Shown here in pieces: positions 1 to 64,000 of a DNA stretch of 64,000 nt. A model generated the notes under the pieces. It ran no database searches. It saw only the letters and a list, made by a program, of their open reading frames with translations, and was not told the origin of the DNA. Source of the DNA: an uncultured Acidobacteriota bacterium. GTDB taxonomy: Bacteria; Acidobacteriota; Blastocatellia; Pyrinomonadales; Pyrinomonadaceae. The translations under genes and the position numbers were made by a program. How positions within the stretch are numbered: position 1 is the stretch's first letter; each line of letters starts with the position of its first letter. The DNA lies in NCBI GenBank assembly GCA_937859595.1, contig CALMAH010000011.1:62001-126000 (forward strand). The letters are read 5' to 3'.

Positions 1-96
1 CGTACGCACCGCGGCGATCGTAGGCATCTGCAGGGCGTTCTGACTGGCTTTGTTTTCGGTGGGTACGGCCTGGGATGGTTTGGTCTGGTGGGTCAT
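1..96 (-). CDS. N-terminal fragment of an unknown protein (runs off the window)
   Basis: A reading frame opens at ATG 96 on the minus strand and stays open for 32 codons to the window edge. The start is supported by an AAGAGGAG Shine-Dalgarno sequence six bases upstream. The visible N-terminus is polar, rich in Gln, Thr and Ala, and has no signal peptide, so a cytoplasmic protein or a disordered N-terminal tail is likely. It lies 150 bp downstream of mqnA in the same direction. No function can be assigned from 32 residues. Confidence 0.6.
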   Translation of the reverse strand, partial: MTHQTKPSQAVPTENKASQNALQMPTIAAVRT

Positions 97-248
97 GCGA
101 GGCTCCTCTTGGTCTCACTAACCATCTCCTTGCTCACTATTGTTGTAGCTGCTGCGATCTATGGTATCTCGACACGCGGTCCCCTTGAGAGCCTGCTTCG
201 TTTGGTGACCTACGGCCGCAGGTTGGCCAGAGACCGTGTCGGAGATAC

Positions 249-1076
249 TTATAAAAACCTCAGGGGTCTAAACCTCGGGATCAAGCCATTCTTTTCGGCG
301 AGTTCGAAATAGAGGTCAATTCCACGGCGCATAGTATCGTCTATCGAGTAAGCGATGCTGTCCGTCAGGTACTCTACTAGCTCCTCGCCGCTCATATACA
401 ACTCCTCTTCGTAGTTTGCTGCGATCTGATCGATATGCGCGAGCCCCTCATCGCGAGCAGCTGCAAAATCAATTCCGATCTCATCTCGCTTTGTCATCCA
501 CATCGCAAATACAAACCCCAAACCGGTATACTGATGCCAAAGTTCAGCAAGATCAAACGATCTTAGATTGTGGATCTTAGATCTTGGATTTGAATCCACG
601 TTCCGTGTGGCGTGTTCCGCAATTGCCAGCGCCGGGTCGCCAATTAGAAGAGCCGCGTCCGAAGAGGCGAGCATCGAATCAAGATCGGGCTCGGCATCTC
701 GCCACTCGGGCTCGAACCCTAGAAATTCACGAAATATGATCTTGGTCAGCACGACCGATGTTTTTGACGAAACATCCAGAGAGACTGTCTTTACACCTTC
801 CAGATCCCGGCCATCTGTTACGAGACAAACACTCTGAACCCTGGTTTTCGCGCCAACACAGACATCAGGGATCAGTTTCACCCCGTCAATGAACTGCGAG
901 GCGATCACCGGAACAAGTGCCGCCTCTACTCGATCTTGCGAGAGCAACTCAGCCGAGCGCGCAGGCGCATTATCAAGTATCAGTTCGACCTTGCCGTGGT
1001 TTTGCCCATAAAGGAACGACCATACGAGCGGTGCCGTGTTCGAGTAGCTCGAAGCCGATATCCGTAAAATACTCAT
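249..1076 (-). CDS. mqnA: Chorismate dehydratase MqnA (futalosine menaquinone pathway)
   Basis: MqnA dehydrates chorismate to 3-enolpyruvylbenzoate, the first step of the futalosine route to menaquinone. The 275-residue protein has the periplasmic-binding-protein-like fold expected of the family: N-terminal ISASSYSNTAPLVW, a substrate-pocket region around NAPARSAELL, and the ALLIGDPAL segment near residue 145. Length is normal for MqnA. The family usually passes directly from the GDPAL helix to the DLxELW segment; here about 17 extra residues (NVDSNPRSKIHNLRS) sit between them, encoded by a small palindromic repeat. No clear ribosome-binding site precedes ATG 1076. A GNAT gene ends 18 bp upstream and may be cotranscribed. 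No other mqn gene is visible here. Confidence 0.9.
   Translation of the reverse strand: MSILRISASSYSNTAPLVWSFLYGQNHGKVELILDNAPARSAELLSQDRVEAALVPVIASQFIDGVKLIPDVCVGAKTRVQSVCLVTDGRDLEGVKTVSLDVSSKTSVVLTKIIFREFLGFEPEWRDAEPDLDSMLASSDAALLIGDPALAIAEHATRNVDSNPRSKIHNLRSFDLAELWHQYTGLGFVFAMWMTKRDEIGIDFAAARDEGLAHIDQIAANYEEELYMSGEELVEYLTDSIAYSIDDTMRRGIDLYFELAEKNGLIPRFRPLRFL
570..599. repeat. Short palindromic repeat inside mqnA
   Basis: GTGGAT at 570-575 pairs with ATCCAC at 594-599, and the interior and left flank contain two copies of GATCTTAGAT (559-568 and 574-583). The element is read in frame as part of MqnA, where it adds a polar linker between two conserved blocks. The low-complexity GGATTTG-like composition resembles the heptamer repeats at 31698-31734 and 32099-32132. 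Confidence 0.5.
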
Positions 1077-1094
1077 CAGTAAATATTGATAATG

Positions 1095-1379
1095 TCAGCC
1101 GCCGTAAACGTCCGCGTAATCATCGTTTCCCGTCAACTTTCTCAGCGCAAATGGGCATGTTGCAAATATCTTCAGTCCATTCGCCCTTGCATGCTCAGCC
1201 GCGGCGTCCAGCAGTTTTTCCCCGACACCTTGCCCGCGAAGGCTTTCATCAACCTGGGTATGGTCGATTATAAATCCGGTCTCGCCCGCCTTTGAATAGG
1301 TCATTTCCGCAAGCCGCTTGCCCTCGCCTTTGATGATGAAAGCCCCGCGGCCCCCTGCTTCAATGTGCTTGATATCCAT
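1095..1379 (-). CDS. Small GNAT-family N-acetyltransferase (YidJ-type)
   Basis: A compact 94-residue acetyltransferase of the single-domain GCN5-related type. It shows the acetyl-CoA pyrophosphate loop QVDESLRGQGVGEKLLDAA, which matches the family R/QxxGxG/A signature, followed by the AxxHARANGL helix and a short C-terminal strand with FATCPFALRKL. The substrate is unknown; small GNATs of this type are often annotated only by fold. ATG 1379 is preferred over an upstream TTG at 1397 because of the codon and a GGGA sequence upstream. It precedes mqnA by 18 bp on the same strand. Confidence 0.8.
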   Translation of the reverse strand: MDIKHIEAGGRGAFIIKGEGKRLAEMTYSKAGETGFIIDHTQVDESLRGQGVGEKLLDAAAEHARANGLKIFATCPFALRKLTGNDDYADVYGG

Positions 1380-1493
1380 AAATTGATTTTCCCGCAAAGA
1401 TCCATAGACACAAAACGGTATTTCGAGGTTTGACGCCAGATATCGAGCGTTCGCAGCATTGCTCAGCTTCGCGGGGTCAACTATTCTAATTGG

Positions 1494-2129
1494 GTGACCA
1501 TCTACGATATTACTGTCCCCATAAGTGAATCGGTGCCCATCTATGAGGGAGACCCAAAGGCCGTCATCGAAACATTTCTTGCAATGGCCGATGGCGGGCC
1601 TGCGAATGTTTCAAAGCTTTGCTTTGGAGCACACACCGGAACCCACGTCGATGCACCAAATCATTTCATCGAAGGAACGCGGCGGGTGGAGGATCTGGAA
1701 CTCGATAAGATGATCGGCGCATGCACCGTGGTCGAGATCCCTGGGGATGTTCTCGCGATCGAACCCGAACATCTCGCAGGGATCGGCGCGGCGGAACGCA
1801 TCTTGTTCAAAACGCGCAACTCCGCATTCTGGAACACGCCTGAAGATGGCTTTCGCACGGATTTCACTTACATTTCCCCTGATGCGGCACGTTTGCTTGC
1901 CGAACGCCGGTTGAAACTGGTCGGTATCGATTATCTATCGGTAGAAAAGTTTGGCTCTGATGCTTTCCCGACCCATATCGCTCTTCTTGAGAAAGAGATC
2001 GTCATTCTCGAAGGGCTTGACCTTCGCAATGTCCCAGCCGGCGACTACGAGCTTGTTTGTCTGCCCCTGAAATACTTTGGCGGAAAGGGTGATGGTGCAC
2101 CCGCCCGAACGGTCTTATTAAAAAAATGA
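1494..2129 (+). CDS. Metal-dependent cyclase / kynurenine formamidase-like hydrolase
   Basis: This belongs to the cyclase family (PF04199) that includes bacterial kynurenine formamidase KynB. The metal-binding signature HTGTHVDAPNHF lies near residues 47-58, and the N-terminal DITVPISESVPIYEGDP block is typical. Length (211 aa) fits the family. No other kynurenine pathway gene is nearby, so hydrolysis of N-formylkynurenine is only one possibility; related proteins act on isatin or other cyclic amides. It starts with GTG at 1494 and its stop overlaps the next gene by 4 bp (ATGA), which implies translational coupling with the alkyltransferase-like gene. Confidence 0.8.
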   Translation: MTIYDITVPISESVPIYEGDPKAVIETFLAMADGGPANVSKLCFGAHTGTHVDAPNHFIEGTRRVEDLELDKMIGACTVVEIPGDVLAIEPEHLAGIGAAERILFKTRNSAFWNTPEDGFRTDFTYISPDAARLLAERRLKLVGIDYLSVEKFGSDAFPTHIALLEKEIVILEGLDLRNVPAGDYELVCLPLKYFGGKGDGAPARTVLLKK

Positions 2130-2494
2130 ACGTTAATGACAAAGGCTACAGAGAGCGCGTTTACGAGCTTGTAAAGCAGATACCTTCGGGCCGTGTGATG
2201 ACCTATGGCCAGATCGCGAATATACTTGGCGAGGGCTATACCGCGCGAACCGTTGGTTTTGTAATGCACGGCGCCGATACTGAAAATGTTCCGTGGCAGC
2301 GGGTGATAAATTCACAAGGGAAATGCTCGACCGGCAAAATGACCATCCCTGTAAACCTTCAGCAATCAATGCTTGAACAGGAAGGTGTGATTTTCGACGC
2401 CAAAGGCAGGTGCGATCTTGGTAAATACTTGTGGCATCCCGAAGGCGTCGGGGAGATAGACGATGTCCAGTTCGGGCTATTTACAGGCAGCTAG
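2126..2494 (+). CDS. Alkyltransferase-like protein (MGMT family, no active-site Cys)
   Basis: The 122-residue protein is the DNA-binding domain of the O6-methylguanine-DNA methyltransferase family. The helix-turn-helix has the base-flipping arginine in ARTVG (residues 40-44). The catalytic PCHR motif is replaced by PWQR (residues 56-59, Trp57 in place of Cys), so it cannot accept alkyl groups. Known alkyltransferase-like proteins (Atl1, eAtl) with this change bind O6-alkylguanine and hand lesions to nucleotide excision repair. The C-terminal GKYLWHPEG resembles the family. It is coupled to the upstream cyclase by a 4-bp overlap, though I see no functional link. Confidence 0.88.
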   Translation: MNVNDKGYRERVYELVKQIPSGRVMTYGQIANILGEGYTARTVGFVMHGADTENVPWQRVINSQGKCSTGKMTIPVNLQQSMLEQEGVIFDAKGRCDLGKYLWHPEGVGEIDDVQFGLFTGS

Positions 2495-2531
2495 GTTCAC
2501 TTCCTGATTATCTATGCCGCCGTCTCGGCCT

Positions 2532-3398
2532 TCATCTTCCCCATTTCAGCTTGTTCCTCAATACATCGAAATAATTTCGGTTCGGCGGTTGCACTAGGTT
2601 AAACGTCGTAGAGCTTTTGCGAATAATTACCCGGTCATTGGAGTGCATTGCGTATCCGGTCTGCCCGTCAAGGGTCAGTACCACTCCCTCATTTTCGTTC
2701 TTCAAGACCAGCTCTATCTCGGCATCGTCCGGAACGACTATCGGCCGATTGGTAAGAGTAAACGGACAGATCGGGGTAAGGACGACCGCGTTCATTGAAG
2801 GGTAAATTATCGGCCCGCCGGCCGACAGATTGTATGCTGTCGAGCCCGTCGGAGTTGCAACTATCAGGCCGTCAGAGCGGAATGAGTTAACAAACAGGCC
2901 ATTCAGACGGACCTCTATTTCTATAATGCGGGCAATAGCTGCTTTGTTAATGACCACATCGTTTAAAACGCGGCCCTCGGCTAGCTTTTCCTTACCCCGC
3001 CAGTGCTCAGCGTCGAGCAAGACGCGCCGGTCAACCTCGTAATTACCCTCAAAGATAGCCTCCAGAGCGGAGTACATCTCCTCTATCCGGAAATCGGTCA
3101 AATATCCCAGGCTTCCGTAGTTGATCCCCAGTACCAGTGGCTCACCGACGCCCGAAAGCCGCGCTGTCGATATCATAGTACCGTCACCGCCAAGAACCAC
3201 GGTCAGATCGGCCATTTGTACTAAACGCTGGCCAGACGGTACAGACCCATCGGTTGATCCTGCCGGGCAAAAAGGCTCGCCGGCCACCTCGACCGACTTT
3301 CCCCGAAGCCAATCAGCCAGTTCGCAAGCTGTTTTCCAGGCATCCGCATTATTCGGTTTCACAATAATGCCGACCGTCCTGGGAGGTTCTTTTGCCAT
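2532..3398 (-). CDS. nadK: NAD kinase
   Basis: NadK phosphorylates NAD to NADP in the cytoplasm. The GGDGT motif is at residues 70-74, followed by GINYGSLGYLTDF, an ND pair in VLNDVVIN at the position of the usual NE/D motif, and the SDGLIVATPTGSTAY loop that binds the nucleotide. Length of 288 aa is normal. ATG 3398 is preceded by GGAG only four bases away, slightly close. It converges with the alkyltransferase-like gene and is divergent from the PpiD-like gene across 250 bp in which I see no further gene. Confidence 0.95.
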   Translation of the reverse strand: MAKEPPRTVGIIVKPNNADAWKTACELADWLRGKSVEVAGEPFCPAGSTDGSVPSGQRLVQMADLTVVLGGDGTMISTARLSGVGEPLVLGINYGSLGYLTDFRIEEMYSALEAIFEGNYEVDRRVLLDAEHWRGKEKLAEGRVLNDVVINKAAIARIIEIEVRLNGLFVNSFRSDGLIVATPTGSTAYNLSAGGPIIYPSMNAVVLTPICPFTLTNRPIVVPDDAEIELVLKNENEGVVLTLDGQTGYAMHSNDRVIIRKSSTTFNLVQPPNRNYFDVLRNKLKWGR

Positions 3399-3648
3399 AA
3401 TCTCCTCGCGTTCTTCGATGTTCGAAAAGGTCCTTGCTGCTCAGTATTTACGAAAAGCCGCGAAATTTCAATTGTCGGCTTCGTTCAAACCCGGCCGATC
3501 CGGTAGGCCGAGTGCAGTGATGCCGTTACCCAATAAGAGGCAGAAATTCTCTTGCGAAGAGCATCTGAAAATTGAACTGGAAGCCGGCTTTTTGTTAAAA
3601 TAATGGTTTGCCCGTAAACACAGGATCATTATCTGTAGGTGATATCAA

Positions 3649-5631
3649 ATGTTAAAGTTCATTTCTCGTCTTGAGAAGACGCGCAGTTTCATTCTTCTCG
3701 CTTTTGCTGTCGTTATGGTGGCGAGTCTTGTTTTCTTCTACGCCCCAACTCGCGGTGACATTGCGGGCGATCTGCAGCGGAGCACGGAATCGGCCGCCAG
3801 GGTTTCTGGCGAAACGATCACTGTGGGCGAGGTCGCGCGGGAAAAGGAATCTGCCTCAAGAAGAATGCAGGGACGGCCCGTTCCAGCACGGATGATACTT
3901 GATAGTCTTATCGGCAGCAGGATCATTCGTGTCGAGGCTGCTCGGCTGGGTCTTCGTGCTTCGGATGCTGAAGTTGCGGCCGAGCTGCGTCGTCAGTTCA
4001 AGCCGGAGGACGGTAAGCCATTCGATCAGCAGCGTTATGAACAGAACATCGTAGAGCAGTTCGGCAGCATAGCCGCATTTGAAGAGGGTGTGCGCGATGA
4101 CCTCAGCGGAAATCGGCTGCGGGCCTATGTTACGTCGGGCGTTACCGTTACTGAAGAAGAGGTCCTGAGAGATTTTCAGCGTCGAAACACCAAGTTCGAC
4201 ATATCATATGTGCTTTTGTCTCCTGCCGAACTTGCAAAGAGCATTACACCTACGGAAGAGGAGTTGCGTGACTATTTTGAACGGAATAAGCAGGCGTACT
4301 ACATCAGCGTCCCCCAGAAGAAGATCCGCTATGTTTTCCTAAGAACATCGAAAGTTGGCGAGCGTTTGCCTATCGCCGACGAAGACCTGCGTGCAGAGTA
4401 CGACCGACTGCCGGAAGATAAGAAGATCGCAGGGGTGTTGGGACGCGAGATAGTTCTGCGAGTTGCGAAACCTGAATTTGACGGGCAGGTATTCGAAAAA
4501 GCTACGTCCATCATTCAACGGCTTCGTAAGGACGGTGAAAACGTCTCCGAGGACGCGTTTGCTGAGCTTGCCCGCGGTCAGTCGGAAACCGGAAGTGCAT
4601 CTCGCGGCGGCAGTTTGCCCGGCCCGGTTCGGGAGAACCCGAATAACCCGGAGGACCCCTACCAACGCCTTTTGGCAATGCAGCCGGGACAGGTCTCTGA
4701 ACCTATCAGTTACCAGGGGAGGTATTTCATTCTTTGGCGAGGCGATGCTGTTCCAAAGCCATTTGAGGAAGCTCGCCGAGAACTGGAGGTCAGCCTCAGA
4801 AACCGCCGAGCCTATGCTGAGAACGCAGAGCTTGCGAAAAGGGTCGCGGCAGCATTGAAGGAAAACCGTGACGTTGAGGCCACCGCAAAGGCATTCGCAT
4901 CGGAGGCCAATATGACCGCCTCTGAGATGGTCCGCGAAACCGAGTTCATCAAACCGGGTGACAACGTCGAGTTCATTGGCGTTTCGCCTCAGTTCGAAGA
5001 AGGCATAGCGTCGCTCGAAAAACCAAATGATGTCGGAGACGAGGTGCCGGTCCCGGAGGGGTTTGCGGTGCCCTTGCTTGTCGATCGCAAGGAGCCGCGC
5101 GATAGGGAGTTTGCTGAAGTGCGCGATCAGCTTGTCGAGGTGGTCAAACTCGAGAAAGCCAGGGCGGAGATAGAAAACATCGCCCGGCAGATCGCCTCCG
5201 GAGCCGGTTCGCCAACCGCGCTTGCCGCTGCGGCGCAGGCACGAGGCCAGAAGGCAGAGGAGTCGAAGAGCTTTATTCTCGGCTCACCGCTGGGCGAGGG
5301 CCCGTCTGCGACCACGAGTGGGCAACTAGAGGACGCGATCTACGCCCTTCGTCCCGGCGAGGTCACCAAGGAACCGATCAAGATCGGTGAGAACTATTAT
5401 ATAGTCGGAGTCAGCAGCCGTGAGGAAGCTAACATGGAGGACTTTGTCCGGCAACGCGATTCGCTGACGGAACAAATGCTCAATCGAAAGCGGAGCGACG
5501 TATTTTTCGATTATCTGAACGCAACTCGCCGACGAATGGAATCCGCCGGGCAGGTGCGGATCTTCGAAGATGCCCTGGCCCGAATCGATACCGCTGACAA
5601 CGGCGTGCCTTTTAGCCTGCCCAATATGTAG
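3649..5631 (+). CDS. Membrane-anchored PpiD/SurA-like peptidyl-prolyl isomerase
   Basis: This 660-residue foldase has one N-terminal transmembrane segment (about residues 12-32, FILLAFAVVMVASLVFFYA) after a short cytoplasmic tail, as in PpiD. A SurA_N-like chaperone region covers roughly 40-190. A parvulin-type rotamase domain follows around 280-370, with FAELARGQSETGSASRGGSL and GQVSEPISYQGRYFILW. A second, divergent rotamase-like segment is recognisable near 565-595 (GQLEDAIYALRPGEVTKEPI). It probably helps proteins leaving the Sec translocon to fold in the periplasm. It is monocistronic, divergent from nadK and convergent with the transporter gene. Confidence 0.88.
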   Translation: MLKFISRLEKTRSFILLAFAVVMVASLVFFYAPTRGDIAGDLQRSTESAARVSGETITVGEVAREKESASRRMQGRPVPARMILDSLIGSRIIRVEAARLGLRASDAEVAAELRRQFKPEDGKPFDQQRYEQNIVEQFGSIAAFEEGVRDDLSGNRLRAYVTSGVTVTEEEVLRDFQRRNTKFDISYVLLSPAELAKSITPTEEELRDYFERNKQAYYISVPQKKIRYVFLRTSKVGERLPIADEDLRAEYDRLPEDKKIAGVLGREIVLRVAKPEFDGQVFEKATSIIQRLRKDGENVSEDAFAELARGQSETGSASRGGSLPGPVRENPNNPEDPYQRLLAMQPGQVSEPISYQGRYFILWRGDAVPKPFEEARRELEVSLRNRRAYAENAELAKRVAAALKENRDVEATAKAFASEANMTASEMVRETEFIKPGDNVEFIGVSPQFEEGIASLEKPNDVGDEVPVPEGFAVPLLVDRKEPRDREFAEVRDQLVEVVKLEKARAEIENIARQIASGAGSPTALAAAAQARGQKAEESKSFILGSPLGEGPSATTSGQLEDAIYALRPGEVTKEPIKIGENYYIVGVSSREEANMEDFVRQRDSLTEQMLNRKRSDVFFDYLNATRRRMESAGQVRIFEDALARIDTADNGVPFSLPNM

Positions 5632-5672
5632 TCCATTACGTGAGTTGCGGGGGTCGATCTTTTCGGTCGGCC

Positions 5673-7106
5673 TTACCACCATCCGAGCAGTTTCCACCAG
5701 GCCGCACCTATCACGGCCCAAATGAGAATATTAACAACCGACGCGGCAAATCCCACTATCCACCATTGACGGAGAGTGACGTATCCGGTTCCAAAGTAGA
5801 TCGGAGCCGGTGTCGTCCCGTAGTGAGTAAGACCTGCATTCAGGTTCGAAAAATGGGCGAGAAGCAAGACAGCCAGGCCGGCCGGAGCACCTGCGACAAG
5901 AGTTACTGCAAGAAACGGCACGAACATAGCCAGCACATGGGCCGTTATCGAAGCGAACAGATAGTGCGTATAGAAATAGACAAGGGCGATCAGTGCCAAG
6001 GCCGCCACCCATCCAAACCCGGACGTCTGACCACCGACAAAGCCGGCAAACAGTTGGGTCAGGCCGGTATTGCTTAATGCGGCGGCCATATTCACAAGGC
6101 CTCCGTACCACACGAAGACGGACCAGGCCGCCTGTTCGCCCATCAGGTCGCGCCAATCTATGACCCTTGTGACCAGTAGTGCACAGATACCTGACATTGC
6201 GACTATCGCCGTATCCACGGAATGGAGATGGTCTTTGGTCGTCCAAAAGACCACTACAGAAACGAGAACGCAGAACATCAGCCATTCCTGCCGCTTCATC
6301 GGCCCAAGTTTCTCCAACTCACCCGTGGCGAATTGAGCGGCAGCGGGCGTCTCTTTAACTTCCGGTGGTGAAAGTCGAAATATCAGATATGGAACCGCGA
6401 CCAGCGAAACCAATGCCGGCACGATCGCCGCGGCAAACCATGTAAGGTAGCCGATCTGAATATCCGTGTTTTTCTGCACAAGATCGGCAATGATGATATT
6501 TGAGGCCTGTCCTGTTATGAAAGTCGCACAGATGATAACGTCGGCCTGATACAGCAGAGTCATCAGATATGTTCCCAGCCGTCTGGCAGTACCGTCATAA
6601 GGCCGGGAATCATATGTTTCGCAGATACTTCTGGCGATCGGCAGGATGACGCCACCGTTTCTGGCCGAATTCGATGGGATAACAGAGGCCAGAACGAAAT
6701 CGGTCGCGATAAGTGCGTAGCCGAGACCCACTGTCCGACCTCCAAGAAGCCGAACAAAGTGCAGGGCTGTTCGACGGCCGAGGCCGGTCTTTATCATTCC
6801 AACAGAGAGAAAAAAGGCCGCCAACACCAGCCATACGACCGGTTCAGAATAGCCCTTTAGAGCCTCGGTAGGGGTCAGTGCTCCGAACACGGCTGTTGCG
6901 ATGACACCAAGCAGCACCATGGCCGCCCCGGTAAGCGGTTGGACTATCGAACCGACTATGGTGGCGATAAAAATGGCAAAGAGCGTCCATGCCTCGCGGG
7001 AGATGGCTTCAGGCGGAGGGATGAGTGCGATCCCGAAGCCTATCATCAGCGTAAGCAGCCATCGCCACAGAACTTTTCTTCTCGGCCCTACAGGGTCATC
7101 GGCCAT
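5673..7106 (-). CDS. DASS/SLC13-family dicarboxylate (anion) transporter
   Basis: A 477-residue polytopic membrane protein of the divalent anion:sodium symporter superfamily, closest in appearance to the CitT / 2-oxoglutarate-malate translocator branch. Evidence is the duplicated substrate loops SNSARNGGVILPI near residue 150 and SNLNAGLTHYGTTPAPIYFG near residue 420, plus about 11-12 hydrophobic helices. It probably exchanges or imports C4/C5 dicarboxylates across the inner membrane; the exact substrate and coupling ion cannot be read from sequence. A terminator separates it from the upstream amino-acid symporter gene, so it is likely expressed alone. Confidence 0.87.
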   Translation of the reverse strand: MADDPVGPRRKVLWRWLLTLMIGFGIALIPPPEAISREAWTLFAIFIATIVGSIVQPLTGAAMVLLGVIATAVFGALTPTEALKGYSEPVVWLVLAAFFLSVGMIKTGLGRRTALHFVRLLGGRTVGLGYALIATDFVLASVIPSNSARNGGVILPIARSICETYDSRPYDGTARRLGTYLMTLLYQADVIICATFITGQASNIIIADLVQKNTDIQIGYLTWFAAAIVPALVSLVAVPYLIFRLSPPEVKETPAAAQFATGELEKLGPMKRQEWLMFCVLVSVVVFWTTKDHLHSVDTAIVAMSGICALLVTRVIDWRDLMGEQAAWSVFVWYGGLVNMAAALSNTGLTQLFAGFVGGQTSGFGWVAALALIALVYFYTHYLFASITAHVLAMFVPFLAVTLVAGAPAGLAVLLLAHFSNLNAGLTHYGTTPAPIYFGTGYVTLRQWWIVGFAASVVNILIWAVIGAAWWKLLGWW

Positions 7107-7117
7107 ACTCTATTGAG

Positions 7118-7150
7118 AAAAAGGCCACCCCGCAAAGAGATGGCCTTTTC
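7118..7150 (-). terminator. Rho-independent terminator of the AGCS symporter gene
   Basis: AAAAGGCCA (7119-7127) pairs with TGGCCTTTT (7141-7149). On the minus strand the stem ends in a run of five T. It lies between the symporter stop and the start of the DASS transporter gene. Confidence 0.75.
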
Positions 7151-7170
7151 AAAAAAGGTCACAAGATCGA

Positions 7171-8802
7171 CTATGCTTTTCCGATCGCCTTCAAATAACG
7201 GGCCAGTTCCTCGCGAACTCTTGGGAAAAGGAAGAACAGCCCGATCATATTCGGGAACACCATCGCCAGGATCATCGCGTCTGAGAACGCAAGAACTGAA
7301 CCGAGCGAAGCGGCCGCTCCGATAACGACGAACAGGCAGAAAAGCAGCTTGAACGTCAGATCGGCCAAGTTGGATCTGCCAAACAGATATTTCCACGACT
7401 GCAGGCCGTAGTAAGACCACGAGATCATCGTGGAAAAGGCAAACAACACGATCGCCACAGTCAGCACAATATTGAAGCCGGGCAGCACATCGTTATATGC
7501 CCTTGCAGTAAGGTCCACGCCGTTCACTGCTTGGCCATCGATCATGACATTTCCGCCGACTCCGCCATACTGGAAGAAATCACCCTGCATGTTGAACAAG
7601 ACAATTACTATCGCCGTCATTGTACAGATCACGACTGTGTCAATAAAGGGCTCAAGCAATGCCACGAGGCCCTCGCTAGCCGGATATTTTGTCCTAACGG
7701 CAGAGTGGGCTATAGCGGCTGAACCTGCGCCCGCTTCGTTTGAAAAGGCCGCACGCCTAAAGCCCTGAATGATCACTCCCGCAACACCGCCAACACCCGC
7801 TTCAGGAGTAAAAGCACCCGAGATGATCATGCCTATTGCAGCAGGCACTTCCGTAAGGTGAGCGAGAATGATTATGATCGAAGCGATGATGTAAATGACC
7901 GCCATCAACGGGACCAGCTTAGCGGTTACGTTGGCTATACGCTTGATACCGCCGATGATCACTATCGCAACCAAGATCGCCATCACAATACCGATCAGCG
8001 TTCTTGCGGCTCCGCTTTGCTGCAGATCGAACATCGTCGTGATCTGGCTTGTTGCCTGATTTGCCTGAAATGCGTTGCCGCCGCCGAGAGAACCGCCAAC
8101 GCAGAAAACAGCAAAGACCACGGCCAGTATCTTGCCAAGCCAGGCCAGGTTCATCTCACCCAGCCCGCGAGAAAGATAGTACATGGGTCCGCCGTGCACC
8201 GTACCGTCCGAATCTACATCGCGATATTTTACGCCGAGCGTACATTCGACGAACTTCGACGACATACCAAGTAAGCCGGCAATGATCATCCATAACGTCG
8301 CACCCGGGCCGCCGATTCCGACCGCGACTGCCACGCCGGCGATATTTCCCAACCCGACCGTACCCGAAACGGCGGTAGCGAGTGCCTGAAAATGGCTTAC
8401 CTCGCCATGCTTACCTTCGTCCCTTATCGTCCGAGGGATATCTCCGCTGTCCGTGATATGGACCTCCGCATGCGGATCCGCCTCGGCCATCTCTATGTCG
8501 TCATACTTTCCGCGTACGACGCTGAGCGCTAAGGGAAACTTGCGAATATTCACAAATCCGAAGACGACTGTGAAGAAGACCGCGCCTACGATCAGTAAAT
8601 ATAGTACTATCGGCAGATTGAACGGTTCCGGTAACGGAGCCGGATAGAAAACCAATGCTTCCCATCCATCCGCGTAAGGCTTGAACGCCTCATCTATCCT
8701 CTGGTCAAGGCCTTTTTCTCCGGCCTCTTGTGCAAAAGTAAGAAAGGGAAGAACGAACGCGGCAAACGATGCGGCCGCAATTTTCCGGACTTTGTGGTTC
8801 AT
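7171..8802 (-). CDS. Sodium:alanine/glycine symporter (AGCS family)
   Basis: An inner-membrane Na+-coupled amino-acid importer of 543 aa. The family signature GTVGLGNIAGVAVAVGIGGP is present near residue 150, followed by GMSSKFVECTLGVKYR and the conserved AAFSNEAGAGSAAIAHSA segment near 355. The N-terminus has an extra hydrophobic signal-like helix ending in FAQ, then a periplasmic stretch before the first conserved helix, a form seen in longer AGCS members. ATG 8802 has GAGGTG upstream and is preferred to GTG 8808. I looked for a glycine riboswitch in the 190-bp leader and saw none. Confidence 0.92.
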   Translation of the reverse strand: MNHKVRKIAAASFAAFVLPFLTFAQEAGEKGLDQRIDEAFKPYADGWEALVFYPAPLPEPFNLPIVLYLLIVGAVFFTVVFGFVNIRKFPLALSVVRGKYDDIEMAEADPHAEVHITDSGDIPRTIRDEGKHGEVSHFQALATAVSGTVGLGNIAGVAVAVGIGGPGATLWMIIAGLLGMSSKFVECTLGVKYRDVDSDGTVHGGPMYYLSRGLGEMNLAWLGKILAVVFAVFCVGGSLGGGNAFQANQATSQITTMFDLQQSGAARTLIGIVMAILVAIVIIGGIKRIANVTAKLVPLMAVIYIIASIIIILAHLTEVPAAIGMIISGAFTPEAGVGGVAGVIIQGFRRAAFSNEAGAGSAAIAHSAVRTKYPASEGLVALLEPFIDTVVICTMTAIVIVLFNMQGDFFQYGGVGGNVMIDGQAVNGVDLTARAYNDVLPGFNIVLTVAIVLFAFSTMISWSYYGLQSWKYLFGRSNLADLTFKLLFCLFVVIGAAASLGSVLAFSDAMILAMVFPNMIGLFFLFPRVREELARYLKAIGKA

Positions 8803-8990
8803 TTTCACCTCAAAAGACTAACAGGTTTTAGATCTTTTCTTTTCTTGGCGGCACGAATCGCCGCATTTTCGGGGACAGGTTTAATTCGTTGCATTGTATA
8901 ATCGGCTTTTCGGATTTACAAGCCTAAGTCCGCGGTGTCACGGTTTAATTTTTCTGACCCGACTACGCTGGATATCGCGAGAAAACGTAT

Positions 8991-10445
8991 ATGAGTGACA
9001 TCAGATCTGGAACGACAAGTTCGCTGGGCGACATGCCGAGCGACGAATTTCGCCGGTTTGGACATGAGATCGTTGACAAGATAGCCGACTATTTCGATTC
9101 GATCGAGCGGTTCCCGGTCCTTTCGCAGATCGAGCCCGGATGGCTAAGGGACTCCCTTCCCTCGACGCCTCCAGTGGCGGGCGAGAATTTTAGCGAGGTC
9201 CTTGACGATCTTGACCGGTTCATCCTGCCGGCCGTGACCCATTGGAACCACCCGAGTTTTCACGGGCTCTTCGCAACTTCGGGCTCGACAGTAGGGATCT
9301 TCGGTGAAATGCTGGCATCTGCTTTCGATATGAAGGCTATGCTCTGGAGAACGTCGCCGGCATCTGCAGAGCTCGAAGATGTGACCCTCGATTGGGTGAG
9401 ACAAATGATGGGCTTGCCCGCCGGATTCGAAGGGATCATTTACGATACGGCCTCCGTCTCTACGATGCACGCGATCGCCGCCGCCCGCGAACGTATCGGA
9501 TTGGACATTCGCGAACTGGGCATGAGCGGCCGCCACGACCTTCCGCTTCTGCGGGTCTATTGTTCGGAACACGTTCATTCGTCGATCGATAAATCGTGCA
9601 TCACGCTCGGTCTCGGTACGCGCTCGTTACACAAGATCGAGTGTAATGAGAGATTCGAGATGATTCCTGAGCATCTTGCCGAGGCAATAGAAGAGGACAT
9701 TGAGGCGGGGTATATACCACTATGTGTAATTCCGACCATCGGAACGACCTCGACCTCCAGCGTTGACCCGGTCGATGCCATTGCAGACATAAGTGAGAAG
9801 CATAGCATCTGGCTTCACGTGGATGCAGCATATGCAGGGCCGGCGGCTATTCTACCGGAACTGCGTGATCTCTTCACAGGATGGGAAAGGGCCGATTCAA
9901 TAGTAGTTAACCCGCATAAGTGGATGTTCACGCCCTTTGACCTCTCAGTACTTTATTGTCGCGACCTGGGTGAGCTAAAAAAGGCATTTTCACTGGTGCC
10001 GGAGTACCTAAAGACCGATGACGAACCTGATGTAAAGAACGGAATGGACTATGGCGTCCAGCTCGGCCGGCGGTTTCGCTCCCTAAAGCTTTGGTTTATC
10101 GTCCGCTACTTCGGCAGACGGGGCATTGAGGACCGAATTCGCGAACACTGCCGGCTGGCTCGTCTTTTCGCTTCCTGGGTCGAGGAGTCGCCTGAATTTG
10201 AACTCATGGCGCCCGTTCCCTTCGCGCTCGTTTGTTTCCGTGCATGCCCCCAAGGGGTGATCGATCTCGACGCATTCAATGAACACCTGATGAACGAGGT
10301 GAACGCCTCAGGCGAGGCATATATCTCACATACGAAACTGAACGGAGAGTTCACCCTCCGGCTCTCGGTTGGCAGCATCCGCGTTGAAGAAAGGCATATT
10401 CTAAAGATCTGGGAAATACTGGAGTCCCGTGTGAGGAATCTTTAA
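8991..10445 (+). CDS. PLP-dependent aromatic amino acid decarboxylase family enzyme
   Basis: A 484-residue group II decarboxylase (PF00282) resembling DOPA/tryptophan/tyrosine decarboxylases. The PLP lysine is K310 in NPHKWMFTPFD; the cofactor-stacking region HVHSSIDKSC and the Asp-bearing WLHVDAAYAG loop are both present. HWNHPSFHGLFATSGS near residue 84 matches the substrate-pocket entrance of the family. It would convert an aromatic amino acid to its amine and CO2, but substrate preference is not predictable by eye. A small SRPBCC gene follows after 26 bp on the same strand. Confidence 0.9.
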   Translation: MSDIRSGTTSSLGDMPSDEFRRFGHEIVDKIADYFDSIERFPVLSQIEPGWLRDSLPSTPPVAGENFSEVLDDLDRFILPAVTHWNHPSFHGLFATSGSTVGIFGEMLASAFDMKAMLWRTSPASAELEDVTLDWVRQMMGLPAGFEGIIYDTASVSTMHAIAAARERIGLDIRELGMSGRHDLPLLRVYCSEHVHSSIDKSCITLGLGTRSLHKIECNERFEMIPEHLAEAIEEDIEAGYIPLCVIPTIGTTSTSSVDPVDAIADISEKHSIWLHVDAAYAGPAAILPELRDLFTGWERADSIVVNPHKWMFTPFDLSVLYCRDLGELKKAFSLVPEYLKTDDEPDVKNGMDYGVQLGRRFRSLKLWFIVRYFGRRGIEDRIREHCRLARLFASWVEESPEFELMAPVPFALVCFRACPQGVIDLDAFNEHLMNEVNASGEAYISHTKLNGEFTLRLSVGSIRVEERHILKIWEILESRVRNL

Positions 10446-10471
10446 AGAGAAACGGGTCGAATCAATATTTG

Positions 10472-10930
10472 ATGCGATACTTAAAGGAATCATTTATCAA
10501 CGCTTCCCCCGAGAGGGTTTGGGCCTTCCACGAACTGCCCGATGCATTTGAGCGGCTCGTCCCGCCGTGGGAGAACGCCAAGATCGTTCAAAGGGCCGAT
10601 ATATCAAAGATCGGATCTCGAGCGATCATAGAGCAGAGACTTTTTGGTGCCTTTCCTTCGCGCTGGGTGGCTGAGCACATCGCCTATGATCCTCCCCGGA
10701 TGTTCGAAGATGTTCAGATCGAAGGCCCCTTCGCTGCGTGGCGTCACCGGCATGTGATCGAGCCCAGCGAGGAAGGCTCATTGCTAAGGGATGATATAGA
10801 TTTCGAGCCTCCCATGTCACTGATCGGCGAACTGGCGGCCCCATTGTTCATTCTTCCGAGAATTGAGAGAATGTTTGACTATAGACATAAGGTCACAAGG
10901 GAATGGTGTGAGACAATTGATAGGTATTGA
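10472..10930 (+). CDS. SRPBCC-fold ligand-binding protein
   Basis: A 152-residue protein with the START/Bet-v-1 fold pattern: N-terminal strand YLKESFINASPERVWAFH, then alternating amphipathic strands, and a long C-terminal helix ending in YRHKVTREWCE. The sequence resembles the group often annotated as polyketide cyclase/coenzyme Q-binding or cell-division inhibitor-like SRPBCC proteins. It probably binds a hydrophobic small molecule; the ligand is unknown. ATG 10472 follows directly after an in-frame TTG. Short spacing to the decarboxylase gene suggests cotranscription. Confidence 0.78.
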   Translation: MRYLKESFINASPERVWAFHELPDAFERLVPPWENAKIVQRADISKIGSRAIIEQRLFGAFPSRWVAEHIAYDPPRMFEDVQIEGPFAAWRHRHVIEPSEEGSLLRDDIDFEPPMSLIGELAAPLFILPRIERMFDYRHKVTREWCETIDRY

Positions 10931-11136
10931 TCCGCTCTTAACGTCAAGCCTGCTCTGTTTGGAGAGGAGGTTGGCGAATGAACTACCTCGAATGGTTTGA
11001 TGTGGCGTCGAGAGCATCCATGTTGTCGAAAGTCTCCATATCGGGAGTGGATTAATATCCACTTGTGTTCGGCAAACGAATTGGCGGGCCGAAACATCCT
11101 AGCAAGACAGTTTTTACGGCAGCGATTTGCACGAAG

Positions 11137-13227
11137 ATGAGTACGCACTTGAAATACTTCTTGTTCCTAACGGGGATCATCGGGATCTCAACTATTGTAA
11201 CGTTTGGCCAGCAGGTCCGAAGACCGGCGTTTGACGTACAGCACTATTCGATGGATGTACAGCTGGCGCCGGTGGCGAATAGGCTCGATGCCTCAGTCGA
11301 TGTCACATTTTTGCCTCTTGAAGAGCTGAGGTCCGTCACCTTTGAACTCAACGGTTCACTTCGGGTCGAATCGATAACTCGGGTGATGACGGCGCCCGAT
11401 TCCGCGGCCGAACAGCCTTCAACGGTGGGCCGGCGTCCAACGCCAAGGGCCACCCCTATTCCGCAAGGGCCTCAAGTAACATTTGTACAAGATCAGGTCG
11501 GCGTCTCGGATCTCGGGCCAAGCGTCCGAATAGACCTCGGAGAGAATATTGAAAGCGGAGCACAGGTTACACTCCGTTTCAAGTACAGTGGAGTCCTTAA
11601 CACTCCTGCGGGCGGACCCTTGCTCACCAGAAGACTTGCCTATGTCGGCGCGAACCATGGTTACCTGATGTATGCTGCACGCTGGTTCCCGTTTCATGAT
11701 TATGCTGCGGATCTTGCCACAGCGGAGATAAGGGTTTCCATTCCCGATGGTCTCGACGTGGTCGGCCACAGCGATCTCCCGGTAACGCGTCAGGATAACG
11801 TTTACAGGTTCGTCAGAAACAGGCCGAGTTTGATCGGAAATCTCGCATACGGGCGCTATTCGAACGTGAACCTGAAATTCGGCGGCTACGACCTCCAGTT
11901 TCATACCCGCCCGGGTGGTTCTGACACGGTCGAGACGTATGCCGAAACTATCGGCCGAGCACTTGAGTTCTATACCAAGCGATTCGGAGAGCCCGAAATG
12001 GGCCGGACGTTCACCGTCGTTCAGATCGATGACGAAAGCCTGGACTTTTACTCTGCTCCCGGGATGGTATTCATTGCTGACCGCCAATTCCTTCAGCCTC
12101 GCGGTGTTACCGAAGAGCGGCTTCAGCGTGAGGCAGCCTACCAGTGGTGGGGCCTCTCGGTCGGACTAAGATCGTTCGACGATGCCTGGCTCTCACAGGG
12201 CTTGGCGGAGTATAGTGCGTTTACTTTTAGGGAGGACTCATTGTCCGGCCCGCAGCTCGAAGCCATCCGCCGCGAACTCCTCGAAAGATCTCTCGCCTTT
12301 GAGCAGACCGCGTCACTTCTAAGGACCCCGGCCAACCTTGACGACCAGTCTGTAGCCTATCAGTACATCATGTTTGGAAAGGGGGCGTTCGTTTTCAAGC
12401 TGCTGAGAGAATCATTGGGTGCGAACAGGTTTGACCAGTTGCTCCGTACATATTTGACCGAGTTCCGCGGAAAGAACGCGTCGATCGACGATTTCGAAAA
12501 ACTCACATCTCGTGTTGCCGGAGAAAACATGCGCTACTTTTTTGCCCGTTGGGTAGAAAGCACCGGGGTGCCTGAGTTTACGGCAGATTACCTTATCATC
12601 CGGACACGAGAAGGGCGATTCGTTGCTCGCGGCACCGTTAAGCAAAACTACGACAATCTTCGGTTGCCGGTAGAGGTTCAATTGAGGTATGAGGGCGAAG
12701 ACGGCTACAAGACCGTTCAGCTTCAGATGAATGAGGCGAGTGCAGACTTTAATATTGAGGCCGACGGCAAGCCGCTCGATGTAATAGTCGACCCGAGCTT
12801 TCGCTTGCTCAGAATTTCTCCGGAGCTCCGGGTATCGTCAATCGCCCGCCGCGGCATTGAACAGCTCCGTGAGGGGAACTATGCCGAGGCTCAATCTCAG
12901 CTCGAAGCCGCATTGAAGCTGGACCGGTCTAATTCGTGGATCTATTATCACCTCGGCCTGCTTTTCCTTGAACAGCGAAACTATGATCTTGCAAAGGACA
13001 ACTTTCTCGCCGCTTTGGCCGGTGATCTTAGTCCACCCTGGCTTGAGGTTTGGTCTGAGATACGGCTTGGAAATGCCTATGATGCACAAGGTGACCGGAC
13101 CAGGGCGGTAGCCCGGTATAAGCGAGCCGAAGAAACCGGGGATAACTATGACAACGCTCAGGAGTCGGTGCGCAAGTATCAGGCTGAACCCTACGATCCG
13201 CGCGAGGCCCAGGCGATAATCCGCTAG
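11137..13227 (+). CDS. Catalytically dead M1-aminopeptidase-like protein with C-terminal TPRs
   Basis: A 696-residue secreted protein (signal peptide ending near TFGQQ) with the architecture of an M1 metallopeptidase: N-terminal beta domain, thermolysin-like domain, and a GKGAFVFKLLRESLG block followed by FFARWVESTGVPEF. The zinc site is gone. The HExxH position reads REAAY (residues 331-335), the third-ligand glutamate 19 residues later is Gln in WLSQGLAEY, and the GxMEN motif is replaced by SAPGMVF. A C-terminal TPR pair (about 570-690, with WIYYHLGLLFLEQRNYDLA) follows. It is therefore probably a binding or scaffold protein rather than a peptidase. ATG 11137 gives the signal peptide; an upstream GTG at 11065 is less likely. 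Confidence 0.85.
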   Translation: MSTHLKYFLFLTGIIGISTIVTFGQQVRRPAFDVQHYSMDVQLAPVANRLDASVDVTFLPLEELRSVTFELNGSLRVESITRVMTAPDSAAEQPSTVGRRPTPRATPIPQGPQVTFVQDQVGVSDLGPSVRIDLGENIESGAQVTLRFKYSGVLNTPAGGPLLTRRLAYVGANHGYLMYAARWFPFHDYAADLATAEIRVSIPDGLDVVGHSDLPVTRQDNVYRFVRNRPSLIGNLAYGRYSNVNLKFGGYDLQFHTRPGGSDTVETYAETIGRALEFYTKRFGEPEMGRTFTVVQIDDESLDFYSAPGMVFIADRQFLQPRGVTEERLQREAAYQWWGLSVGLRSFDDAWLSQGLAEYSAFTFREDSLSGPQLEAIRRELLERSLAFEQTASLLRTPANLDDQSVAYQYIMFGKGAFVFKLLRESLGANRFDQLLRTYLTEFRGKNASIDDFEKLTSRVAGENMRYFFARWVESTGVPEFTADYLIIRTREGRFVARGTVKQNYDNLRLPVEVQLRYEGEDGYKTVQLQMNEASADFNIEADGKPLDVIVDPSFRLLRISPELRVSSIARRGIEQLREGNYAEAQSQLEAALKLDRSNSWIYYHLGLLFLEQRNYDLAKDNFLAALAGDLSPPWLEVWSEIRLGNAYDAQGDRTRAVARYKRAEETGDNYDNAQESVRKYQAEPYDPREAQAIIR

Positions 13228-13244
13228 GCTAGTCGGTCACATCG

Positions 13245-13274
13245 AAAAGGCGGGGCTCTGCGGCCCCGCCTTTT
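13245..13274. terminator. Bidirectional terminator between convergent genes
   Basis: A perfect 12-bp stem (AAAAGGCGGGGC at 13245-13256, complement at 13263-13274) with a 6-nt loop. A-tracts and T-tracts at both ends allow it to terminate both the M1-like gene (+) and the TonB receptor gene (-). Confidence 0.9.
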
Positions 13275-13298
13275 CCTTCTCTTGTTCGTACTATAGGT

Positions 13299-16200
13299 TC
13301 AAAATCGGAACTTAGCCCTAAACTGGCCGACCCGTGGCCCCCCGATCGATTCCGTGATAGAACCAAAATCGGTAGAGTCTTGCAGGTCGCTGTTCGGATT
13401 TGCCAGATTGACCCTGTTGAAAACATTAAAAAGGTCGAAGCCGAGTTCAAAACTCATTTGCTCATTAAGCTTCGTGTTCTTTGCGAAGCTAATGTCAAAG
13501 CGGTTCTGTGAAGGGCCACGGAATGTGTTGCGTCCCAAGTTCCCAAAAAGCCCAAGGGCTGATGCAAAACAGGAACTGTTTATCACATTGAGATCGCTTA
13601 TGCTGTAGCTTCTTACCGCCTCCGAACGGGAGCACGTAGTATTGGGTCTTCCAAATCCAAGTCTAAGCAGCCCGCCAGCCCCCCGGGTGACACTTGTGTA
13701 CTGGGACACATTGCCAATCTCCGGTTCCGAAGCGAACACCGTGAATGGAGTTCCCGACTGTGCCTGAAAAAAGCCCGAAATAGACCACCCTTTAACAAAG
13801 ACATTGTTGGAACCTCCTGCCGGAATATCCCAAACGAATGCCGTACTGAATCGATGGGTGCGGTCAAAGTCGGATAGGCCCTTATTTGCGTCAAGGTCAT
13901 ACGAGCTTCCTTGTGCGATGAAGCCAGTATTGGGGACATCGGGTTTCCCGCCACCAGCCGTACTTCCCGGGTCGCTCGACATAATGTCGATCGACTTTGA
14001 GAACGTATAAGCAACGTTGAACTGGAGCCCACGTGAGAACCGCTTGGTCAAGGAAAACTGGCCGCCATGGTAGTCTGAGTATCCCTTCGATTCGAGGAGC
14101 AGAGCTTCGGGCACATTGAAACCCAAGATCGGAACGCGTGCCTCAAAACCAATGACCGCACCATTCGCATTCGCCAGGTTAAGGTCTATTTGCCCGGTTA
14201 CAGTGTTTAGGAATCCGAACGCCCTGCCTAGCCCTCGTTCCCTCGCAGTTGATCCGGGATTTAGCGGGCCGTTCGGCGCACCGGCGGCTAGATATGCCAG
14301 GTTAAATCGCTCGTAAACGTGATCTGGGTTGTTCGGGTCGTTCATATCAAAGCCTTGGTTCAATGCCCTGGCTATCAGAAGGTTCTTGCCCTTCGTACCG
14401 ACATACCGCGCTTCGAAGAGAAGACCCTTCGTCAGCTCATACTGAAGTCCCGCGTTCCACTGGTGAACGTAAGGCGTGCGGAGATTTCTGTCGATAGCTC
14501 GAAACTCAAAGGTCTCGGCAATGTTGCCGCGGATACAATTCTCGCCCGTCGCGGGGTTGCACCCTCCACCTTGCGGAACACCTCGCGAATCAACAAATAC
14601 CGGAGTGTTATCGCGGATCTGGTAAGTGCCGTTGGCTCCTGCAGAACGAACTATTCGAAATGGCAGCCATTGACTTAGGGGAATGTTTGTTGGCACTCCT
14701 GAAAAAGCGGTCGCGATCGGCACGTTTCCACTCGGAACGGTTATTTCGACCTCACGAAGATGCGGATAATTCGAGAAGATCGTGTTTATAAATGCCGCAG
14801 ACGGCCGGTCATAAAACACACCGTAGCCTCCCCTGAATACCAACTTATTGGTCGGAGCGTAAGCTATCCCTATCCTCGGGGCAAAGTTGTTCAGGTCCTG
14901 CCCCTTCAGCGTGTGTTTCGTGTCCGCCCTTTGCGTGGCCTGAATGGCTCCATCAACCACCTGTAGCCCGGTCAGCTGTGCGTTACTTGGCACCAAGAAC
15001 CCGGGAGCAGGATTGTCGCACAGAGCGTTAGTGCCTCCGGTCCGCGTAAAGCACGGCAGCCAGGGCTCAAGATCAAAATTGCCCATAAATCCGTTCTTTT
15101 CGGTGGGCCACATGAACAGCTCATACCTCAGGCCGAGATTCACCGAGAGCTTCCGGTTGATCTTCCAGTCATCCGCAATATAGAAACCAAGATCTTTGAA
15201 ACGAAATTCCTTAAAGGTTATTCCATATTGCGTATCAGCTTCTGTTGCATTGCCTGTCAGAAGCTGTGTGAATGAATCGAACTTCTCAAATTCGGTCGCC
15301 TGTTCCTCAGGCAGATCACTGTCATATTGATGGCTCTTGAATTCGCCGCCAAATTTAATGTTATGGCTCTTGAAAAGCCAGTTGACATTGTTGCCAATGC
15401 TGAACGTGACCTGTTTTCGGCGATTGAATGAATCGTTGGGCCCCCCGAAAGAGAAGTTTGCGATGTTGTTTCGTCCGATGAAATGACCAAGGCGGGTAGT
15501 GGCCGGGCTATTGTCGAAGGTTGAGGCAGGGTTCTGGATCCCAACAGCCGCATTGCTCAGTTCAGGCGTCAGAAAAGGGTCATCCAGTCGCCTTGTATTG
15601 TTCAGGTAGAAATATCCGAAACGAACTTCGTTTATCCAGTTCGGTGTAAAAATATGTGTGTCGCCTATCGAGAGTGTCCTATTTCGATCTGCTCGACGCA
15701 ACGAGAACGGCGAAGCAAGGCTGCTCGGATCCGGAAAAGGATCCAGGCCCGGAAAGTTTGCCCAGAACAAGGTTCCGCTGAGGGTGTTGCTACTGCTCAA
15801 CTGTCCGTCCAGGCGGCTTGTAAACTGGTTCTGTCTGAACTCGGCGGGTATTACATCGAGAACCTCAACAAGCGGGTTGTTTCGTTGGATCGTACGTGTG
15901 GAAACGTTGGGGAAGCTGCCGAATTGGTAATTTCCGGTACCGGTCTGGTCCACTATCCCTAACTGTCGGAAGTTTGTGATCGACGGTAGAATGAAATTGC
16001 CCGTGACCGGATTTCGGAGGTTGAAGATATTAAATGCGACATCGCTAATATCCCCGGCGGTCAAGCAATTTGATCCTGCACAACCATTGAACTGGTTGAA
16101 TGCAGCTGCGATGGCGGACCTCGAACGGTCTGTACCGAGAACACTTAGGGCGAGAGGCAGTACCGTCCGGGTACGTGACGTCGGTACCAATCCGGTCTTG

Positions 16201-17135
16201 GCGTCGGTAAACTGATATCCGCCGAAGACAAAGAACCTGTTCTTGATGATCGGCCCGCCAATTGTGAAACCCGTTTCTAGCCGATCGGCCCGTGGTTTCT
16301 CGCTTCCGCTTTCCTCGAGAAAGAACTCATTTGCGTTCAGTGCTTTATGCTGCTGGTAATAATATACGGATCCGGAAAACTGATTACCGCCGGACTTGGT
16401 AACAAGTTGAAAGTTGCCACCTCCACTTCGTCCGGTAGAGGCGTCGTAAAGTGAAGTTTGAAGCTTGACCTCCTGAAGAGTTTCCGGGGCGGGGGATATG
16501 TTGTCGGTAAGCGAGCCTTCATTGCTGGTGATGTTGGTCGCGTCGATGCCGTTGAAGAAGAGGCTCGTTGACGTAGTTCTCGTGCCGTTCACCGATGGCG
16601 ATATGTTGCCGTTGCTGGCCACGCCAACCGGAGAAAGCTCGGACGAGACCCCTGCTTCGGAAGAGAGCAGGCCGGTAAACGAACGAACCGACGTCGGAGT
16701 GCGGATCAATTGCTCCCCGGATATCTGTCTTGAGATAGCCGCTGATTCGGTTTGAACAAGCGGCTGATCGGTGGTGACATCGACAAAGACATCAGCCGAG
16801 CCGACCTCAAGAGTGACGTCAATGGTCCTGACTATCGAGGCCTCAACTCCATTGCTTTGGCCAATAGCTTTTTGAAACCCCTCTTTTTCAAAGGCAACGC
16901 TGTAATCGCCGACAGGCAGAAGCGTTATGGTCCATCGGCCCTCTGAGTTTGTGATCGCGGTTCGGTTCAGGTTTGTTGCGGTATTGGTTACGGTTACGGT
17001 CGCACCTTGTATGACCGCTCCGTTCTGGTCTCTTACCGTACCTGTAAGCCCCCCAGTCGCCTGGCCATATGCCACCGGCACGAGGGCAAAAGCAAAGAAA
17101 AGGGAAAGAGGCAGCACAATGATCTTCGTTCTCAT
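13299..17135 (-). CDS. Oar-like TonB-dependent outer-membrane receptor with regulatory N-terminal domain
   Basis: A 1278-residue outer-membrane protein of the type abundant in Acidobacteriota. After a signal peptide (cleavage near AYGQA) comes a carboxypeptidase-D regulatory-like beta domain (about 26-110, GGLTGTVRDQNGAVIQGATV). A plug domain follows (ISRQISGEQLIRTPTSVRSF through SLFFNGIDATN), then a long beta-barrel ending in aromatic FRAKFRF, a good Omp C-terminus. It probably imports or binds large organic substrates using TonB energy; the ligand is unknown. The start has a strong AGGAGAG site. No TonB or SusD-like partner is adjacent, and the flavin oxidase upstream is 262 bp away. Confidence 0.92.
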   Translation of the reverse strand: MRTKIIVLPLSLFFAFALVPVAYGQATGGLTGTVRDQNGAVIQGATVTVTNTATNLNRTAITNSEGRWTITLLPVGDYSVAFEKEGFQKAIGQSNGVEASIVRTIDVTLEVGSADVFVDVTTDQPLVQTESAAISRQISGEQLIRTPTSVRSFTGLLSSEAGVSSELSPVGVASNGNISPSVNGTRTTSTSLFFNGIDATNITSNEGSLTDNISPAPETLQEVKLQTSLYDASTGRSGGGNFQLVTKSGGNQFSGSVYYYQQHKALNANEFFLEESGSEKPRADRLETGFTIGGPIIKNRFFVFGGYQFTDAKTGLVPTSRTRTVLPLALSVLGTDRSRSAIAAAFNQFNGCAGSNCLTAGDISDVAFNIFNLRNPVTGNFILPSITNFRQLGIVDQTGTGNYQFGSFPNVSTRTIQRNNPLVEVLDVIPAEFRQNQFTSRLDGQLSSSNTLSGTLFWANFPGLDPFPDPSSLASPFSLRRADRNRTLSIGDTHIFTPNWINEVRFGYFYLNNTRRLDDPFLTPELSNAAVGIQNPASTFDNSPATTRLGHFIGRNNIANFSFGGPNDSFNRRKQVTFSIGNNVNWLFKSHNIKFGGEFKSHQYDSDLPEEQATEFEKFDSFTQLLTGNATEADTQYGITFKEFRFKDLGFYIADDWKINRKLSVNLGLRYELFMWPTEKNGFMGNFDLEPWLPCFTRTGGTNALCDNPAPGFLVPSNAQLTGLQVVDGAIQATQRADTKHTLKGQDLNNFAPRIGIAYAPTNKLVFRGGYGVFYDRPSAAFINTIFSNYPHLREVEITVPSGNVPIATAFSGVPTNIPLSQWLPFRIVRSAGANGTYQIRDNTPVFVDSRGVPQGGGCNPATGENCIRGNIAETFEFRAIDRNLRTPYVHQWNAGLQYELTKGLLFEARYVGTKGKNLLIARALNQGFDMNDPNNPDHVYERFNLAYLAAGAPNGPLNPGSTARERGLGRAFGFLNTVTGQIDLNLANANGAVIGFEARVPILGFNVPEALLLESKGYSDYHGGQFSLTKRFSRGLQFNVAYTFSKSIDIMSSDPGSTAGGGKPDVPNTGFIAQGSSYDLDANKGLSDFDRTHRFSTAFVWDIPAGGSNNVFVKGWSISGFFQAQSGTPFTVFASEPEIGNVSQYTSVTRGAGGLLRLGFGRPNTTCSRSEAVRSYSISDLNVINSSCFASALGLFGNLGRNTFRGPSQNRFDISFAKNTKLNEQMSFELGFDLFNVFNRVNLANPNSDLQDSTDFGSITESIGGPRVGQFRAKFRF

Positions 17136-17397
17136 AATCTCTCCTGGTTATCTGGAATCTGAAAATATTAGTCCTGTGAGCTCGATAGAAACTAGGTCTT
17201 TCGGCCACGGTCTTAAAGAACTTCCCTGATGGTTAGCAAAGGCGAGAATATGCCAGTCCGGTTAACTGCGTGTGAACCGGGGGTTAATAGCTAGTTAAGT
17301 TCTCGGGGCGGACTGAGGAGCCTTCAGAAGGTGCGGACAACGGTGACAATAGGTCAAGTGCGGATGCGTGTAAGTTGTTGTAAAAGGCCAGTTTACA

Positions 17398-18768
17398 TTA
17401 CCTAAGAAGGCTGTCGGCAGCGGCTTCGCCGGTCTCGATGGCGCCTTCCATAAATCCTTGCCAATCGGCGAGATGCTCGCCGGCAAACAGTACTTTCAGA
17501 TGCGGCCGCTGAAGAACGGGCCGGATGCCAAACCACTGCCCCGGGCGATAGAGCGCGTAGGCGCCCTCTGTGTATTCATCGCGCTGCCAGGCGTAGGATG
17601 CGATCCCCTTTGCAAGCCTTGGAGCGTCTGCGTTGAAGTCGACCAGGTCTCGCGCGATCACATTCATTCGGCGGCGGTCGTTCTGAGATGCGAGCACGTC
17701 TGCCTTTTCGCCGATAGCATATGCGGTGAGAATGCCCTCGGTGCCGGGTTGGTTCTGCGTTGAGTGGAAATAGTAGTGTGAGGTAGTGTCGGTGATCATC
17801 GAAAAATTATCGTCTTTCCAAAAACGGTTCTCGTAAAGAACGGAATTTTTGATGATCCGCGAATATCCCAGCTTTTGCGCAGCCTCGCGCTGGGCGGCCG
17901 GGAGCGGCGGGTTGAACCTTATCTTCCTCAGACTGGCGACCGGAGCCGTGCAGATACAGGCATCGGCACGAAACGACTCATCGCCGGCCCTTACGGTAAC
18001 TGTGCCGGCCCGCTGGTTCACCTCGGACACCTTCATCCCCGTGCGAATGTTTTCCGCGCCGATGCGTTTGATGAATTCATTGACGAGGCGCGAATTACCA
18101 CCCGTCATTTTATAGTCCATTTCATTCTTTTCGCTCGATTCGGCATATTCGGCCAGAGCGGAGTAGGCGGAAACGTGGCGAATGGATTCCCCAAAATCGG
18201 TGCTGTCGGCGAGGTCGCGCAGCAGCAGATCGTCGCGTGTAAAGCCAATGTCGGAAAGATGGGTCCACCAATCGAGGCGGTCTAGTCTTGTTTTCTGCGC
18301 GGCGGTCAACTTTTCGTAGCCGGCGATCATCTTGTCCCAGGCTGCCTGGGCCTGGGTGGAAAAATCCCACCCGCCGGGCCGCGAGACCTGCCCATTTCGC
18401 ATCAGGTAGTCTTCGAACTGATGTTTCTGAAGCGGTATCTCAAATTCTTTGCAAAGGGCTTGAATTCGCTCATGGCTTTCGCCGACCCATTCGGCACCGA
18501 GTTCGCAGATGAGTTCTCGATTCTCGGGCATCGAATGTGAAAAAACGCGGCCGCCGATTCGGCTGCGTGCTTCAAGGACGGTCACGTCCCAGCCACCATT
18601 TTTCAGCCGGAATGCCGCAGATAGCCCGGCAAGCCCCGAGCCAATTATGACGCATGTTCGGCGACGGCGCGTCTGACCCGTTATGCCGTGTGCTCCGATG
18701 GCCAAGCCAGCAGCTGCGGCCCCGAAGATCTTGATAAATTCGCGCCTGTCCTGAAATCTCGATGCCAT
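17398..18768 (-). CDS. Tat-exported flavin amine oxidase (FAD-dependent)
   Basis: A 456-residue FAD oxidoreductase of the monoamine/L-amino-acid oxidase family. A twin-arginine leader (DRREFIKIFGAAAAGLAIG) is followed by the dinucleotide motif VIIGSGLAGLSAAFRL and the LEARSRIGGR signature. The C-terminal FAD-binding block FAGEHLADWQGFMEGAIETG is intact. It probably oxidises an amine or amino acid in the periplasm with release of H2O2; substrate unknown. ATG 18768 is chosen because AGGAGG lies five bases upstream; an in-frame start 66 bp further up lacks support and would bury the Tat motif. Confidence 0.9.
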   Translation of the reverse strand: MASRFQDRREFIKIFGAAAAGLAIGAHGITGQTRRRRTCVIIGSGLAGLSAAFRLKNGGWDVTVLEARSRIGGRVFSHSMPENRELICELGAEWVGESHERIQALCKEFEIPLQKHQFEDYLMRNGQVSRPGGWDFSTQAQAAWDKMIAGYEKLTAAQKTRLDRLDWWTHLSDIGFTRDDLLLRDLADSTDFGESIRHVSAYSALAEYAESSEKNEMDYKMTGGNSRLVNEFIKRIGAENIRTGMKVSEVNQRAGTVTVRAGDESFRADACICTAPVASLRKIRFNPPLPAAQREAAQKLGYSRIIKNSVLYENRFWKDDNFSMITDTTSHYYFHSTQNQPGTEGILTAYAIGEKADVLASQNDRRRMNVIARDLVDFNADAPRLAKGIASYAWQRDEYTEGAYALYRPGQWFGIRPVLQRPHLKVLFAGEHLADWQGFMEGAIETGEAAADSLLR

Positions 18769-19057
18769 TCGGTCCTCCTGGGTCTGATCGTCTATGCTTT
18801 TTATTCCTAACTGCGGACGAGCGTTCTTCCACAACCCTCAAAACCGGTGAAGCACGGGCTGTTCTTGATCGAAGAATCTACTTATAATAGCCTGCCCTTC
18901 GGTGGTTCCCCAAATGGTTCACCGGTGGGTTCACCGGGGGAACCCGGTTCGAGGGTTCACCAGAATAGGCGCGCGAAAAGGGCCGGGCTTGTCCCAATTC
19001 ACAAGATCACTTTCCGTGCTTTGCAGCGTGTTTCGTTTCTCTAAGGGGGGTGCTGCA

Positions 19058-19354
19058 ATGAAACACCTGAAACACCTGAAACACTTGAAACACCTGAAAC
19101 GCTTGAAACACCTGAAACGCTTGAAACACCTCTCAGCCCTTTTCTGCACGGCGGTCTCGTCGGTCAAGGGGTACCTTAACGCGGAGGGCGATGTGGCCGC
19201 TGAAGAAAAGGAGAATTTTGGGGACATCATCGCCATTTCGAGGAGCGGGCGTTTTCCCGCACCGGGCAATTTTCCCATACCTCTGAATCGGCTTCAATGG
19301 CAAGTTGCGCGATATGGGGCGATTTGTGAGATTTGCGCGATCTGCGCGATATGA
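19058..19354 (+). CDS. Possible small protein starting in an (AAACACCTG)n repeat
   Basis: This 98-codon frame has a good AAGGGGGG site seven bases before ATG 19058, then eight Lys-His/Arg-Leu triplets encoded by 9-bp tandem repeats, then a less repetitive stretch ending in ICEICAICAI, itself encoded by GCGAT-type repeats. I recognise no family. The body of the frame (SALFCTAVSSVKGYLNAEG) is not obviously protein-like, so this may be non-coding repeat DNA in the 540-bp gap between the amine oxidase and the monooxygenase genes. Another short array (three GGTTCACC copies) lies at 18917-18962. Confidence 0.3.
   Translation: MKHLKHLKHLKHLKRLKHLKRLKHLSALFCTAVSSVKGYLNAEGDVAAEEKENFGDIIAISRSGRFPAPGNFPIPLNRLQWQVARYGAICEICAICAI
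19061..19132. repeat. Eight tandem copies of a 9-bp unit (AAACACCTG)
   Basis: AAA-CAC/CGC-CTG/TTG is repeated eight times without interruption, preserving reading frame. Variation is limited to CAC versus CGC and CTG versus TTG. Loss or gain of units would change the length of the possible protein without shifting frame. Confidence 0.9.
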
Positions 19355-19377
19355 AAGGCTCAATAAAACCGCCGCTG

Positions 19378-19674
19378 CTATTGAACAAGCCGATAGCGTC
19401 GGATATCCGGCGGCGCAGCGAGAAGTTCCCGGAGTTTATCGATAGCGCCGGCAATATGCGTGGTCTGAAGATGTGCATCGAGAGCCGCGTCGTCCGTCCA
19501 CTCTTCGATGAATGTGAGGTCCGTTGGATCAGCAGCGTTCTGATGCAGTTCATACATAATGCAGCCCGCCTCAGCCCGTGTCGGTTCGATCAGCCCGAGC
19601 AATATCTCACGGGTTTCCTCGGTCCTGTCCTCTTTCGATATCAAATGTGCGACTACTCTTAACATGACATTCAC
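19378..19674 (-). CDS. Antibiotic biosynthesis monooxygenase-domain protein (YgiN-like)
   Basis: A 98-residue dimeric alpha-beta barrel (ABM) protein: LRVVAHLISKEDRTEETREIL, then GCIMYELHQNAADPTDLTFIEEW and a C-terminal helix with HLQTTHIAGAIDKL. Family members act as cofactor-independent quinol monooxygenases or heme-degrading enzymes; many are uncharacterised. GTG 19674 overlaps the stop of the nucleotidyltransferase gene by 4 bp (GTGA), implying translational coupling; ATG 19665 is an alternative. Confidence 0.82.
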   Translation of the reverse strand: MNVMLRVVAHLISKEDRTEETREILLGLIEPTRAEAGCIMYELHQNAADPTDLTFIEEWTDDAALDAHLQTTHIAGAIDKLRELLAAPPDIRRYRLVQ

Positions 19675-20123
19675 GAGATATTTAGTTTTCTTCGAAGTTG
19701 TTCGGCGTCGATCATATCCTGCGGACGCCCGGCGAGTTGTTTGGTAATAAGCAGGTCCTCAGCGGAAATATAACTTACAGAAAGATCGTCTATTTGTACA
19801 AGTTTTCTCCGTTCCCAGCAATCGGAAAAACTCATTCTTTCCAAACCGGCAAGAATATCGATACGGGTTGGTGGTATGCCAATTTGATAAACAGTTGTCG
19901 GGACCATGAGATCAGACTCGGATACATCTAGAAGGGGCGCTCCAAACTTCCGCAGAGCTTTGATCACAAGGCCTGCGTTTTTGTCTTGATTGTCGATCCA
20001 AATGTCGAGGTCTTTCGTATATCGAGGTTCTACATGCTCGGCAAATGCGTATCCACCGATGATCAAGTATCTAACTCCCGTTTCTCCGAATGCTCTCAAC
20101 AGATCTTTGAAGTCGGAGTTCAC
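19671..20123 (-). CDS. Nucleotidyltransferase-fold protein (possible toxin/antitoxin component)
   Basis: A 150-residue minimal nucleotidyltransferase: YLIIGGYAFAEH (the GG-S/Y motif) followed by TKDLDIWID, which supplies the paired catalytic Asp residues, and a later Asp in TRIDILAG. Proteins of this type occur as stand-alone MNT/AbiEii-like or DUF6036-type enzymes, frequently in two-gene modules. Its start overlaps the 3' end of an 80-codon gene by 53 bp, and its stop overlaps the monooxygenase start, so all three are probably one transcript. Substrate (protein, tRNA or small molecule) is unknown. Confidence 0.8.
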   Translation of the reverse strand: MNSDFKDLLRAFGETGVRYLIIGGYAFAEHVEPRYTKDLDIWIDNQDKNAGLVIKALRKFGAPLLDVSESDLMVPTTVYQIGIPPTRIDILAGLERMSFSDCWERRKLVQIDDLSVSYISAEDLLITKQLAGRPQDMIDAEQLRRKLNIS

Positions 20124-20313
20124 TAAGGTCCCTGCCTAAACGTTGCCAATCCCAAACAACCAGATCCCATACCGCCGCGGCGCGCTCTTCGGAACTGAGT
20201 CCCTGCCAAAATCTAATGTCGAAATCGCGTGTCCCTTGTTCTTCAACGGTCGTTAGCCTCGTAACGATCGTACGGCCGTCTTTAAAACGTGATCGAGTTT
20301 CCTTTTTCTGCAC
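20071..20313 (-). CDS. Small charged protein paired with the nucleotidyltransferase
   Basis: An 80-residue basic/acidic mixed protein with RDFDIRFWQGLSSEERAAAVWDLVVW as its most structured part. Similar short proteins with a WxxLSxEERxxAxW-like helix often precede nucleotidyltransferase genes. The 53-bp out-of-frame overlap with the next gene, in a region where both frames look coding, argues that both are real. It could be the regulatory or antitoxin partner, but no DNA-binding motif is obvious. Confidence 0.65.
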   Translation of the reverse strand: MQKKETRSRFKDGRTIVTRLTTVEEQGTRDFDIRFWQGLSSEERAAAVWDLVVWDWQRLGRDLSELRLQRSVESIRRNGS

Positions 20314-20338
20314 GGGAATATTCTAGCACGCTTTTGCG

Positions 20339-20413
20339 TTAGATTATCGTCGTAACGATCTCGCGGATCGAGCGCTGGAGTTCGCGGTTGTCGTTGGGCG
20401 TTTCACATTGGCG
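20339..20413 (-). pseudogene. Orphan duplicate of the 3' end of the cbbQ-type ATPase gene
   Basis: In the minus-strand frame ending at TAA 20339-20341 the DNA encodes [17 protein letters not shown], differing from the C-terminus of the intact ATPase at 20933 by one residue. By eye about 50 of 62 nucleotides match, with one 3-bp gap. Further upstream the similarity fades with a frame change. It now overlaps the 3' end of the DUF4431 gene in another frame. Confidence 0.8.
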
Positions 20414-20883
20414 GCAGTACTACGACCAAGGCGTGTCGTTGATAGTCTCGATACATCTAAAAGCACAGCGGTTCGATGATATCCAGTATGGCTGCCAAAC
20501 AGGTTGCCGTTCACGACAACGAGCTTTCGCATAAGTCGTCTAAGTGATCTCAAATCCGCATCATTGCGAATGACGAGTTGAACTTCGGTGATCTTGGTGT
20601 GCGAAATGTCATATCCATAAGGATCGTCGCCTACGGTACACATCGGACTTGCGAGCTTCAGGATTATCGCCGTTTCTCTGCGATCGCCTTGGCGGATCGA
20701 CTTCCAATTAGGCGGTCCTGCAAACACGCGGTAGTGTATTGTTCCTGTAAGCGAGACTGTCTGCCCATACTCCAAACACTTCTGTGCTGATATGGTCGAG
20801 ACGGCCGCTAAGATGAGGGCAATAACAATAAAATAATTTGCTTTTATTTCTAATCCACAGCTTGGCAACCGTTTTACCTCCAC
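20344..20883 (-). CDS. DUF4431-like secreted protein with a run-on C-terminus
   Basis: After a hydrophobic signal sequence (YFIVIALILAAVSTISAQ) the protein has the DUF4431 pattern: CLEYGQTVSLTGTIHYRVF, a conserved APP/GPPNW segment, TAIILKLASPMCTVGDDPYG, and VVVNGNLFGSHTGYHRTAVLL near the end. The last roughly 25 residues (TAANVKRPTTTANSSARSARSLRR) are Ser/Arg-rich because they are read out of frame across a copy of the cbbQ 3' end. The start is uncertain; GTG 20883 is used, and TTG 20919 and other TTG codons are possible. No ATG gives the full signal peptide, so the 5' end may be damaged too. Confidence 0.6.
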   Translation of the reverse strand: MEVKRLPSCGLEIKANYFIVIALILAAVSTISAQKCLEYGQTVSLTGTIHYRVFAGPPNWKSIRQGDRRETAIILKLASPMCTVGDDPYGYDISHTKITEVQLVIRNDADLRSLRRLMRKLVVVNGNLFGSHTGYHRTAVLLDVSRLSTTRLGRSTAANVKRPTTTANSSARSARSLRR

Positions 20884-20932
20884 TAGGAATACAGCCCTAC
20901 ATTTTACCAAAAGTCGCAAATGCCATGCATAG

Positions 20933-21736
20933 TCAGATTATCGTCGTCACGATCTCGCGGATACTACGCTGTAGCTCCCGGTCATCGGTGATGGGCGAGC
21001 AGATCGCGACCTCGGCAGCGTTGACGGGCGAGATGCCCTTGGCGATCATTTGAGCGGCGTAGATCAGGAGCCGCGTTGAGACGCCTTCTTCAAGGCCGTG
21101 GCCGCGAAGGTTACGCACCTTTTGCCCGATCTTTACCAAGTCGGCGGCCATCGCCTCGTCGATACCGCCCTCTTTGGCCACGATCTGGGTCTCGGCGTCG
21201 GCGTCGGGATAATCAAATTCGAGCGAGATAAAACGCTGGCGAGTTGATTGCTTTAGGTCTTTTAATATTGATTGGTAACCCGGATTGTATGAGACCACGA
21301 GCATGAACTCGGGCGGTGCCTCGATCACAGTGCCGCGTTTTTCGATCGGAAGCCGGCGGCGGTCGTCCGTAAGCGGATGTATTATGACGACGGTGTCCTT
21401 GCGTGCCTCGACCACCTCGTCGAGATAGCATATTGCACCGGCGCGCACTGCAGAGGTCAGCGGGCCATCGTGCCAGACCGTTTCCTCGCCTTCGAGCAAA
21501 AAGCGGCCGACCAGGTCCGTTGCGGAGAGGTCCTCGTGGCAGGCGACAGTGATAAGCGGCCGGCCAAGCCGGTGGGCCATGTATTCGACAAAGCGTGTTT
21601 TGCCGCATCCGGTCGGCCCCTTTAACATCGCCGGCAGCTTTGCCGAATATGCCGCTTCGAAGAGTTCGACTTCATTGCCGATCGGCAAATAGAACGGCTC
21701 ATCCTTGACCCTATATTTCTCGACCGCAAGCTCCAT
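20933..21736 (-). CDS. CbbQ/NirQ/NorQ/GpvN-type MoxR AAA+ ATPase
   Basis: A 267-residue AAA+ ATPase. Walker A is GPTGCGKT (near residue 40), Walker B is [14 protein letters not shown], sensor 1 sits in [11 protein letters not shown], and the arginine-finger region in [18 protein letters not shown]. The C-terminal part matches the CbbQ_C domain. Such proteins remodel and activate metal enzymes (Rubisco, nitric oxide or nitrite reductase) together with a VWA-domain partner (CbbO/NorD). No partner or target enzyme is present nearby, so the substrate is unknown. ATG 21736 is preferred to TTG 21742. Confidence 0.9.
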
Positions 21737-21763
21737 AGCCAAATTATAGGTGAATTACAACAA

Positions 21764-21796
21764 ATGCACACGGATATGGCAAAGATCCGTGTGCAT
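21764..21796 (-). terminator. Hairpin downstream of the PhoX gene
   Basis: ATGCACACGGAT (21764-21775) pairs perfectly with 21785-21796 across a 9-nt loop. On the minus strand it is followed by TTGTTG, a weak U-tract. It lies between the phosphatase stop and the ATPase start. Confidence 0.7.
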
Positions 21797-21819
21797 CGGA
21801 ATCGATCAAGGGTCGATCT

Positions 21820-23229
21820 CTAGGTTTTGAACCGGGACCAGTCACCCCAGATAGCCAGTGTCACGCCGGCAAGCTGAAGATTAACAAAGAGCGTTTTTCC
21901 ATCGGGTGAGAAGGTTGAGCCTGCAAATTCGCTTCGCGAAAATTGCTCGCTGCTATTTCGGGCAAAGTCGGCCATTTTACCTTCGGGGGTAAGGATCCGT
22001 ATGTGGTTTACCGACTCCTGACCTGCATAGTCGCTGTCCTCGCAGATGAAAAGAAGCTCGCTCGCGGGCATAAGGCATACATTGTCCGGCATATGGAGTA
22101 TCTGTTTATCGGGCGATTCGAACAGCAGCCTCAAGAAGCCCGCGTCGCGGCCCGTCGGTTCGAACATCCAGATCTGGCCGCCTTTCTTGTCGCCGCCGCT
22201 GGTAGCAGTAAAATACACCCGCCCCCGCTCATCGATGTCGCAACCCTCAAGCCGGCTGAACGTTGCACCGCCGAGAGCCAACCCTTGCTTATAAACCGCG
22301 ATCGGATCAACATCCGCCGATTCCGGATCGGGGTCTTTGATCGTAACCCAAGTCGCCGGCAGCGATGTACCGGCCTTTTGTCCGGTTCTCGTATCGTACT
22401 CAGGCTTGTCCTTGACAGCGAGCATCTGAAGCACCCCGCCCTCGGCGAGCCGGCCGTTGCGTTTGGGAATAAAGCGGTAAAAACCTGCGGTCGAGTAATC
22501 CTCGGTCTCGTAAACGATACCGGTCTTCTTGTCCACCGCAACAGCTTCGTGAACGAACCTTCCCATCGCCTTGAGCGGCACGGGGTTGACCTCGCTGTTT
22601 GCCGAGGCAGGCACATCGAAGCAATAGCCATGAGACTTCGGGAAACCGCCCGTTTTTCGGCCGTCAGAGGCGCGTGTTCTTACGGTTCGGCCAAGCGTTG
22701 TTTCCTCACACGTTATCCAGCTTCCCCAGGGCGTCGGGCCGCCCGCGCAGTTGATCAAAGTGCCTGACAGACTTACGAAATCTCGCATAAGGGTGTTCGT
22801 CTTTGGATCGATGACCAGGGTGGTGGTTCCCCCACCGGCCATTTCGTCGTAATGGTTCTTTCTACCGATACCTGCATTTTCCTGCGGCAAACTACGCCCG
22901 GCGACCTCGTGGTTTCGAACCAGCCGCAGTTCATTCTTTACTTGAAAGGTCCACATTCCGTCATGGGCCGCCGGAGTTGGGCGTCCGTCGGACATTTCTT
23001 CTTTCACGCGGCCGAGCACGTTGTATTCGAAGCCTCGTGGCAATGAGAGAAGCGTCTCTCCGGTGTTTTTCGCCTTTGTCGGGAATAGCTCGCCGAAACC
23101 TCCTGCCTTGAACGCTGAAAGATCGCCTGTCTGTGCGAATACATCAGCTCTTCGACCAAGCGATGTGCACGCCAGAGCGAGTCCGCCGGAAAACAGTGAT
23201 ATATTGGTCAAAAATGCGCGTCTATCCAT
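21820..23229 (-). CDS. PhoX/DUF839-family phosphatase, Tat-exported
   Basis: A 469-residue protein with a twin-arginine type leader (MDRRAFLTNISLFSGGLALA) and the PhoX hallmarks. These include NHEVAGRSLP, the CAGGPTPWGSWITCEET segment near residue 165 that carries metal ligands, FVHEAVAVDKKTGIVYETED, and LEGCDIDERGRVYFTAT. PhoX enzymes are Ca2+/Fe3+-dependent alkaline phosphatases with a six-bladed propeller; some DUF839 relatives have other roles. It probably releases phosphate from organic phosphoesters in the periplasm. No pho-box was identified by eye and no phosphate genes are adjacent. Confidence 0.88.
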   Translation of the reverse strand: MDRRAFLTNISLFSGGLALACTSLGRRADVFAQTGDLSAFKAGGFGELFPTKAKNTGETLLSLPRGFEYNVLGRVKEEMSDGRPTPAAHDGMWTFQVKNELRLVRNHEVAGRSLPQENAGIGRKNHYDEMAGGGTTTLVIDPKTNTLMRDFVSLSGTLINCAGGPTPWGSWITCEETTLGRTVRTRASDGRKTGGFPKSHGYCFDVPASANSEVNPVPLKAMGRFVHEAVAVDKKTGIVYETEDYSTAGFYRFIPKRNGRLAEGGVLQMLAVKDKPEYDTRTGQKAGTSLPATWVTIKDPDPESADVDPIAVYKQGLALGGATFSRLEGCDIDERGRVYFTATSGGDKKGGQIWMFEPTGRDAGFLRLLFESPDKQILHMPDNVCLMPASELLFICEDSDYAGQESVNHIRILTPEGKMADFARNSSEQFSRSEFAGSTFSPDGKTLFVNLQLAGVTLAIWGDWSRFKT

Positions 23230-23345
23230 AGTTGTTCCTATAGTGTCTGTACGGTTTGCAGGGTTGATTTCCTATAGGATAGCCTCGATTTTGTTCCTCA
23301 TCAATATTTTGCTTACGATTTAAGCTCGTTGTAACGTTGGAAGTA

Positions 23346-23813
23346 ATGATCGAGATAAGACAAGCTGAGAGCGTCGAAGAGATCGAATCGGCACGAACGC
23401 TGTTCCGTGAATACGAGGCCTGGCTGGGCCTGGACCTTTGTTTTCAGGGCTTTGCAGACGAGCTTAGCGGGCTGCCCGGAAAGTATTCCCCTCCTGACGG
23501 CCGGCTGTTGATCGCATATATTAATGAGGAGCCCGCGGGGTGTATCGCGATGCGAAAACTTGAGGACGGAGTCGTGGAAATGAAGCGGCTCTACCTCCGG
23601 GAATCGGCCCTAGGACACGGAGCCGGCCTTAGGCTTATCCAGACCTTGATCGACGAGGCAAGAAATGAAGGGTACAAAAAGATGCGGCTAGACACGTTCC
23701 CGCCGTTAATGAAAAAGGCCGTGAGCCTATACCGGTCTCACGGCTTTCAGCGGATCGAGCCGTATTACTTTAACCCGAATCCGGAAACGCTCTTCCTTGA
23801 GAAGGAGCTTTAA
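23346..23813 (+). CDS. GNAT-family N-acetyltransferase
   Basis: A 155-residue acetyltransferase. The N-terminal half has IEIRQAESVEEIESARTLFREY, the central strand CIAMRKLEDGVVEMKRLYLRE, and the acetyl-CoA loop ALGHGAGLRLIQTL. A C-terminal LYRSHGFQRIEPYYFNP block is typical of the family. The acceptor is unknown. ATG 23346 is preferred over TTG 23337. It is divergent from the PhoX gene and ends 10 bp before the convergent secreted-protein gene. Confidence 0.85.
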   Translation: MIEIRQAESVEEIESARTLFREYEAWLGLDLCFQGFADELSGLPGKYSPPDGRLLIAYINEEPAGCIAMRKLEDGVVEMKRLYLRESALGHGAGLRLIQTLIDEARNEGYKKMRLDTFPPLMKKAVSLYRSHGFQRIEPYYFNPNPETLFLEKEL

Positions 23814-23822
23814 GTCACGAGG

Positions 23823-24365
23823 TTATTGCGAGAGCGGAAGCGGGTTGAGCCGCGTCGCGGTTCCGCTCCCTGTTCCCGCGAATACCACGACGTCGTTCTC
23901 GTTATAGATCTCGAACGTCATATCTCCCGTCCAGTTTTGGCCATTAGCCGTCATGTTGGCGGTGTGGCGAACGAGAATACCGCCCTCGTAACTTCCGTCG
24001 GCTCCATAGAAGATCTGACGAAAAGTGAAAAGAAATGCTCGGTTACCCGTTCTGACCCATGCGCCGTGTCCCGGAGTAGCGACACTGTTGATGTTCAGCA
24101 GGATGTCACCTTGAGAAGAGGCGATCAAGCCGCCGCTTTCCATGAACGTGATCATCGCACGGAACGGCGGAGCTCCGCTCGACGTAACAGCGATATCCCA
24201 GGTACCGGCAAGGCTATTGCGAAAGTTGAATTCCGATGTTCTCTCTTCGTATTTTTCGGACTTTTTGCCGCCGGTGTCGTCGGCTGTTTGTGCCGCGGCG
24301 TTAAGTGGAAAGCAAAGGGCGAAGAGAAATGCAAAGGCAAAGACAAATGTTCGTCGGTTTTTCAT
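23823..24365 (-). CDS. Secreted protein of unknown function
   Basis: A 180-residue protein with a clear Sec signal peptide (FVFAFAFLFALCFPLNAAAQ). The mature part is mostly beta: SLAGTWDIAVTSSGAPPFRAMITF, GGLIASSQGDIL, FLFTFRQIFYGADGSYEGGIL and NWTGDMTFEIYN. This lipocalin-like pattern of a GTW start followed by successive strands resembles small secreted proteins common in Acidobacteriota, but I cannot name a family. It is divergent from the winged helix-TPR regulator across 215 bp. Confidence 0.75.
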   Translation of the reverse strand: MKNRRTFVFAFAFLFALCFPLNAAAQTADDTGGKKSEKYEERTSEFNFRNSLAGTWDIAVTSSGAPPFRAMITFMESGGLIASSQGDILLNINSVATPGHGAWVRTGNRAFLFTFRQIFYGADGSYEGGILVRHTANMTANGQNWTGDMTFEIYNENDVVVFAGTGSGTATRLNPLPLSQ

Positions 24366-24580
24366 AGTTGTTCTCCTGATCTTGGTATATTTCTGCCGGT
24401 CAGCCGCATCTCGCGAGTTCGTCTCAGGTTATGGGGACGCTGTTACACGGTTGCCGATAGATAACAGCGAAAAAGCCCGGTTTCGCGTTCGACGCTCCAA
24501 CCAACACAGCGAGTGTTGCAGTTTTGGGTAGATTGGGTCTTTAATTAGGATTAATCGTTACAAATTGTTCCGAATCACCG

Positions 24581-26494
24581 ATGCAGGCTGAGCAAAAACA
24601 AATCTATGTGTTTGAGGATCTGGTACTCGATGTCCGGAAACGAGGGGTTTTTCGAGGGAAGGAGCCGATAACGCTCAATGCGAAGGCATTTGATCTTTTG
24701 CTCTACTTTGTAGAGAATGCCGGCCGCGTAGTTGGGAAAGACGAGATACTTGACTCGGTGTGGAAGGACCAGTTCGTTGAGGAATCTAATTTGACGGTCC
24801 AGATATCGACGATACGGAAGGCCCTCGGGGATCAGGCCTCGGACCCGCGTTTTCTCGCAACGATACCCGGACGTGGATATCAGTTCATCGCAGTTGTAAA
24901 GGCCTCGACCCCGCCGGACCCCAGACCGGAAGTGCCCGCAACGATATCCGAGCCCTTGACGGTTCCGGAACATTCGAAGGATGAAATCCCGGCAGCGAAA
25001 AGCCCTGATCCCCCGATCGGAAAATGGATTATTGGAGGGCTTGCGTCGGCGGTCGTACTCGTGGCCGTTTTGACGGGTGCATATTTTTGGAGCGGTGATC
25101 ACGCAGCAGACGGAGTAAGCGTCCTGGCCGTTCTGCCGTTCGCAAACCAGACCGGAGCGGCAGGATCCGATCTGATTAGCGAGGGTTTGGCGGAGAGCGT
25201 AATTTTTACAGTTTCGCGGCTGCCGAATATAAAAGTGATGTCGAGCGCCTCCTCGTTCCGTTATCGTGACAACCAGTCCGATGCCATACGTATAGGTAAG
25301 GATCTTGGCGTCGATGCCGTACTTACAGGCCGGCTTACCCGAAATGATGAAAAGGTAGTCGTCCGCACCGAGATGATCTCTGCACGCGATAACAGCGTTA
25401 TCTGGGGAGAGGTCTTTATCCGAGACCGGGACGATATCGAAAAACTGCAGATTGACATAGCTCGGTCTATCGGCCGCCGTCTGGCTATTTCTTTGCGTAC
25501 GGAACAGACCGATCATTTGAACAAAGAGATCACCGACGATCCAGAGGCCTACCAGCTATACCTGGCAGGCCGCCATCATATGAACCGACTTACGGACGAC
25601 GGTTTTTTTAAGGCCCGGGATAGTTTCAAGGCCGCGATAGATAAAGACGGCGGATACGCACTTGCCCATGCCGGCCTGGCCGAGGCCTACAACCATTTGA
25701 GCGGCTGGGGAGCGATCGCGCCGAATGACGGTTTCCCGCTGGCAAAAGCATCGGCCATACGAGCGATCGAATTAGATGACACGCTCGCCGAGGGACACAA
25801 TCAGCTTGCCATCGTTAAACTCTTTTATGATCTGGACATCTCGGGCGCAGAGATCGAGTTCGGGCGGGCTATAGAACTGAACCCTAACCTTTCCGATGCC
25901 CATCAGATGTACTCATACGTACTTGCATTGCGTGATTCGTTCGCGGAAGCCAGGGCGTCTGCCACGAGGGCCATTGAATTGGACCCACTATCGGTGCTAA
26001 AAAGAGTGAATCTTGGCAACATGTTCTACTTCGATAGAGACTTTCCGGGGGCTATCGAACATTACCGCAGGGCTCTGGAAATGGATTCGAACTCCGGACT
26101 TGCACTTTGGTCGCTAGGAAATGCGTTTATTGGGCTTGGAATGTATGAAGAGGCTATCGCCGCGCTTGAGTCATCAATAAAATTCTCAGGAGCGAGCCCT
26201 GACGAACCTGCCTCCTTGGCGGTTGCAAAGGCCCTTAGCGGCGATAAGGAGGGTGCCCGAACGATCGTTGATGACCTGCATAAGCGCTCCGCAGCAGATC
26301 AGCACATTCCGGCATCAATGTTCGCTATGTCCTACGGAGCATTGGGTGAAAGAGATCGGGCATTCGAATATCTTCAACAAGCCATTCGAGACCGCGACCA
26401 GAATCTCCCATTCCTAAAGATCGATTCTCTGTTCGATCCGATCCGGGACGACCCGAGGTTTGAAGAAGCTCTGCTCCGCCTAGGTGTAAAATAG
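24581..26494 (+). CDS. CadC-like transmembrane winged-helix regulator with TPR domain
   Basis: A 637-residue protein. Residues 1-105 form an OmpR/PhoB winged helix (LNAKAFDLLLYFVENAGRVV and the ATIPGRGYQF wing). A transmembrane helix lies near 148-170 (WIIGGLASAVVLVAVLTGAY). A periplasmic domain of the TolB-N/adenylate-cyclase-associated type (SVLAVLPFANQTGA) comes next, then about seven TPRs to the end (ELDPLSVLKRVNLGNMFYFD). It probably binds DNA at the membrane and senses a periplasmic signal. Such regulators are multiplied in Acidobacteriota; the target may include the divergent secreted-protein gene, but this is inference. Confidence 0.9.
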   Translation: MQAEQKQIYVFEDLVLDVRKRGVFRGKEPITLNAKAFDLLLYFVENAGRVVGKDEILDSVWKDQFVEESNLTVQISTIRKALGDQASDPRFLATIPGRGYQFIAVVKASTPPDPRPEVPATISEPLTVPEHSKDEIPAAKSPDPPIGKWIIGGLASAVVLVAVLTGAYFWSGDHAADGVSVLAVLPFANQTGAAGSDLISEGLAESVIFTVSRLPNIKVMSSASSFRYRDNQSDAIRIGKDLGVDAVLTGRLTRNDEKVVVRTEMISARDNSVIWGEVFIRDRDDIEKLQIDIARSIGRRLAISLRTEQTDHLNKEITDDPEAYQLYLAGRHHMNRLTDDGFFKARDSFKAAIDKDGGYALAHAGLAEAYNHLSGWGAIAPNDGFPLAKASAIRAIELDDTLAEGHNQLAIVKLFYDLDISGAEIEFGRAIELNPNLSDAHQMYSYVLALRDSFAEARASATRAIELDPLSVLKRVNLGNMFYFDRDFPGAIEHYRRALEMDSNSGLALWSLGNAFIGLGMYEEAIAALESSIKFSGASPDEPASLAVAKALSGDKEGARTIVDDLHKRSAADQHIPASMFAMSYGALGERDRAFEYLQQAIRDRDQNLPFLKIDSLFDPIRDDPRFEEALLRLGVK

Positions 26495-26581
26495 GCCCGC
26501 TCGATCTATCCCGCCTTTTGATCAAGATCATTGTTTTTCGGCCGTTGAATTGGTACCGAGACGAAGGGCTCGCAAACGAGT

Positions 26582-27163
26582 TCAGCTGGTAGACCAGGTA
26601 AGGGTATATGCCGGCGGGACGTTCTTCACGATCAGCGGGCTGCGCTTTGACCTGCCGTAGCGATCTCTCATAAACTCGCGGAGCTTTATAGCCGATGGGA
26701 AATAGTATCCGTGGGCGTATTGAAACGTCCTGAAGGTACATCCCCGCTGCATAAATTTATCGACCTCGCGAAGTATCTTTTCACCCGTCTCGTTCGGGAG
26801 CGATACAAAGGGCAGGCAGCAGATGATGTAGCCGATCTTTCCGAGCCCGGAACTGGCGTGAATACTTTCCAGGTCAAGTGCGTTTCCCCGTTTTATCATC
26901 ATATCCGGAAAATTCATGCGGAGTGAACGCACAAGGTCGGGGTCGAGTTCGATGCCGAGATAAGAACGATCGTCGGGAACTATCCGTTGAAGATGGCGGG
27001 TGATAGCACCGGTACCGACACCCAGCTCAACAATTATATTGTCCGGTGCAGGTTTGAGCCCCGCGAGCATTTTCTGAGCCAGCTCGGGCGAGCTTGGGGC
27101 GATCGAACCAACCTTGGCCGGGTTCTTCAGAAATGCCTGTAGAAATTGGATATTCTCGTTCAT
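26582..27163 (-). CDS. SAM-dependent methyltransferase, phospholipid N-methyltransferase-like
   Basis: A 193-residue class I methyltransferase. The SAM-binding motif VELGVGTGAITRHL follows a GSIAPSSPELAQKML lead, a combination seen in PmtA-type phosphatidylethanolamine N-methyltransferases and related KsgA-like enzymes. Acidic motif II is LGIELDPDLV, and the post-motif CCLPFVSLP replaces the catalytic NLPF/Y loop. It could make phosphatidylcholine intermediates or methylate another amine. The start lies 7 bp after the topA stop, so it is likely the last gene of a topA transcript. Confidence 0.82.
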   Translation of the reverse strand: MNENIQFLQAFLKNPAKVGSIAPSSPELAQKMLAGLKPAPDNIIVELGVGTGAITRHLQRIVPDDRSYLGIELDPDLVRSLRMNFPDMMIKRGNALDLESIHASSGLGKIGYIICCLPFVSLPNETGEKILREVDKFMQRGCTFRTFQYAHGYYFPSAIKLREFMRDRYGRSKRSPLIVKNVPPAYTLTWSTS

Positions 27164-27169
27164 CAATGG

Positions 27170-29692
27170 TCACGCAGCCGGAACTTTGTCCTCGGCGGCG
27201 TCATTTTCAGATGTTTCGGTGCCGGCAGAGATTTTATAACCACACTCCTCGTTTTTGCAATAGAGGAAAGCACCTTCCTTTTTTGTGGTCTTCTGTAAAA
27301 GAAAGGGTGCGCTGCACTGCGGGCAAGGTTGAGCAGTTGGTCTGTCCCAATACACCTCATCACATTTCGGGTAGTTTGCACATCCGTAAAATACTTTCCC
27401 CTTCCGTGACTTTTTGACGACGATGTCGCCGCCATCTTTCGGACACTTCATGTCCAGCGTTTCTCGTTTTACGTAATCGCACTTAGGATAGTTCGAACAA
27501 GATACGAATTCGCCGAACCGTCCGTGCCTGAGCACGAGGTTCGCCCCATCCTTTGGACAGGTCTCGTCCAGTTGGACGGGCGGCGGTGCGGGCTTTTGAT
27601 CCCCCTTTGCGATCTTTCGGATATTCCGGCACTCGGGATATCCCGTGCAGCCGTAAAAAGGCCCGAAACGCCCTTTTTTCAGGGCCATGTCCTTGCCGCA
27701 AAGTTCACATGCCGGTATCTCCTCGGCCACTTCTACGTCGCCCTCGCCGGAAGTTTCGCCATTGCTCTTACGCTTGGCCACCTCACGGGTGTTCTTGCAT
27801 TCCGGATAGGTGGAACAGGCGAGGAACTGGCCGAACCGGCCAAACTTGATCACCATCCCGGACCCGCATTTCTCGCAGATCTCGTCGGTCGGGATCGAGG
27901 TTTGTTTCTTGTTCTTGATGGTCTCGGCTGCGGTCTCCAGGTCTTTAGCGAATTTCTCATAGAAACCACGCAGAGCATTTCGCCAATCGAGCTTGCCTTC
28001 TTCGATCTCGTCAAGGGCCAATTCCATACGGGCCGTATATGCCGTGTTGAAGATATCGTCAAAACTGGCGATCAACAGGTCGTTCACGGTTGTTCCGAGC
28101 GGTGTCGGGTGAAAGCGTCCCTCGATCTTTTCAACGTACTCGCGGTCCTGGATCGTGGTCATAATGGAGGCGTAGGTCGAAGGCCGTCCGATACCCTTCT
28201 CTTCCAATGCCTTTACCAGCGTAGCTTCAGAATATCTTGGAGGCGGTTCGGTAAAGTGCTGATTCGGAGTTATCGCGTTCAGCTTGAGTTCCTCGCCTTC
28301 GGAGACCTGCGGCAGGGTTATCTCGGCATCTTCGTCCTCCTCGTCTTTTCGCCGCTGTTCCCGGGCTTCCTGATAGACCTTTAAGAAACCGTCAAATCTC
28401 TGTACTGAACCAGTTGCCCGAAACGTAAATCGCCCGGAGCGTATATCAATGGTCGTCTGGTCAAAGATCGCAGGCGTCATTTGCGAGGCGACGAAACGCT
28501 GCCAGATCAATCGATAAAGTTTGAGTTCATCTGCTCCTAGCAATGAGCTCAAACTGTCCGGTGTGCGAGCCACGTCGGTCGGCCGAATCGCCTCGTGGGC
28601 GTCCTGAGCGTCCTTTTTCGAGCGGTAGATATTGGGTTTTCCCGGCAGGTAAGCGTCGCCGTATTCTTTTCCGATGTGCTCACGGGCATTTTCGATCGCC
28701 GCGTCCGAAACACGGATCGAATCGGTACGCATATAGGTGATGAGCCCGACCAGTCCCTCGGTCCCGAGATCGATGCCCTCGTAGAGCCGCTGAGCGGTCG
28801 TCATCGTGCGTTTTACAGAGAAGCCCAGTTTTCTTGCCGCATCCTGTTGGAGTTTAGAGGTGATGAAAGGCGGCACCGGATTTCGTTTGCGCTCTTTTTT
28901 GGTGACCGACTCGACAATGAACGGCCCCTCTTCGGCCTCGTGGACGATCTTACCGGCCTCGTCTGCATTGCGGATATGGATCTCACCGGGTTTGACCTCT
29001 TCGTCAAACTTGCCCAACTTTACCGACTTGTCGTCGATCCTATGCAGTTTTGCGTCAAAATTTGGCGGCAAAGCGGCGGAGAGACCGGCAACTATCGACC
29101 AGTATTCGGTCTTAATGAACGCCTCGATCTCGCGTTCCCGCTCGACGACAAGCCTGACCGCCACGGTCTGAACACGACCGGCCGAAAGCTTTCCGCCGAC
29201 CGTTTTCCACAAGATCGGCGATATTTTGTAGCCGACCAGGCGGTCGAGGACACGGCGTGCCTGCTGAGCATTGACAAGGTGCTGGTTTATCTCCTTGGGC
29301 TCCTTAAAGGCATCTTTTATCGCATCGCGTGTGATCTCATTGAACATCACCCTGAAGACCGGCTTCGGGTTTCGCTTTGGGGTAAGCTCCTCTGCAAGAT
29401 GCTGACAGATGGCCTCGCCTTCACGGTCGGGGTCGGCGGCCAAATAGATGGCTTCGCTTTCCTTTGCCGCTCTTTTTAGTTCGGAGACGATCTTCTTATT
29501 GTTTCGCTTCTTTGTGTCCGGTATGACCTCATAGTGGGGTTCGAAATTGTTATCCACGTCAACGCCGAGGTCTTTGGCAGGCAGGTCTTTAATGTGGCCG
29601 ATAGAGGCAAGGACCGTATAGTCCTGCCCAAGATATTTGTTGATAGTTTTCGCCTTTGCCGGCGATTCTACGATTACTAGACTCTTTCCCAT
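27170..29692 (-). CDS. topA: DNA topoisomerase I
   Basis: An 840-residue type IA topoisomerase that relaxes negative supercoils. Toprim domain at the N-terminus (VIVESPAKAKTINKYLG, LAADPDREGEAIC), active-site tyrosine in GLITYMRTDS near residue 320, and the ATLVKALEEKGIGRPSTYA block. Five C-terminal CxxC zinc-ribbon repeats occupy about residues 600-830, more than the usual three. ATG 29692 (MGKSLVIVE) is preferred to a start 30 bp upstream. Long antisense open frames exist within it and reflect codon composition. Located downstream of the dprA/YkgJ gene pair, matching the frequent dprA-topA pairing. Confidence 0.97.
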   Translation of the reverse strand: MGKSLVIVESPAKAKTINKYLGQDYTVLASIGHIKDLPAKDLGVDVDNNFEPHYEVIPDTKKRNNKKIVSELKRAAKESEAIYLAADPDREGEAICQHLAEELTPKRNPKPVFRVMFNEITRDAIKDAFKEPKEINQHLVNAQQARRVLDRLVGYKISPILWKTVGGKLSAGRVQTVAVRLVVEREREIEAFIKTEYWSIVAGLSAALPPNFDAKLHRIDDKSVKLGKFDEEVKPGEIHIRNADEAGKIVHEAEEGPFIVESVTKKERKRNPVPPFITSKLQQDAARKLGFSVKRTMTTAQRLYEGIDLGTEGLVGLITYMRTDSIRVSDAAIENAREHIGKEYGDAYLPGKPNIYRSKKDAQDAHEAIRPTDVARTPDSLSSLLGADELKLYRLIWQRFVASQMTPAIFDQTTIDIRSGRFTFRATGSVQRFDGFLKVYQEAREQRRKDEEDEDAEITLPQVSEGEELKLNAITPNQHFTEPPPRYSEATLVKALEEKGIGRPSTYASIMTTIQDREYVEKIEGRFHPTPLGTTVNDLLIASFDDIFNTAYTARMELALDEIEEGKLDWRNALRGFYEKFAKDLETAAETIKNKKQTSIPTDEICEKCGSGMVIKFGRFGQFLACSTYPECKNTREVAKRKSNGETSGEGDVEVAEEIPACELCGKDMALKKGRFGPFYGCTGYPECRNIRKIAKGDQKPAPPPVQLDETCPKDGANLVLRHGRFGEFVSCSNYPKCDYVKRETLDMKCPKDGGDIVVKKSRKGKVFYGCANYPKCDEVYWDRPTAQPCPQCSAPFLLQKTTKKEGAFLYCKNEECGYKISAGTETSENDAAEDKVPAA

Positions 29693-29806
29693 CTGAAAAA
29701 AATAGCCAGATGCGCTAAACACGCTCTGACATACTGACTTCTAGCACCTGTAACCAGCCAATGTCAATCCCTCAATGACCAATGCCCCCGATCACAGTTC
29801 CAGCGA

Positions 29807-30565
29807 TCAGACATCTTTCGGGGTATTTTTCCGCGATCTGATCAGTCGATCTGCTTCTTCTAAACTGAGCCCGTCAAACTCGAATTGATGCCACGTTTCG
29901 TCCTCGGGGCGATACGAATGTATCCGAATGAACTCGCCATTTACCAGCTGCGCAGAGATCTTTAGCTGCCCCTCTTCATCGTCGCGTTCGATCTTCGAGC
30001 TTCGAATGGTCCGGGCAACCCGTCCGTCTGCCGAGCTGCCTTGTCGGCTGTTGAGCGCATTCGTCATTTCCTCCAGCGTCAGGAATGGGTCAATCCCGTA
30101 TGCGCGTCTGATGGCATGGCACCGGTCGCTGCCCGCTTCAAAATGATGGCACATTGACGGGCGCGACTCATAGATCCGGCAGCCAACCTGTTCGCCGACG
30201 GTGCCTTCGAGCGCAATGCAGGCAAGCGTGTCCGGGTTTCGTTTCATGTAGCGGTCAACGACGACGGAAGGATCGTTCTCGGCGGCGAGCTCCCAGTGGT
30301 CTGCCTCATTGATCTCCTCGCTTGGCCGAATTCCGACACAAAGCAGCGAAGCACAGCAGGCACCACAGGAAACACAGTCGGGTATCGGTGTGTCGGCCGG
30401 GGTGATCAAATTGTTTCGAACCGTATTCGAAAGCCCATCGGTCAAGATCTGCGGCGGGAACAGCTTTCCCCATATCTCTTCGTACATCGATTCGATCAGA
30501 GGATAAAATTCCTCTTCCGTTAGCCGGTGCCGCCGAGTTATTTGTACGAGTTTGGATCTGTCCAT
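29807..30565 (-). CDS. YkgJ-family cysteine-cluster protein
   Basis: A 252-residue protein with the zinc/iron-chelating cluster of PF03692: DCVSCGACC near residue 75, then CIALEGTVGEQVGCRIYESRPSMCHHF, spacing the remaining cysteines as in the family. N-terminal and C-terminal extensions are helical, and the latter contains RIHSYRPEDETWHQFEF. The family role is not settled; metal binding is the only safe inference. It lies 8 bp downstream of dprA and upstream of topA. Confidence 0.85.
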   Translation of the reverse strand: MDRSKLVQITRRHRLTEEEFYPLIESMYEEIWGKLFPPQILTDGLSNTVRNNLITPADTPIPDCVSCGACCASLLCVGIRPSEEINEADHWELAAENDPSVVVDRYMKRNPDTLACIALEGTVGEQVGCRIYESRPSMCHHFEAGSDRCHAIRRAYGIDPFLTLEEMTNALNSRQGSSADGRVARTIRSSKIERDDEEGQLKISAQLVNGEFIRIHSYRPEDETWHQFEFDGLSLEEADRLIRSRKNTPKDV

Positions 30566-30573
30566 TTAGTTAG

Positions 30574-31695
30574 TTAGGTCCGGCGGGCATAATGTTTTCC
30601 CGGCAGGACCCTTATCAATTCCCTAATGTCGAGATTAACAAGTGCCGTATTGAGTTCGCCAAACGAAAGCCCGGTTGCTTCGAGCAGCAGGTCGATATGG
30701 ACAGGTTCGTCCGCCGGCAGCATCGCCCACACCTTTTTCTCGTCGGCAGAAAGGCCGGCGGGTTCGAGTTCCGGCTGGCGGTCGTTCTCCGCTTTCTCTT
30801 CCGTACGGGGCGGAAGGATCGAAGCGGCGATGTCTGACGGCAGTTCAGCAACCACATCCTGCCACTGCTGCACCAATTTTGCTCCGGCCTTTATCAGATA
30901 ATTTGTGCCGAAAGACTTGCCGGACGTTATGTTCCCCGGCACGGCCATCACCTCGCGGCCCTGTTCGGCTGCGAGCCGTGCCGTTATCAAAGATCCGCTT
31001 CGTTCAGAAGCCTCCACGATCAGCACGCCGAGGCTCAACCCGCTGATGATCCGGTTGCGGTAAGGGAAATTTTCCGGTATCGGGGGCGTGCCCAGCGGGA
31101 ACTGGGTAACGAGCGCACCGCCCGACTCCAGGATCTCAAGAGCGAGCTTAGCGTTCTCTTTCGGATAATACGAGTCCAGCCCAATGCCGAGCACGGCGAC
31201 CGTTCTCCCACCGGCACGGAGAGCTCCCCGGTGGGCGGCCGTGTCGATGCCGCGTGCAAATCCCGATACTACGCAAATACCCCGCGAGGCGAGATCGCGG
31301 GCAAGCATCTCGGCGGCGTTTGTCCCGTAGGTCGAGCACATTCGCGAACCGATAACGGCGACGCAAGGCTGGTCGAAACACGCCTGCCAGTCGCCGCGGA
31401 CGTAAAGAGTTATCGGCGGGTCCGCGATCTCGCGAAGAAGGGCCGGGTAGCTGCCATCGTCAAGAACGAGGATGTCGCCGCCGAGGGCCTTTACGCGTTC
31501 GAGTTCTTCATCCGCCCTGGATTCAAACTCGCGCTTCATTATGCTCTCGATGGTCTCGGGCTTCATCCGGAGCTGTTCGAGCTCGGGCCGCCGCGCCTGA
31601 AAGACAGCATCTGCTGACCCGAACCGCTCGAGCAACCTCGTTGCCGCCCGCGGCCCAACCCCCGGCGTCATGTTGAGTGCGATCCAACTCTTCAT
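30574..31695 (-). CDS. dprA: DNA-processing protein DprA
   Basis: DprA binds incoming single-stranded DNA and loads RecA during natural transformation. The 373-residue protein has an N-terminal HhH-type region (LNMTPGVGPRAATRLLERFG). The Rossmann-like core starts at VAVIGSRMCSTYGTNAAEML, with VSGFARGIDTAAHRGAL and RSGSLITARLAAEQGREV, and a C-terminal winged helix (LSFGELNTALVNLDIRELI) is present. Start ATG 31695 overlaps the four-helix-bundle gene end by 4 bp. It suggests competence or at least DNA uptake processing; no com genes are in view. Confidence 0.95.
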   Translation of the reverse strand: MKSWIALNMTPGVGPRAATRLLERFGSADAVFQARRPELEQLRMKPETIESIMKREFESRADEELERVKALGGDILVLDDGSYPALLREIADPPITLYVRGDWQACFDQPCVAVIGSRMCSTYGTNAAEMLARDLASRGICVVSGFARGIDTAAHRGALRAGGRTVAVLGIGLDSYYPKENAKLALEILESGGALVTQFPLGTPPIPENFPYRNRIISGLSLGVLIVEASERSGSLITARLAAEQGREVMAVPGNITSGKSFGTNYLIKAGAKLVQQWQDVVAELPSDIAASILPPRTEEKAENDRQPELEPAGLSADEKKVWAMLPADEPVHIDLLLEATGLSFGELNTALVNLDIRELIRVLPGKHYARRT

Positions 31696-32081
31696 ATCGA
31701 TTTGGGATTTGGGATCGCGGATTTGGGATTGCGCTTTATTTTAGATGTCTTGATTGCCGCCACGACGATCGATAGTACCTGATTACATTCATCGAGCAAA
31801 CCTTTCACGAGTTCGGATTTAACTTGTTTCGATTCGACCAGCAGCTCGATCCAATAAATTGACTCATCACCTTCTTCTTCAACTATTGCAAGTTTTGCGA
31901 TAAAGTCGGCCGTGGATTTTGCACGACACGCTGCCCTATAATTCGCTCCGACTGAGGTTCCGCTCCTTAGTAGTTGTCCGCCTAAGACCTTCGACGTTCT
32001 TGTCTCAGGCAAACTCTCGACTAAGCGAATTATTCTTAATGCGAGCTGCTTCGTACGGTTTTTCATTTCTGTCTGAGTCAT
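31692..32081 (-). CDS. Four-helix-bundle protein (23S rRNA IVS / Avd-like)
   Basis: A 129-residue member of the family first seen as ORFs in 23S rRNA intervening sequences and structurally related to the Avd accessory protein of retroelements. The signature runs LALRIIRLVESLPETRTSKVL, QLLRSGTSVGANYRAA, KSTADFIAKLAIVEEEGDES, IYWIELLVES. The C-terminal NPKSAIPNPKSI is encoded by heptamer repeats that are inverted relative to a second copy just upstream of the gene. It sits between dprA and tRNA-Sec, overlapping dprA by 4 bp. The function of stand-alone members is unknown; nucleic-acid binding through a basic surface is the usual proposal. Confidence 0.88.
   Translation of the reverse strand: MTQTEMKNRTKQLALRIIRLVESLPETRTSKVLGGQLLRSGTSVGANYRAACRAKSTADFIAKLAIVEEEGDESIYWIELLVESKQVKSELVKGLLDECNQVLSIVVAAIKTSKIKRNPKSAIPNPKSI
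31698..31734. repeat. Left inverted heptamer repeat flanking the four-helix-bundle gene
   Basis: A run of GGGATTT-type heptamers beginning CGATTTGGGATTTGGGAT. It matches the reverse complement of 32099-32132 over about 18 of the first 19 bases, and again over GCGGATTT after one extra heptamer in the right copy. It forms the 3' coding end of the gene. Confidence 0.85.
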
Positions 32082-32098
32082 AAGCTATCGAATTTTGA

Positions 32099-32132
32099 AA
32101 ATCCGCAATCCCAAATCCCAAATCCGAAATCG
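32099..32132. repeat. Right inverted heptamer repeat flanking the four-helix-bundle gene
   Basis: Contains CCGCAATCCCAAATCCCAAA and is the inverted partner of 31698-31734. It lies between the gene's start codon and the 3' end of tRNA-Sec, three bases from the encoded CCA. Confidence 0.85.
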
Positions 32133-32135
32133 AAC

Positions 32136-32234
32136 TGGCGGAGGCGTGTGGGAGTCGAACCCACCCAGGACAACTCTCGCTGCCCCGCAAACGGTTTTGA
32201 AGACCGCGCCCATCACCGGACAGGATGCGCCTCC
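32136..32234 (-). tRNA. selC: tRNA-Sec (anticodon UCA)
   Basis: The 99-nt molecule has all the hallmarks of selenocysteine tRNA. The acceptor is GGAGGCG paired to CGCCTCC with discriminator G and an encoded CCA. A 6-bp D stem (CCTGTC/GATGGG) carries the small CGGT loop. The anticodon loop is CTTCAAA with anticodon TCA, the variable arm is long (about 7-bp stem), and the T arm is GTGGG-TTCGACT-CCCAC. The eighth acceptor position is a C-A mismatch. Its 5' 31 nt are repeated at 33111. Its presence means the organism can decode UGA as selenocysteine if selA, selB and selD exist elsewhere. Confidence 0.96.
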
Positions 32235-32235
32235 G
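32204..32235. repeat. 32-bp direct repeat, tRNA-Sec copy
   Basis: Covers the 5' 31 nt of tRNA-Sec (acceptor 5' strand, complete D arm, start of the anticodon stem) plus one base upstream. It is identical over 32 of 32 bases to 33111-33142. Confidence 0.97.
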
Positions 32236-32360
32236 CGAATTGTATCTACGTAGGAGTGGTACGCTTATAAAACGGATACAGTTGAGGACTCAAGTTCCAG
32301 AGGGACGAAAGAAACGTCGCATCACTTTCAACGGAAGCGATTTCACTGGCACCAATACTT

Positions 32361-32684
32361 TTATGCGATCGCTGCGAGACCCTTACGTTTAATTAACGAA
32401 AGCAACTTCAGCGACGGACCGGCCGGGCGTTTTTCGCCCCGTTCCCATTGACTGACCGAGTCCTTTGAAACATTCAGATGAAAAGCGAAAACGGTCTGAC
32501 TAACCTGTTCACGTTCACGTAGTGCCTTGATCTGCTTTGGTGTGAATTCTTGGATCGGCGTTAGACATGTCTCGTCGAAATCGCGCATTGTCCGTTTGTC
32601 GATCACGCCGGCCTCAAATAGCCCGGACGCGGTCTCATGGATCGCCGCCGCGGCTTCGCTCCTATATGCTTTATCTTTCGTCAT
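32361..32684 (-). CDS. HigA-like antitoxin / XRE-family regulator
   Basis: A 107-residue protein with a C-terminal helix-turn-helix: TPKQIKALREREQVSQTVFAFHLNVSKDSVSQWERGEKRP is the typical XRE fold, with an N-terminal helical arm likely to contact the toxin. It is encoded downstream of the toxin gene with a 4-bp ATGA overlap, the toxin-first order characteristic of higBA modules. It should neutralise the toxin and repress the shared promoter. Ends about 125 bp before tRNA-Sec, in the same direction. Confidence 0.88.
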   Translation of the reverse strand: MTKDKAYRSEAAAAIHETASGLFEAGVIDKRTMRDFDETCLTPIQEFTPKQIKALREREQVSQTVFAFHLNVSKDSVSQWERGEKRPAGPSLKLLSLIKRKGLAAIA

Positions 32685-33049
32685 GGCCGAATCTCCTCTA
32701 TCTCGCCCTTCTCCTTTAGACTCTCAATTTGATCGTCCGTTAGGGCTCCCATTATCTTCGCCAACTTCTTAAATCCGCGAACATCTGATCTGTCGATGTT
32801 GTCGAGTTCGCTCTTGGCAAATCCAAATACAAAAAAAGCCTTTTCACCCTTCGTGATCAGAATTATTGTGCGATAGCCGCCAGATTTGCCTTCCTTCTGT
32901 CTCGCGATCCGCTGCTTGATGACTCCTCCGCCATAATCGGCATCTACGTTGCCTGCTTTGACCTCTCGAATTGCCTGAAGCAGTTTTTTGTCCGTGATCC
33001 CTGCTTTTCGGGCAAATTTAGCGAACCACTTATTCTTGAAAAGCTTCAT
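32681..33049 (-). CDS. RelE/HigB-like toxin
   Basis: A 122-residue RelE/ParE-superfamily toxin. FKNKWFAKFARKAGITDKKLLQAIREV gives the N-terminal helices, and GGVIKQRIARQKEGKSGGYR plus TIILITKGEKAFFVFGFAK the core beta sheet, with conserved basic residues that in HigB/RelE contact mRNA on the ribosome. The C-terminal ALTDDQIESLKEKGEIEEI matches the longer HigB-like subgroup. It is the first gene of a two-gene operon with its own sigma70-type promoter, and the operon is bracketed by a 32-bp direct repeat. Confidence 0.88.
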   Translation of the reverse strand: MKLFKNKWFAKFARKAGITDKKLLQAIREVKAGNVDADYGGGVIKQRIARQKEGKSGGYRTIILITKGEKAFFVFGFAKSELDNIDRSDVRGFKKLAKIMGALTDDQIESLKEKGEIEEIRP

Positions 33050-33066
33050 TGTGTTTCGCGTTTATT

Positions 33067-33095
33067 AGTATAGTACTTAGTTCTACAGATGTCTA
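33067..33095 (-). promoter_or_regulatory. Sigma70-type promoter of the toxin-antitoxin operon
   Basis: On the minus strand, TAGACA (-35, 33095-33090) is separated by exactly 17 bp from TATACT (-10, 33072-33067), placing transcription start shortly before the toxin ATG at 33049. The promoter lies inside the repeat-bracketed segment, and read-through would enter tRNA-Sec. Confidence 0.7.
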
Positions 33096-33110
33096 GTTTT
33101 TGCTGTATAC

Positions 33111-33142
33111 CCGCGCCCATCACCGGACAGGATGCGCCTCCG
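33111..33142. repeat. 32-bp direct repeat, upstream remnant of tRNA-Sec 5' part
   Basis: Identical to 32204-32235 but not followed by the remainder of the tRNA. The two copies bracket an 875-bp segment (32236-33110) that contains only the toxin-antitoxin operon and its promoter; there is no integrase. Confidence 0.97.
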
Positions 33143-33158
33143 AAAACTTAATCAACGC

Positions 33159-33599
33159 TCACACTCTGGACAGGAGTTCACGATAACCGATGTACTCACA
33201 TTTCCAGTTGCCATATACACCGAGAACTCTGCATTTGGGACATCTGCAGCCGATGTAGATCCACTTTACGTCGTCGCTGCCTGAATATAACGAAACTCCT
33301 ACAGAGATTTCGAAATACTCATGGTCGCAAACGCATATGCATTTTTTTAACTCTGCTTCGTCGAGATAGTCGTCGCTGTCACCGATCGGGTGTTCAAGTT
33401 TACAGTTTGAACAAACCCTAACCGCGGCCCCTTCGTCCTCATCAATATACAATCTGAAGAGGCTGCTGCCACAGGTACAAACTACGTTAACAAAATGATC
33501 GCAAACGTATTCGTTCAACCGACTGAAACGGGTCATTTCCTGCTGGAGGTCTTCTGATGTGTCGCCACAAAAATATCGGCCTCGCTTTTCTAGTGCCAT
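33159..33599 (-). CDS. Cysteine-rich (zinc-ribbon-like) protein of unknown function
   Basis: A 146-residue acidic soluble protein with paired cysteines arranged as CTCGSS, CSNCK, CICVCDHEYFE and CRCPKC, suggesting one or two zinc ribbons. Conserved-looking stretches are CKLEHPIGDSDDYLDEAEL, YSGSDDVKWIYIGCRCPKC and the C-terminal YGNWKCEYIGYRELLSRV. I do not recognise a named family. The mix of zinc ribbon and acidic body is seen in some immunity-type proteins, but no toxin partner is visible. ATG 33599 is preferred to TTG 33611. Confidence 0.75.
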   Translation of the reverse strand: MALEKRGRYFCGDTSEDLQQEMTRFSRLNEYVCDHFVNVVCTCGSSLFRLYIDEDEGAAVRVCSNCKLEHPIGDSDDYLDEAELKKCICVCDHEYFEISVGVSLYSGSDDVKWIYIGCRCPKCRVLGVYGNWKCEYIGYRELLSRV

Positions 33600-33607
33600 A
33601 ACCGACT

Positions 33608-34744
33608 TCAAGACCCCAACAAAAGAGTTACGATCGTCGCACGCTTTGCGATGTCGCTAACCAAAATATGCTCTTGCAGCGTGTGGGCGCCGTCGCCGGT
33701 GATCCCAAGGCCGTCGAGAACCGGGACGCCGAGTGCGGCGACGAAGTTTCCGTCGGACGCGCCGCCGACCTGGGTTTCGCCGAGTTCATATCCGAACGAT
33801 GCGGCGGTGTCGCGGGCTTTTTCAAAAAGAGCGACGACCGCATCGGTGCGTTCCATTGGCGGTCGATTGATGCCGCCGGTTATCTCTAGCGAAACACGTT
33901 CATCATGAGGCGTCAGTGATCTGATCGCCGCGTCGATCCGCTCGGCCTCGGCCATTGAAGTAAAGCGAACGTCGACCGTGCACTCGGCGTGCTCGGGAAT
34001 GACGTTCGTGGTTGTTCCGCCGCTCGCGGTGCAGACGTTGACGGTCGTGCCGGTCTCGGGTGAGTTCATCGCGTGGAGCCCTTCGATCTGCCGAGAGAGC
34101 TCAAGTATCGCGCTTGCACCCTTTTCTGGATCGAGCCCCGCGTGTGCCGGAACGCCGCGCGCCCGGACGGTGTACATTCCCGTTCCTTTGCGGCCTGTCT
34201 TTACTCGTCCGGCTGCGGACGGTTCGAAGACAAGGCAGTGTGCCGCGCGTTTGGCCTCGCGTTCGACATATTCGCGCCCGGTCTTGCTGCCGACCTCTTC
34301 GTCGCAAGAAAGCAGGATGTTTATAGGGCGAGCCGGCTGTGTGCCCGTCTCTGCAAAATACCGCAATGCCTCAAGCATCAATACGATATTCGCCTTCATA
34401 TCAAATATGCCGCACCCGAAAAACTTGTCGCCTTCGATCCGCGTCGGATTCTTCTCCTTACAGCCGACGGGGTGAACGGTGTCGGTGTGGCCGAGCAGTA
34501 GCACCGGTTTCGCCTCGCTGTAAAACGAACGAATGATCAGATGGTCGCCGTCGCCGGGGGTCGGGTGGCGCTCGATAAAAAGCTCGAGACCGAGAGAACT
34601 TGCCGCAGACTCGATCCAGTCAACGACCGCTCGGCTGCTCTCTTCATCGTGCGAGGGCGATTCGATCTCGACGATCTCGGTGATCTGCTCGATGATCGCA
34701 TCGCGGCGGCCCTCAAAGTAATCTAGCGTTTCGGTCGGCGTCAT
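33608..34744 (-). CDS. M20-family metallopeptidase (carboxypeptidase G2-like)
   Basis: A 378-residue cytoplasmic peptidase. Zinc ligands lie in LLLGHTDTVHPVG (His and the following Asp) and in GCGIFDMKANIVLML. The catalytic Glu is in SCDEEVGSKTGREY. The dimerisation insert has RGVPAHAGLDPEKGASAILEL, and the C-terminal ligand is in DGAHTLQEHI. It resembles glutamate carboxypeptidases that cleave C-terminal residues from folate-like or N-acyl amino-acid substrates. Its ATG immediately follows the stop of the nuclease gene (TAAATG), indicating an operon. Confidence 0.9.
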   Translation of the reverse strand: MTPTETLDYFEGRRDAIIEQITEIVEIESPSHDEESSRAVVDWIESAASSLGLELFIERHPTPGDGDHLIIRSFYSEAKPVLLLGHTDTVHPVGCKEKNPTRIEGDKFFGCGIFDMKANIVLMLEALRYFAETGTQPARPINILLSCDEEVGSKTGREYVEREAKRAAHCLVFEPSAAGRVKTGRKGTGMYTVRARGVPAHAGLDPEKGASAILELSRQIEGLHAMNSPETGTTVNVCTASGGTTTNVIPEHAECTVDVRFTSMAEAERIDAAIRSLTPHDERVSLEITGGINRPPMERTDAVVALFEKARDTAASFGYELGETQVGGASDGNFVAALGVPVLDGLGITGDGAHTLQEHILVSDIAKRATIVTLLLGS

Positions 34745-35698
34745 TTATTTTCCAAAGATCTCGTTGAGCGTCTCGCCCATTCGGTAGCCCGCAAGCGTCA
34801 GCCGCCGTTCGGCTATTGCAAAAGCATTTCGGCGATAGTTGTCGGTCGGGGCCTCGAACCGCACCAGGTCGGAGCGGAAAACTTCGGTTTGCGCCAGCCG
34901 GAGGCTTTCGTCTTTCCACGCCGCATAGTCAGATAGCGCCAGCCCCGAGCTCACTGACTCGAACGGATAACGCGAGATCATCATATTTGCGACGTGCCGG
35001 ACGTAATCACCCTCGCAGAGTCCAAAATCGAAAGGGAAGTTGCGCGGAACGATCGAGTCCCAGAACCAGTGAAGATTTTGCTGGTCCGCACGCGGAGTCC
35101 CTTGGGGCGAGATCAGGAAGGTGTTCCCGCCGAGATCCCCGTTCGGTTCAACGTCGGTTGTCCTGCTCGATGTGTGCAGCGGCTGATGGATGTCCCCGCC
35201 GATGTGGAGGAACCATGCGAGGGCGATAGCTTTTTCCCGGTCGGCGGCAGATGGGTCGCGGAGCAGTTTTTCGAACTCGGCCAATTTCTCGATGGCCTGG
35301 CCGTCAGGTTTCCGGTCGGCGATCAACTCTGCCTTACCATTTACCTGCCGCCAGAAAACCGAAGTATAGTGCCAATCACCCCGGTGATATTTTTCGAACC
35401 TGTTTGGGAAAGACCGGTCGCGGACAATATCGGCCCAGGTCGGTACGAGCATGAAATAATCAAGCTGTTTATCAGCATCCGACCGGGACCCGTAAAGTTG
35501 ATAATAGACCGCAAGATGCGAGTCCTCCGGGGCCGAGCGCAAGATCTTGATAACATTTTCCCGAGCCGTCGCTGACATCCGCTGCCACGCAATGTAGCCC
35601 GTGATCTTGTGGCCGACATCGTCCCAGCCCGATGCCGTGACCGAAAAAGCCCCCAGGATCAGAAATAAAGACACAAAACTGCCAATGGTTTTTCTCAT
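34745..35698 (-). CDS. Secreted S1/P1-type nuclease
   Basis: A 317-residue zinc-dependent single-strand nuclease. After the signal peptide (cleavage near VTASG) the mature protein begins with Trp-Asp-Asp-Val-Gly-His; the N-terminal Trp is a metal ligand in the family once processed. Further ligands appear in DKQLDYFMLVPTWADI, WHYTSVFW, HIGGDIHQPLH and NLHWFWDSI. It degrades RNA and single-stranded DNA in the periplasm or outside, with 3'-nucleotidase activity in relatives. It is cotranscribed with the M20 peptidase, a possible nutrient-scavenging pair. Confidence 0.92.
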   Translation of the reverse strand: MRKTIGSFVSLFLILGAFSVTASGWDDVGHKITGYIAWQRMSATARENVIKILRSAPEDSHLAVYYQLYGSRSDADKQLDYFMLVPTWADIVRDRSFPNRFEKYHRGDWHYTSVFWRQVNGKAELIADRKPDGQAIEKLAEFEKLLRDPSAADREKAIALAWFLHIGGDIHQPLHTSSRTTDVEPNGDLGGNTFLISPQGTPRADQQNLHWFWDSIVPRNFPFDFGLCEGDYVRHVANMMISRYPFESVSSGLALSDYAAWKDESLRLAQTEVFRSDLVRFEAPTDNYRRNAFAIAERRLTLAGYRMGETLNEIFGK

Positions 35699-35840
35699 GT
35701 TAATCTCCGCGAATCTTTTCCGATGATTCTATCGAAATAAAAGAATAAGAAAAAGTTAGCCCGTGCAAATCATCTATAGCGGACGGGAAACCAATTGAAG
35801 GGAAATTTCATCATAGAAAGTGCAAAACTTTCCCCGCGAA

Positions 35841-35875
35841 ACGTTCAATAGATAGTGCGTTTCACGTTCAATAGA
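35841..35875 (+). promoter_or_regulatory. Two 12-bp direct repeats upstream of the small zinc-ribbon gene
   Basis: ACGTTCAATAGA occurs at 35841-35852 and 35864-35875, 23 bp apart (about two helical turns on one DNA face). The second copy ends five bases before the AGGAGG of the downstream gene. This looks like a tandem activator or repressor site. Confidence 0.55.
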
Positions 35876-35896
35876 ATGTGAGGAGGTTTTACGGTT

Positions 35897-36169
35897 ATGC
35901 AGAACATTCTAGGCCTGAATTTACAGACAGCGGCTTCGGCGGAAAGGCCGGAGGCCTCTTTCGGAAGAAAGATCGGGCTGGTCGGCAAGCTTTTTGGCTG
36001 CTGGCACAAACGTTTGAGCCGGCCGTTTACCTACAAAAGGGAAGTTTCGTATCGTGCCTGCCTCGAATGCGGCGCACGCAGAAGGTTCAATACCGAAAGT
36101 TTTACGACTTCGGGGCCCTTCTATTATCCCCCGATGGCAAGACCCGACAATGCACGCGGATCTGCCTGA
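35897..36169 (+). CDS. Small conserved zinc-ribbon-like protein
   Basis: A 90-residue protein preceded by AGGAGG. Its core, GCWHKRLSRPFT followed by YRACLECGARRRFNTESF, has one Cys-Trp-His and a CxxC pair, a likely zinc-binding knuckle. I have the impression that similar short proteins occur repeatedly in Acidobacteriota, but I cannot name a family or function. It is followed by a strong terminator, so it is monocistronic, and is preceded by direct repeats that suggest specific regulation. Confidence 0.7.
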   Translation: MQNILGLNLQTAASAERPEASFGRKIGLVGKLFGCWHKRLSRPFTYKREVSYRACLECGARRRFNTESFTTSGPFYYPPMARPDNARGSA

Positions 36170-36205
36170 TATCCTGTCATAATACCTACCAAAGAAGTAC
36201 CTACC

Positions 36206-36241
36206 GAGTGCGGCCGACCAATAAGGCCGCACTCTTATTTA
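36206..36241 (+). terminator. Rho-independent terminator
   Basis: A perfect 10-bp stem (GAGTGCGGCC at 36206-36215 with 36225-36234) and a 9-nt loop, followed by TTATTTATTT. It ends the small zinc-ribbon gene and overlaps the stop region of the convergent ArsR gene. Confidence 0.9.
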
Positions 36242-36556
36242 TTTCCAGGCGTCGTTTTCGAGCAGATCCTTTAGCCTGTTCAGCCGCTTGTCCCAGACGG
36301 CCTCGATCTTTTTGATCCAGATATCTATCTCGCTCAGCGGCTCAGGGGTAAGAAAGTAGAATTTACCGCGCCCTTTTTTTCTGACGGAAACAAGTCGCGC
36401 CCGCTCGAGTTTGCCCAGATGCTTCAAAAGACCCTGCCGAGAAATAGGGTAGCCTTTAGAGATCTCCGTTGCCGTTCGCGGCCCGTGCTCCGCGAGGTCG
36501 AGGATCAGATCGCGACGGACAGGGTCTGCCAATGCCTCAAAAATAGCTGTGCTCAT
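36239..36556 (-). CDS. ArsR-family transcriptional regulator
   Basis: A 105-residue winged-helix repressor: MSTAIFEALADPVRRDLILDL, then the recognition helix SRQGLLKHLGKLERARLV and the wing KGRGKFYFLTPEPL. It lacks the ELCV metal box of SmtB/ArsR sensors, and belongs to the subgroup that pairs with an AHSA1/SRPBCC gene. Its ATG overlaps the stop of that gene by 4 bp. The palindrome at 37115-37134 upstream of the operon is the likely operator, giving autoregulation. Confidence 0.9.
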   Translation of the reverse strand: MSTAIFEALADPVRRDLILDLAEHGPRTATEISKGYPISRQGLLKHLGKLERARLVSVRKKGRGKFYFLTPEPLSEIDIWIKKIEAVWDKRLNRLKDLLENDAWK

Positions 36557-37047
36557 TGATGCAGCAACTCGCCTTTCTCGATAAGCGACTTCAGGTTTTC
36601 AAGAGCGGCCGTGTACCCTTCGCCTACACCGTCGAGCCACATCTGGCGCTCTTCTTCCTTGACCGTCTCGTAACCGGTCTCATAAATGGTCACCTTTGTC
36701 CCGCCATTTTCCTCCTCAAGGATAAAGCTGGTCACGAGAAGCATTCCGGGAAAGTTCGGATTGGCGTTCCAGCGGAGCGTGAGCTTTTTGTTCGGTTCTG
36801 CCGCCTCGATCGCGGCTGTAAGAAGGGTCTTGTCCGCTTCGGGGTCTTCGTAGTTGGTCAGCAAATAAAACTCGGCTGTTTCACCGATGTTAAGGCTGGG
36901 TATTTTCCAGATGGAGCCGGGCGAGTACCACTTGGTTAGCATCTCGTCACTTGTGACAGCCTGCCAGGCTCGTTCTACCGGCGTATCGATCCAAATGCTA
37001 CGGGATATGCTTATGGTTTCTTGTTCGGGTGCTGTGCTTTCTGCCAT
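36553..37047 (-). CDS. AHSA1/SRPBCC-domain protein
   Basis: A 164-residue START-like domain protein: ISRSIWIDTPVERAWQAVTSDEMLTKWYSPG is the classic AHSA1 N-terminus, followed by KLTLRWNANPNFPGMLLVTSF and a terminal helix WLDGVGEGYTAALENLKSLI. It forms an operon with the ArsR regulator, a recurring arrangement in which the SRPBCC protein may bind the ligand or act on it. The start is ambiguous: ATG 37059 sits directly after GGAGGA, too close for use, while ATG 37047 has AGGAAA just upstream. Confidence 0.85.
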   Translation of the reverse strand: MAESTAPEQETISISRSIWIDTPVERAWQAVTSDEMLTKWYSPGSIWKIPSLNIGETAEFYLLTNYEDPEADKTLLTAAIEAAEPNKKLTLRWNANPNFPGMLLVTSFILEEENGGTKVTIYETGYETVKEEERQMWLDGVGEGYTAALENLKSLIEKGELLHQ

Positions 37048-37114
37048 TTTCCTGATCATTCCTCCGTCGATGTCCGAGGGGTATTCCCTAAGGTACCAAG
37101 AGATGTACCATATA

Positions 37115-37134
37115 GTGCAACCCAACGGTTGCAC
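37115..37134. promoter_or_regulatory. Palindromic operator upstream of the AHSA1-ArsR operon
   Basis: GTGCAACC-CAAC-GGTTGCAC is a perfect 8-bp inverted repeat with a 4-bp spacer, 68-87 bp before the preferred ATG. Size and symmetry fit an ArsR-type winged-helix dimer site. Confidence 0.65.
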
Positions 37135-37180
37135 ATAAAGATATACGTTTTGAACGAGAAAAGCAAATGCCGTTGATGTT

Positions 37181-38449
37181 CTAGGCAGGCCTTATCAGAA
37201 CGAGCGCAGAGTTTTTCGAACCGAAACCGATGCAGTTACATAGAGCAAAATCGACCTTTTTCTCCCGCGACACATTCGGGACGTAGTCAAGGTCGCAATC
37301 CGGATCCGGTTCTTCCAGGTTTATCGTGGGTGCGATGATGCCTTTGTCGATCGCCAGCAGAGCGGCTCCGATGCCCGCGGCTCCGGCAGCGCCCTGCGGG
37401 TGGCCGATCTGTGATTTTGTGGCCGACATCGGGATATTGTACGCCTGTTCACCGAATGCGAGTTTGAGGGCTTTAGTTTCGATCCGGTCGTTGAGTTCAG
37501 TCGAAGTGCCGTGAAGATTGATGTAGTCGATCTTCTTAGTTGCTATGCCGGCGTCGTCCATCGCCAGGGTCATCGCACGCGCAGGCTCTACGCCGTTCTC
37601 TTCCAGCCGGACCCGGTGATATGCGTCGCATGTGGCACCGTAGCCCGCCACCTCGGCATAGATCTTCGCTCCGCGGGCACGTGCCTTTTCAAATTCTTCC
37701 AGGACGAATATCCACGATCCTTCGCCGATAACTATCCCGGACCGGTCTTTGGAAAAAGGCCTGCACGCCCGGCCCGGATCATGGTTCCACTTGTCGGTAA
37801 CGACCCTCATCACCTCAAATCCGCGAAGGATGCCCGGAGCGATGGGCGAATCCACACCGCCGGTGAACATAATGTCTTGTCTACCCAGTGCTATATGCTG
37901 GGCCGCGTAAAAGAAAGCGTCGGTCGATGAGGTGCAGCCGGTCGAAATGACGTGCGAAAGGCCGTGAAGCCCAAAGACCATTGAAAGTTCTGACGAAAGC
38001 CCACCGTGTGTGGATGAGGGTATTGTGTAGATGCTGCCTTTGCGTTCGTTGCCGGAATACCAATGGCCGAACTGCTTTTCCGTAAATGCCAGGCCGCCGC
38101 CGCCCGTTCCCAGCACAACACCGAAGTGCCGAGCCTCATCATCGGTGAGTGACAACGGGTCGACACCCGCGTCGGCTATGGCTTCTCTGGCCGCGGCAAG
38201 TGCGAGAGGAACGGTCCTGGGGACGTGTTTTCTGTCCTGCTGTTCAAGTTGGGTTTCCCAGTCGAACCCGACGGCTTCCCCGGCGATCTGGACCTTGAAA
38301 TTTGAGGGATCGAAGCTCTCGATCCGCCGGGTACCGCTACGGCCGTTAGCAAGGGACTCCCAAAAGGCCTCGCGCCCTATCCCGATAGGCGTAACGCAGC
38401 CGAATCCTGTGACCGCAACCCGCCGTGTTCCGTTGAACCCCTTGAACAT
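37181..38449 (-). CDS. fabF: Beta-ketoacyl-ACP synthase II-like enzyme
   Basis: A 422-residue condensing enzyme. The catalytic triad is complete: Cys172 in ISTGCTSSTD, His313 in NLHGTST and His350 in KSQIGHPQGAAG, with Lys345 in the active site. FabF extends malonyl-ACP with acyl-ACP in fatty-acid synthesis. The gene is isolated from acpP and fabG, and the substitution TGCTSS (usually TACAT/SG) is uncommon for housekeeping FabF, so it could be a secondary KAS serving a specialised lipid or polyketide. No ribosome-binding site is clear at ATG 38449. Confidence 0.85.
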   Translation of the reverse strand: MFKGFNGTRRVAVTGFGCVTPIGIGREAFWESLANGRSGTRRIESFDPSNFKVQIAGEAVGFDWETQLEQQDRKHVPRTVPLALAAAREAIADAGVDPLSLTDDEARHFGVVLGTGGGGLAFTEKQFGHWYSGNERKGSIYTIPSSTHGGLSSELSMVFGLHGLSHVISTGCTSSTDAFFYAAQHIALGRQDIMFTGGVDSPIAPGILRGFEVMRVVTDKWNHDPGRACRPFSKDRSGIVIGEGSWIFVLEEFEKARARGAKIYAEVAGYGATCDAYHRVRLEENGVEPARAMTLAMDDAGIATKKIDYINLHGTSTELNDRIETKALKLAFGEQAYNIPMSATKSQIGHPQGAAGAAGIGAALLAIDKGIIAPTINLEEPDPDCDLDYVPNVSREKKVDFALCNCIGFGSKNSALVLIRPA

Positions 38450-38497
38450 AGTTTTCGGCCGGCGGCCTTCATCCCCCGGGACATCGTTCCAATCACC

Positions 38498-39214
38498 CTA
38501 TCGATAGTTCAGCCACGCATCGAAGACCCAGCCCACCTTCGAGTTCCATTCCACCAGACACCAGCGACCCCGTCTGCCGGAAAGCGTCTCGCGTTGGTCA
38601 TTACAACTGACGACATAGACCTCTGAGCCATGTGGTATACGGTCGATCCGATCACCAATGTCTGTACTCGGAAGGCTTCGAAGCGCGAGGAAGCCATCGT
38701 TTGGAGAGTTGACGGTGGCGACGCTGTCGTCACCAAGAACGTCCTTTAGTGCCGGGGCCTTTGGCGTGTTGCCCGAACCGACCTCTTCCTCGATCTGCTT
38801 TGCCAACTCCTCCAGACGCTTGGCCAGTTCCTCGGTCTCGTCCTTTGGCGAAGGTGTAGAGGCCGGTGTCGGCGTCGTGGGCTGCGGTGTCGATGCCGGG
38901 ACGGGTTGCCGAGCCGAGAAAATGTCGCTCGCAACAAACAGGACTATCGCCGCGGCGACCACCAATAAGACCCCGAGGACTGCAAAGACGCCAAGAGCGA
39001 TCAGAACTTTGGCCATTGTCGAAAGCCCGCGTTTTGATTCTTCCTTTCGCACGCTTGCAACAGTCGCCGGCTCAGGAATGTCGATCTGGAGCCCTTCCCT
39101 TCGTGTTGGCGGTACGGATCCTGGGATGATCTCCTCAAGCAAACCGCCATCGGCAAGGCAGAACTTGAGGGTCGCATCCGTATAGGTAGTTCCGCATTGC
39201 GGGCATTTTTTCAT
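38498..39214 (-). CDS. Zinc-ribbon membrane protein with C-terminal SH3-like domain
   Basis: A 238-residue protein: N-terminal zinc ribbon (CPQCGTTYTDATLKFCLADG), one transmembrane helix near 72-95, a Thr/Pro linker (STPQPTTPTPASTPSP), a charged helix, and a bacterial SH3 domain (FLALRSLPSTDIGDRIDRI, GRWCLVEWNSKVGWVFDAWL). Related zinc-ribbon/TM/SH3 proteins are frequent in Acidobacteriota. The SH3 part probably faces the periplasm and may bind peptidoglycan. Confidence 0.8.
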   Translation of the reverse strand: MKKCPQCGTTYTDATLKFCLADGGLLEEIIPGSVPPTRREGLQIDIPEPATVASVRKEESKRGLSTMAKVLIALGVFAVLGVLLVVAAAIVLFVASDIFSARQPVPASTPQPTTPTPASTPSPKDETEELAKRLEELAKQIEEEVGSGNTPKAPALKDVLGDDSVATVNSPNDGFLALRSLPSTDIGDRIDRIPHGSEVYVVSCNDQRETLSGRRGRWCLVEWNSKVGWVFDAWLNYR

Positions 39215-39236
39215 AGCATGGGTGGTTTGGGGAGCG

Positions 39237-39905
39237 CTACTTTTTCATTTCGGCTGCCACCAACGAGCGGAGCGAATCCTCATCCAGCCGAAGTAGTTTT
39301 CGGCCGTTAACATAGAGGGTCGGAGTGCCGCGCACCCCAAGCTTGCGTCCGTCTGCAAAATCCCGGTCCACCTTTTCCATATGCTTTTTTTCCTTGGAAG
39401 AGGCCGTGAGCTGCTCAATGTCCAGCCCTAATTCAGCGGCCCACTTCTCAAAGAGCGAGACGGGCTCCGGGCGGACGGGATGCGGACCCGGACCGTGAAT
39501 TTCGCCCCATTGGTCTTGATTTTCGAACATCTTGTCCATCATTTCCCAATATTTGCCCTGTTCTCCGGCGGCCTCAAGGTAGGACGCGGCCACACGTGAA
39601 TTTCTATGGAACGGCATATAACGGACGACAAGCCGCGTATTACCCTCAAATTCCTTCATAACGCGTTTTATTGCCGGAGCAAACTCGGCACAGGATTCAC
39701 ATTCGGGGTCGAGAAACTCGACGATGGTAACTTTTGCATTCTGCGGGCCAAGGACGGGGCTGTCTTCACGTACCAGAGCCTCGGTAAGATCATTATCGGC
39801 GGGTACCGGTTTCTGGCTAGACTGGTTATAAAGAAAATATCCGAGTATCCCGATCAAAACGACGATAACAGCAATGGCTGCAAGATTTCTCACTTCTTTT
39901 GTCAT
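39237..39905 (-). CDS. Membrane-anchored DsbA-like thioredoxin-fold oxidoreductase
   Basis: A 222-residue protein with an N-terminal transmembrane helix (about 8-25) and a DsbA-type thioredoxin fold. The active site is Cys69-Glu-Ser-Cys72 in FLDPECESCAEFAP, and cis-Pro lies in VRGTPTLYVNGR near residue 196. It should oxidise or shuffle disulfides in exported proteins. It is encoded just after dsbB with a 4-bp overlap, so the pair forms a complete oxidation pathway. Confidence 0.92.
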   Translation of the reverse strand: MTKEVRNLAAIAVIVVLIGILGYFLYNQSSQKPVPADNDLTEALVREDSPVLGPQNAKVTIVEFLDPECESCAEFAPAIKRVMKEFEGNTRLVVRYMPFHRNSRVAASYLEAAGEQGKYWEMMDKMFENQDQWGEIHGPGPHPVRPEPVSLFEKWAAELGLDIEQLTASSKEKKHMEKVDRDFADGRKLGVRGTPTLYVNGRKLLRLDEDSLRSLVAAEMKK

Positions 39906-40351
39906 ACTTGTTTTTCAGAACGATATAGTACGGTAATTACCGCGATGGCCGCGAATGAAACAAAGGCCATTAGGGGTATGGTTATAAATCCAAACAGCTC
40001 AAGCTGACGGGCATTGCAGGGAACCCCTTCTGTGCATGGAGTTATTGCCTCCGGTATTACGCCATAATAAAGCAGATTGTGATATCCGGCTATCGCCAAC
40101 CCGGCTACAGCCAGCGGAAGGGCGTATTTTTTCCAGCCGGCATCTTGAGTTGCGATACCGACGGCGATAATTACCACGAGAGGGTAAAGAGCGATTCGCT
40201 GGTACCAGCAGAGCACGCACGGCGCAAATTCCATTATTTCACTGAAGAACAGGCTGCCGACCGTTCCCGCCAGGGCAATTCCAAAGGCGAGATACGGAAG
40301 CATATGGTTAAGGCCCTCGGGGCCCGGTGCTGACGGAACATCGCTGGCCAT
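39902..40351 (-). CDS. dsbB: Disulfide bond formation protein B
   Basis: A 149-residue four-helix inner-membrane protein. The first cysteine pair (C45/C48) is in APCVLCWYQR, the second (C106/C112) in TPCTEGVPCN; both match DsbB periplasmic loops. It reoxidises the adjacent DsbA-like protein and passes electrons to quinone, consistent with a menaquinone-containing organism (mqnA in this window). Confidence 0.92.
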   Translation of the reverse strand: MASDVPSAPGPEGLNHMLPYLAFGIALAGTVGSLFFSEIMEFAPCVLCWYQRIALYPLVVIIAVGIATQDAGWKKYALPLAVAGLAIAGYHNLLYYGVIPEAITPCTEGVPCNARQLELFGFITIPLMAFVSFAAIAVITVLYRSEKQV

Positions 40352-40483
40352 ATGATTATTAAACCATCATCCCGGGAGAATCGAAAAACGACCCGGCACA
40401 GGGCCTACATATTGCAATGCCTGCGGACTGCTAATATTATCGCTAGAAAAAAACATCCAACTTCATAAATACGGAGGCCCCAT

Positions 40484-40948
40484 ATGCCAAAGCTTTCATT
40501 ACTTGCCTTGCTTATTCTTCTTTCTTCCGGAACAGCGTTCGCACAGAACAAGTCCACAGAGCGGGCACTTTCGAACCTGCTTACGGAGTTCCTCGACGGA
40601 GCAGGCCGAAACGATGCCGAAATTCACCAAAAGTTTTGGGCGGAAGACGTGATCTATACCCGCGCTTCCGGACAGCGGACCACCAAATCGGAGATAATGA
40701 AAAGCGTCCGCTCGGCTCCCGAGCCAAAACCCGAAGACCCGAAAACTGTTTATTCGGCCGAGGAAGTGCAGATCAGGCAATACGGTAATACAGCGGTTGT
40801 GGCGTTTCGGCTGGTCGGAACGACCACCGGGGCCGATGGAACAAAAACGGTCCAGAAGTTTTACAATACAGGAACTTTTGTAAAACGAAAGGGTGTCTGG
40901 CAGGCCGTCGCCTGGCAGGCCACTGCGATACCTTCCGACCGCCCCTGA
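40484..40948 (+). CDS. Secreted NTF2-like (DUF4440-type) protein
   Basis: A 154-residue protein with a signal peptide (LSLLALLILLSSGTAFAQ). The NTF2-like cone fold is indicated by LTEFLDGAGRNDAEIHQKFWAEDVIYTRASGQ and VQIRQYGNTAVVAFRLVG, ending in KRKGVWQAVAWQATAI. Such proteins bind small ligands or are enzymes of unknown reaction. Divergent from dsbB and preceded by a GGAGG sequence ten bases before ATG. Confidence 0.8.
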   Translation: MPKLSLLALLILLSSGTAFAQNKSTERALSNLLTEFLDGAGRNDAEIHQKFWAEDVIYTRASGQRTTKSEIMKSVRSAPEPKPEDPKTVYSAEEVQIRQYGNTAVVAFRLVGTTTGADGTKTVQKFYNTGTFVKRKGVWQAVAWQATAIPSDRP

Positions 40949-41050
40949 ATATACTTCAAACGATTTCCTGCAAGTTTTCTTTGGTCCCCCGTTCTTTGCA
41001 TCGCGACCAAACGGAATATGGATCACGGGGCCCGGAAAATGGGTTTTGGA

Positions 41051-41086
41051 AAAAGCGGAGAGGACATTTTTGCCCTAACCGCTTTT
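41051..41086 (+). terminator. Weak terminator-like hairpin after the NTF2-like gene
   Basis: AAAAGCGG (41051-41058) pairs with CCGCTTTT (41079-41086) across a 20-nt loop. The T-run is part of the stem, so efficiency is doubtful. Confidence 0.4.
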
Positions 41087-41142
41087 GTCTATTCAGTTTC
41101 CGGCGTCCGTGAAAGACGTGACCCTCATTTCCCGAACGGCGC

Positions 41143-41185
41143 CGCGGGCTGCCGTGCCCGCGAACCAGCCGGCCCGAACGGCCGG
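41143..41185 (+). other. Two GC-rich hairpins in the leader of the lipoprotein gene
   Basis: CGCGGGC (41143-41149) pairs with 41156-41162, and CCGGCC (41169-41174) pairs with GGCCGG (41180-41185). Both lie 56-98 bp before the lipoprotein ATG. They may shape the mRNA leader or reflect GC-rich spacer DNA. Confidence 0.4.
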
Positions 41186-41240
41186 TGCAAGACCCGCCGG
41201 GGATAAGATCGGCGGAAGAGTAAATTTGAGGTAAAAAACA

Positions 41241-41696
41241 ATGAGAAGACAATTGATGTTAGCAGCGCTTTTAGCGGTTTTCAGCCTTTTTCTTGGTGCA
41301 TGTTCGGGAACGCCCGAACCGGAGATCAAGCCGGTGGCATCGCCCAGTCCTGCAGTTTCGCCGGCTGATGACAAAAAAGAAGACGAAAAGAAGGACGGCG
41401 AGAAGAAAGCAGAGGCCGGAAAGGCCGATCAGCTTGTCGGTAAATGGCAGGGACCGGAGGGCACTTACCTGAACGTCTCCAAAAAGGACGACAAATACTC
41501 GGTCGAGATCGCAAACCTTGACGGCCCAAGGACATTTGAGGGCACTGCCAAAGGCGACGTGATCGAATTTACCCGCGACGGCAAGACCGAGACCATCAAG
41601 GCCGCCTCAGGCGAAGAGACTGGCATGAAAGGCTTTGAAAAGGAAGCGAATTGTGTCGTCGTAACAAAAGGCAGCGAAGGCTTCTGTAAAAAGTAG
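41241..41696 (+). CDS. Lipoprotein of unknown function
   Basis: A 151-residue lipoprotein: signal peptide with lipobox LGAC (Cys21), a Pro/Ser and then Lys/Glu-rich linker (about 25-60), and a small C-terminal beta domain with GKWQGPEGTYLNVSKKDDKYSVEI and RTFEGTAKGDVIEFTRDGKTETI. The domain resembles small secreted proteins that start with an LxGKW strand. It is probably tethered to a membrane facing the periplasm. GAGGT eight bases before ATG supports the start; a strong terminator follows. Confidence 0.82.
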   Translation: MRRQLMLAALLAVFSLFLGACSGTPEPEIKPVASPSPAVSPADDKKEDEKKDGEKKAEAGKADQLVGKWQGPEGTYLNVSKKDDKYSVEIANLDGPRTFEGTAKGDVIEFTRDGKTETIKAASGEETGMKGFEKEANCVVVTKGSEGFCKK

Positions 41697-41742
41697 CCTT
41701 CATTTCAGGCCCGACCGTAAGGAAGGGCTTACCAACCACACC

Positions 41743-41769
41743 GGAGGCGGCCCCACCCGCCTCCTTTTT
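41743..41769 (+). terminator. Rho-independent terminator of the lipoprotein gene
   Basis: GGAGGCGG (41743-41750) pairs perfectly with CCGCCTCC (41757-41764) and is followed by five T. Confidence 0.92.
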
Positions 41770-41864
41770 CAGCACAACTGCCAAAATTGCCCCTACTTGT
41801 GCTATTTGGTATTCTTTTGAGTTACCCGTTTATTAGAAATATTTATTAAAAGGACTGTCTATTG

Positions 41865-44036
41865 ATGTCAACTTCTGCAAAAAAGACCAATTCAAAAGCT
41901 GATAAAAAGGAAGTAAAAGAGAATGGTGCGGGCTCCGAAAAGTATCACGGCCTGGACGAAAAGGCCCTGATCGGTATCTATCGGACGATGTATATGTCCC
42001 GCCGGATCGATGACAAGGAGATCCAGCTAAAGGGCCAGAACAAGATATTTTTCCAGATCTCCGGCGCGGGCCACGAAGCGCTTCTTGCCGGCGCCGCTCT
42101 CGCCATGAAGCCTGCGTACGACTGGTTCTTCCCCTATTATCGCGATCGTGCCCTGATGCTCGGGCTTGGTATGACCGCACAGGAGATGCTCTGGTCTGCT
42201 GTCGGTGCAGAAAAAGACCCAAATTCTCACGGACGGCAGATGCCTTCACACTGGGGCCACAAAGACCTGAATGTCCCTTCGCAATCTTCCTGTACCGGCA
42301 CACAGGCACTCCACGCGGTCGGTGCCGCCGAGGCCGGCTTTCGTGCCTCGATGGTCGAGGAGCTGCAGGACAAGATCACAGGCTTCAAGGGCGACGAGGT
42401 CGTTTATATGTCGGTCGGCGACGGCACCACCAGCGAGGGCGAATGGTGGGAAGCCCTGAACACCGCCTCAAACCTTAAACTCCCGGTCATTTTTGTGGTC
42501 GAGGACAATGGGTATGCCATCTCCGTCCCGGTCGAGGTCAACACGGCAGGCGGCGACATATCCAAGCTTGTCAGCGGTTTTCCCGATCTTTTCATGCAAA
42601 AGGTGGACGGCACCGACCCGCTAGCCAGCTATGCGGCATTCAAAAAGGCAGTAGAGTATTGCCGCGAACGAAAGGGGCCGGCTTTTGTCCATGGAAAGGT
42701 CATTCGGCCCTATTCCCACTCGCTTTCCGACGACGAAAAGCTTTACCGCCCGGAGGAAGAACGCCAGGCTGACGCGGAGATAGACCCGATCAGGACCTTT
42801 GCCGAATTTCTGATGACCGAGGGCATCATCACTTCAGAGAAATTGGAAGCCCTCAGAAAAGAAGTAGATGAAGAAATAAACAAGGCTGCCGATATCGCCA
42901 TCGAAACACCGCAGCCGGCGCCCGAATCTGCATTGAGGAACGTCTATTCGCCGGATGTCGATCCGACGGATCGTTCGTTATTCGACACTGAGGAAGGCGC
43001 GGAGCTTTCAGGAAATCCGGGCACGATGGTCGATCTTATAAATCGATGCTTGCATGAAGAGATGGAGCGCGACCCGCGGATCGTCATTTTCGGTGAGGAC
43101 GTGGCAGATTGTTCGCGCGAAGAATATCTCGACATCGTAAAGGGCAAAGGGGGCGTTTTTAAGGTAACTGCCAATCTCCAGCGTAAATTTGGCGGTGTAC
43201 GCGTTTTCAATTCACCGCTTGCCGAGGCAAATATTGTCGGGCGTGCGGTCGGCATGGCCATCCGCGGGCTGAAACCTGTGGTCGAGATACAGTTTTTCGA
43301 CTATATCTTCCCGGCGATGATGCAGATCCGCAATGAGGTTGCCGTTACCCGCTGGCGATCGGACGGCGACACCAAATGCCCGATGGTCATGCGTGTCCCG
43401 GTCGGGGGTTATCTCAAGGGTGGTGCCGTTTACCACTCGCAGTCAGGTACTACGATCTTTGCACACACGCCCGGATTGAGGATCGTTTATCCGGCAACGG
43501 CATTGGACGCGAACGGACTGCTGCGGACATCGATCCGCTGTGACGACCCCGTGCTGTTCCTCGAGCATAAGCACCTTTATCGCCAGATCTACAACAAATC
43601 AGAATATCCGTCGAAAGATTTCCTTATCCCCTTCGGCAAAGCGAAGACCGTCCGCGAAGGAAAGGACATTTCCATCATCACCTTCGGCGCCTTGGTTGAA
43701 AGATCGAACCAGGCCGCGAAACGGCTCGAACAGCAGGGCATCTCGGTCGAGATCATCGATCTCAGAACGCTGGTGCCATACGACTGGGAAGCCGTCGCCG
43801 AGTCGGTCAAGAAGACCTCGCGCGTCATCGTTGCTCACGAAGATCCCATTTCTTACGGCTACGGGGCAGAGATCGCCGCCCGCATCTCGAACGAACTCTT
43901 CGAATACCTTGACGCCCCTGTCCGCCGCGTCGGAGCCACCGACACCTTCGTCGCCTACGCCCCGCAGGTCGAAGACTTCATCCTGCCGCAGTCCGAAGAT
44001 GTCGAAAATGCCGTGCAGGAACTGATGAAATATTGA
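41865..44036 (+). CDS. Fused E1 alpha-beta subunit of a 2-oxoacid dehydrogenase
   Basis: A 723-residue fusion of both thiamine-diphosphate E1 subunits, resembling branched-chain 2-oxoacid or pyruvate dehydrogenase E1. The alpha half (about 25-350) has the ThDP/Mg motif [14 protein letters not shown] to [10 protein letters not shown] and the phosphorylation-loop-like [14 protein letters not shown]. The beta half (about 385-723) has [37 protein letters not shown] and [11 protein letters not shown]. It performs oxidative decarboxylation and acyl transfer to lipoyl-E2. No E2 or E3 gene is adjacent, so the complex is assembled from a dispersed gene set. ATG 41865 follows AGGA; an in-frame TTG precedes it. 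Confidence 0.92.
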
Positions 44037-44037
44037 T

Positions 44038-44298
44038 ATGCCGTATGTGTCCTTTTTCTTTGGAATCATCATTCGAATGTTTCACAATGACCATAATCCG
44101 CCGCATTTTCACGCAGAGTATCAAGGTCAAAAGGCGAAATTTGACCTTGATGGTAATCTAGTAGAAGGGAGAATGAGATCGCGGACCGCGAAATCGCTTA
44201 TCAAGAAATGGGCCAGATTACACAAGGACGAGCTATAGGAAAATTGGGAGCGAGCGCAGAAGCTAGACGAGATTCGCAAGATCGACCCGCTCGATTAG
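44038..44298 (+). pseudogene. DUF4160 protein gene interrupted by an in-frame TAG
   Basis: The first 66 codons encode a DUF4160 domain (FFFGIIIRMFHNDHNPPHFHAEYQG, KSLIKKWARLHKDEL). The frame then meets TAG at 44236-44238 but continues as ENWERAQKLDEIRKIDPLD to a second TAG at 44296. That continuation is the expected family C-terminus, which usually reads DELLENW or similar, so a single TTG-to-TAG type change truncates the protein by about 19 residues. DUF4160/DUF2442 pairs are common small modules, possibly toxin-antitoxin-like. Confidence 0.75.
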
Positions 44299-44555
44299 TT
44301 GCGCGCAACAAGAACTACCTGCCTGTCGTCATCGACGCGGAATATCTTTCCGATTACAAGATACACGTCGTATTCGACAACGGGGAGGAGCGCGTTGCCG
44401 ATTTTTCTAAGTGGGGCGTGGGTCGCGGCGTCTATAAGCCACTCAAAGACAAGAGTTATTTCAAGAAGTTCTTCGTCGATGGTTGGACGATCTCTTGGCC
44501 CAACGGCGCCGACATCGCGCCTGAAACACTTTACGAAGAAGGCGAGCCTTGCTGA
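44208..44555 (+). CDS. DUF2442 protein (start uncertain)
   Basis: The conserved part begins around 44313 (NYLPVVIDAEYLSDYKIHVVFDNGEERVADFSKW) and ends with SWPNGADIAPETLYEE, a clear DUF2442 domain. Proteins of this family normally begin a few residues before the VxxAEYL strand, but no good start codon exists there. The only in-frame starts are ATG 44208, inside the DUF4160 gene, and a TTG near 44241. The start may have been lost, consistent with decay of the pair. Confidence 0.65.
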   Translation: MGQITQGRAIGKLGASAEARRDSQDRPARLVARNKNYLPVVIDAEYLSDYKIHVVFDNGEERVADFSKWGVGRGVYKPLKDKSYFKKFFVDGWTISWPNGADIAPETLYEEGEPC

Positions 44556-44639
44556 TAATGCTCGAATAGGGCGATATTATCAATTGCGTTGGTGTCAATC
44601 ATTAGTTCTGCGGCTAGATTCTCGGCGCGTGGCGGTTCG

Positions 44640-45158
44640 ATGAAAACGATTGCCGGTCTGATCGACAATGACTTCGATTTCCCGCTGGTCGGATCGCGCG
44701 ACCCGGAGGTGCAACTTCTCTTAGAGGCCGTGCATTCGAATTCTGCGGAAAGACCCACGACCTACGAGGACGAAGTATTCAACTACTTGGTGGAAAACAG
44801 AAGTTCCCTGGGCATTGAGAGCGTATCCAGATTCAAGAATCTCTTGCTTGATGGGGAGATTGTTTTGGCCGACCACCGTCGAATGGTCGTTGAGGTCAAG
44901 CTTAGAATGAACTGGCTGAAAGCCTGCCAAGCCGAGTGGCAATTTCGGCAGTTTATTAAGCGTCGCAGGTATGAAGGTCCTTCCCAGTTGAGCGGCGGAG
45001 TCGTCTTCTTCGAATCATTCACTTCCGATTGGGCACGCCCAGTCGGCGGCAAAGTCCGCGGATGGAAACACTGGTACTTGTACCACTCCGAGGTCGAGGG
45101 ATTGCGAGTGCATCTGCTCCAGTACAAAGATTCTGGGGTCCAAGGTGTTCCAAAATAG
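44640..45158 (+). CDS. Hypothetical protein
   Basis: A 172-residue soluble protein, not recognised. Features are an acidic N-terminus (LIDNDFDFPLVGSRDPEVQLLLEAV), a helical middle (SVSRFKNLLLDGEIVLADHRRMVVEVKL) and an aromatic C-terminal region (FFESFTSDWARPVGGKVRGWKHWYLYHSEVEGLRVHLLQYKD). It follows the DUF4160/DUF2442 pair, so it may belong to the same accessory patch. ATG 44640 is favoured because the upstream extension to GTG 44589 is Ser/Arg-rich and poorly structured. Confidence 0.6.
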   Translation: MKTIAGLIDNDFDFPLVGSRDPEVQLLLEAVHSNSAERPTTYEDEVFNYLVENRSSLGIESVSRFKNLLLDGEIVLADHRRMVVEVKLRMNWLKACQAEWQFRQFIKRRRYEGPSQLSGGVVFFESFTSDWARPVGGKVRGWKHWYLYHSEVEGLRVHLLQYKDSGVQGVPK

Positions 45159-45264
45159 CGACCGCTACAGAACCAACGGATGAAGCTGACAGGGGCCGCG
45201 ATCCCGGTTTTGCGCGGCATGAAGCTATTACAGGCGGCCCCGGCAGCTTATCCATCTCGTTAGT

Positions 45265-46806
45265 ATGATAAAATGCATATTCTTTATCTTTGCAATTCAG
45301 TTGGCATGTGTCGGCCCCGCGACATTCGCACAAGGACTTGTAATCGAGCCCATTCGCGATTACCGTCGGGCAAACGAACATCGCCTCCTCACGGAATACT
45401 TCCAATTACTCTCAATTCCAAACGTCGCGTCCGACACGCCGAATATTCGCAAGAACGCCGACTATCTTGTCGCCGAGATGCAGAAGCGCGGGTTGAAGCC
45501 GCGGCTGCTTGAGGCTGCTGATAAAAAAGTGCCGCCTGTGGTTTACGGCGAATGGATGACGCCGGGTGCGACGAAGACCGTCATCTTTTACGCGCATTAC
45601 GACGGGCAGCCGACCGATCCGGCGGACTGGACCGGCAGCAAGCCTTGGGAACCGGTGCTGAGAACCGATGCTCTCGAAAAAGGCGGCATAATAATTCCGT
45701 TTCCGAAGGCTGGCGAGAAGATCGATCCGGAGTGGCGCATTTACGCTCGCTCGGCCGCGGACGACAAGGCCGGTGTTTTCGCGATCTTGACGGCGTTTGA
45801 TGCTCTTATCGCAAAGGGCATCAAACCAACGGTCAACATTAAATTCTTTTTCGAAGGCGAGGAAGAGGCCGGCTCGCCAAACCTGAAAGAGATCCTCGAA
45901 AAGCACAAAGGACTTCTGAAAGCAGACGCGTTTATCGTCTGCGACGGGCCGGTGCATCAATCCGGTCGCAAGCAGGTCGTCTTCGGAGTTCGCGGCGACG
46001 TTAATGTCGATCTCACCGTCTTTGGCGCCAAACGGCCGCTGCACAGCGGGCATTACGGCAACTGGTCGCCGAATCCGGCAATGACGCTTGCACGGCTTCT
46101 GGCATCGATGAAAGATGCCGAAGGGAACATTACGATAAGAGGCTGGGCAGACGACGTAGATCCGCTCGGCGAGGCCGAGCTTAAGGCGATAGCCGACGCA
46201 CCGCAATACGACGAGCAGCTAAAGCGCGAGCTCGGCATCGCCTTTACCGAAGGCGGCGGCAAGAGCCTTCTGGAACGCATCAATCAGCCTTCGCTGAATA
46301 TCAATGGCTTCAGGAGCGGCGATGTCGGCGAGCAGGCACGCAATGTAATTCCAGCCACCGCAACTACCGTCCTCGATCTCCGCCTAGTTAAGGGCAACGA
46401 CCATGTCCGCCAGGTCGCCAAGCTTCGAAGGCACATCGAATCGCAGGGCTTTTACGTGATCGACCGCGACCCGACCGATGAAGAGAGGCAAAAACATCCG
46501 CTTATCGCCAAGTTCATCCATGTCCCCGGCAGCTACAATGCCCAGCGGACGCCTATGGATCTTCCGGTCTCGATCGCGGTGGTCAATGCTGTGCAGGCGA
46601 CGATCTCCGATCCGGTCATCCGAATGCCAAGCCTCGGCGGCAGCCTCCCGCTCTCGATAATCAGCGAAACGCTCGGCGTTCCGACCATCACCGTGCCGAT
46701 CGCCAATCACGACAATAACCAGCACGGCGAAAATGAGAATATCCGTATTCAAAATTTGTGGGATGGCATCGAGACCTTCGCATCGTTGATGACGATGAAA
46801 TTTTGA
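45265..46806 (+). CDS. Secreted M20-family dipeptidase
   Basis: A 513-residue M20 metallopeptidase with a signal peptide (CIFFIFAIQLACVGPATFAQG). Zinc ligands are in FYAHYDGQPTDPADW and YARSAADDKAGVFAIL, the catalytic Glu pair in FFEGEEEAGSPNL, and the insert domain has KRPLHSGHYGNWSPNPAM. Most like carnosinase/CNDP-type dipeptidases, it would trim peptides in the periplasm. A second, unrelated M20 gene is at 33608. Confidence 0.9.
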   Translation: MIKCIFFIFAIQLACVGPATFAQGLVIEPIRDYRRANEHRLLTEYFQLLSIPNVASDTPNIRKNADYLVAEMQKRGLKPRLLEAADKKVPPVVYGEWMTPGATKTVIFYAHYDGQPTDPADWTGSKPWEPVLRTDALEKGGIIIPFPKAGEKIDPEWRIYARSAADDKAGVFAILTAFDALIAKGIKPTVNIKFFFEGEEEAGSPNLKEILEKHKGLLKADAFIVCDGPVHQSGRKQVVFGVRGDVNVDLTVFGAKRPLHSGHYGNWSPNPAMTLARLLASMKDAEGNITIRGWADDVDPLGEAELKAIADAPQYDEQLKRELGIAFTEGGGKSLLERINQPSLNINGFRSGDVGEQARNVIPATATTVLDLRLVKGNDHVRQVAKLRRHIESQGFYVIDRDPTDEERQKHPLIAKFIHVPGSYNAQRTPMDLPVSIAVVNAVQATISDPVIRMPSLGGSLPLSIISETLGVPTITVPIANHDNNQHGENENIRIQNLWDGIETFASLMTMKF

Positions 46807-47098
46807 TCCGGCACAATGCCTGAGTAAGAAATTTCAACCACAAATGGACACAAATAAGCAAAGGTCAAATTCTGATCTTTATATCTTGTGCATCCGATGT
46901 TATTGGTTTTTGTTCGCTGTGGCCGTGGGCTGGCCTGTCTTGCCTGATATTCACCCGGCCCGAACAGAAGCTGATAAAGTATTGATGTTTTTCGCGAATG
47001 TATGTATCATTACGGATGCGACTTGGTGTTGCCGCCGAATAGGTGCCGACGGCGCTGAGTTCCATTATCCAGCACCTAAACTGTTAGGAGGAAATTAG
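46807..47098. other. Intergenic region without a convincing gene
   Basis: Contains the phrase ACCACAAATGGACACAAATA, a low-complexity motif, and an 84-codon open frame that lacks any recognisable pattern. The right end carries the AGGAGG of the small secreted peptide gene. I see nothing else here. Confidence 0.5.
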
Positions 47099-47308
47099 AT
47101 GAAGAAAAGAATTGCATCTTGGATGCTTCTCGCTGTAATGACCGCAACCACTGTTGGAGTTGCTATGGCAGCAGTTCATAACCCGAAAAATGAAGCCAGG
47201 TGCCTCGATAGAAACGGCAAGTTCATCGAATCGAAAGATTGTGACCCGAACAGCTGCGGTTGTTTCTTTCATGAGATCGAAGAGTACATTAGAGGATTCT
47301 TCAAATGA
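47099..47308 (+). CDS. Small secreted cysteine-containing peptide
   Basis: A 69-residue precursor preceded by AGGAGG seven bases upstream. A Sec signal peptide (KRIASWMLLAVMTATTVGVAMA) should release a mature peptide of about 45 residues with four cysteines (ARCLDRNG, KDCDPNSCGCFF) and an aromatic amphipathic tail (HEIEEYIRGFF). It stands alone with its own terminator, so it is expressed as a unit. A disulfide-stabilised secreted peptide is plausible; no modification or export enzymes are adjacent. Confidence 0.7.
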   Translation: MKKRIASWMLLAVMTATTVGVAMAAVHNPKNEARCLDRNGKFIESKDCDPNSCGCFFHEIEEYIRGFFK

Positions 47309-47355
47309 TCCATTTGGTCCCAAACTAGTTTACATCAGAGGGACTTCTCAATAAG

Positions 47356-47391
47356 ATCTCCGGAGCGAAACCTCGCCTGGAGATTTTTTTG
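47356..47391 (+). terminator. Rho-independent terminator of the small peptide gene
   Basis: ATCTCC (47356-47361) pairs with GGAGAT (47379-47384), with additional pairing in the loop, followed by seven T. Confidence 0.8.
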
Positions 47392-47608
47392 TTTAAAAGG
47401 GGGACCACGTTTCGGCGATCCCCCTCCCTTTGTAGCTCAAAGGAATGGACGGGGCTTTTGGCCCCACCCGCTAGATTATGCTCCAAGGATCTTAGTACAC
47501 TCCTGATTTTCAATAAACAGGTGAATTAAGCCGATGAACGGCCGCTGAACCTTCCTATACAACCTCCAATAAAATTTCCCGACTGTATCTCGGATAAAAC
47601 GGCTTGCG

Positions 47609-48445
47609 TTACACACGCTCCAACCCTTTTGTTTGCGCTCCGTGCAGATCGCCCGCCAGCCGATATATGCCCGTGTCTATCCTTTCCGCCACCCCCTCAT
47701 CAACCAGCCGATGATTCGCCTTTCCCGCTTCGGCGCGGGTCAGACCAAATTTGCCGGCCAGTTCGGCCCGCAGGGTCATTCCGAACGCCTCGAGATAAGT
47801 TCGGGCGAGCAGATAAACGGCCTCGTCCCGGGGGATCCTAGTTGATAACTCGTTGGGAAATCTGGCTTCTGCGACGGTCCATATATATGTGAATTTCGGG
47901 ACATAGACGACCTCCTGCGGTATGACCTTCATTCTTCTTTGGAGTTCGTCTATGGCCTTGGTCAGTTGGCCTTTATCGCTGAAACCGCAGGCATCGCGAA
48001 GGTCAGCGGTCGCCATTTCCCATTCGTTTCTCAGAACTTTCAGGACCACAAGGGCATTTTTTGAAAGAATGCCGCTTTCGCCGGTCTTTGAACATCCCCA
48101 GATGGAGTTAAATACGGGGATCATGCGAGGCGCGAGGAACATCGCATGGCCCTTTACAAGTTTTGCATAATAGACCTTTCCCCGGGCGATAACTTCGTCC
48201 TTGAGCACCCAGGCCGCGCTTGCCTCAGGGTCTTTTTGAACGTTTCGGGGCATATGAGCATCGCGGCGGCCGCAGACGGCTATATATACCGAGGGCATTC
48301 GTTTTCGCTCGTCCGTCAAGGCGAGACAAAAGCCGAGCTCCTCGACCATTGCCTCAACCTGCTCGACGGTCTCGACCCTCAGTGACTCTTCCCGTCGCCA
48401 TTTATGGTCGCGATATTGTTCGATCTCTTCGGGAATGTGCTTCAT
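47609..48445 (-). CDS. AlkZ-related winged-helix protein
   Basis: A 278-residue protein resembling AlkZ/YcaQ-type proteins: the N-terminal domain has ELGFCLALTDERKRMPSVYIAVCGRRD. Winged-helix modules follow (LSKNALVVLKVLRNEWEMATADLRDACGF, and ELAGKFGLTRAEAGKANHRLVDEGVAERI), and KVIPQEVVYVPKFTYIW lies between them. AlkZ relatives excise interstrand crosslinks or bulky alkylated bases, but the catalytic QxQ motif is not seen, so the role may be regulatory or structural. Monocistronic on the minus strand. Confidence 0.72.
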   Translation of the reverse strand: MKHIPEEIEQYRDHKWRREESLRVETVEQVEAMVEELGFCLALTDERKRMPSVYIAVCGRRDAHMPRNVQKDPEASAAWVLKDEVIARGKVYYAKLVKGHAMFLAPRMIPVFNSIWGCSKTGESGILSKNALVVLKVLRNEWEMATADLRDACGFSDKGQLTKAIDELQRRMKVIPQEVVYVPKFTYIWTVAEARFPNELSTRIPRDEAVYLLARTYLEAFGMTLRAELAGKFGLTRAEAGKANHRLVDEGVAERIDTGIYRLAGDLHGAQTKGLERV

Positions 48446-48504
48446 GCATTAAAGCCGCAGATTAACTCAGATCTGAGCATATTTGAAATGGCGGCCATTT
48501 AAAA

Positions 48505-48535
48505 TAAAAACGGCCGGGAAATTTTTCACCCGGCC
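48505..48535 (-). terminator. Terminator of the glycine-zipper protein gene
   Basis: GGCCGGG (48512-48518) pairs with CCCGGCC (48529-48535) around a 10-nt loop. On the minus strand it is followed by GTTTTTATTTT. Confidence 0.85.
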
Positions 48536-48586
48536 TGGTTTATTCGCATTATATTGTGCGACTGCGTTTACCGCGTCAGTTTGGGA

Positions 48587-50203
48587 CTAATAGTCGTCTC
48601 TCTGGTTTCGGATGGGCGAAGAAGATTCGACCGTTACGGTTGAACCCGGCAGCAGTCTGACGTCGTCGCGGCCGCCGACGATGACGGAACCTACGCCCGC
48701 GCCGCCGCCGATCACAGCCCCGATGGCGGCGCCTTTAGCTCCGCCCGCGATCGCACCGATCACGGCCCCGAGCCCGGCACCTATGCCTCCGCGTTTTGCG
48801 GTCTCGGTCGTTTGGCTATCTCCCGTTGCGGTTCCTTCGGTATCGACGCGGACCTCTTTCCCGGTGTGGTCGCGTACAGTGGTGACGGAGCCGGCGAAAT
48901 CGTATTCCCTGCCGTCTCGGAGCGTGATCCGCTCGAAATTAAAGGTCACGTTCGAGCGGCCCGAGACCTGTCCGGAGCGGCCGACGCCCGAGATATAGCC
49001 TTCGATCACGGCCCCGCGATATTCGAACGGACTCTGTACAGTCATCCGGAATCGGTCATAGTTTTGCGACGCCCGGGTGTTTATCTCATTTTCGAGCAGC
49101 CCGGTGACCAATGTGCCATTCGGAACGATAAATTCTCCGATGCGGGGTTTGCTTAGAGTCGGATTCGGGCTTCTCCCGCCGACGCGGTCGTCCGGGTCGC
49201 TGCTCGAATAGCCACCATCGTCGTCAAACACCGGCCCGATATCGGTGTCGCCGATGCCAAGCCGGGCGACGGCATCGGTCTTGTTGTAAAAACTGTCGGC
49301 AAACACGGTTTCGGGCAGATATTCGGTGGTAACGCGCCGGGTCACTTTCATTGTCCTGCCGCCGTCAACCAGCTCGAAAGTGATGGTGTAATCTGATTCA
49401 CCGCCAAGGCTGGAGACCGTCAGAGTATCACCGCGGAGCGTTGCACGCATACGAACGCTGCGGCCATTTGCGGATTCAGAGATCTCGCGGCCGTCAGCAA
49501 CGAACGTGACCGGGTCCGCAATAGACGAGGCAAGCGTTACGCGGTTGCCGCTGATATCGAGAGCGATCTGCTCCGGGGCATCGAGTTTTGATTCGAGGTC
49601 TTGCCGCTGCGAGGCCGTGATCCTCGTGCCGGCAACGATATCAGATACGCTTTCGCTGCGGTTCAGGTCGAGGCGGTAGGTGCCCGTCAGGCCTCCACGG
49701 CCCGTTGTGACACGGCCGGTGTAAGTATCATCATTGTCAACGACGGCGGCGTTCGAAATACGACCGCTCCAATCGGGGGTGACCCCGTAATTAGCCGCCA
49801 GCCTATCTATCAGCGCTAGCACGTCAGACCATGTGGACTCGATCCGACGGTTTTGCGGGTTGGCACGCATAAAACCGTTTATGTCCTGAGCCGCAGCGAC
49901 CATTGCGTCGATGTCAGTGCGGTTCTCGCGACGAAGGTCGAGGTTCTCCGAATAGACCGAGACGGCGGCCTTAAGTTCCCTTATGCCCGCCGCGGCCTCA
50001 TTGCGGATCTGCGGCCGTGCCGAAGCGCTTCCAAGCTGGAAGCGGAGCGTTGTTTCGAAATCGTCGATCTTAGAATTAAGACTGCGCAGATGGTCGCGGA
50101 TCTCGCGTTCGTTTCGCCGCTGTGCATCGACGGAAGAGGCCAGCCCGGCCACGACCGCGATCGCAAGTGCAAAGGTAAAAATGCGTTGATAAAAATGTCT
50201 CAT
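48587..50203 (-). CDS. Large secreted protein with C-terminal glycine zipper
   Basis: A 538-residue exported protein (signal peptide ending near SSVDAQ). An N-terminal helical region (RNEREIRDHLRSLNSKIDDFETTLRF) is followed by beta-rich sequence with GTYRLDLNRSESVSD. A central segment resembles surface-assembly domains (PNPTLSKPRIGEFIVPNGTLVTGLLENEINTRAS), and a glycine-zipper stretch lies near 470-510 (GLGAVIGAIAGGAKGAAIGAVIGGGAG) before LLPGSTVTVESSSPI. Gly zippers insert into or associate with membranes. Similar proteins recur in Acidobacteriota without assigned function. ATG 50203 has AGAGG upstream. Confidence 0.78.
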   Translation of the reverse strand: MRHFYQRIFTFALAIAVVAGLASSVDAQRRNEREIRDHLRSLNSKIDDFETTLRFQLGSASARPQIRNEAAAGIRELKAAVSVYSENLDLRRENRTDIDAMVAAAQDINGFMRANPQNRRIESTWSDVLALIDRLAANYGVTPDWSGRISNAAVVDNDDTYTGRVTTGRGGLTGTYRLDLNRSESVSDIVAGTRITASQRQDLESKLDAPEQIALDISGNRVTLASSIADPVTFVADGREISESANGRSVRMRATLRGDTLTVSSLGGESDYTITFELVDGGRTMKVTRRVTTEYLPETVFADSFYNKTDAVARLGIGDTDIGPVFDDDGGYSSSDPDDRVGGRSPNPTLSKPRIGEFIVPNGTLVTGLLENEINTRASQNYDRFRMTVQSPFEYRGAVIEGYISGVGRSGQVSGRSNVTFNFERITLRDGREYDFAGSVTTVRDHTGKEVRVDTEGTATGDSQTTETAKRGGIGAGLGAVIGAIAGGAKGAAIGAVIGGGAGVGSVIVGGRDDVRLLPGSTVTVESSSPIRNQRDDY

Positions 50204-50364
50204 AGGGACCTCTTTCAATGATAATAATGCGTGGGCAGGTTATGCCATAGCTTAAGAAGCATATTTCATACCAAACGTTGTTCACCTAGTTCGAAGGGCG
50301 AAATGTGTATGCCGCTGTGTTAGAATCTCGCTAAAAGTTCGGGAGCAGATAAGGGTAGTTAATT

Positions 50365-50790
50365 ATGCCGGGAGCCGTATACAAAGCGACGATAAAACAC
50401 GCAGGCGACGAATTCTTTATCGGCACCAGCCCCAGCGGGCATGCCGTAGCTATTGACACAAAAGGAGATAGGCGGGCCGCACCGACGCCGGTAGAGATGC
50501 TGCTGATGTCCGTGGCCGCGTGTACGGCTGCGGACGTGATCTCTATCCTGCAAAAGAAGCGGCAGGACGTCGAAGAATACTCGGTTGAGGTGACCGGTGA
50601 ACGTGCCGAGAACCATCCGAGAAAGTTCCTCAGCTTCCACGTCCACCATATCGTGCGCGGACGCGGCGTTTCGGAAAAAGCCCTCGCAGACGCCTTAAAG
50701 CTCTCAGACGAAAAATACTGCTCGGTCGCCGCCACCGTCCGCCCGACGGCGACGATCACGACAAGCTACGAGATCGTTGAGACGGAGTGA
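50365..50790 (+). CDS. OsmC-family peroxiredoxin-like protein
   Basis: A 141-residue OsmC/YhfA-type protein. The two redox cysteines are in VAACTAADVISIL and DEKYCSVAATVR; the catalytic Glu region is VEEYSVEVTGE. It reduces organic hydroperoxides with thiols or lipoyl protein. Both redox residues are encoded by Cys codons here, although selenocysteine forms of OsmC are known elsewhere. Monocistronic. Confidence 0.9.
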   Translation: MPGAVYKATIKHAGDEFFIGTSPSGHAVAIDTKGDRRAAPTPVEMLLMSVAACTAADVISILQKKRQDVEEYSVEVTGERAENHPRKFLSFHVHHIVRGRGVSEKALADALKLSDEKYCSVAATVRPTATITTSYEIVETE

Positions 50791-51059
50791 ATCCATTTGT
50801 TCTCCCAACCCGAAACGACAGGGTTCCCCTGGGGATCATCTTTAATGCAAAATCGTTCCCCCGGTATGACCAAAGCGCCTTTTGTATGACCGGGAGAGCG
50901 CTGTTTATGACCGTTTTTCCCATATCGCGACAGTGCCTATCAAATAATTCAAAAGCCCCCATCAAGCCCCCCATTCGGATGCCGATAAGCGTACAGGTAA
51001 TTTGTGCGATAAAGGCCGGCGGTTTGGTAGTTTCACGATCTTATGATGCCAGGTAAACT

Positions 51060-51130
51060 CCTTTGCGTTCTTTGCGGCCCTGCGTGATAAGCACCCATTT
51101 CAACGCAAAGTCGCAAAGCCCGCAAAGATC
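51060..51130. repeat. Imperfect inverted repeat of TTTGCG/CGCAAA units
   Basis: TTTGCGTTCTTTGCGG near 51062-51077 is mirrored by CGCAAAGTCGCAAAG near 51106-51120 and CCGCAAAG. It lies in the 437-bp gap between the OsmC gene and the next gene, which otherwise shows no convincing gene. It may fold into a hairpin. Confidence 0.55.
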
Positions 51131-51227
51131 GTTGGAAAAGGGCCAGAATATCTCCAGAACATTGTTAGCGGCTCCATTGTATTTCACCCTTGCAACACCG
51201 ATTCAAACATGCTACGTTTGTATCCCG

Positions 51228-51662
51228 ATGGAGAACGGCCGTTTTATGAGAACCGAATGGAAAAGGTGCCCGCGGGGCGACGTTCAGGGCCAATGGGCGT
51301 CGCTGTATGTAACGATGAACAAGCGTGGGTTTATCGTGATGACAAAAAGGACCTTTGAACTAATGGGCAGCCCGGAAGCCGTCCACCTTCTGTTCGACCC
51401 GATAACCAGCCGGATCGGTGTAAAGGGAACGGCGGCTGCGGCACGCGACGCTTTTCCCGTAGCAACTCAGGGACGCCACGGTGGCCGCCTTATCCGTGCC
51501 TATAGATTGATGCAGGAATTCGGCATCGCACTCCCTCAGACCATAAGATTCCGCGACATTACGCTGGACAAAGACGGTATCCTAATCCTAGACCTCCGAA
51601 CAGCAACTATAGTGCAAAAGAAAGCAAGATCGCCAAACCCGCAGCCGGACATACGCGTATGA
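51228..51662 (+). CDS. Conserved-looking hypothetical protein
   Basis: A 144-residue soluble protein without recognised domains: GQWASLYVTMNKRGFIVMTKRTFELMGSPEAVHLLFDP, SRIGVKGTAAAARDAFPV and RFRDITLDKDGILILDLR. The alternating pattern suggests a compact alpha-beta fold. ATG 51228 is chosen because the longer frame upstream is compositionally unlike coding DNA. It could be a small single-domain regulator or binding protein; no neighbour gives a clue. Confidence 0.65.
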   Translation: MENGRFMRTEWKRCPRGDVQGQWASLYVTMNKRGFIVMTKRTFELMGSPEAVHLLFDPITSRIGVKGTAAAARDAFPVATQGRHGGRLIRAYRLMQEFGIALPQTIRFRDITLDKDGILILDLRTATIVQKKARSPNPQPDIRV

Positions 51663-51667
51663 CCGTC

Positions 51668-51726
51668 AAGAGATATCCGCTACCAGTCTACAACTTACAA
51701 TTCACAATGGGCCAATTGACGATTTT
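51668..51726. repeat. Imperfect direct repeat, left copy
   Basis: Shares AAGAGAT, TACCAGT and the exact 17-mer ACAATGGGCCAATTGAC (51704-51720) with 55172-55216, carrying an extra 14-bp CTTACAATTCACAA-like insertion. The two copies bracket the propeller-like gene. Confidence 0.7.
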
Positions 51727-51751
51727 GGTTGATCGGCTGTGATAGCTTAGA

Positions 51752-54700
51752 TCATCTTCGATCCTGCTTTCCGGGCGGGCCTAGTGTTAAAACCAGGTCC
51801 GCGATGTCCTCGGTTACGGTTATCACTTGCTCAATCGGTTCGAGGCCACTCTTACGCGCCGACGCACGAAGCAAGTATGACTCGCCTGCCGTGACGTTCG
51901 TGAACAAGAAATAGCCAAAGGCATTTGATCGTGCCCGTCGAATCTCGCCGTACACTGACGTCAGCGTCAGCTCAACATTGCGAACGGCATATCCCTCGTT
52001 TGTGATCGCACGGCCCGAAACCGAAACCAGTGCGGAGGTAGGTGCGATCTGAGCCAACGTCCACGGCGAAAATTCGGTAACTCCGGCTGTCGTCGCAGTC
52101 TTTGCCGTTGTGTCCAGCTCGGTTTTCAACATCGTCGCTGATCCGTGCGTGATGCGGTAAACACGATACGACTCTTCGTGAGCGGGTACCTCGCTTTCGT
52201 CGTAGTGAAATGTCATATCCGCTGAGATTATGCTGTCATTCGTCAGATCCCACCAACGCTGCAAACGATTGGCCGGAAGTCCGCTTGCGGGATCAGAATA
52301 GGCTCCTGTTTTAGGCTCGACGGTAAAGTTCCCGGTGCCTTCAATGTTAGAAAGCCGCACAGCCGAGGAAATGGAGTTGCTGCCGACCGGGAAATTGAAC
52401 GCGCCCGTGTTGTTCACGCAACGCGTCAGCGGAGCTTCGATGTACGCCGTGGCCGAGCCGCCGATGATCGCGTTTGCGTCGCAGCTTGTAACGACAACCG
52501 AACCCGGCCCCGTGATCTTGCCTTCGCTGAGGTTCAGGTTTCCATTGACCGTAAGGGTCCTACCCAACGCGACATTTAGCGTCCGGCCGTTCTCGATCCG
52601 CAGGTTCTGCAGAACGACATCAGCCAATGTAATATTCGCGTCGTTCGCCGAGATCGTCACGCTCGTGCCAACCGCCGGCACTGCATTCGTATCCCAATTC
52701 GCCGGATCATGCCAGTCGGCGGTCGCCCCCCCCTCCCATTGCTGTGAAACATATCGCCCGAAAAAGGCTGAAAGGCGGCACCCCCCCGATACGAAAAAGC
52801 CGCCGGCATAGACATCGCTCCCTGATGCTGCTACTGATCGGACGACGCCGTCCATCCCCGTCCCGAGGGCCGACCAGCCTGTTCCGTCCCATTTGGCGAT
52901 GCGGTTGGCCAAGGTACCGCCTGCTGTGGTAAAGTTGCCTCCGGCATACACATCGCTCCCCGATATTGCGATACCTTCGACAGTGCTGTCCATCCCCGTC
53001 CCGAGTGAAGACCAGCTTGTTCCGTTCCATTTGGCGATGCGGTTGGCCGGGGTGGTGAAACTGCCTCCGGCATAGACATCGCTCCCTGTTACACCGATCG
53101 CGAGGACTGCGGCGTTCGTCCCCGTCCCAAGGGACGACCAGCTTGCTCCGTTCCATTTGGCGATGCGGCTGCCCGGAGTGGTAAAGAATCCTCCGACATA
53201 GACATCGCTTCCTGACACAGCGATCGACCATACGGAGTCGTTCATCCCCGCCCCGAGTCCCGACCAGGTTGTCCCGTTCCATCTGGCAAAGTAGTTGGCC
53301 GGGCCGCCTCCGTTTATGGTGAAGCTTCCTCCGACATAGACGTTGCTCCCCGATACGGCGATGGCAAAGACTTGGTTGACCGTAACAGTGCCGAGTGCCG
53401 ACCAGCTGGTTCCGTTCCATTTAGCGATGCCGTTGGCCGTTGTGCCGCCTGCTGTGGTGAAGTTGCCTCCGGCATAGACGTCGCTCCCCGATACCGCGAT
53501 CGACCATACGGGGCCATTCAATCCTGTTCCAAGTGACGACCAGCTATTGCCATCCCATTTGGCGATGCGGTTTGCCGGCGAGCCGCCCGCTATGGTGAAT
53601 TGGCCTCCTGCATAGACATCGCTTCCCGATACTGCGACGGCCCAGACTTGGCCGTTCATACCCGAGCCGAGTGCCGACCAGCTTGTTCCGTTCCATTTGG
53701 CGATGCGGTTGGCCGGGGTGGTGAAGTTGCCTCCTGCATAGACATCGCTTCCCGATACTGTGACAACGATGACGCCGTTGTTTACTCCCGTCCCGAGTGC
53801 CGACCAGCTTGTCCCGTCCCATTTGGCGATGTAGTTGGCCGGGTCGCCGCCTGCTGTCGTGAAGTCGCCTCCGACATAGATGTCGTTCCCCGAAACAGCG
53901 ATCGACCAGACGAAGTCGTTCATTCCCGCCCCGAGTGGCGACCAGCTTGTCCCGTTCCATTTGGCAATGTAGTTGGCCGCGGCGTCCCCAGCTGTGGTGA
54001 AGAAGCCTCCCGCATAGACCTCGCTCCCAGATACTTTGATATCAATGACAGCGTTGTTCATTCCGGTGCCGAGTGATGACCAGCTAGTTCCGTCCCATTT
54101 GGCGATGTAGTTAGCCGGGGAGCCGCCCGCAGTGGTGAAGACCCCTCCGGCATATACCTCGGTTCCTGATACTGCGATCGAGACGACTAAGTTGTCCGTC
54201 CCTGTACCGAGTGCGGACCAGATTGTCCCGTCCCATTTGGCGATCCGGCTGGCCGGGGAGCCGCCTGCCGTCGTGAACTGGCCGCCAGCATAGACATCGC
54301 TTCCCGAAACGGTGACCGTCCAGACTGCGTCGTCCGTCCCCGACCCGAGTGGCAACCAGCTAGTTCCGTCCCATTTCGCTATGTTGTTGGCCGGGGAGCC
54401 GCCTGCTGTGGTAAAGCCCCCGCCAACATAGACGTCGGTCCCTGAGACGGCGATCGACCGGACGGGGCCGTCCAACCCCGTCCCGAGTGACGACCAATTT
54501 GTTCCGTCCCATTTGGAGATATAGTTGAGCGTACTTCCGATGACTTGAAAATCACCGCCGATAAACCAACCCCCGTTCCCATCTCCCGCAACGGCCCAAA
54601 CCGTCTCATTGGCCCCGGCATATGGGAATCGATCATCCCAGCCATCGCCGCAGGTTGCTTGCGGGGCGAGGTTATCGGATGCGGCTTCTGAGACAAACCG

Positions 54701-54925
54701 CGGTTCGCCGTTCGGGCCGTAAGTCATCTGAAATCCTTTCGGATCAAAGCTGCCGACGATGCCGTCGCGGAGAGTGCCGTCCGAATTCAAAACGGATGAG
54801 ATCGGCGAGGATGTAGTTTCGCCGCTCAACTGGGCAATGGCGGTTATTGCAGAAAATAGAATAAGAGTTGCAGTAAAAAAAGATACGGAGATATATCGGC
54901 GGCGCAGCGTCGAAACAAGATTCAT
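51752..54925 (-). CDS. Secreted 13-repeat beta-propeller-like protein with C-terminal Ig-like/CarboxypepD domain
   Basis: A 1057-residue exported protein. After the signal peptide (ending near ITAIAQ) come thirteen tandem units of about 35-45 residues with the pattern RIAKWDGTSWSALGTG, IAVSGSDVYAGGNFTTAGG, roughly residues 130-700. A GGATADWHDPANWDTNAVP segment and a short beta-helix-like block follow. The C-terminal domain resembles a carboxypeptidase regulatory-like module (VSVSGRAITNEGYAVRNVEL to GYFLFTNVTAGESY). The repeats resemble Kelch/RTX-like propeller blades; a surface-exposed binding role is likely. ATG 54925 has GGAAGG upstream; start at 55018 is rejected. Confidence 0.85.
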   Translation of the reverse strand: MNLVSTLRRRYISVSFFTATLILFSAITAIAQLSGETTSSPISSVLNSDGTLRDGIVGSFDPKGFQMTYGPNGEPRFVSEAASDNLAPQATCGDGWDDRFPYAGANETVWAVAGDGNGGWFIGGDFQVIGSTLNYISKWDGTNWSSLGTGLDGPVRSIAVSGTDVYVGGGFTTAGGSPANNIAKWDGTSWLPLGSGTDDAVWTVTVSGSDVYAGGQFTTAGGSPASRIAKWDGTIWSALGTGTDNLVVSIAVSGTEVYAGGVFTTAGGSPANYIAKWDGTSWSSLGTGMNNAVIDIKVSGSEVYAGGFFTTAGDAAANYIAKWNGTSWSPLGAGMNDFVWSIAVSGNDIYVGGDFTTAGGDPANYIAKWDGTSWSALGTGVNNGVIVVTVSGSDVYAGGNFTTPANRIAKWNGTSWSALGSGMNGQVWAVAVSGSDVYAGGQFTIAGGSPANRIAKWDGNSWSSLGTGLNGPVWSIAVSGSDVYAGGNFTTAGGTTANGIAKWNGTSWSALGTVTVNQVFAIAVSGSNVYVGGSFTINGGGPANYFARWNGTTWSGLGAGMNDSVWSIAVSGSDVYVGGFFTTPGSRIAKWNGASWSSLGTGTNAAVLAIGVTGSDVYAGGSFTTPANRIAKWNGTSWSSLGTGMDSTVEGIAISGSDVYAGGNFTTAGGTLANRIAKWDGTGWSALGTGMDGVVRSVAASGSDVYAGGFFVSGGCRLSAFFGRYVSQQWEGGATADWHDPANWDTNAVPAVGTSVTISANDANITLADVVLQNLRIENGRTLNVALGRTLTVNGNLNLSEGKITGPGSVVVTSCDANAIIGGSATAYIEAPLTRCVNNTGAFNFPVGSNSISSAVRLSNIEGTGNFTVEPKTGAYSDPASGLPANRLQRWWDLTNDSIISADMTFHYDESEVPAHEESYRVYRITHGSATMLKTELDTTAKTATTAGVTEFSPWTLAQIAPTSALVSVSGRAITNEGYAVRNVELTLTSVYGEIRRARSNAFGYFLFTNVTAGESYLLRASARKSGLEPIEQVITVTEDIADLVLTLGPPGKQDRR

Positions 54926-55309
54926 TTTTTGCCTTCCTTGATTGTAAGCGTAGGAGCGTCTTGGCTTGTGCCAGGGACGTGTAAATGCGAAGTTTGTATC
55001 ATAATGATACACACACAAACGACAAAAGTCAATGTTACTATTGGGAAAAGCCTGCCAGTGTAGCGGAAACCCGAGATGTGTAATGATTCTAGTAAAGAAT
55101 CGCGTGATCCCTTTAAGCTCCTAACGAGCGTTTACTCTCTGATTCGGGGTCGTCATTACGGGGGGACCGCGAAGAGATCTACGTTACCAGTGTACAATGG
55201 GCCAATTGACAATTTTCGAGGCGATGTTCGTCCGGGAAATTATCGTGCAGATGCTGGGGTTAGTGTTAGAATCAACTACAAGATTAGCTTGCCGGTGAAT
55301 AAATTTACG
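54926..55309. other. Intergenic region with one direct-repeat copy
   Basis: A divergent region between the propeller gene and the HEAT-cyclophilin gene. It holds ATAATGATACACACACAAACG near 54998-55020 and the direct-repeat copy at 55172-55216. No gene is supported, although an open frame extends upstream of the cyclophilin ATG. Confidence 0.5.
55172..55216. repeat. Imperfect direct repeat, right copy
   Basis: Partner of 51668-51726. The shared core is the 17-mer at 55194-55210, itself containing the palindrome CAATTG. Confidence 0.7.
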
Positions 55310-57499
55310 ATGAAGAATTTAACGATCTTAATGGTTCTGGGCTTTGTTCTGATCGCACCCCCGGTGAATGCTCAGGTACCGCTTGCGACCCAGATAGACA
55401 TCCTGAAGGCCGAAGACGAACTCAGGTTCGACAAGACCCTCGAAAGCCTCCTAAAAAGCCCAAATGAGCAGATACGTATCAGGGCCGCATTGGCGGCGGG
55501 GCGGATCGGCGATGAGCGAGCGGTCGCTGCACTGATCGAATTGCTTGAAAAGGACAGTTCGTTTGATGTGCGGACGATGGCCGCTTTTGCCCTCGGCGAG
55601 ATCGAATCGATCGAGGCGGCAGAGGCAATAATATCGGCGGCTTCAGATATGAAAGCACGGCCGGAGATCCGTGCACGGGCCGTAGAGGCGGCGGGAAAGA
55701 TCGCCGCGGCCAACGCCACGGATGACCGTTCTAAAAAGCTAGGGGCTGCGATAGTAGAGATACTTATTCATGAACATGCCAAACGTTCGGGGCCGTATCC
55801 GGAATTGGTACGGCAGGGGATAACGGCGGCTCTCCGGGCAAGGCCGGAGGGCGGCGCTGACGCGGTGAAGCCATTCCTCGGTTATTCAGATGCGGAAATC
55901 GCAGCTGACGCGCTCAATACGCTTGCCCGGCTTAGGGCAAAAAATGCGAACGATGAAGCGCGTAAGCTCCTGGCCGAGCACAAAGACCCAATTGTTCGTG
56001 CTAATGCCGCCCGCGTTTTGGGGGCTGCCGAGGACGCGGAAGCCCTGCCTTTGCTTATAGAGGCAGCTACGCGGGACCGGGACAGCCGGGTCCGTGTTTC
56101 GGCGATCAGGTCGCTCGCACAGCTAAAGGACCCGCGGGCGGCGGATAGGCTGATAAAACACGGAAGCGAGCTTCTCCAAGTTTATGAAAAGGCAAAGAAA
56201 CCTGACTTCATTCCCGTCGAGCACAGTGAATTTATCGAGGTCGCAGTGGCGCTCGGGCAGATCATACCTAATTCGTTCAACGATGATGCGGTCAAGCTGT
56301 TTCGAGCGTTTGGGAAACTCGATCGCGGCCACACTCCTGAAGTTTATATTGCAAGAGTTCGGATAGCACCGGCCCCCGGAGAGGGTGAGGAGCCCGAACT
56401 CAACCATTGGAAGCAATACCGCACACTGGCACAGATCGTCGGTGAATTTGCCGTTCTCGAACCGACAGACGAAAAAGGGAAAGAGATGAAGGTAGAGGCC
56501 CCCGGCGTGCTTCGCCCGCTGGCGTTGGCGTTTGCCGAGGCCGACCCAAAGGACGAGGCCGCGACTATTCTGGCCGGGCCGGATACGCTCCGTGCATATG
56601 CCCGGTTCAAGACCGACGACCTTGATGATCTGCTGCGGACTGCTTTGAAAAACAAGGATGTCCAAATGCGAACGGCGGCTGCGAGCCTGCTCGGCGACCG
56701 CTCGGCCACGAAGGAGAATATTGAAAGCCTAAAGGCCGCCGCTGAATATGCCATTTTCAACGATCTTGATAAGAACGATGCCGTTCTTGCGGCTATCAAT
56801 GCCATTTTCAAACTCGATAAGAAGGCCTCGCTGCCGGTGATAGAACTTGCAGCGGGTTCCACGGATCTCGTCGTCCGGCGTCGGGTTTATGAGATGCTCC
56901 GGGACCCAGAGATAAAGGAATTTCATTCCTCTCCGATACTAAAACCCCTCAGCCGCGATCATTTTCTGCAGGTTAGGCCTCATTCTGGAAAAGGCGGCCG
57001 TTTGGGCCAGGTCCTTAACACCGAAGCGGATTACCGCCGTGCTGCCAGCCGCCGAAATGGCAGCGTCAGGGCCGTGCTTACCACGCAAAAAGGCACCTTC
57101 ACCATCGACCTGCTGCCGGAAGATGCTCCGCTGACGGTAGATAATTTTATCAAGCTGGCAAACGCGAAATATTTCGATGGGCTTGAGGTCCACCGCGTCG
57201 TGCCCAATTTCGTTATGCAGGACGGCGACCCTCGCGGCGATGGCACAGGCGGCCCCGGATGGTCGATCCGCTGCGAGATAAATATGCTGCCTTATGAGCG
57301 CGGCGTTGTCGGCATGGCGCTCGCCGGCAAGGACACCGGCGGCTCGCAATGGTTCGTCACCCACTCGCCCCAACCACACCTCGACGGCGGCTACACCGTC
57401 TTCGGCCGCGTGAACGAAACCGACATGAAAGTCGTAGATAGTATCGTCCGGGGAGATAAGATCCTGACGGTGAAGATAACAGAAGCACGTGCACGCTAG
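55310..57499 (+). CDS. Secreted HEAT-repeat protein fused to a cyclophilin domain
   Basis: A 729-residue exported protein. A signal peptide (LTILMVLGFVLIAPPVNAQ) precedes about ten HEAT/PBS-lyase-like repeats (IRIRAALAAGRIGDERAVAAL, DPIVRANAARVLGAAEDAEAL). A bacterial cyclophilin PPIase domain occupies residues 580-729 (VLTTQKGTFTIDLLPEDAPL, FDGLEVHRVVPNFVMQDGDP, GSQWFVTHSPQPHLDG). The catalytic Arg in HRVVPNF is present. The HEAT scaffold probably recruits client proteins for isomerisation in the periplasm. ATG 55310 is used; the longer frame starts in the intergenic repeat. The next gene starts 7 bp later. Confidence 0.9.
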   Translation: MKNLTILMVLGFVLIAPPVNAQVPLATQIDILKAEDELRFDKTLESLLKSPNEQIRIRAALAAGRIGDERAVAALIELLEKDSSFDVRTMAAFALGEIESIEAAEAIISAASDMKARPEIRARAVEAAGKIAAANATDDRSKKLGAAIVEILIHEHAKRSGPYPELVRQGITAALRARPEGGADAVKPFLGYSDAEIAADALNTLARLRAKNANDEARKLLAEHKDPIVRANAARVLGAAEDAEALPLLIEAATRDRDSRVRVSAIRSLAQLKDPRAADRLIKHGSELLQVYEKAKKPDFIPVEHSEFIEVAVALGQIIPNSFNDDAVKLFRAFGKLDRGHTPEVYIARVRIAPAPGEGEEPELNHWKQYRTLAQIVGEFAVLEPTDEKGKEMKVEAPGVLRPLALAFAEADPKDEAATILAGPDTLRAYARFKTDDLDDLLRTALKNKDVQMRTAAASLLGDRSATKENIESLKAAAEYAIFNDLDKNDAVLAAINAIFKLDKKASLPVIELAAGSTDLVVRRRVYEMLRDPEIKEFHSSPILKPLSRDHFLQVRPHSGKGGRLGQVLNTEADYRRAASRRNGSVRAVLTTQKGTFTIDLLPEDAPLTVDNFIKLANAKYFDGLEVHRVVPNFVMQDGDPRGDGTGGPGWSIRCEINMLPYERGVVGMALAGKDTGGSQWFVTHSPQPHLDGGYTVFGRVNETDMKVVDSIVRGDKILTVKITEARAR

Positions 57500-57505
57500 T
57501 TGAAG

Positions 57506-57883
57506 ATGGCGGAAAATTTATCATCGTTGCAACCGAATGAGTTTGCTGGCCTGGCAAGAGAGGTTGATCAGCACGAGGGTTTGAACCAGGTACTGGCGTG
57601 GGCCGGAAGGCATGCCCCGGGCAGCTTTTTACCGCAGATCGTCGCGGAGGTAATTACTCAGGACGAGTTCACACACGACGTTATCGTTCCATATAAGGAC
57701 GTGTTCCTGGTTTACGACACCACCTGACTAGGAGCAGTGACGGCGGTCGCCGTCTGGGACAAGCATCCGACGGCGGATGAGCTATTGGAATACCGAATAA
57801 GTACCGGATGGAAACCGACGCCATCCTCATTGAAGAAGGGTGATGAAATTATGGGGCATGCGGCATGTGCGCTACTAGATTGA
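57506..57883 (+). CDS. Candidate selenoprotein (in-frame UGA at codon 74)
   Basis: One reading frame runs from ATG 57506 to TGA 57881-57883, interrupted only by TGA at 57725-57727. The sequence on each side looks like one protein: EVITQDEFTHDVIVPYKDVFLVYDTT before the UGA and LGAVTAVAVWDKHPTADELL, STGWKPTPSSLKKGDEIMGHAAC after it. The downstream part has no start codon of its own in a sensible place. Immediately 3' of the UGA is a hairpin with a GGUC loop (57735-57756), as in bacterial SECIS elements, and tRNA-Sec is encoded in this window. If UGA is read as selenocysteine the product is 125 residues with Sec74; if not, it is a 73-residue truncated protein. A further Cys lies four residues from the end. 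The family and reaction are unknown. It sits 7 bp downstream of the cyclophilin gene. Confidence 0.7.
57735..57756 (+). other. SECIS-like hairpin downstream of the in-frame UGA
   Basis: GACGGC-GGTC-GCCGTC (57739-57754) is a perfect 6-bp stem with a GGUC loop whose first G is 18 nt after the UGA. Below it, CA (57735-57736) can pair with TG (57755-57756), leaving GU bulged on the 5' side. Bacterial SECIS elements have a small loop with G at the first or second position, a short stem and a bulged U, about 16-37 nt after UGA; the E. coli fdhF loop is also GGUC at about 19 nt. Confidence 0.6.
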
Positions 57884-57894
57884 GGTGGCGGGAT

Positions 57895-58359
57895 ATGAAA
57901 TACAGAATATTCAGTTCAGTACTGATAATTGTAACCCTTTTACCCGCGATAATCCTTGGCACTCTTTACGTGACTCGGGAGACTCGCGCAGCGCTTATTT
58001 GCACTTCACTCGATTATTCAATTAGGCCGCGGAACTACTGCATCATGAATCCACTCCGGGACCGAAGGCCCGAGGTGGCGGCGGAGACGGTATTAGGCGA
58101 GCTAAAGGCAGGTAACGCTGATTCGATCCGGCCGCTTGTTCGTGGAGGCGTAGAGGCCGAGGAACATTTTTTTGAAAGGGAAAGCGAGTTTCGAGTGGTC
58201 AGCTGGAGAATCGGAGATCGGACGCAAACATCAGACAAGCTCTCAATACACTATTGGGTCCGACGAGCGAATTACTATGATATGGAAGAATCGGTCGGAT
58301 TCTTTTTTACCCGAACGAATGGTGAATGGCGGCTTGAGCAGTTCACAGCGGGATATTAA
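57895..58359 (+). CDS. Membrane-anchored protein of unknown function
   Basis: A 154-residue protein with one N-terminal transmembrane or uncleaved signal helix (IFSSVLIIVTLLPAIILGTLYV) and a soluble periplasmic part. AAETVLGELKAGNADSIRPLVRGG and FRVVSWRIGDRTQTSDKLSIHYWV resemble NTF2/DUF4878-like small domains. ATG 57895 has GAGGTGG upstream. It follows the candidate selenoprotein by 11 bp and precedes the DUF4112 gene by 3 bp, so all four genes from the cyclophilin onward may be one transcript. Confidence 0.7.
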   Translation: MKYRIFSSVLIIVTLLPAIILGTLYVTRETRAALICTSLDYSIRPRNYCIMNPLRDRRPEVAAETVLGELKAGNADSIRPLVRGGVEAEEHFFERESEFRVVSWRIGDRTQTSDKLSIHYWVRRANYYDMEESVGFFFTRTNGEWRLEQFTAGY

Positions 58360-58362
58360 TAA

Positions 58363-58884
58363 ATGGACGTTTCAAACCCACGCACACGCCAAGATCTCCC
58401 GGTCGAACGCCGCCGCGAGATCGAGATCGAGCAGGGGCTTGATAATCTGGCGCATTACCTGGATGGGTTGTTTCGTGTACCCGGGACTACTTGGCGTTTT
58501 GGGCTGGACGGGCTGATCGGGTTGGTGCCCAACGTGGGCGACACGATAACTTCGTTCGCTTCGTTTTACATATTGCTGGCCGGCGTGCGGTATGGGGTAC
58601 CGAAGATAACGCTACTGCGGATGGCGTTCAACATCGGCATTGATTATGTGGTCGGGGCGATTCCGTTCCTCGGCGATGCCTTCGATTTCATCTGGAAATC
58701 GAACAAAAAGAATATGGCCCTCATTCGAGAAAGGGCCACCGGCACTGACAAAGGGACCAAGACCGATTATCTTTTCGTCTTTGCCATCATCGGCCTACTC
58801 GTCCTCCTCCTCCTCGGCTCCATCTTCGTCAGCCTCTACATCATCGGCTCGATATTTTGGGAGATATTTACCGGGAATATTTGA
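58363..58884 (+). CDS. DUF4112 membrane protein
   Basis: A 173-residue inner-membrane protein of the DUF4112 family: FRVPGTTWRFGLDGLIGLVPNVGDTITS, then RMAFNIGIDYVVGAIPFLGDAFDFIWKSNKKN, and a C-terminal hydrophobic pair (FVFAIIGLLVLLLLGSIFV). The two GxxPxxGD motifs define the family. Its function is unknown; members are common in Gram-negative bacteria and archaea. Confidence 0.9.
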   Translation: MDVSNPRTRQDLPVERRREIEIEQGLDNLAHYLDGLFRVPGTTWRFGLDGLIGLVPNVGDTITSFASFYILLAGVRYGVPKITLLRMAFNIGIDYVVGAIPFLGDAFDFIWKSNKKNMALIRERATGTDKGTKTDYLFVFAIIGLLVLLLLGSIFVSLYIIGSIFWEIFTGNI

Positions 58885-59071
58885 ATCAATAACCGGCCCG
58901 AACTCGGGTAGGAAGGCCGGCTTGGTCGGTGGAGCACGGGCGTATGGCGATCTTCGTCTCCTGACAACCGGTACTTAGAGCGGACCCCGACATCCGTTCA
59001 TATGAGGCCGGTCGTATCGTCAGACCAAATAGCCGCAGCAACTCGAACGTCCCAAACAAGACGGTTGAAAG

Positions 59072-59097
59072 AAAAAATGCGGGAGGGCTCCCGCATT
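59072..59097 (-). terminator. Terminator of the sigma/anti-sigma operon
   Basis: AATGCGGGAG (59076-59085) pairs perfectly with CTCCCGCATT (59088-59097). On the minus strand it is followed by six T. Confidence 0.9.
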
Positions 59098-59124
59098 CGA
59101 AATGACTATCCCGATCACAAAACT

Positions 59125-60081
59125 CTATGGCCGCGGTCTGGAGGTATTGCCGGCCGCTTTTGCTTCGACAGCTCTTCGCTGCGCGTCCTGGACGGAGCGG
59201 ATACGATAGGCAGACCCGGGATCGATCTCGATCTTATAGCCCTGCGGGATCGTAAATAATGACGGGTCCGGCTCGCTTCTGATGATATTCGTCAGGCGAT
59301 AGGTCTGTTCTCCGAAACGCGGATCGGTGTGCCGCGAATAAACGGTCATTTGCAGTTCTTTGGAATACCACCGCTCGTAAACTATCTCGATAGGCCGTTC
59401 GTTGCCGATGGCACCTTCGGGTATGGTCGTATAGGTGCGGGTACCCTCAGCCGCCACACCTTCAACTGTCCGGGATCCCAATTGCTCCGTCCGCGTCTCG
59501 TATTCGGTCGCTCTTCCAGCATAAATCGCTGCGACGCCGGCCCGCGGCAGACTGCCTGCGGCTATTGCAGCTTCTTCGGCGAGCTTGCTGTTCATTTGAG
59601 CTCGTATTTCAACTTCTCGGCTGGCTCTTAGCTCATCTTCGAGCCTTTCTTGAGCTTCACCGGATATTTTCGGATCGACGGGCCGCGGGGAGATCACCCT
59701 GATGCCCGGCGCGGCGCGAATTTCTGCCGACCTGGCTATCTTCAATTCCATATCAAGCATATAGCGCTGGCCGGCCGCCGGGTCCGAGATGACTATGCCG
59801 GGCGAGGTCGTATAGACGCTGCCAAGCACGCTGCCATTTCCACCCTGCAGTTCGCGTCGGATACGCCCTTCGCTATTGCGGTAGATCTTCGTGGTCGTGC
59901 TTCTGACTATCCGGTTGCCATCGGCCAGGACCTGTACGCTTTCGCTTACGGCATCGGCAGAAAAGGGCGAGTTCTTCACAACACCGTCCCCTGAAGCTAT
60001 GCCGGCGACTACGGTGGCTCTCTGGCCGTTTGCGACTGCCCCGATCAGTGCGGTTAACGTTATGACTAAAAGTGTTCTCAT
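59125..60081 (-). CDS. Secreted protein encoded with an ECF sigma factor
   Basis: A 318-residue exported protein (signal peptide ending near GAVANGQ). The body has beta-rich repeats: SVQVLADGNRIVRSTTTKIYRNSEGRIRREL, TTSPGIVISDPAAGQRYMLDM and IEIVYERWYSKELQMTVYSR with RLTNIIRSEPDPSLFTIPQGY. The last part resembles the outer-membrane lipoprotein-sorting/RseB-like fold, which suggests a periplasmic sensor for the sigma/anti-sigma pair upstream. The role is inferred from operon position. It ends at a strong terminator. Confidence 0.75.
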   Translation of the reverse strand: MRTLLVITLTALIGAVANGQRATVVAGIASGDGVVKNSPFSADAVSESVQVLADGNRIVRSTTTKIYRNSEGRIRRELQGGNGSVLGSVYTTSPGIVISDPAAGQRYMLDMELKIARSAEIRAAPGIRVISPRPVDPKISGEAQERLEDELRASREVEIRAQMNSKLAEEAAIAAGSLPRAGVAAIYAGRATEYETRTEQLGSRTVEGVAAEGTRTYTTIPEGAIGNERPIEIVYERWYSKELQMTVYSRHTDPRFGEQTYRLTNIIRSEPDPSLFTIPQGYKIEIDPGSAYRIRSVQDAQRRAVEAKAAGNTSRPRP

Positions 60082-60102
60082 GATCTCTCCTGTTTCGCTG
60101 TA

Positions 60103-60780
60103 TTATTCAATGATCCTGATGGCACGGGCGATGCCGTCGGGACCAACAAGTACATCGGCTCTTACTGATTCCGGCCCGTTTTCAAGCGGAATGTCCACAC
60201 CCATTGCAAAAAGTGCCGACCGCGAAACATCCATCCTGATAACGCGGCCTCCGCGGGCGGTTTCGTAAGGGTCGCCGGCAAATGTCAGGGAGTAAAACTC
60301 GGCTTCCGGTTCGCGGTAAGCTATTGTCTGCGGGTTCGCCGCCCGTGCCGTCCGGGTTCGGCGGACGGTCGAATGGACCGGGCGTGGCTCAAAATCTGCT
60401 GCACGGCTCACTGATCCGTCATTAACGACTGGCTCAGGAGGAACTTTGGGCCGTGCAGCTTCCGGCATCGTGACCGGAATCTGTTTTACTGCAACTTCTC
60501 CAGACGATACGTGGCCTACATCAGATAAGTAAGAATATATGACTGCCGCGAATGTCGTTAATATTACCGCCGCGAAGGCGATCGACCGTTTCATCCAGAA
60601 AAGCATTGGGCGATAGGGAACCGAGGGGGCGGAAAGTGCCCTTGTTCTTGCCTGCACCTTAAGAAAAAGCTGGGGTGAGGAGACGGCAGAATCTATTTCC
60701 TCATCGGACAATCTAGCCGCAGCGACCAGCGATCTGCCGAGTTTGTCCAGGGTTTCGTTGTCAGGTTTCCTATTCAGCAT
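60103..60780 (-). CDS. Anti-sigma-factor-like membrane protein
   Basis: A 225-residue protein. The N-terminal cytoplasmic part (about 1-60, LDKLGRSLVAAARLSDEEIDSAVSSPQLF) could hold a sigma-binding helix, followed by one transmembrane segment near 65-86 (SIAFAAVILTTFAAVIYSYL). A Pro-rich periplasmic tail ends in VIRMDVSRSALFAMGVDIPLENGPESV. No ZAS zinc motif is visible. Its place directly after the ECF sigma gene is the main reason for the call. Confidence 0.7.
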   Translation of the reverse strand: MLNRKPDNETLDKLGRSLVAAARLSDEEIDSAVSSPQLFLKVQARTRALSAPSVPYRPMLFWMKRSIAFAAVILTTFAAVIYSYLSDVGHVSSGEVAVKQIPVTMPEAARPKVPPEPVVNDGSVSRAADFEPRPVHSTVRRTRTARAANPQTIAYREPEAEFYSLTFAGDPYETARGGRVIRMDVSRSALFAMGVDIPLENGPESVRADVLVGPDGIARAIRIIE

Positions 60781-60817
60781 CTTTCAATCCTTATAGACGG
60801 AGGAACCGAAGGCTCGG

Positions 60818-61468
60818 TTACACAAATCTCTTGACCAGCTTTCTAAGTGACCTACGCGCCCGCCAGGCCCGGACCTTTACTTTTGAAGGCGACCAACCGA
60901 AAATATCGCCGATCTCGGCCACGGAAAGCTCGTCGACATATAGCATCTCAAGCAGTGCACGGTCATCGGCATTGAGCCGGGCGAGCAGTTTTCTTGCGAG
61001 GTCGCGGTCGGCAGCCGCTTCTTCATTGCATTTCACACGGGCATCGGCAAAACTGTGGAGCGCTTCGGCGTCATCCTGAGATAGCTCGCAGCTTAGCTGT
61101 TCGGGTTTTCGGCTACGGGCACGAAGCTGGTCGATGGAAGTGTTAGCAGCGATACGTACCAGCCAACTTGCAAGCGAAAGTTCGTAGCGGCCGCGAAATC
61201 CGGGCAATTCGGCATAGGCCTTTGTAAATGAGACCTGGACGATCTCTTCGATCTGTTCAGGCTGCTTGAAAAAACGCCCGGCTACGGTCGCCACTTGTCG
61301 CTTGTAGCGGTCAAATATCTTTTCAAACGCCCCGTTATCGCCTGCGAGGACGGCTTCGACCAACTGGGCATCGGTCATCTCCGCGCAAATCGGCCCACCT
61401 AAGATCCGGTGCTCACCGGATCTTGAGATCAGCGGCTCGTTGTGCAAGATATTCGGAAAACCGTTCAT
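60818..61468 (-). CDS. ECF-family RNA polymerase sigma factor
   Basis: A 216-residue sigma-70 family protein of the extracytoplasmic-function class. Region 2 is FEKIFDRYKRQVATVAGRFFKQPEQIEEIVQVSFTKAYAEL with SWLVRIAANTSIDQLRAR, and region 4 is LLEMLYVDELSVAEIGDIFGWSPSKVKVRAWRARRSLRKLV. It directs polymerase to a small regulon in response to envelope signals, probably released by the downstream anti-sigma-like protein. ATG 61468 has AGGA upstream; a 31-residue N-terminal extension is included. Confidence 0.93.
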   Translation of the reverse strand: MNGFPNILHNEPLISRSGEHRILGGPICAEMTDAQLVEAVLAGDNGAFEKIFDRYKRQVATVAGRFFKQPEQIEEIVQVSFTKAYAELPGFRGRYELSLASWLVRIAANTSIDQLRARSRKPEQLSCELSQDDAEALHSFADARVKCNEEAAADRDLARKLLARLNADDRALLEMLYVDELSVAEIGDIFGWSPSKVKVRAWRARRSLRKLVKRFV

Positions 61469-61621
61469 TTTCGATCCTGACCCGAAGTGCGACTGCTGGT
61501 TGTTAGGACGCCGCCGCTCTATTGCCGGTTACGCCTTTTTACGCGTTAGAGCCCTATTACGAAATTTTGCTGGCGGATGTTTTGTGCGACCGGGTGAGAG
61601 GCCGGGACATTTCAAGCAGAC

Positions 61622-61657
61622 AAAAAAAGAAACGAAGGAGGGCGTCCTTCGTTTCTT
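61622..61657 (-). terminator. Terminator of the DUF948-like/YtxH operon
   Basis: A perfect 13-bp stem (AAGAAACGAAGGA at 61627-61639 with 61645-61657) and 5-nt loop. On the minus strand it is followed by seven T. Confidence 0.93.
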
Positions 61658-61679
61658 GCGGTAGAAAATCTGGGCCGTG

Positions 61680-62219
61680 TCAGCCGATGAACATCTCGTC
61701 TTCGGTATAAACGCGGTCGATACGCTTCGGGGCCGGGGCGAAAAGCACTTCGAGCCCTTTTTTCACGCCGGCCATGATCGCCGCGATCTCGCGGGCCGGT
61801 TCCACGATCTTTCGCTGTACAAACTCGGTAGTGTCCGTTACCTGATCATGGGTCCGGTCGATGGTCTGGCTAACCAATTCAACCTTGTCGCGAGCGACGA
61901 GTGCGGTCGAGCTGACGAGTTGACGCAATTCGACGACCTCGTCCTTGACGAGTTCGGTGGATTCGGCAAGGTATTTAGACGCCGAAGACAGATTAGCGGA
62001 AACCTCGGTCAGATGTACTGAGATCTCTTTGCTCTGCAGGCTGATCGCATTGACCTTTACGATCAGCGGTTCAACCTGCTGCTCAAGACGGGTCACCGTA
62101 CCGATGACCTTTCTGACGATAAGGGCAATGGCGATCAAAGCGGCCGCCATTACCACAAAGCAAACCGCGATGATGATCGAGGCGATCATCATCCAGAATT
62201 GCGGCTCGTTAACGTTCAT
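61680..62219 (-). CDS. DUF948-like membrane-anchored coiled-coil protein
   Basis: A 179-residue protein: N-terminal transmembrane helix (about 9-36, MIASIIIAVCFVVMAAALIAIALIV), then a long methyl-accepting-like amphipathic helix (TRLEQQVEPLIVKVNAISLQSKEI to FVQRKIVEPAREIAAIMAGV). It resembles the DUF948 group that is usually found beside a YtxH-domain gene, as here (9-bp spacing). Probably a membrane-associated stress or structural protein. Confidence 0.82.
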   Translation of the reverse strand: MNVNEPQFWMMIASIIIAVCFVVMAAALIAIALIVRKVIGTVTRLEQQVEPLIVKVNAISLQSKEISVHLTEVSANLSSASKYLAESTELVKDEVVELRQLVSSTALVARDKVELVSQTIDRTHDQVTDTTEFVQRKIVEPAREIAAIMAGVKKGLEVLFAPAPKRIDRVYTEDEMFIG

Positions 62220-62228
62220 AGTCCGGTC

Positions 62229-62663
62229 CTATTTACCTTCTTCCTTTACGGGATAAGTCGGCCTTCCTTCGGAGATCGATTTTGCCTCGTTGCGACGTTT
62301 TTCCGCCACGTAGGCTTCCTTGCCGGCTTCGACCGCGGCGGTAAAGGGGTTTGCCGAACGGACGGCAGCGGCCTTTGCTTTTTCGCCAAGTTCTTCTGCC
62401 TTTTCCTGAGCGGTGTGGATCATCTCACTCGCACGTTCGCGGGAGACCTCATAGTATTCTCCTGCGACTTCCTGCAAATGAGCTGCCGTTTCCTTCCCTT
62501 TTTCCAGACCCTTACGGGTCGCATCAGCAATGTCGTGACGGAGCTCCTCACCCGATTTAGGGGCAAAGAGCAACGCCAGGATCGCTCCGATCCCGCCGCC
62601 TATAAGCAAATAGGTCAATTTCGTCGATACGTGGGCATCTTCTCTTTCATGTCTATCGTTCAT
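62229..62663 (-). CDS. YtxH-domain protein
   Basis: A 144-residue protein with a glycine-rich membrane segment (LTYLLIGGGIGAILALLFAPKSGEELR), the YtxH signature. A long charged amphipathic helix follows (KGLEKGKETAAHLQEVAGEYYEVSRE). YtxH proteins are general-stress membrane proteins in Firmicutes and others. It is the first gene of a two-gene operon with the DUF948-like gene. Confidence 0.9.
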   Translation of the reverse strand: MNDRHEREDAHVSTKLTYLLIGGGIGAILALLFAPKSGEELRHDIADATRKGLEKGKETAAHLQEVAGEYYEVSRERASEMIHTAQEKAEELGEKAKAAAVRSANPFTAAVEAGKEAYVAEKRRNEAKSISEGRPTYPVKEEGK

Positions 62664-62702
62664 AATAATCCTCCCGTACCCTATTAGTACATATTATCTA
62701 AC

Positions 62703-62727
62703 ATAGTTATGCCGATGCAATAACTAT
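62703..62727. promoter_or_regulatory. Inverted repeat in the ytxH-lepA divergent region
   Basis: ATAGTTAT (62703-62710) pairs with ATAACTAT (62720-62727) across 9 bp. It lies about 40 bp before the YtxH start and overlaps a TATAAC/TATACC-like hexamer, so an operator or a promoter element is possible. Confidence 0.4.
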
Positions 62728-62960
62728 ACCAGAATGTTTGGTTTAGGGCAATATGTTTTCCGTTTTGCGCCTCTAAAAGTCGTAAATTTGATGCTGTTTC
62801 AATACCTCAGCCAGGTAATATTCGGCCGTCAGGGCTGTGTTCCTTGCGATCGATCGCAATATTACCGGCCCGTGGACATTTGTCGGGATATCGGACAGCC
62901 CGCTGGTGCGAAACTTTTACCGGTTTGGTATTGTTAAAGATTGCTTTATCGCTAACTTTT

Positions 62961-64000
62961 ATGGATTCGAATCTGATCAGAAATTTTTCGATCATTGCTC
63001 ATATCGACCACGGGAAGTCTACATTGGCAGACAGGATACTGCAGCTCACGGGTGCGGTAGCTGAACGTGAAATGGAGGACCAATTGCTGGACGATATGGA
63101 CCTCGAGCGCGAACGCGGCATTACGATAAAGGCTCATGCGGTGCGGTTGGACTACAAGGCAAGAGATGGAAGGCAATATGTACTGAATCTGATCGATACA
63201 CCCGGCCACGTGGATTTTTCATATGAGGTCTCGCGTTCGCTCTCGGCATGTGAGGGGGCGCTTCTTGTGGTGGATGCCTCGCAGGGCGTCGAGGCACAGA
63301 CGCTGGCGAACACTTATCTGGCAATCGAGAATGACCTCGAATTGGTCCCGGTGCTGAACAAGATCGATCTGCCCTCGGCCGAACCGGACCGGATAAAAGA
63401 ACAAATAGAGAACATAGTCGGACTGGACGCGAGCCAGGCGGTTCTGACCTCCGCAAAGACCGGCGAAGGCGTTGACGAGGTACTCGAGGCGATCATCGCA
63501 AAGATACCGCCGCCCAAGGGCGACCGCAATGCTCCGCTCAAGGCCCTGATCTTTGACAGTTGGTATGACAGCTACCGAGGTGTGATCGTGCTGTTCCGGA
63601 TCATTGACGGCTCGATCAGAAAAGGCACGAAGATAAAATTCTTCAACACGGGCCGCGAATATCTGATAGAAACGATAGGGGTTAACAGGCCGAAAGCAAC
63701 GCCGATAGGCGAACTCGGGCCTGGCGAAGTAGGATTTTTGACCGCTTCGATAAAGACGGTAGCGGACGTCCAGATCGGGGATACCATAACGGAGACAGCA
63801 CGGCCGGTGGATACGCCGTTTCCTGGTTTTCAGGAAGTAAAGCCGATGGTGTTTGCCGGGCTTTATCCGACGGACAGTGCCCAGTACGAAGACCTTCGGG
63901 ACGCGATGGACAAGCTGCGGTTGAACGATGCCTCGTTCTTTTACGAGCCGGAATCGTCCACCGCGCTCGGGTTTGGTTTCAGGTGCGGGTTTCTCGGGCT
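62961..64000 (+). CDS. lepA: Elongation factor 4 (LepA), truncated by the window edge
   Basis: The first 346 codons of a translational GTPase that acts on stalled or mistranslocated ribosomes. G1 is [10 protein letters not shown] (residues 13-22), switch [17 protein letters not shown]3 [17 protein letters not shown]4 [10 protein letters not shown] and G5 TSAKTGEGV. The EF4-specific domain II and start of domain III ([19 protein letters not shown]) are present. The start ATG 62961 has no strong Shine-Dalgarno sequence. The gene continues beyond the window. Confidence 0.97.

Follow-up and report, generated by a model that had tools for sequence, protein, structure and literature searches.

Bacterial selenoproteins are characterized by an in-frame UGA that is interchangeable with Cys and is decoded by SelB with a SECIS hairpin, and by the presence of SelA, SelB, SelD, and tRNA-Sec in the genome. 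In the published model of the bacterial SECIS (bSECIS), the apical loop has the form N1-G-[G/U]-N-N2, in which N1 and N2 are paired, and lies 16–37 nt from the UGA; the criteria are a 3–9 nt apical loop with an early G, a stem of 4–16 bp, and an MFE of at most −7.5 kcal/mol (PMC13188914). The SECIS of Escherichia coli fdhF has a GGUC loop. A review of May 2026 listed 119 prokaryotic selenoprotein families with their motifs and model accessions (PMC13188914 Table 1). The closest counterparts among uncharacterised predicted selenoproteins are the deep-Sep hypothetical proteins DG, DW, and DF and the families of Haft et al., the models of which come from NCBIfam, for example NF049953 and NF049942 (PMC13188914 Table 1). 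The deep-Sep paper states that a selenoprotein lacking Cys homologues may be lost in filtering, and that the known families all seem to have such homologues (PMC12013277).

The locus described here shared the interchangeable UGA, a hairpin with an apical GU about 18 nt after the UGA, and the complete machinery with known bacterial selenoproteins, whereas the sequence of its family, the T-U-x-G motif, and the predicted fold matched no described family, and Cys forms were almost absent. The locus was located in a 64,000-nucleotide stretch of DNA from an uncultured member of the Pyrinomonadaceae (Acidobacteriota), hereafter the window, and the source genome was composed of 3.8 Mb in 44 contigs with 98% completeness. 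The forward frame 57506–57883 was interrupted by a single in-frame TGA and consisted of 73 residues, this TGA, 51 residues, and a closing TGA at 57881–57883. An earlier note on the window had described protein-like sequence on both sides of TGA 57725–57727, and this held on translation, the product being MAENLSSLQPNEFAGLAREVDQHEGLNQVLAWAGRHAPGSFLPQIVAEVITQDEFTHDVIVPYKDVFLVYDTT-U-LGAVTAVAVWDKHPTADELLEYRISTGWKPTPSSLKKGDEIMGHAACALLD followed by the closing TGA. On comparative sequence evidence, and without experimental data on selenocysteine (Sec) incorporation, the frame very likely encodes a selenoprotein. The end of the upstream gene was 6 nt before the ATG. The features are listed in Table 1.

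Table 1. Coordinates of the features of the selenoprotein locus within the window.
Feature	Position	Strand	Basis
Selenoprotein gene (very likely), 125 residues, Sec as residue 74	57506..57883	+	Translation, homologues
Start codon ATG	57506	+	Agrees with homologue L003 (MATNLSSL...)
Possible alternative start TTG, same frame	57500	+	
UGA codon for selenocysteine	57725..57727	+	TGA in 107/109 aligned loci, Cys codon in the remaining two
Bacterial SECIS hairpin, 57739-57745 paired with 57748-57754, apical GU 57746-57747	57739..57754	+	Covariation, codon-shuffle control, published bSECIS model
Cys121 codon, C-terminal G-H-A-A-C motif, candidate redox partner of Sec74	57866..57868	+	
Upstream gene, HEAT repeats and cyclophilin-type peptidyl-prolyl isomerase	55076..57499	+	
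Downstream gene, DUF4112 membrane protein	58363..58884	+	
tRNA-Sec gene, anticodon UCA	32136..32234	-	ARAGORN; Rfam RF01852 (69.8 bits, gathering score 47)

Homologues with 40–70% identity were found in Acidobacteriota, Myxococcota (including Myxococcus xanthus, of which strain AM003 carries the copy L048), Gemmatimonadota, Planctomycetota, and Chloroflexota, and the closest named ones belonged to Pyrinomonadaceae and other Acidobacteriota. A scan of 84,980 species genomes yielded 110 relatives over five phyla, 80 of which were kept. The 109 aligned loci included some duplicates of the same locus, so that 90 sequences differed from one another after the site. At the Sec74 column, 107 loci had TGA, one had TGT, and one had TGC, and neither TAA, TAG, nor a non-Cys amino acid occurred in any of the 109. 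The true terminal stops of the family genes were mixed (55 TGA, 17 TAG, and 16 TAA), whereas the internal site was never TAA or TAG. Protein conservation was continuous across the UGA on both sides, and in the part after the UGA, dN was much lower than dS wherever the latter could be estimated. Thr directly preceded Sec in 87 of 88 distinct sequences, Gly was located at +2 after Sec in all distinct sequences, and the flanks T-U-x-G and TAVAVW were kept across phyla. Residues D53, E54, G76, P88, L94, W102, and P104, together with position 74 when Sec and Cys were counted as one, were invariant over 76 sequences. The criterion for a selenoprotein that homologues keep the in-frame UGA and replace it by nothing but Cys was satisfied. 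These comparisons show that UGA 57725–57727 is under selection as a sense codon that is interchangeable only with Cys.

Within related genomes, matches were present in 17 of 98; 16 were full length or nearly so, each with one TGA and no other stop, and the seventeenth was a 26-residue fragment. In searches restricted to single phyla, the gene was found in 14 of 396 genomes of Acidobacteriota, 56 of 195 of Myxococcota, and 9 of 395 of Gemmatimonadota, with one TGA in all 56 and all nine copies of the latter two phyla, and the TGA form was found in 3 of 392 genomes of Planctomycetota. In the genus of the window, only 3 of 41 genomes contained a full-length copy. This patchy distribution indicates that the gene is often lost. 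Plasmid records contained no match to the family, and viral contigs contained no relative of it. The 26-residue fragment (L018), from a genome of the same genus (G029), matched the N terminus of the protein with 81% identity in a 34-codon open frame and is possibly the remnant of a lost gene. In one planctomycete (G760; L159 and L162), the gene was frameshifted exactly at the UGA site, with its halves in different frames and the Sec codon disrupted, which reflects decay of this copy or a fault in the assembly. A typical Myxococcaceae copy was also held by the record of Comamonas sp. KCTC 72670 (L053), and that assembly is therefore probably mislabelled or contaminated by a myxobacterium.

Cys forms were rare. 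The close Cys homologue, L104, was placed inside the Sec clade in a tree of limited resolution. The genome G121, which carries the Cys form, retained SelA, so losing the Sec machinery did not force the change to Cys there. Remote Cys homologues were detected in two planctomycetes (L160 in G818 and L161 in G846) with profile E values of about 1e-8; their Cys was aligned to Sec74 within a T-C-x-G motif, Cys121 was absent, D53 and E54 were replaced, and no Pfam or NCBIfam model matched them. A remote acidobacterial match with Cys (L111, genome-wide E about 1e-3) was not relied on. With a single close Cys form found alongside more than 100 Sec forms, the family comes close to an exception to the apparent rule that selenoprotein families have Cys homologues, and selenocysteine may be nearly obligatory in it.

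The earlier note had described a perfect 6-bp stem with a GGUC loop after the UGA. This form was present (57739–57744 paired with 57749–57754, loop 57745–57748), but when homologues were compared, the outer bases of the loop also paired, and a stem of 7 bp with a GU di-loop described the hairpin better. The folding energy was no better than that of shuffled sequence (z about 0 and −0.2), so the hairpin of a single sequence is no evidence, and conservation and covariation are. When the T of the TGA was numbered 1, positions 15–21 paired with 24–30 around G22 and U23 in the class I hairpin. All seven pairs could form in 51 of 63 class I members. In 2000 shuffles, with codons swapped only among sequences that share the amino acid at the column concerned so that every protein was kept, this number averaged 25.8 and never exceeded 34. 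Cells changed on both sides of a pair numbered 37, against 12.1 after shuffling, and the compensatory changes fell at synonymous sites. Pair 15/30, formed by two third codon positions, was mostly G-C or C-G and switched between them, pair 21/24 was always G-C or A-U within class I, and pair 17/28 survived the changes of Thr to Arg and Val to Leu in L010 and L011. The hairpin was lost in the close Cys homologue L104, which retained three of the seven class I pairs and four of the six class II pairs. In L097, several residues were changed (AVNGSSRWSH), yet a third, shifted hairpin could form. The hairpin therefore tracks the UGA and not the peptide. The comparative evidence shows that hairpin 57739–57754 is under selection as RNA.

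The class II hairpin, formed by positions 21–26 and 32–37 around CGUGU, occurred in Myxococcaceae and in L088, L089, and L096, and it replaces the class I hairpin in Myxococcaceae. Pair 22/36 was A-U in L096 and G-C in the others; class II is less certain than class I, since its pairs are mostly invariant among close relatives. When compared with the SECIS of E. coli fdhF, the class I hairpin was similar in the G-C pair closing a GU di-loop and in the distance from the UGA. The fdhF element, as generally known, has five pairs above the bulged U17, whereas that of the new family has seven pairs below the loop and an invariant U before the stem, and the Myxococcaceae and a few other members differ further in using a different hairpin further downstream. 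The membership test of a downstream SECIS against the published model (PMC13188914) was met, with an energy inside the limit and not exceptional against shuffles. The selD SECIS of the same genome was tried as an internal control and set aside, as no common motif was recognisable.

The remaining machinery was encoded elsewhere in the source genome, with SelA at E 5.9e-133, SelD at E 7.2e-104, and SelB at 375 bits, above the cut-off, and the membership test of a host with SelA, SelB, SelD, and tRNA-Sec was met. In Myxococcota, SelA was present in 55 of 56 genomes with the gene and in 96 of 139 genomes lacking the gene (Fisher p = 1e-6, with no correction for relatedness). In the class of the window, SelA was present in all 17 gene-positive genomes, but also in most negative ones; co-occurrence inside the class is uninformative because about 90% of its genomes carry SelA. 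SelA was also detected in 18 of 19 further hosts, mostly outside Acidobacteriota, and was undetected in two gene-bearing metagenome bins (G461 and G490). The SelD gene of the source genome (L152, G000 contig C15:111161-112081) had its own in-frame TGA near the N terminus, from which SelD there is itself concluded to be a selenoprotein.

The read-through product with Cys in place of Sec was predicted by AlphaFold2 with a mean pLDDT of 95 and a pTM of 0.88. The predicted fold was composed, in order, of a β strand, two helices, four strands, a helix, a β hairpin, and a short helix. In the model, Sec74 was located at a tight turn between strands 66–73 and 77–84, and Cys121 within the last, short C-terminal helix. 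Cys121 was conserved in at least 90% of alignment A2 and in 83 of 88 distinct UGA homologues; it was missing in the other five and in both remote Cys homologues and is therefore not essential in all members. No CxxU or UxxC motif was found in the homologue sequences; no Cys occurred within six residues after Sec, and one occurred within six residues before it in 4 of 107. No signal peptide or transmembrane segment was seen in the sequence. Foldseek against the PDB and viral models gave no significant fold match (best E 0.48 and 0.041), and the leading matches, with TM-scores of about 0.2–0.35, were rejected as chance. The membership test of a thioredoxin-like fold with CxxU or UxxC was not met, as judged from the motif, the order of secondary structure, and Foldseek against the PDB.

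The HEAT/cyclophilin gene upstream and the DUF4112 gene downstream were kept only in Pyrinomonadaceae-like relatives. Outside these genomes no conserved neighbourhood was found, and the gene was located among unrelated genes; the selenoprotein therefore probably works alone. A conserved operon was accordingly dropped as a clue to function, and in the absence of both a wider neighbourhood and a fold match, any functional assignment is guesswork. The best guess, held with slightly less than even confidence, is a small oxidoreductase of the cytosol that uses the selenol of Sec74 as the nucleophile and probably Cys121 as the partner. Since the remote Cys homologues have no Cys121, the reaction could also need only one residue of the protein together with an external thiol.

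No match to the protein or the family was found in Pfam, none to PDB sequences, and nothing for the family in PHROGs or PADLOC. None of the 76 members matched any NCBIfam model (June 2026) beyond chance, which distinguishes the family from DG, DW, and DF and from those of Haft et al.; the families of Haft and Tolstoy 2025 were covered through the NCBIfam models. None of the 119 families inventoried in PMC13188914 Table 1 fitted, and the membership test of a curated model match or a published inventory entry was not met. The family is thus likely to be undescribed, with NCBI nr, bioRxiv, and Deng et al. 2026 (Cell Rep 45:116760) lying outside the comparison. It is probably missing from the surveys examined because published methods seek Cys homologues (deep-Sep, PMC12013277; related strategies, PMC13188914).

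Taken as a whole, the data are very probably best explained by a selenoprotein of an undescribed family, with UGA decoded through a SECIS and an inferred oxidoreductase function. By the established mechanism, SelB carrying GTP and Sec-tRNA(Sec) would bind hairpin 57739–57754 at the ribosome and deliver Sec to UGA 57725–57727, using the genome-encoded SelA, SelD, and tRNA-Sec. The product would be a small soluble cytosolic protein with a confidently predicted α+β fold, in which Sec74 may be the reactive selenol of a peroxidase-like or thiol/disulfide-exchange oxidoreductase and Cys121 its putative resolving partner in most members. The claims made earlier from the sequence alone largely held: tRNA-Sec was confirmed in the window by ARAGORN and Rfam, selenocysteine at the UGA was supported by the TGA/Cys column, the covarying hairpin, and the machinery, and a 125-residue product of no recognised family was supported by the database searches. 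Three computational checks had been proposed with them. Homologues were in favour, as TGA and its flanks were kept across phyla and only Cys replaced it; SelA, SelB, and SelD were all present; and folding of the hairpin was unremarkable in energy alone, while covariation and the loss in the close Cys homologue favoured it.

Among rival explanations, the one that survives best accepts the selenoprotein but has Sec74 bind an electrophile or a metal(loid), or gives the protein a role in selenium trafficking or sensing, instead of thiol or peroxide redox chemistry. It is supported by the absence of CxxU/UxxC, of a thioredoxin-like fold, of a fold match, and of recurrent redox neighbours, by the loss of Cys121 in some members, and by the conserved polar residues D53, E54, H57, and D58, which could make a binding site. 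Against it, the high conservation of Cys121 fits a selenenylsulfide partner, and a redox role is presumed for most of the selenoproteins known (PMC13188914); the balance leans slightly away from it. Programmed readthrough with another amino acid, or termination giving short and extended forms, without selenocysteine, is very unlikely. A nearby 3' hairpin could also promote readthrough, and the short product would finish with a complete β strand; however, the column was replaced by Cys codons only, never by Trp, Arg, Gly, TAA, or TAG, SelA was present in all hosts tested except the two metagenome bins, the hairpin geometry fits the bSECIS model, and the Cys form has no hairpin. A nonsense mutation in a decaying gene, with UGA an ordinary stop and the downstream part a relic, was the main alternative raised earlier and is all but excluded: the few full-length copies in the genus of the window and the fragment in G029 are consistent with it, whereas the same TGA in nearly all loci over five phyla, the protein conserved on both sides, the replacement by Cys alone, and a hairpin kept beyond protein coding needs are not. 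Wholesale reassignment of UGA was dismissed because the gene itself closes with TGA.

The selenoprotein reading adds a family that more than 100 sequenced species in five phyla possess, among them the model organism M. xanthus, and that is absent from the surveys examined. Its hosts include soil and predatory bacteria, in which a seemingly broken gene is very probably a short selenoprotein gene, and annotations presumably list the products as truncated hypothetical proteins. The family opens a new and possibly selenium-obligate chemistry to testing in a genetically tractable aerobe, and its two SECIS types provide naturally occurring variants from which recognition by SelB can be studied. A bolder reading, in which these selenoenzymes combine a fold and an active site unseen in solved proteins with near-obligatory Sec and at least two SECIS types replacing one another in evolution, is favoured by a modest margin.

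Two observations were made on surrounding genes. A Fur/PerR-like regulator, assigned by eye from its sequence, was located on the opposite strand near the gene in three acidobacterial loci, L022 (+3764 from the UGA), L049 (+770), and L071 (+736). In the window, the reverse strand at 51752–55018 contained a 1088-residue open frame with many repeats of the type 'IAKWDGTSWSxLGTG...VxxIAVSGSDVYAGGxFTTAGG', which from its sequence is apparently a secreted β-propeller-like repeat protein.
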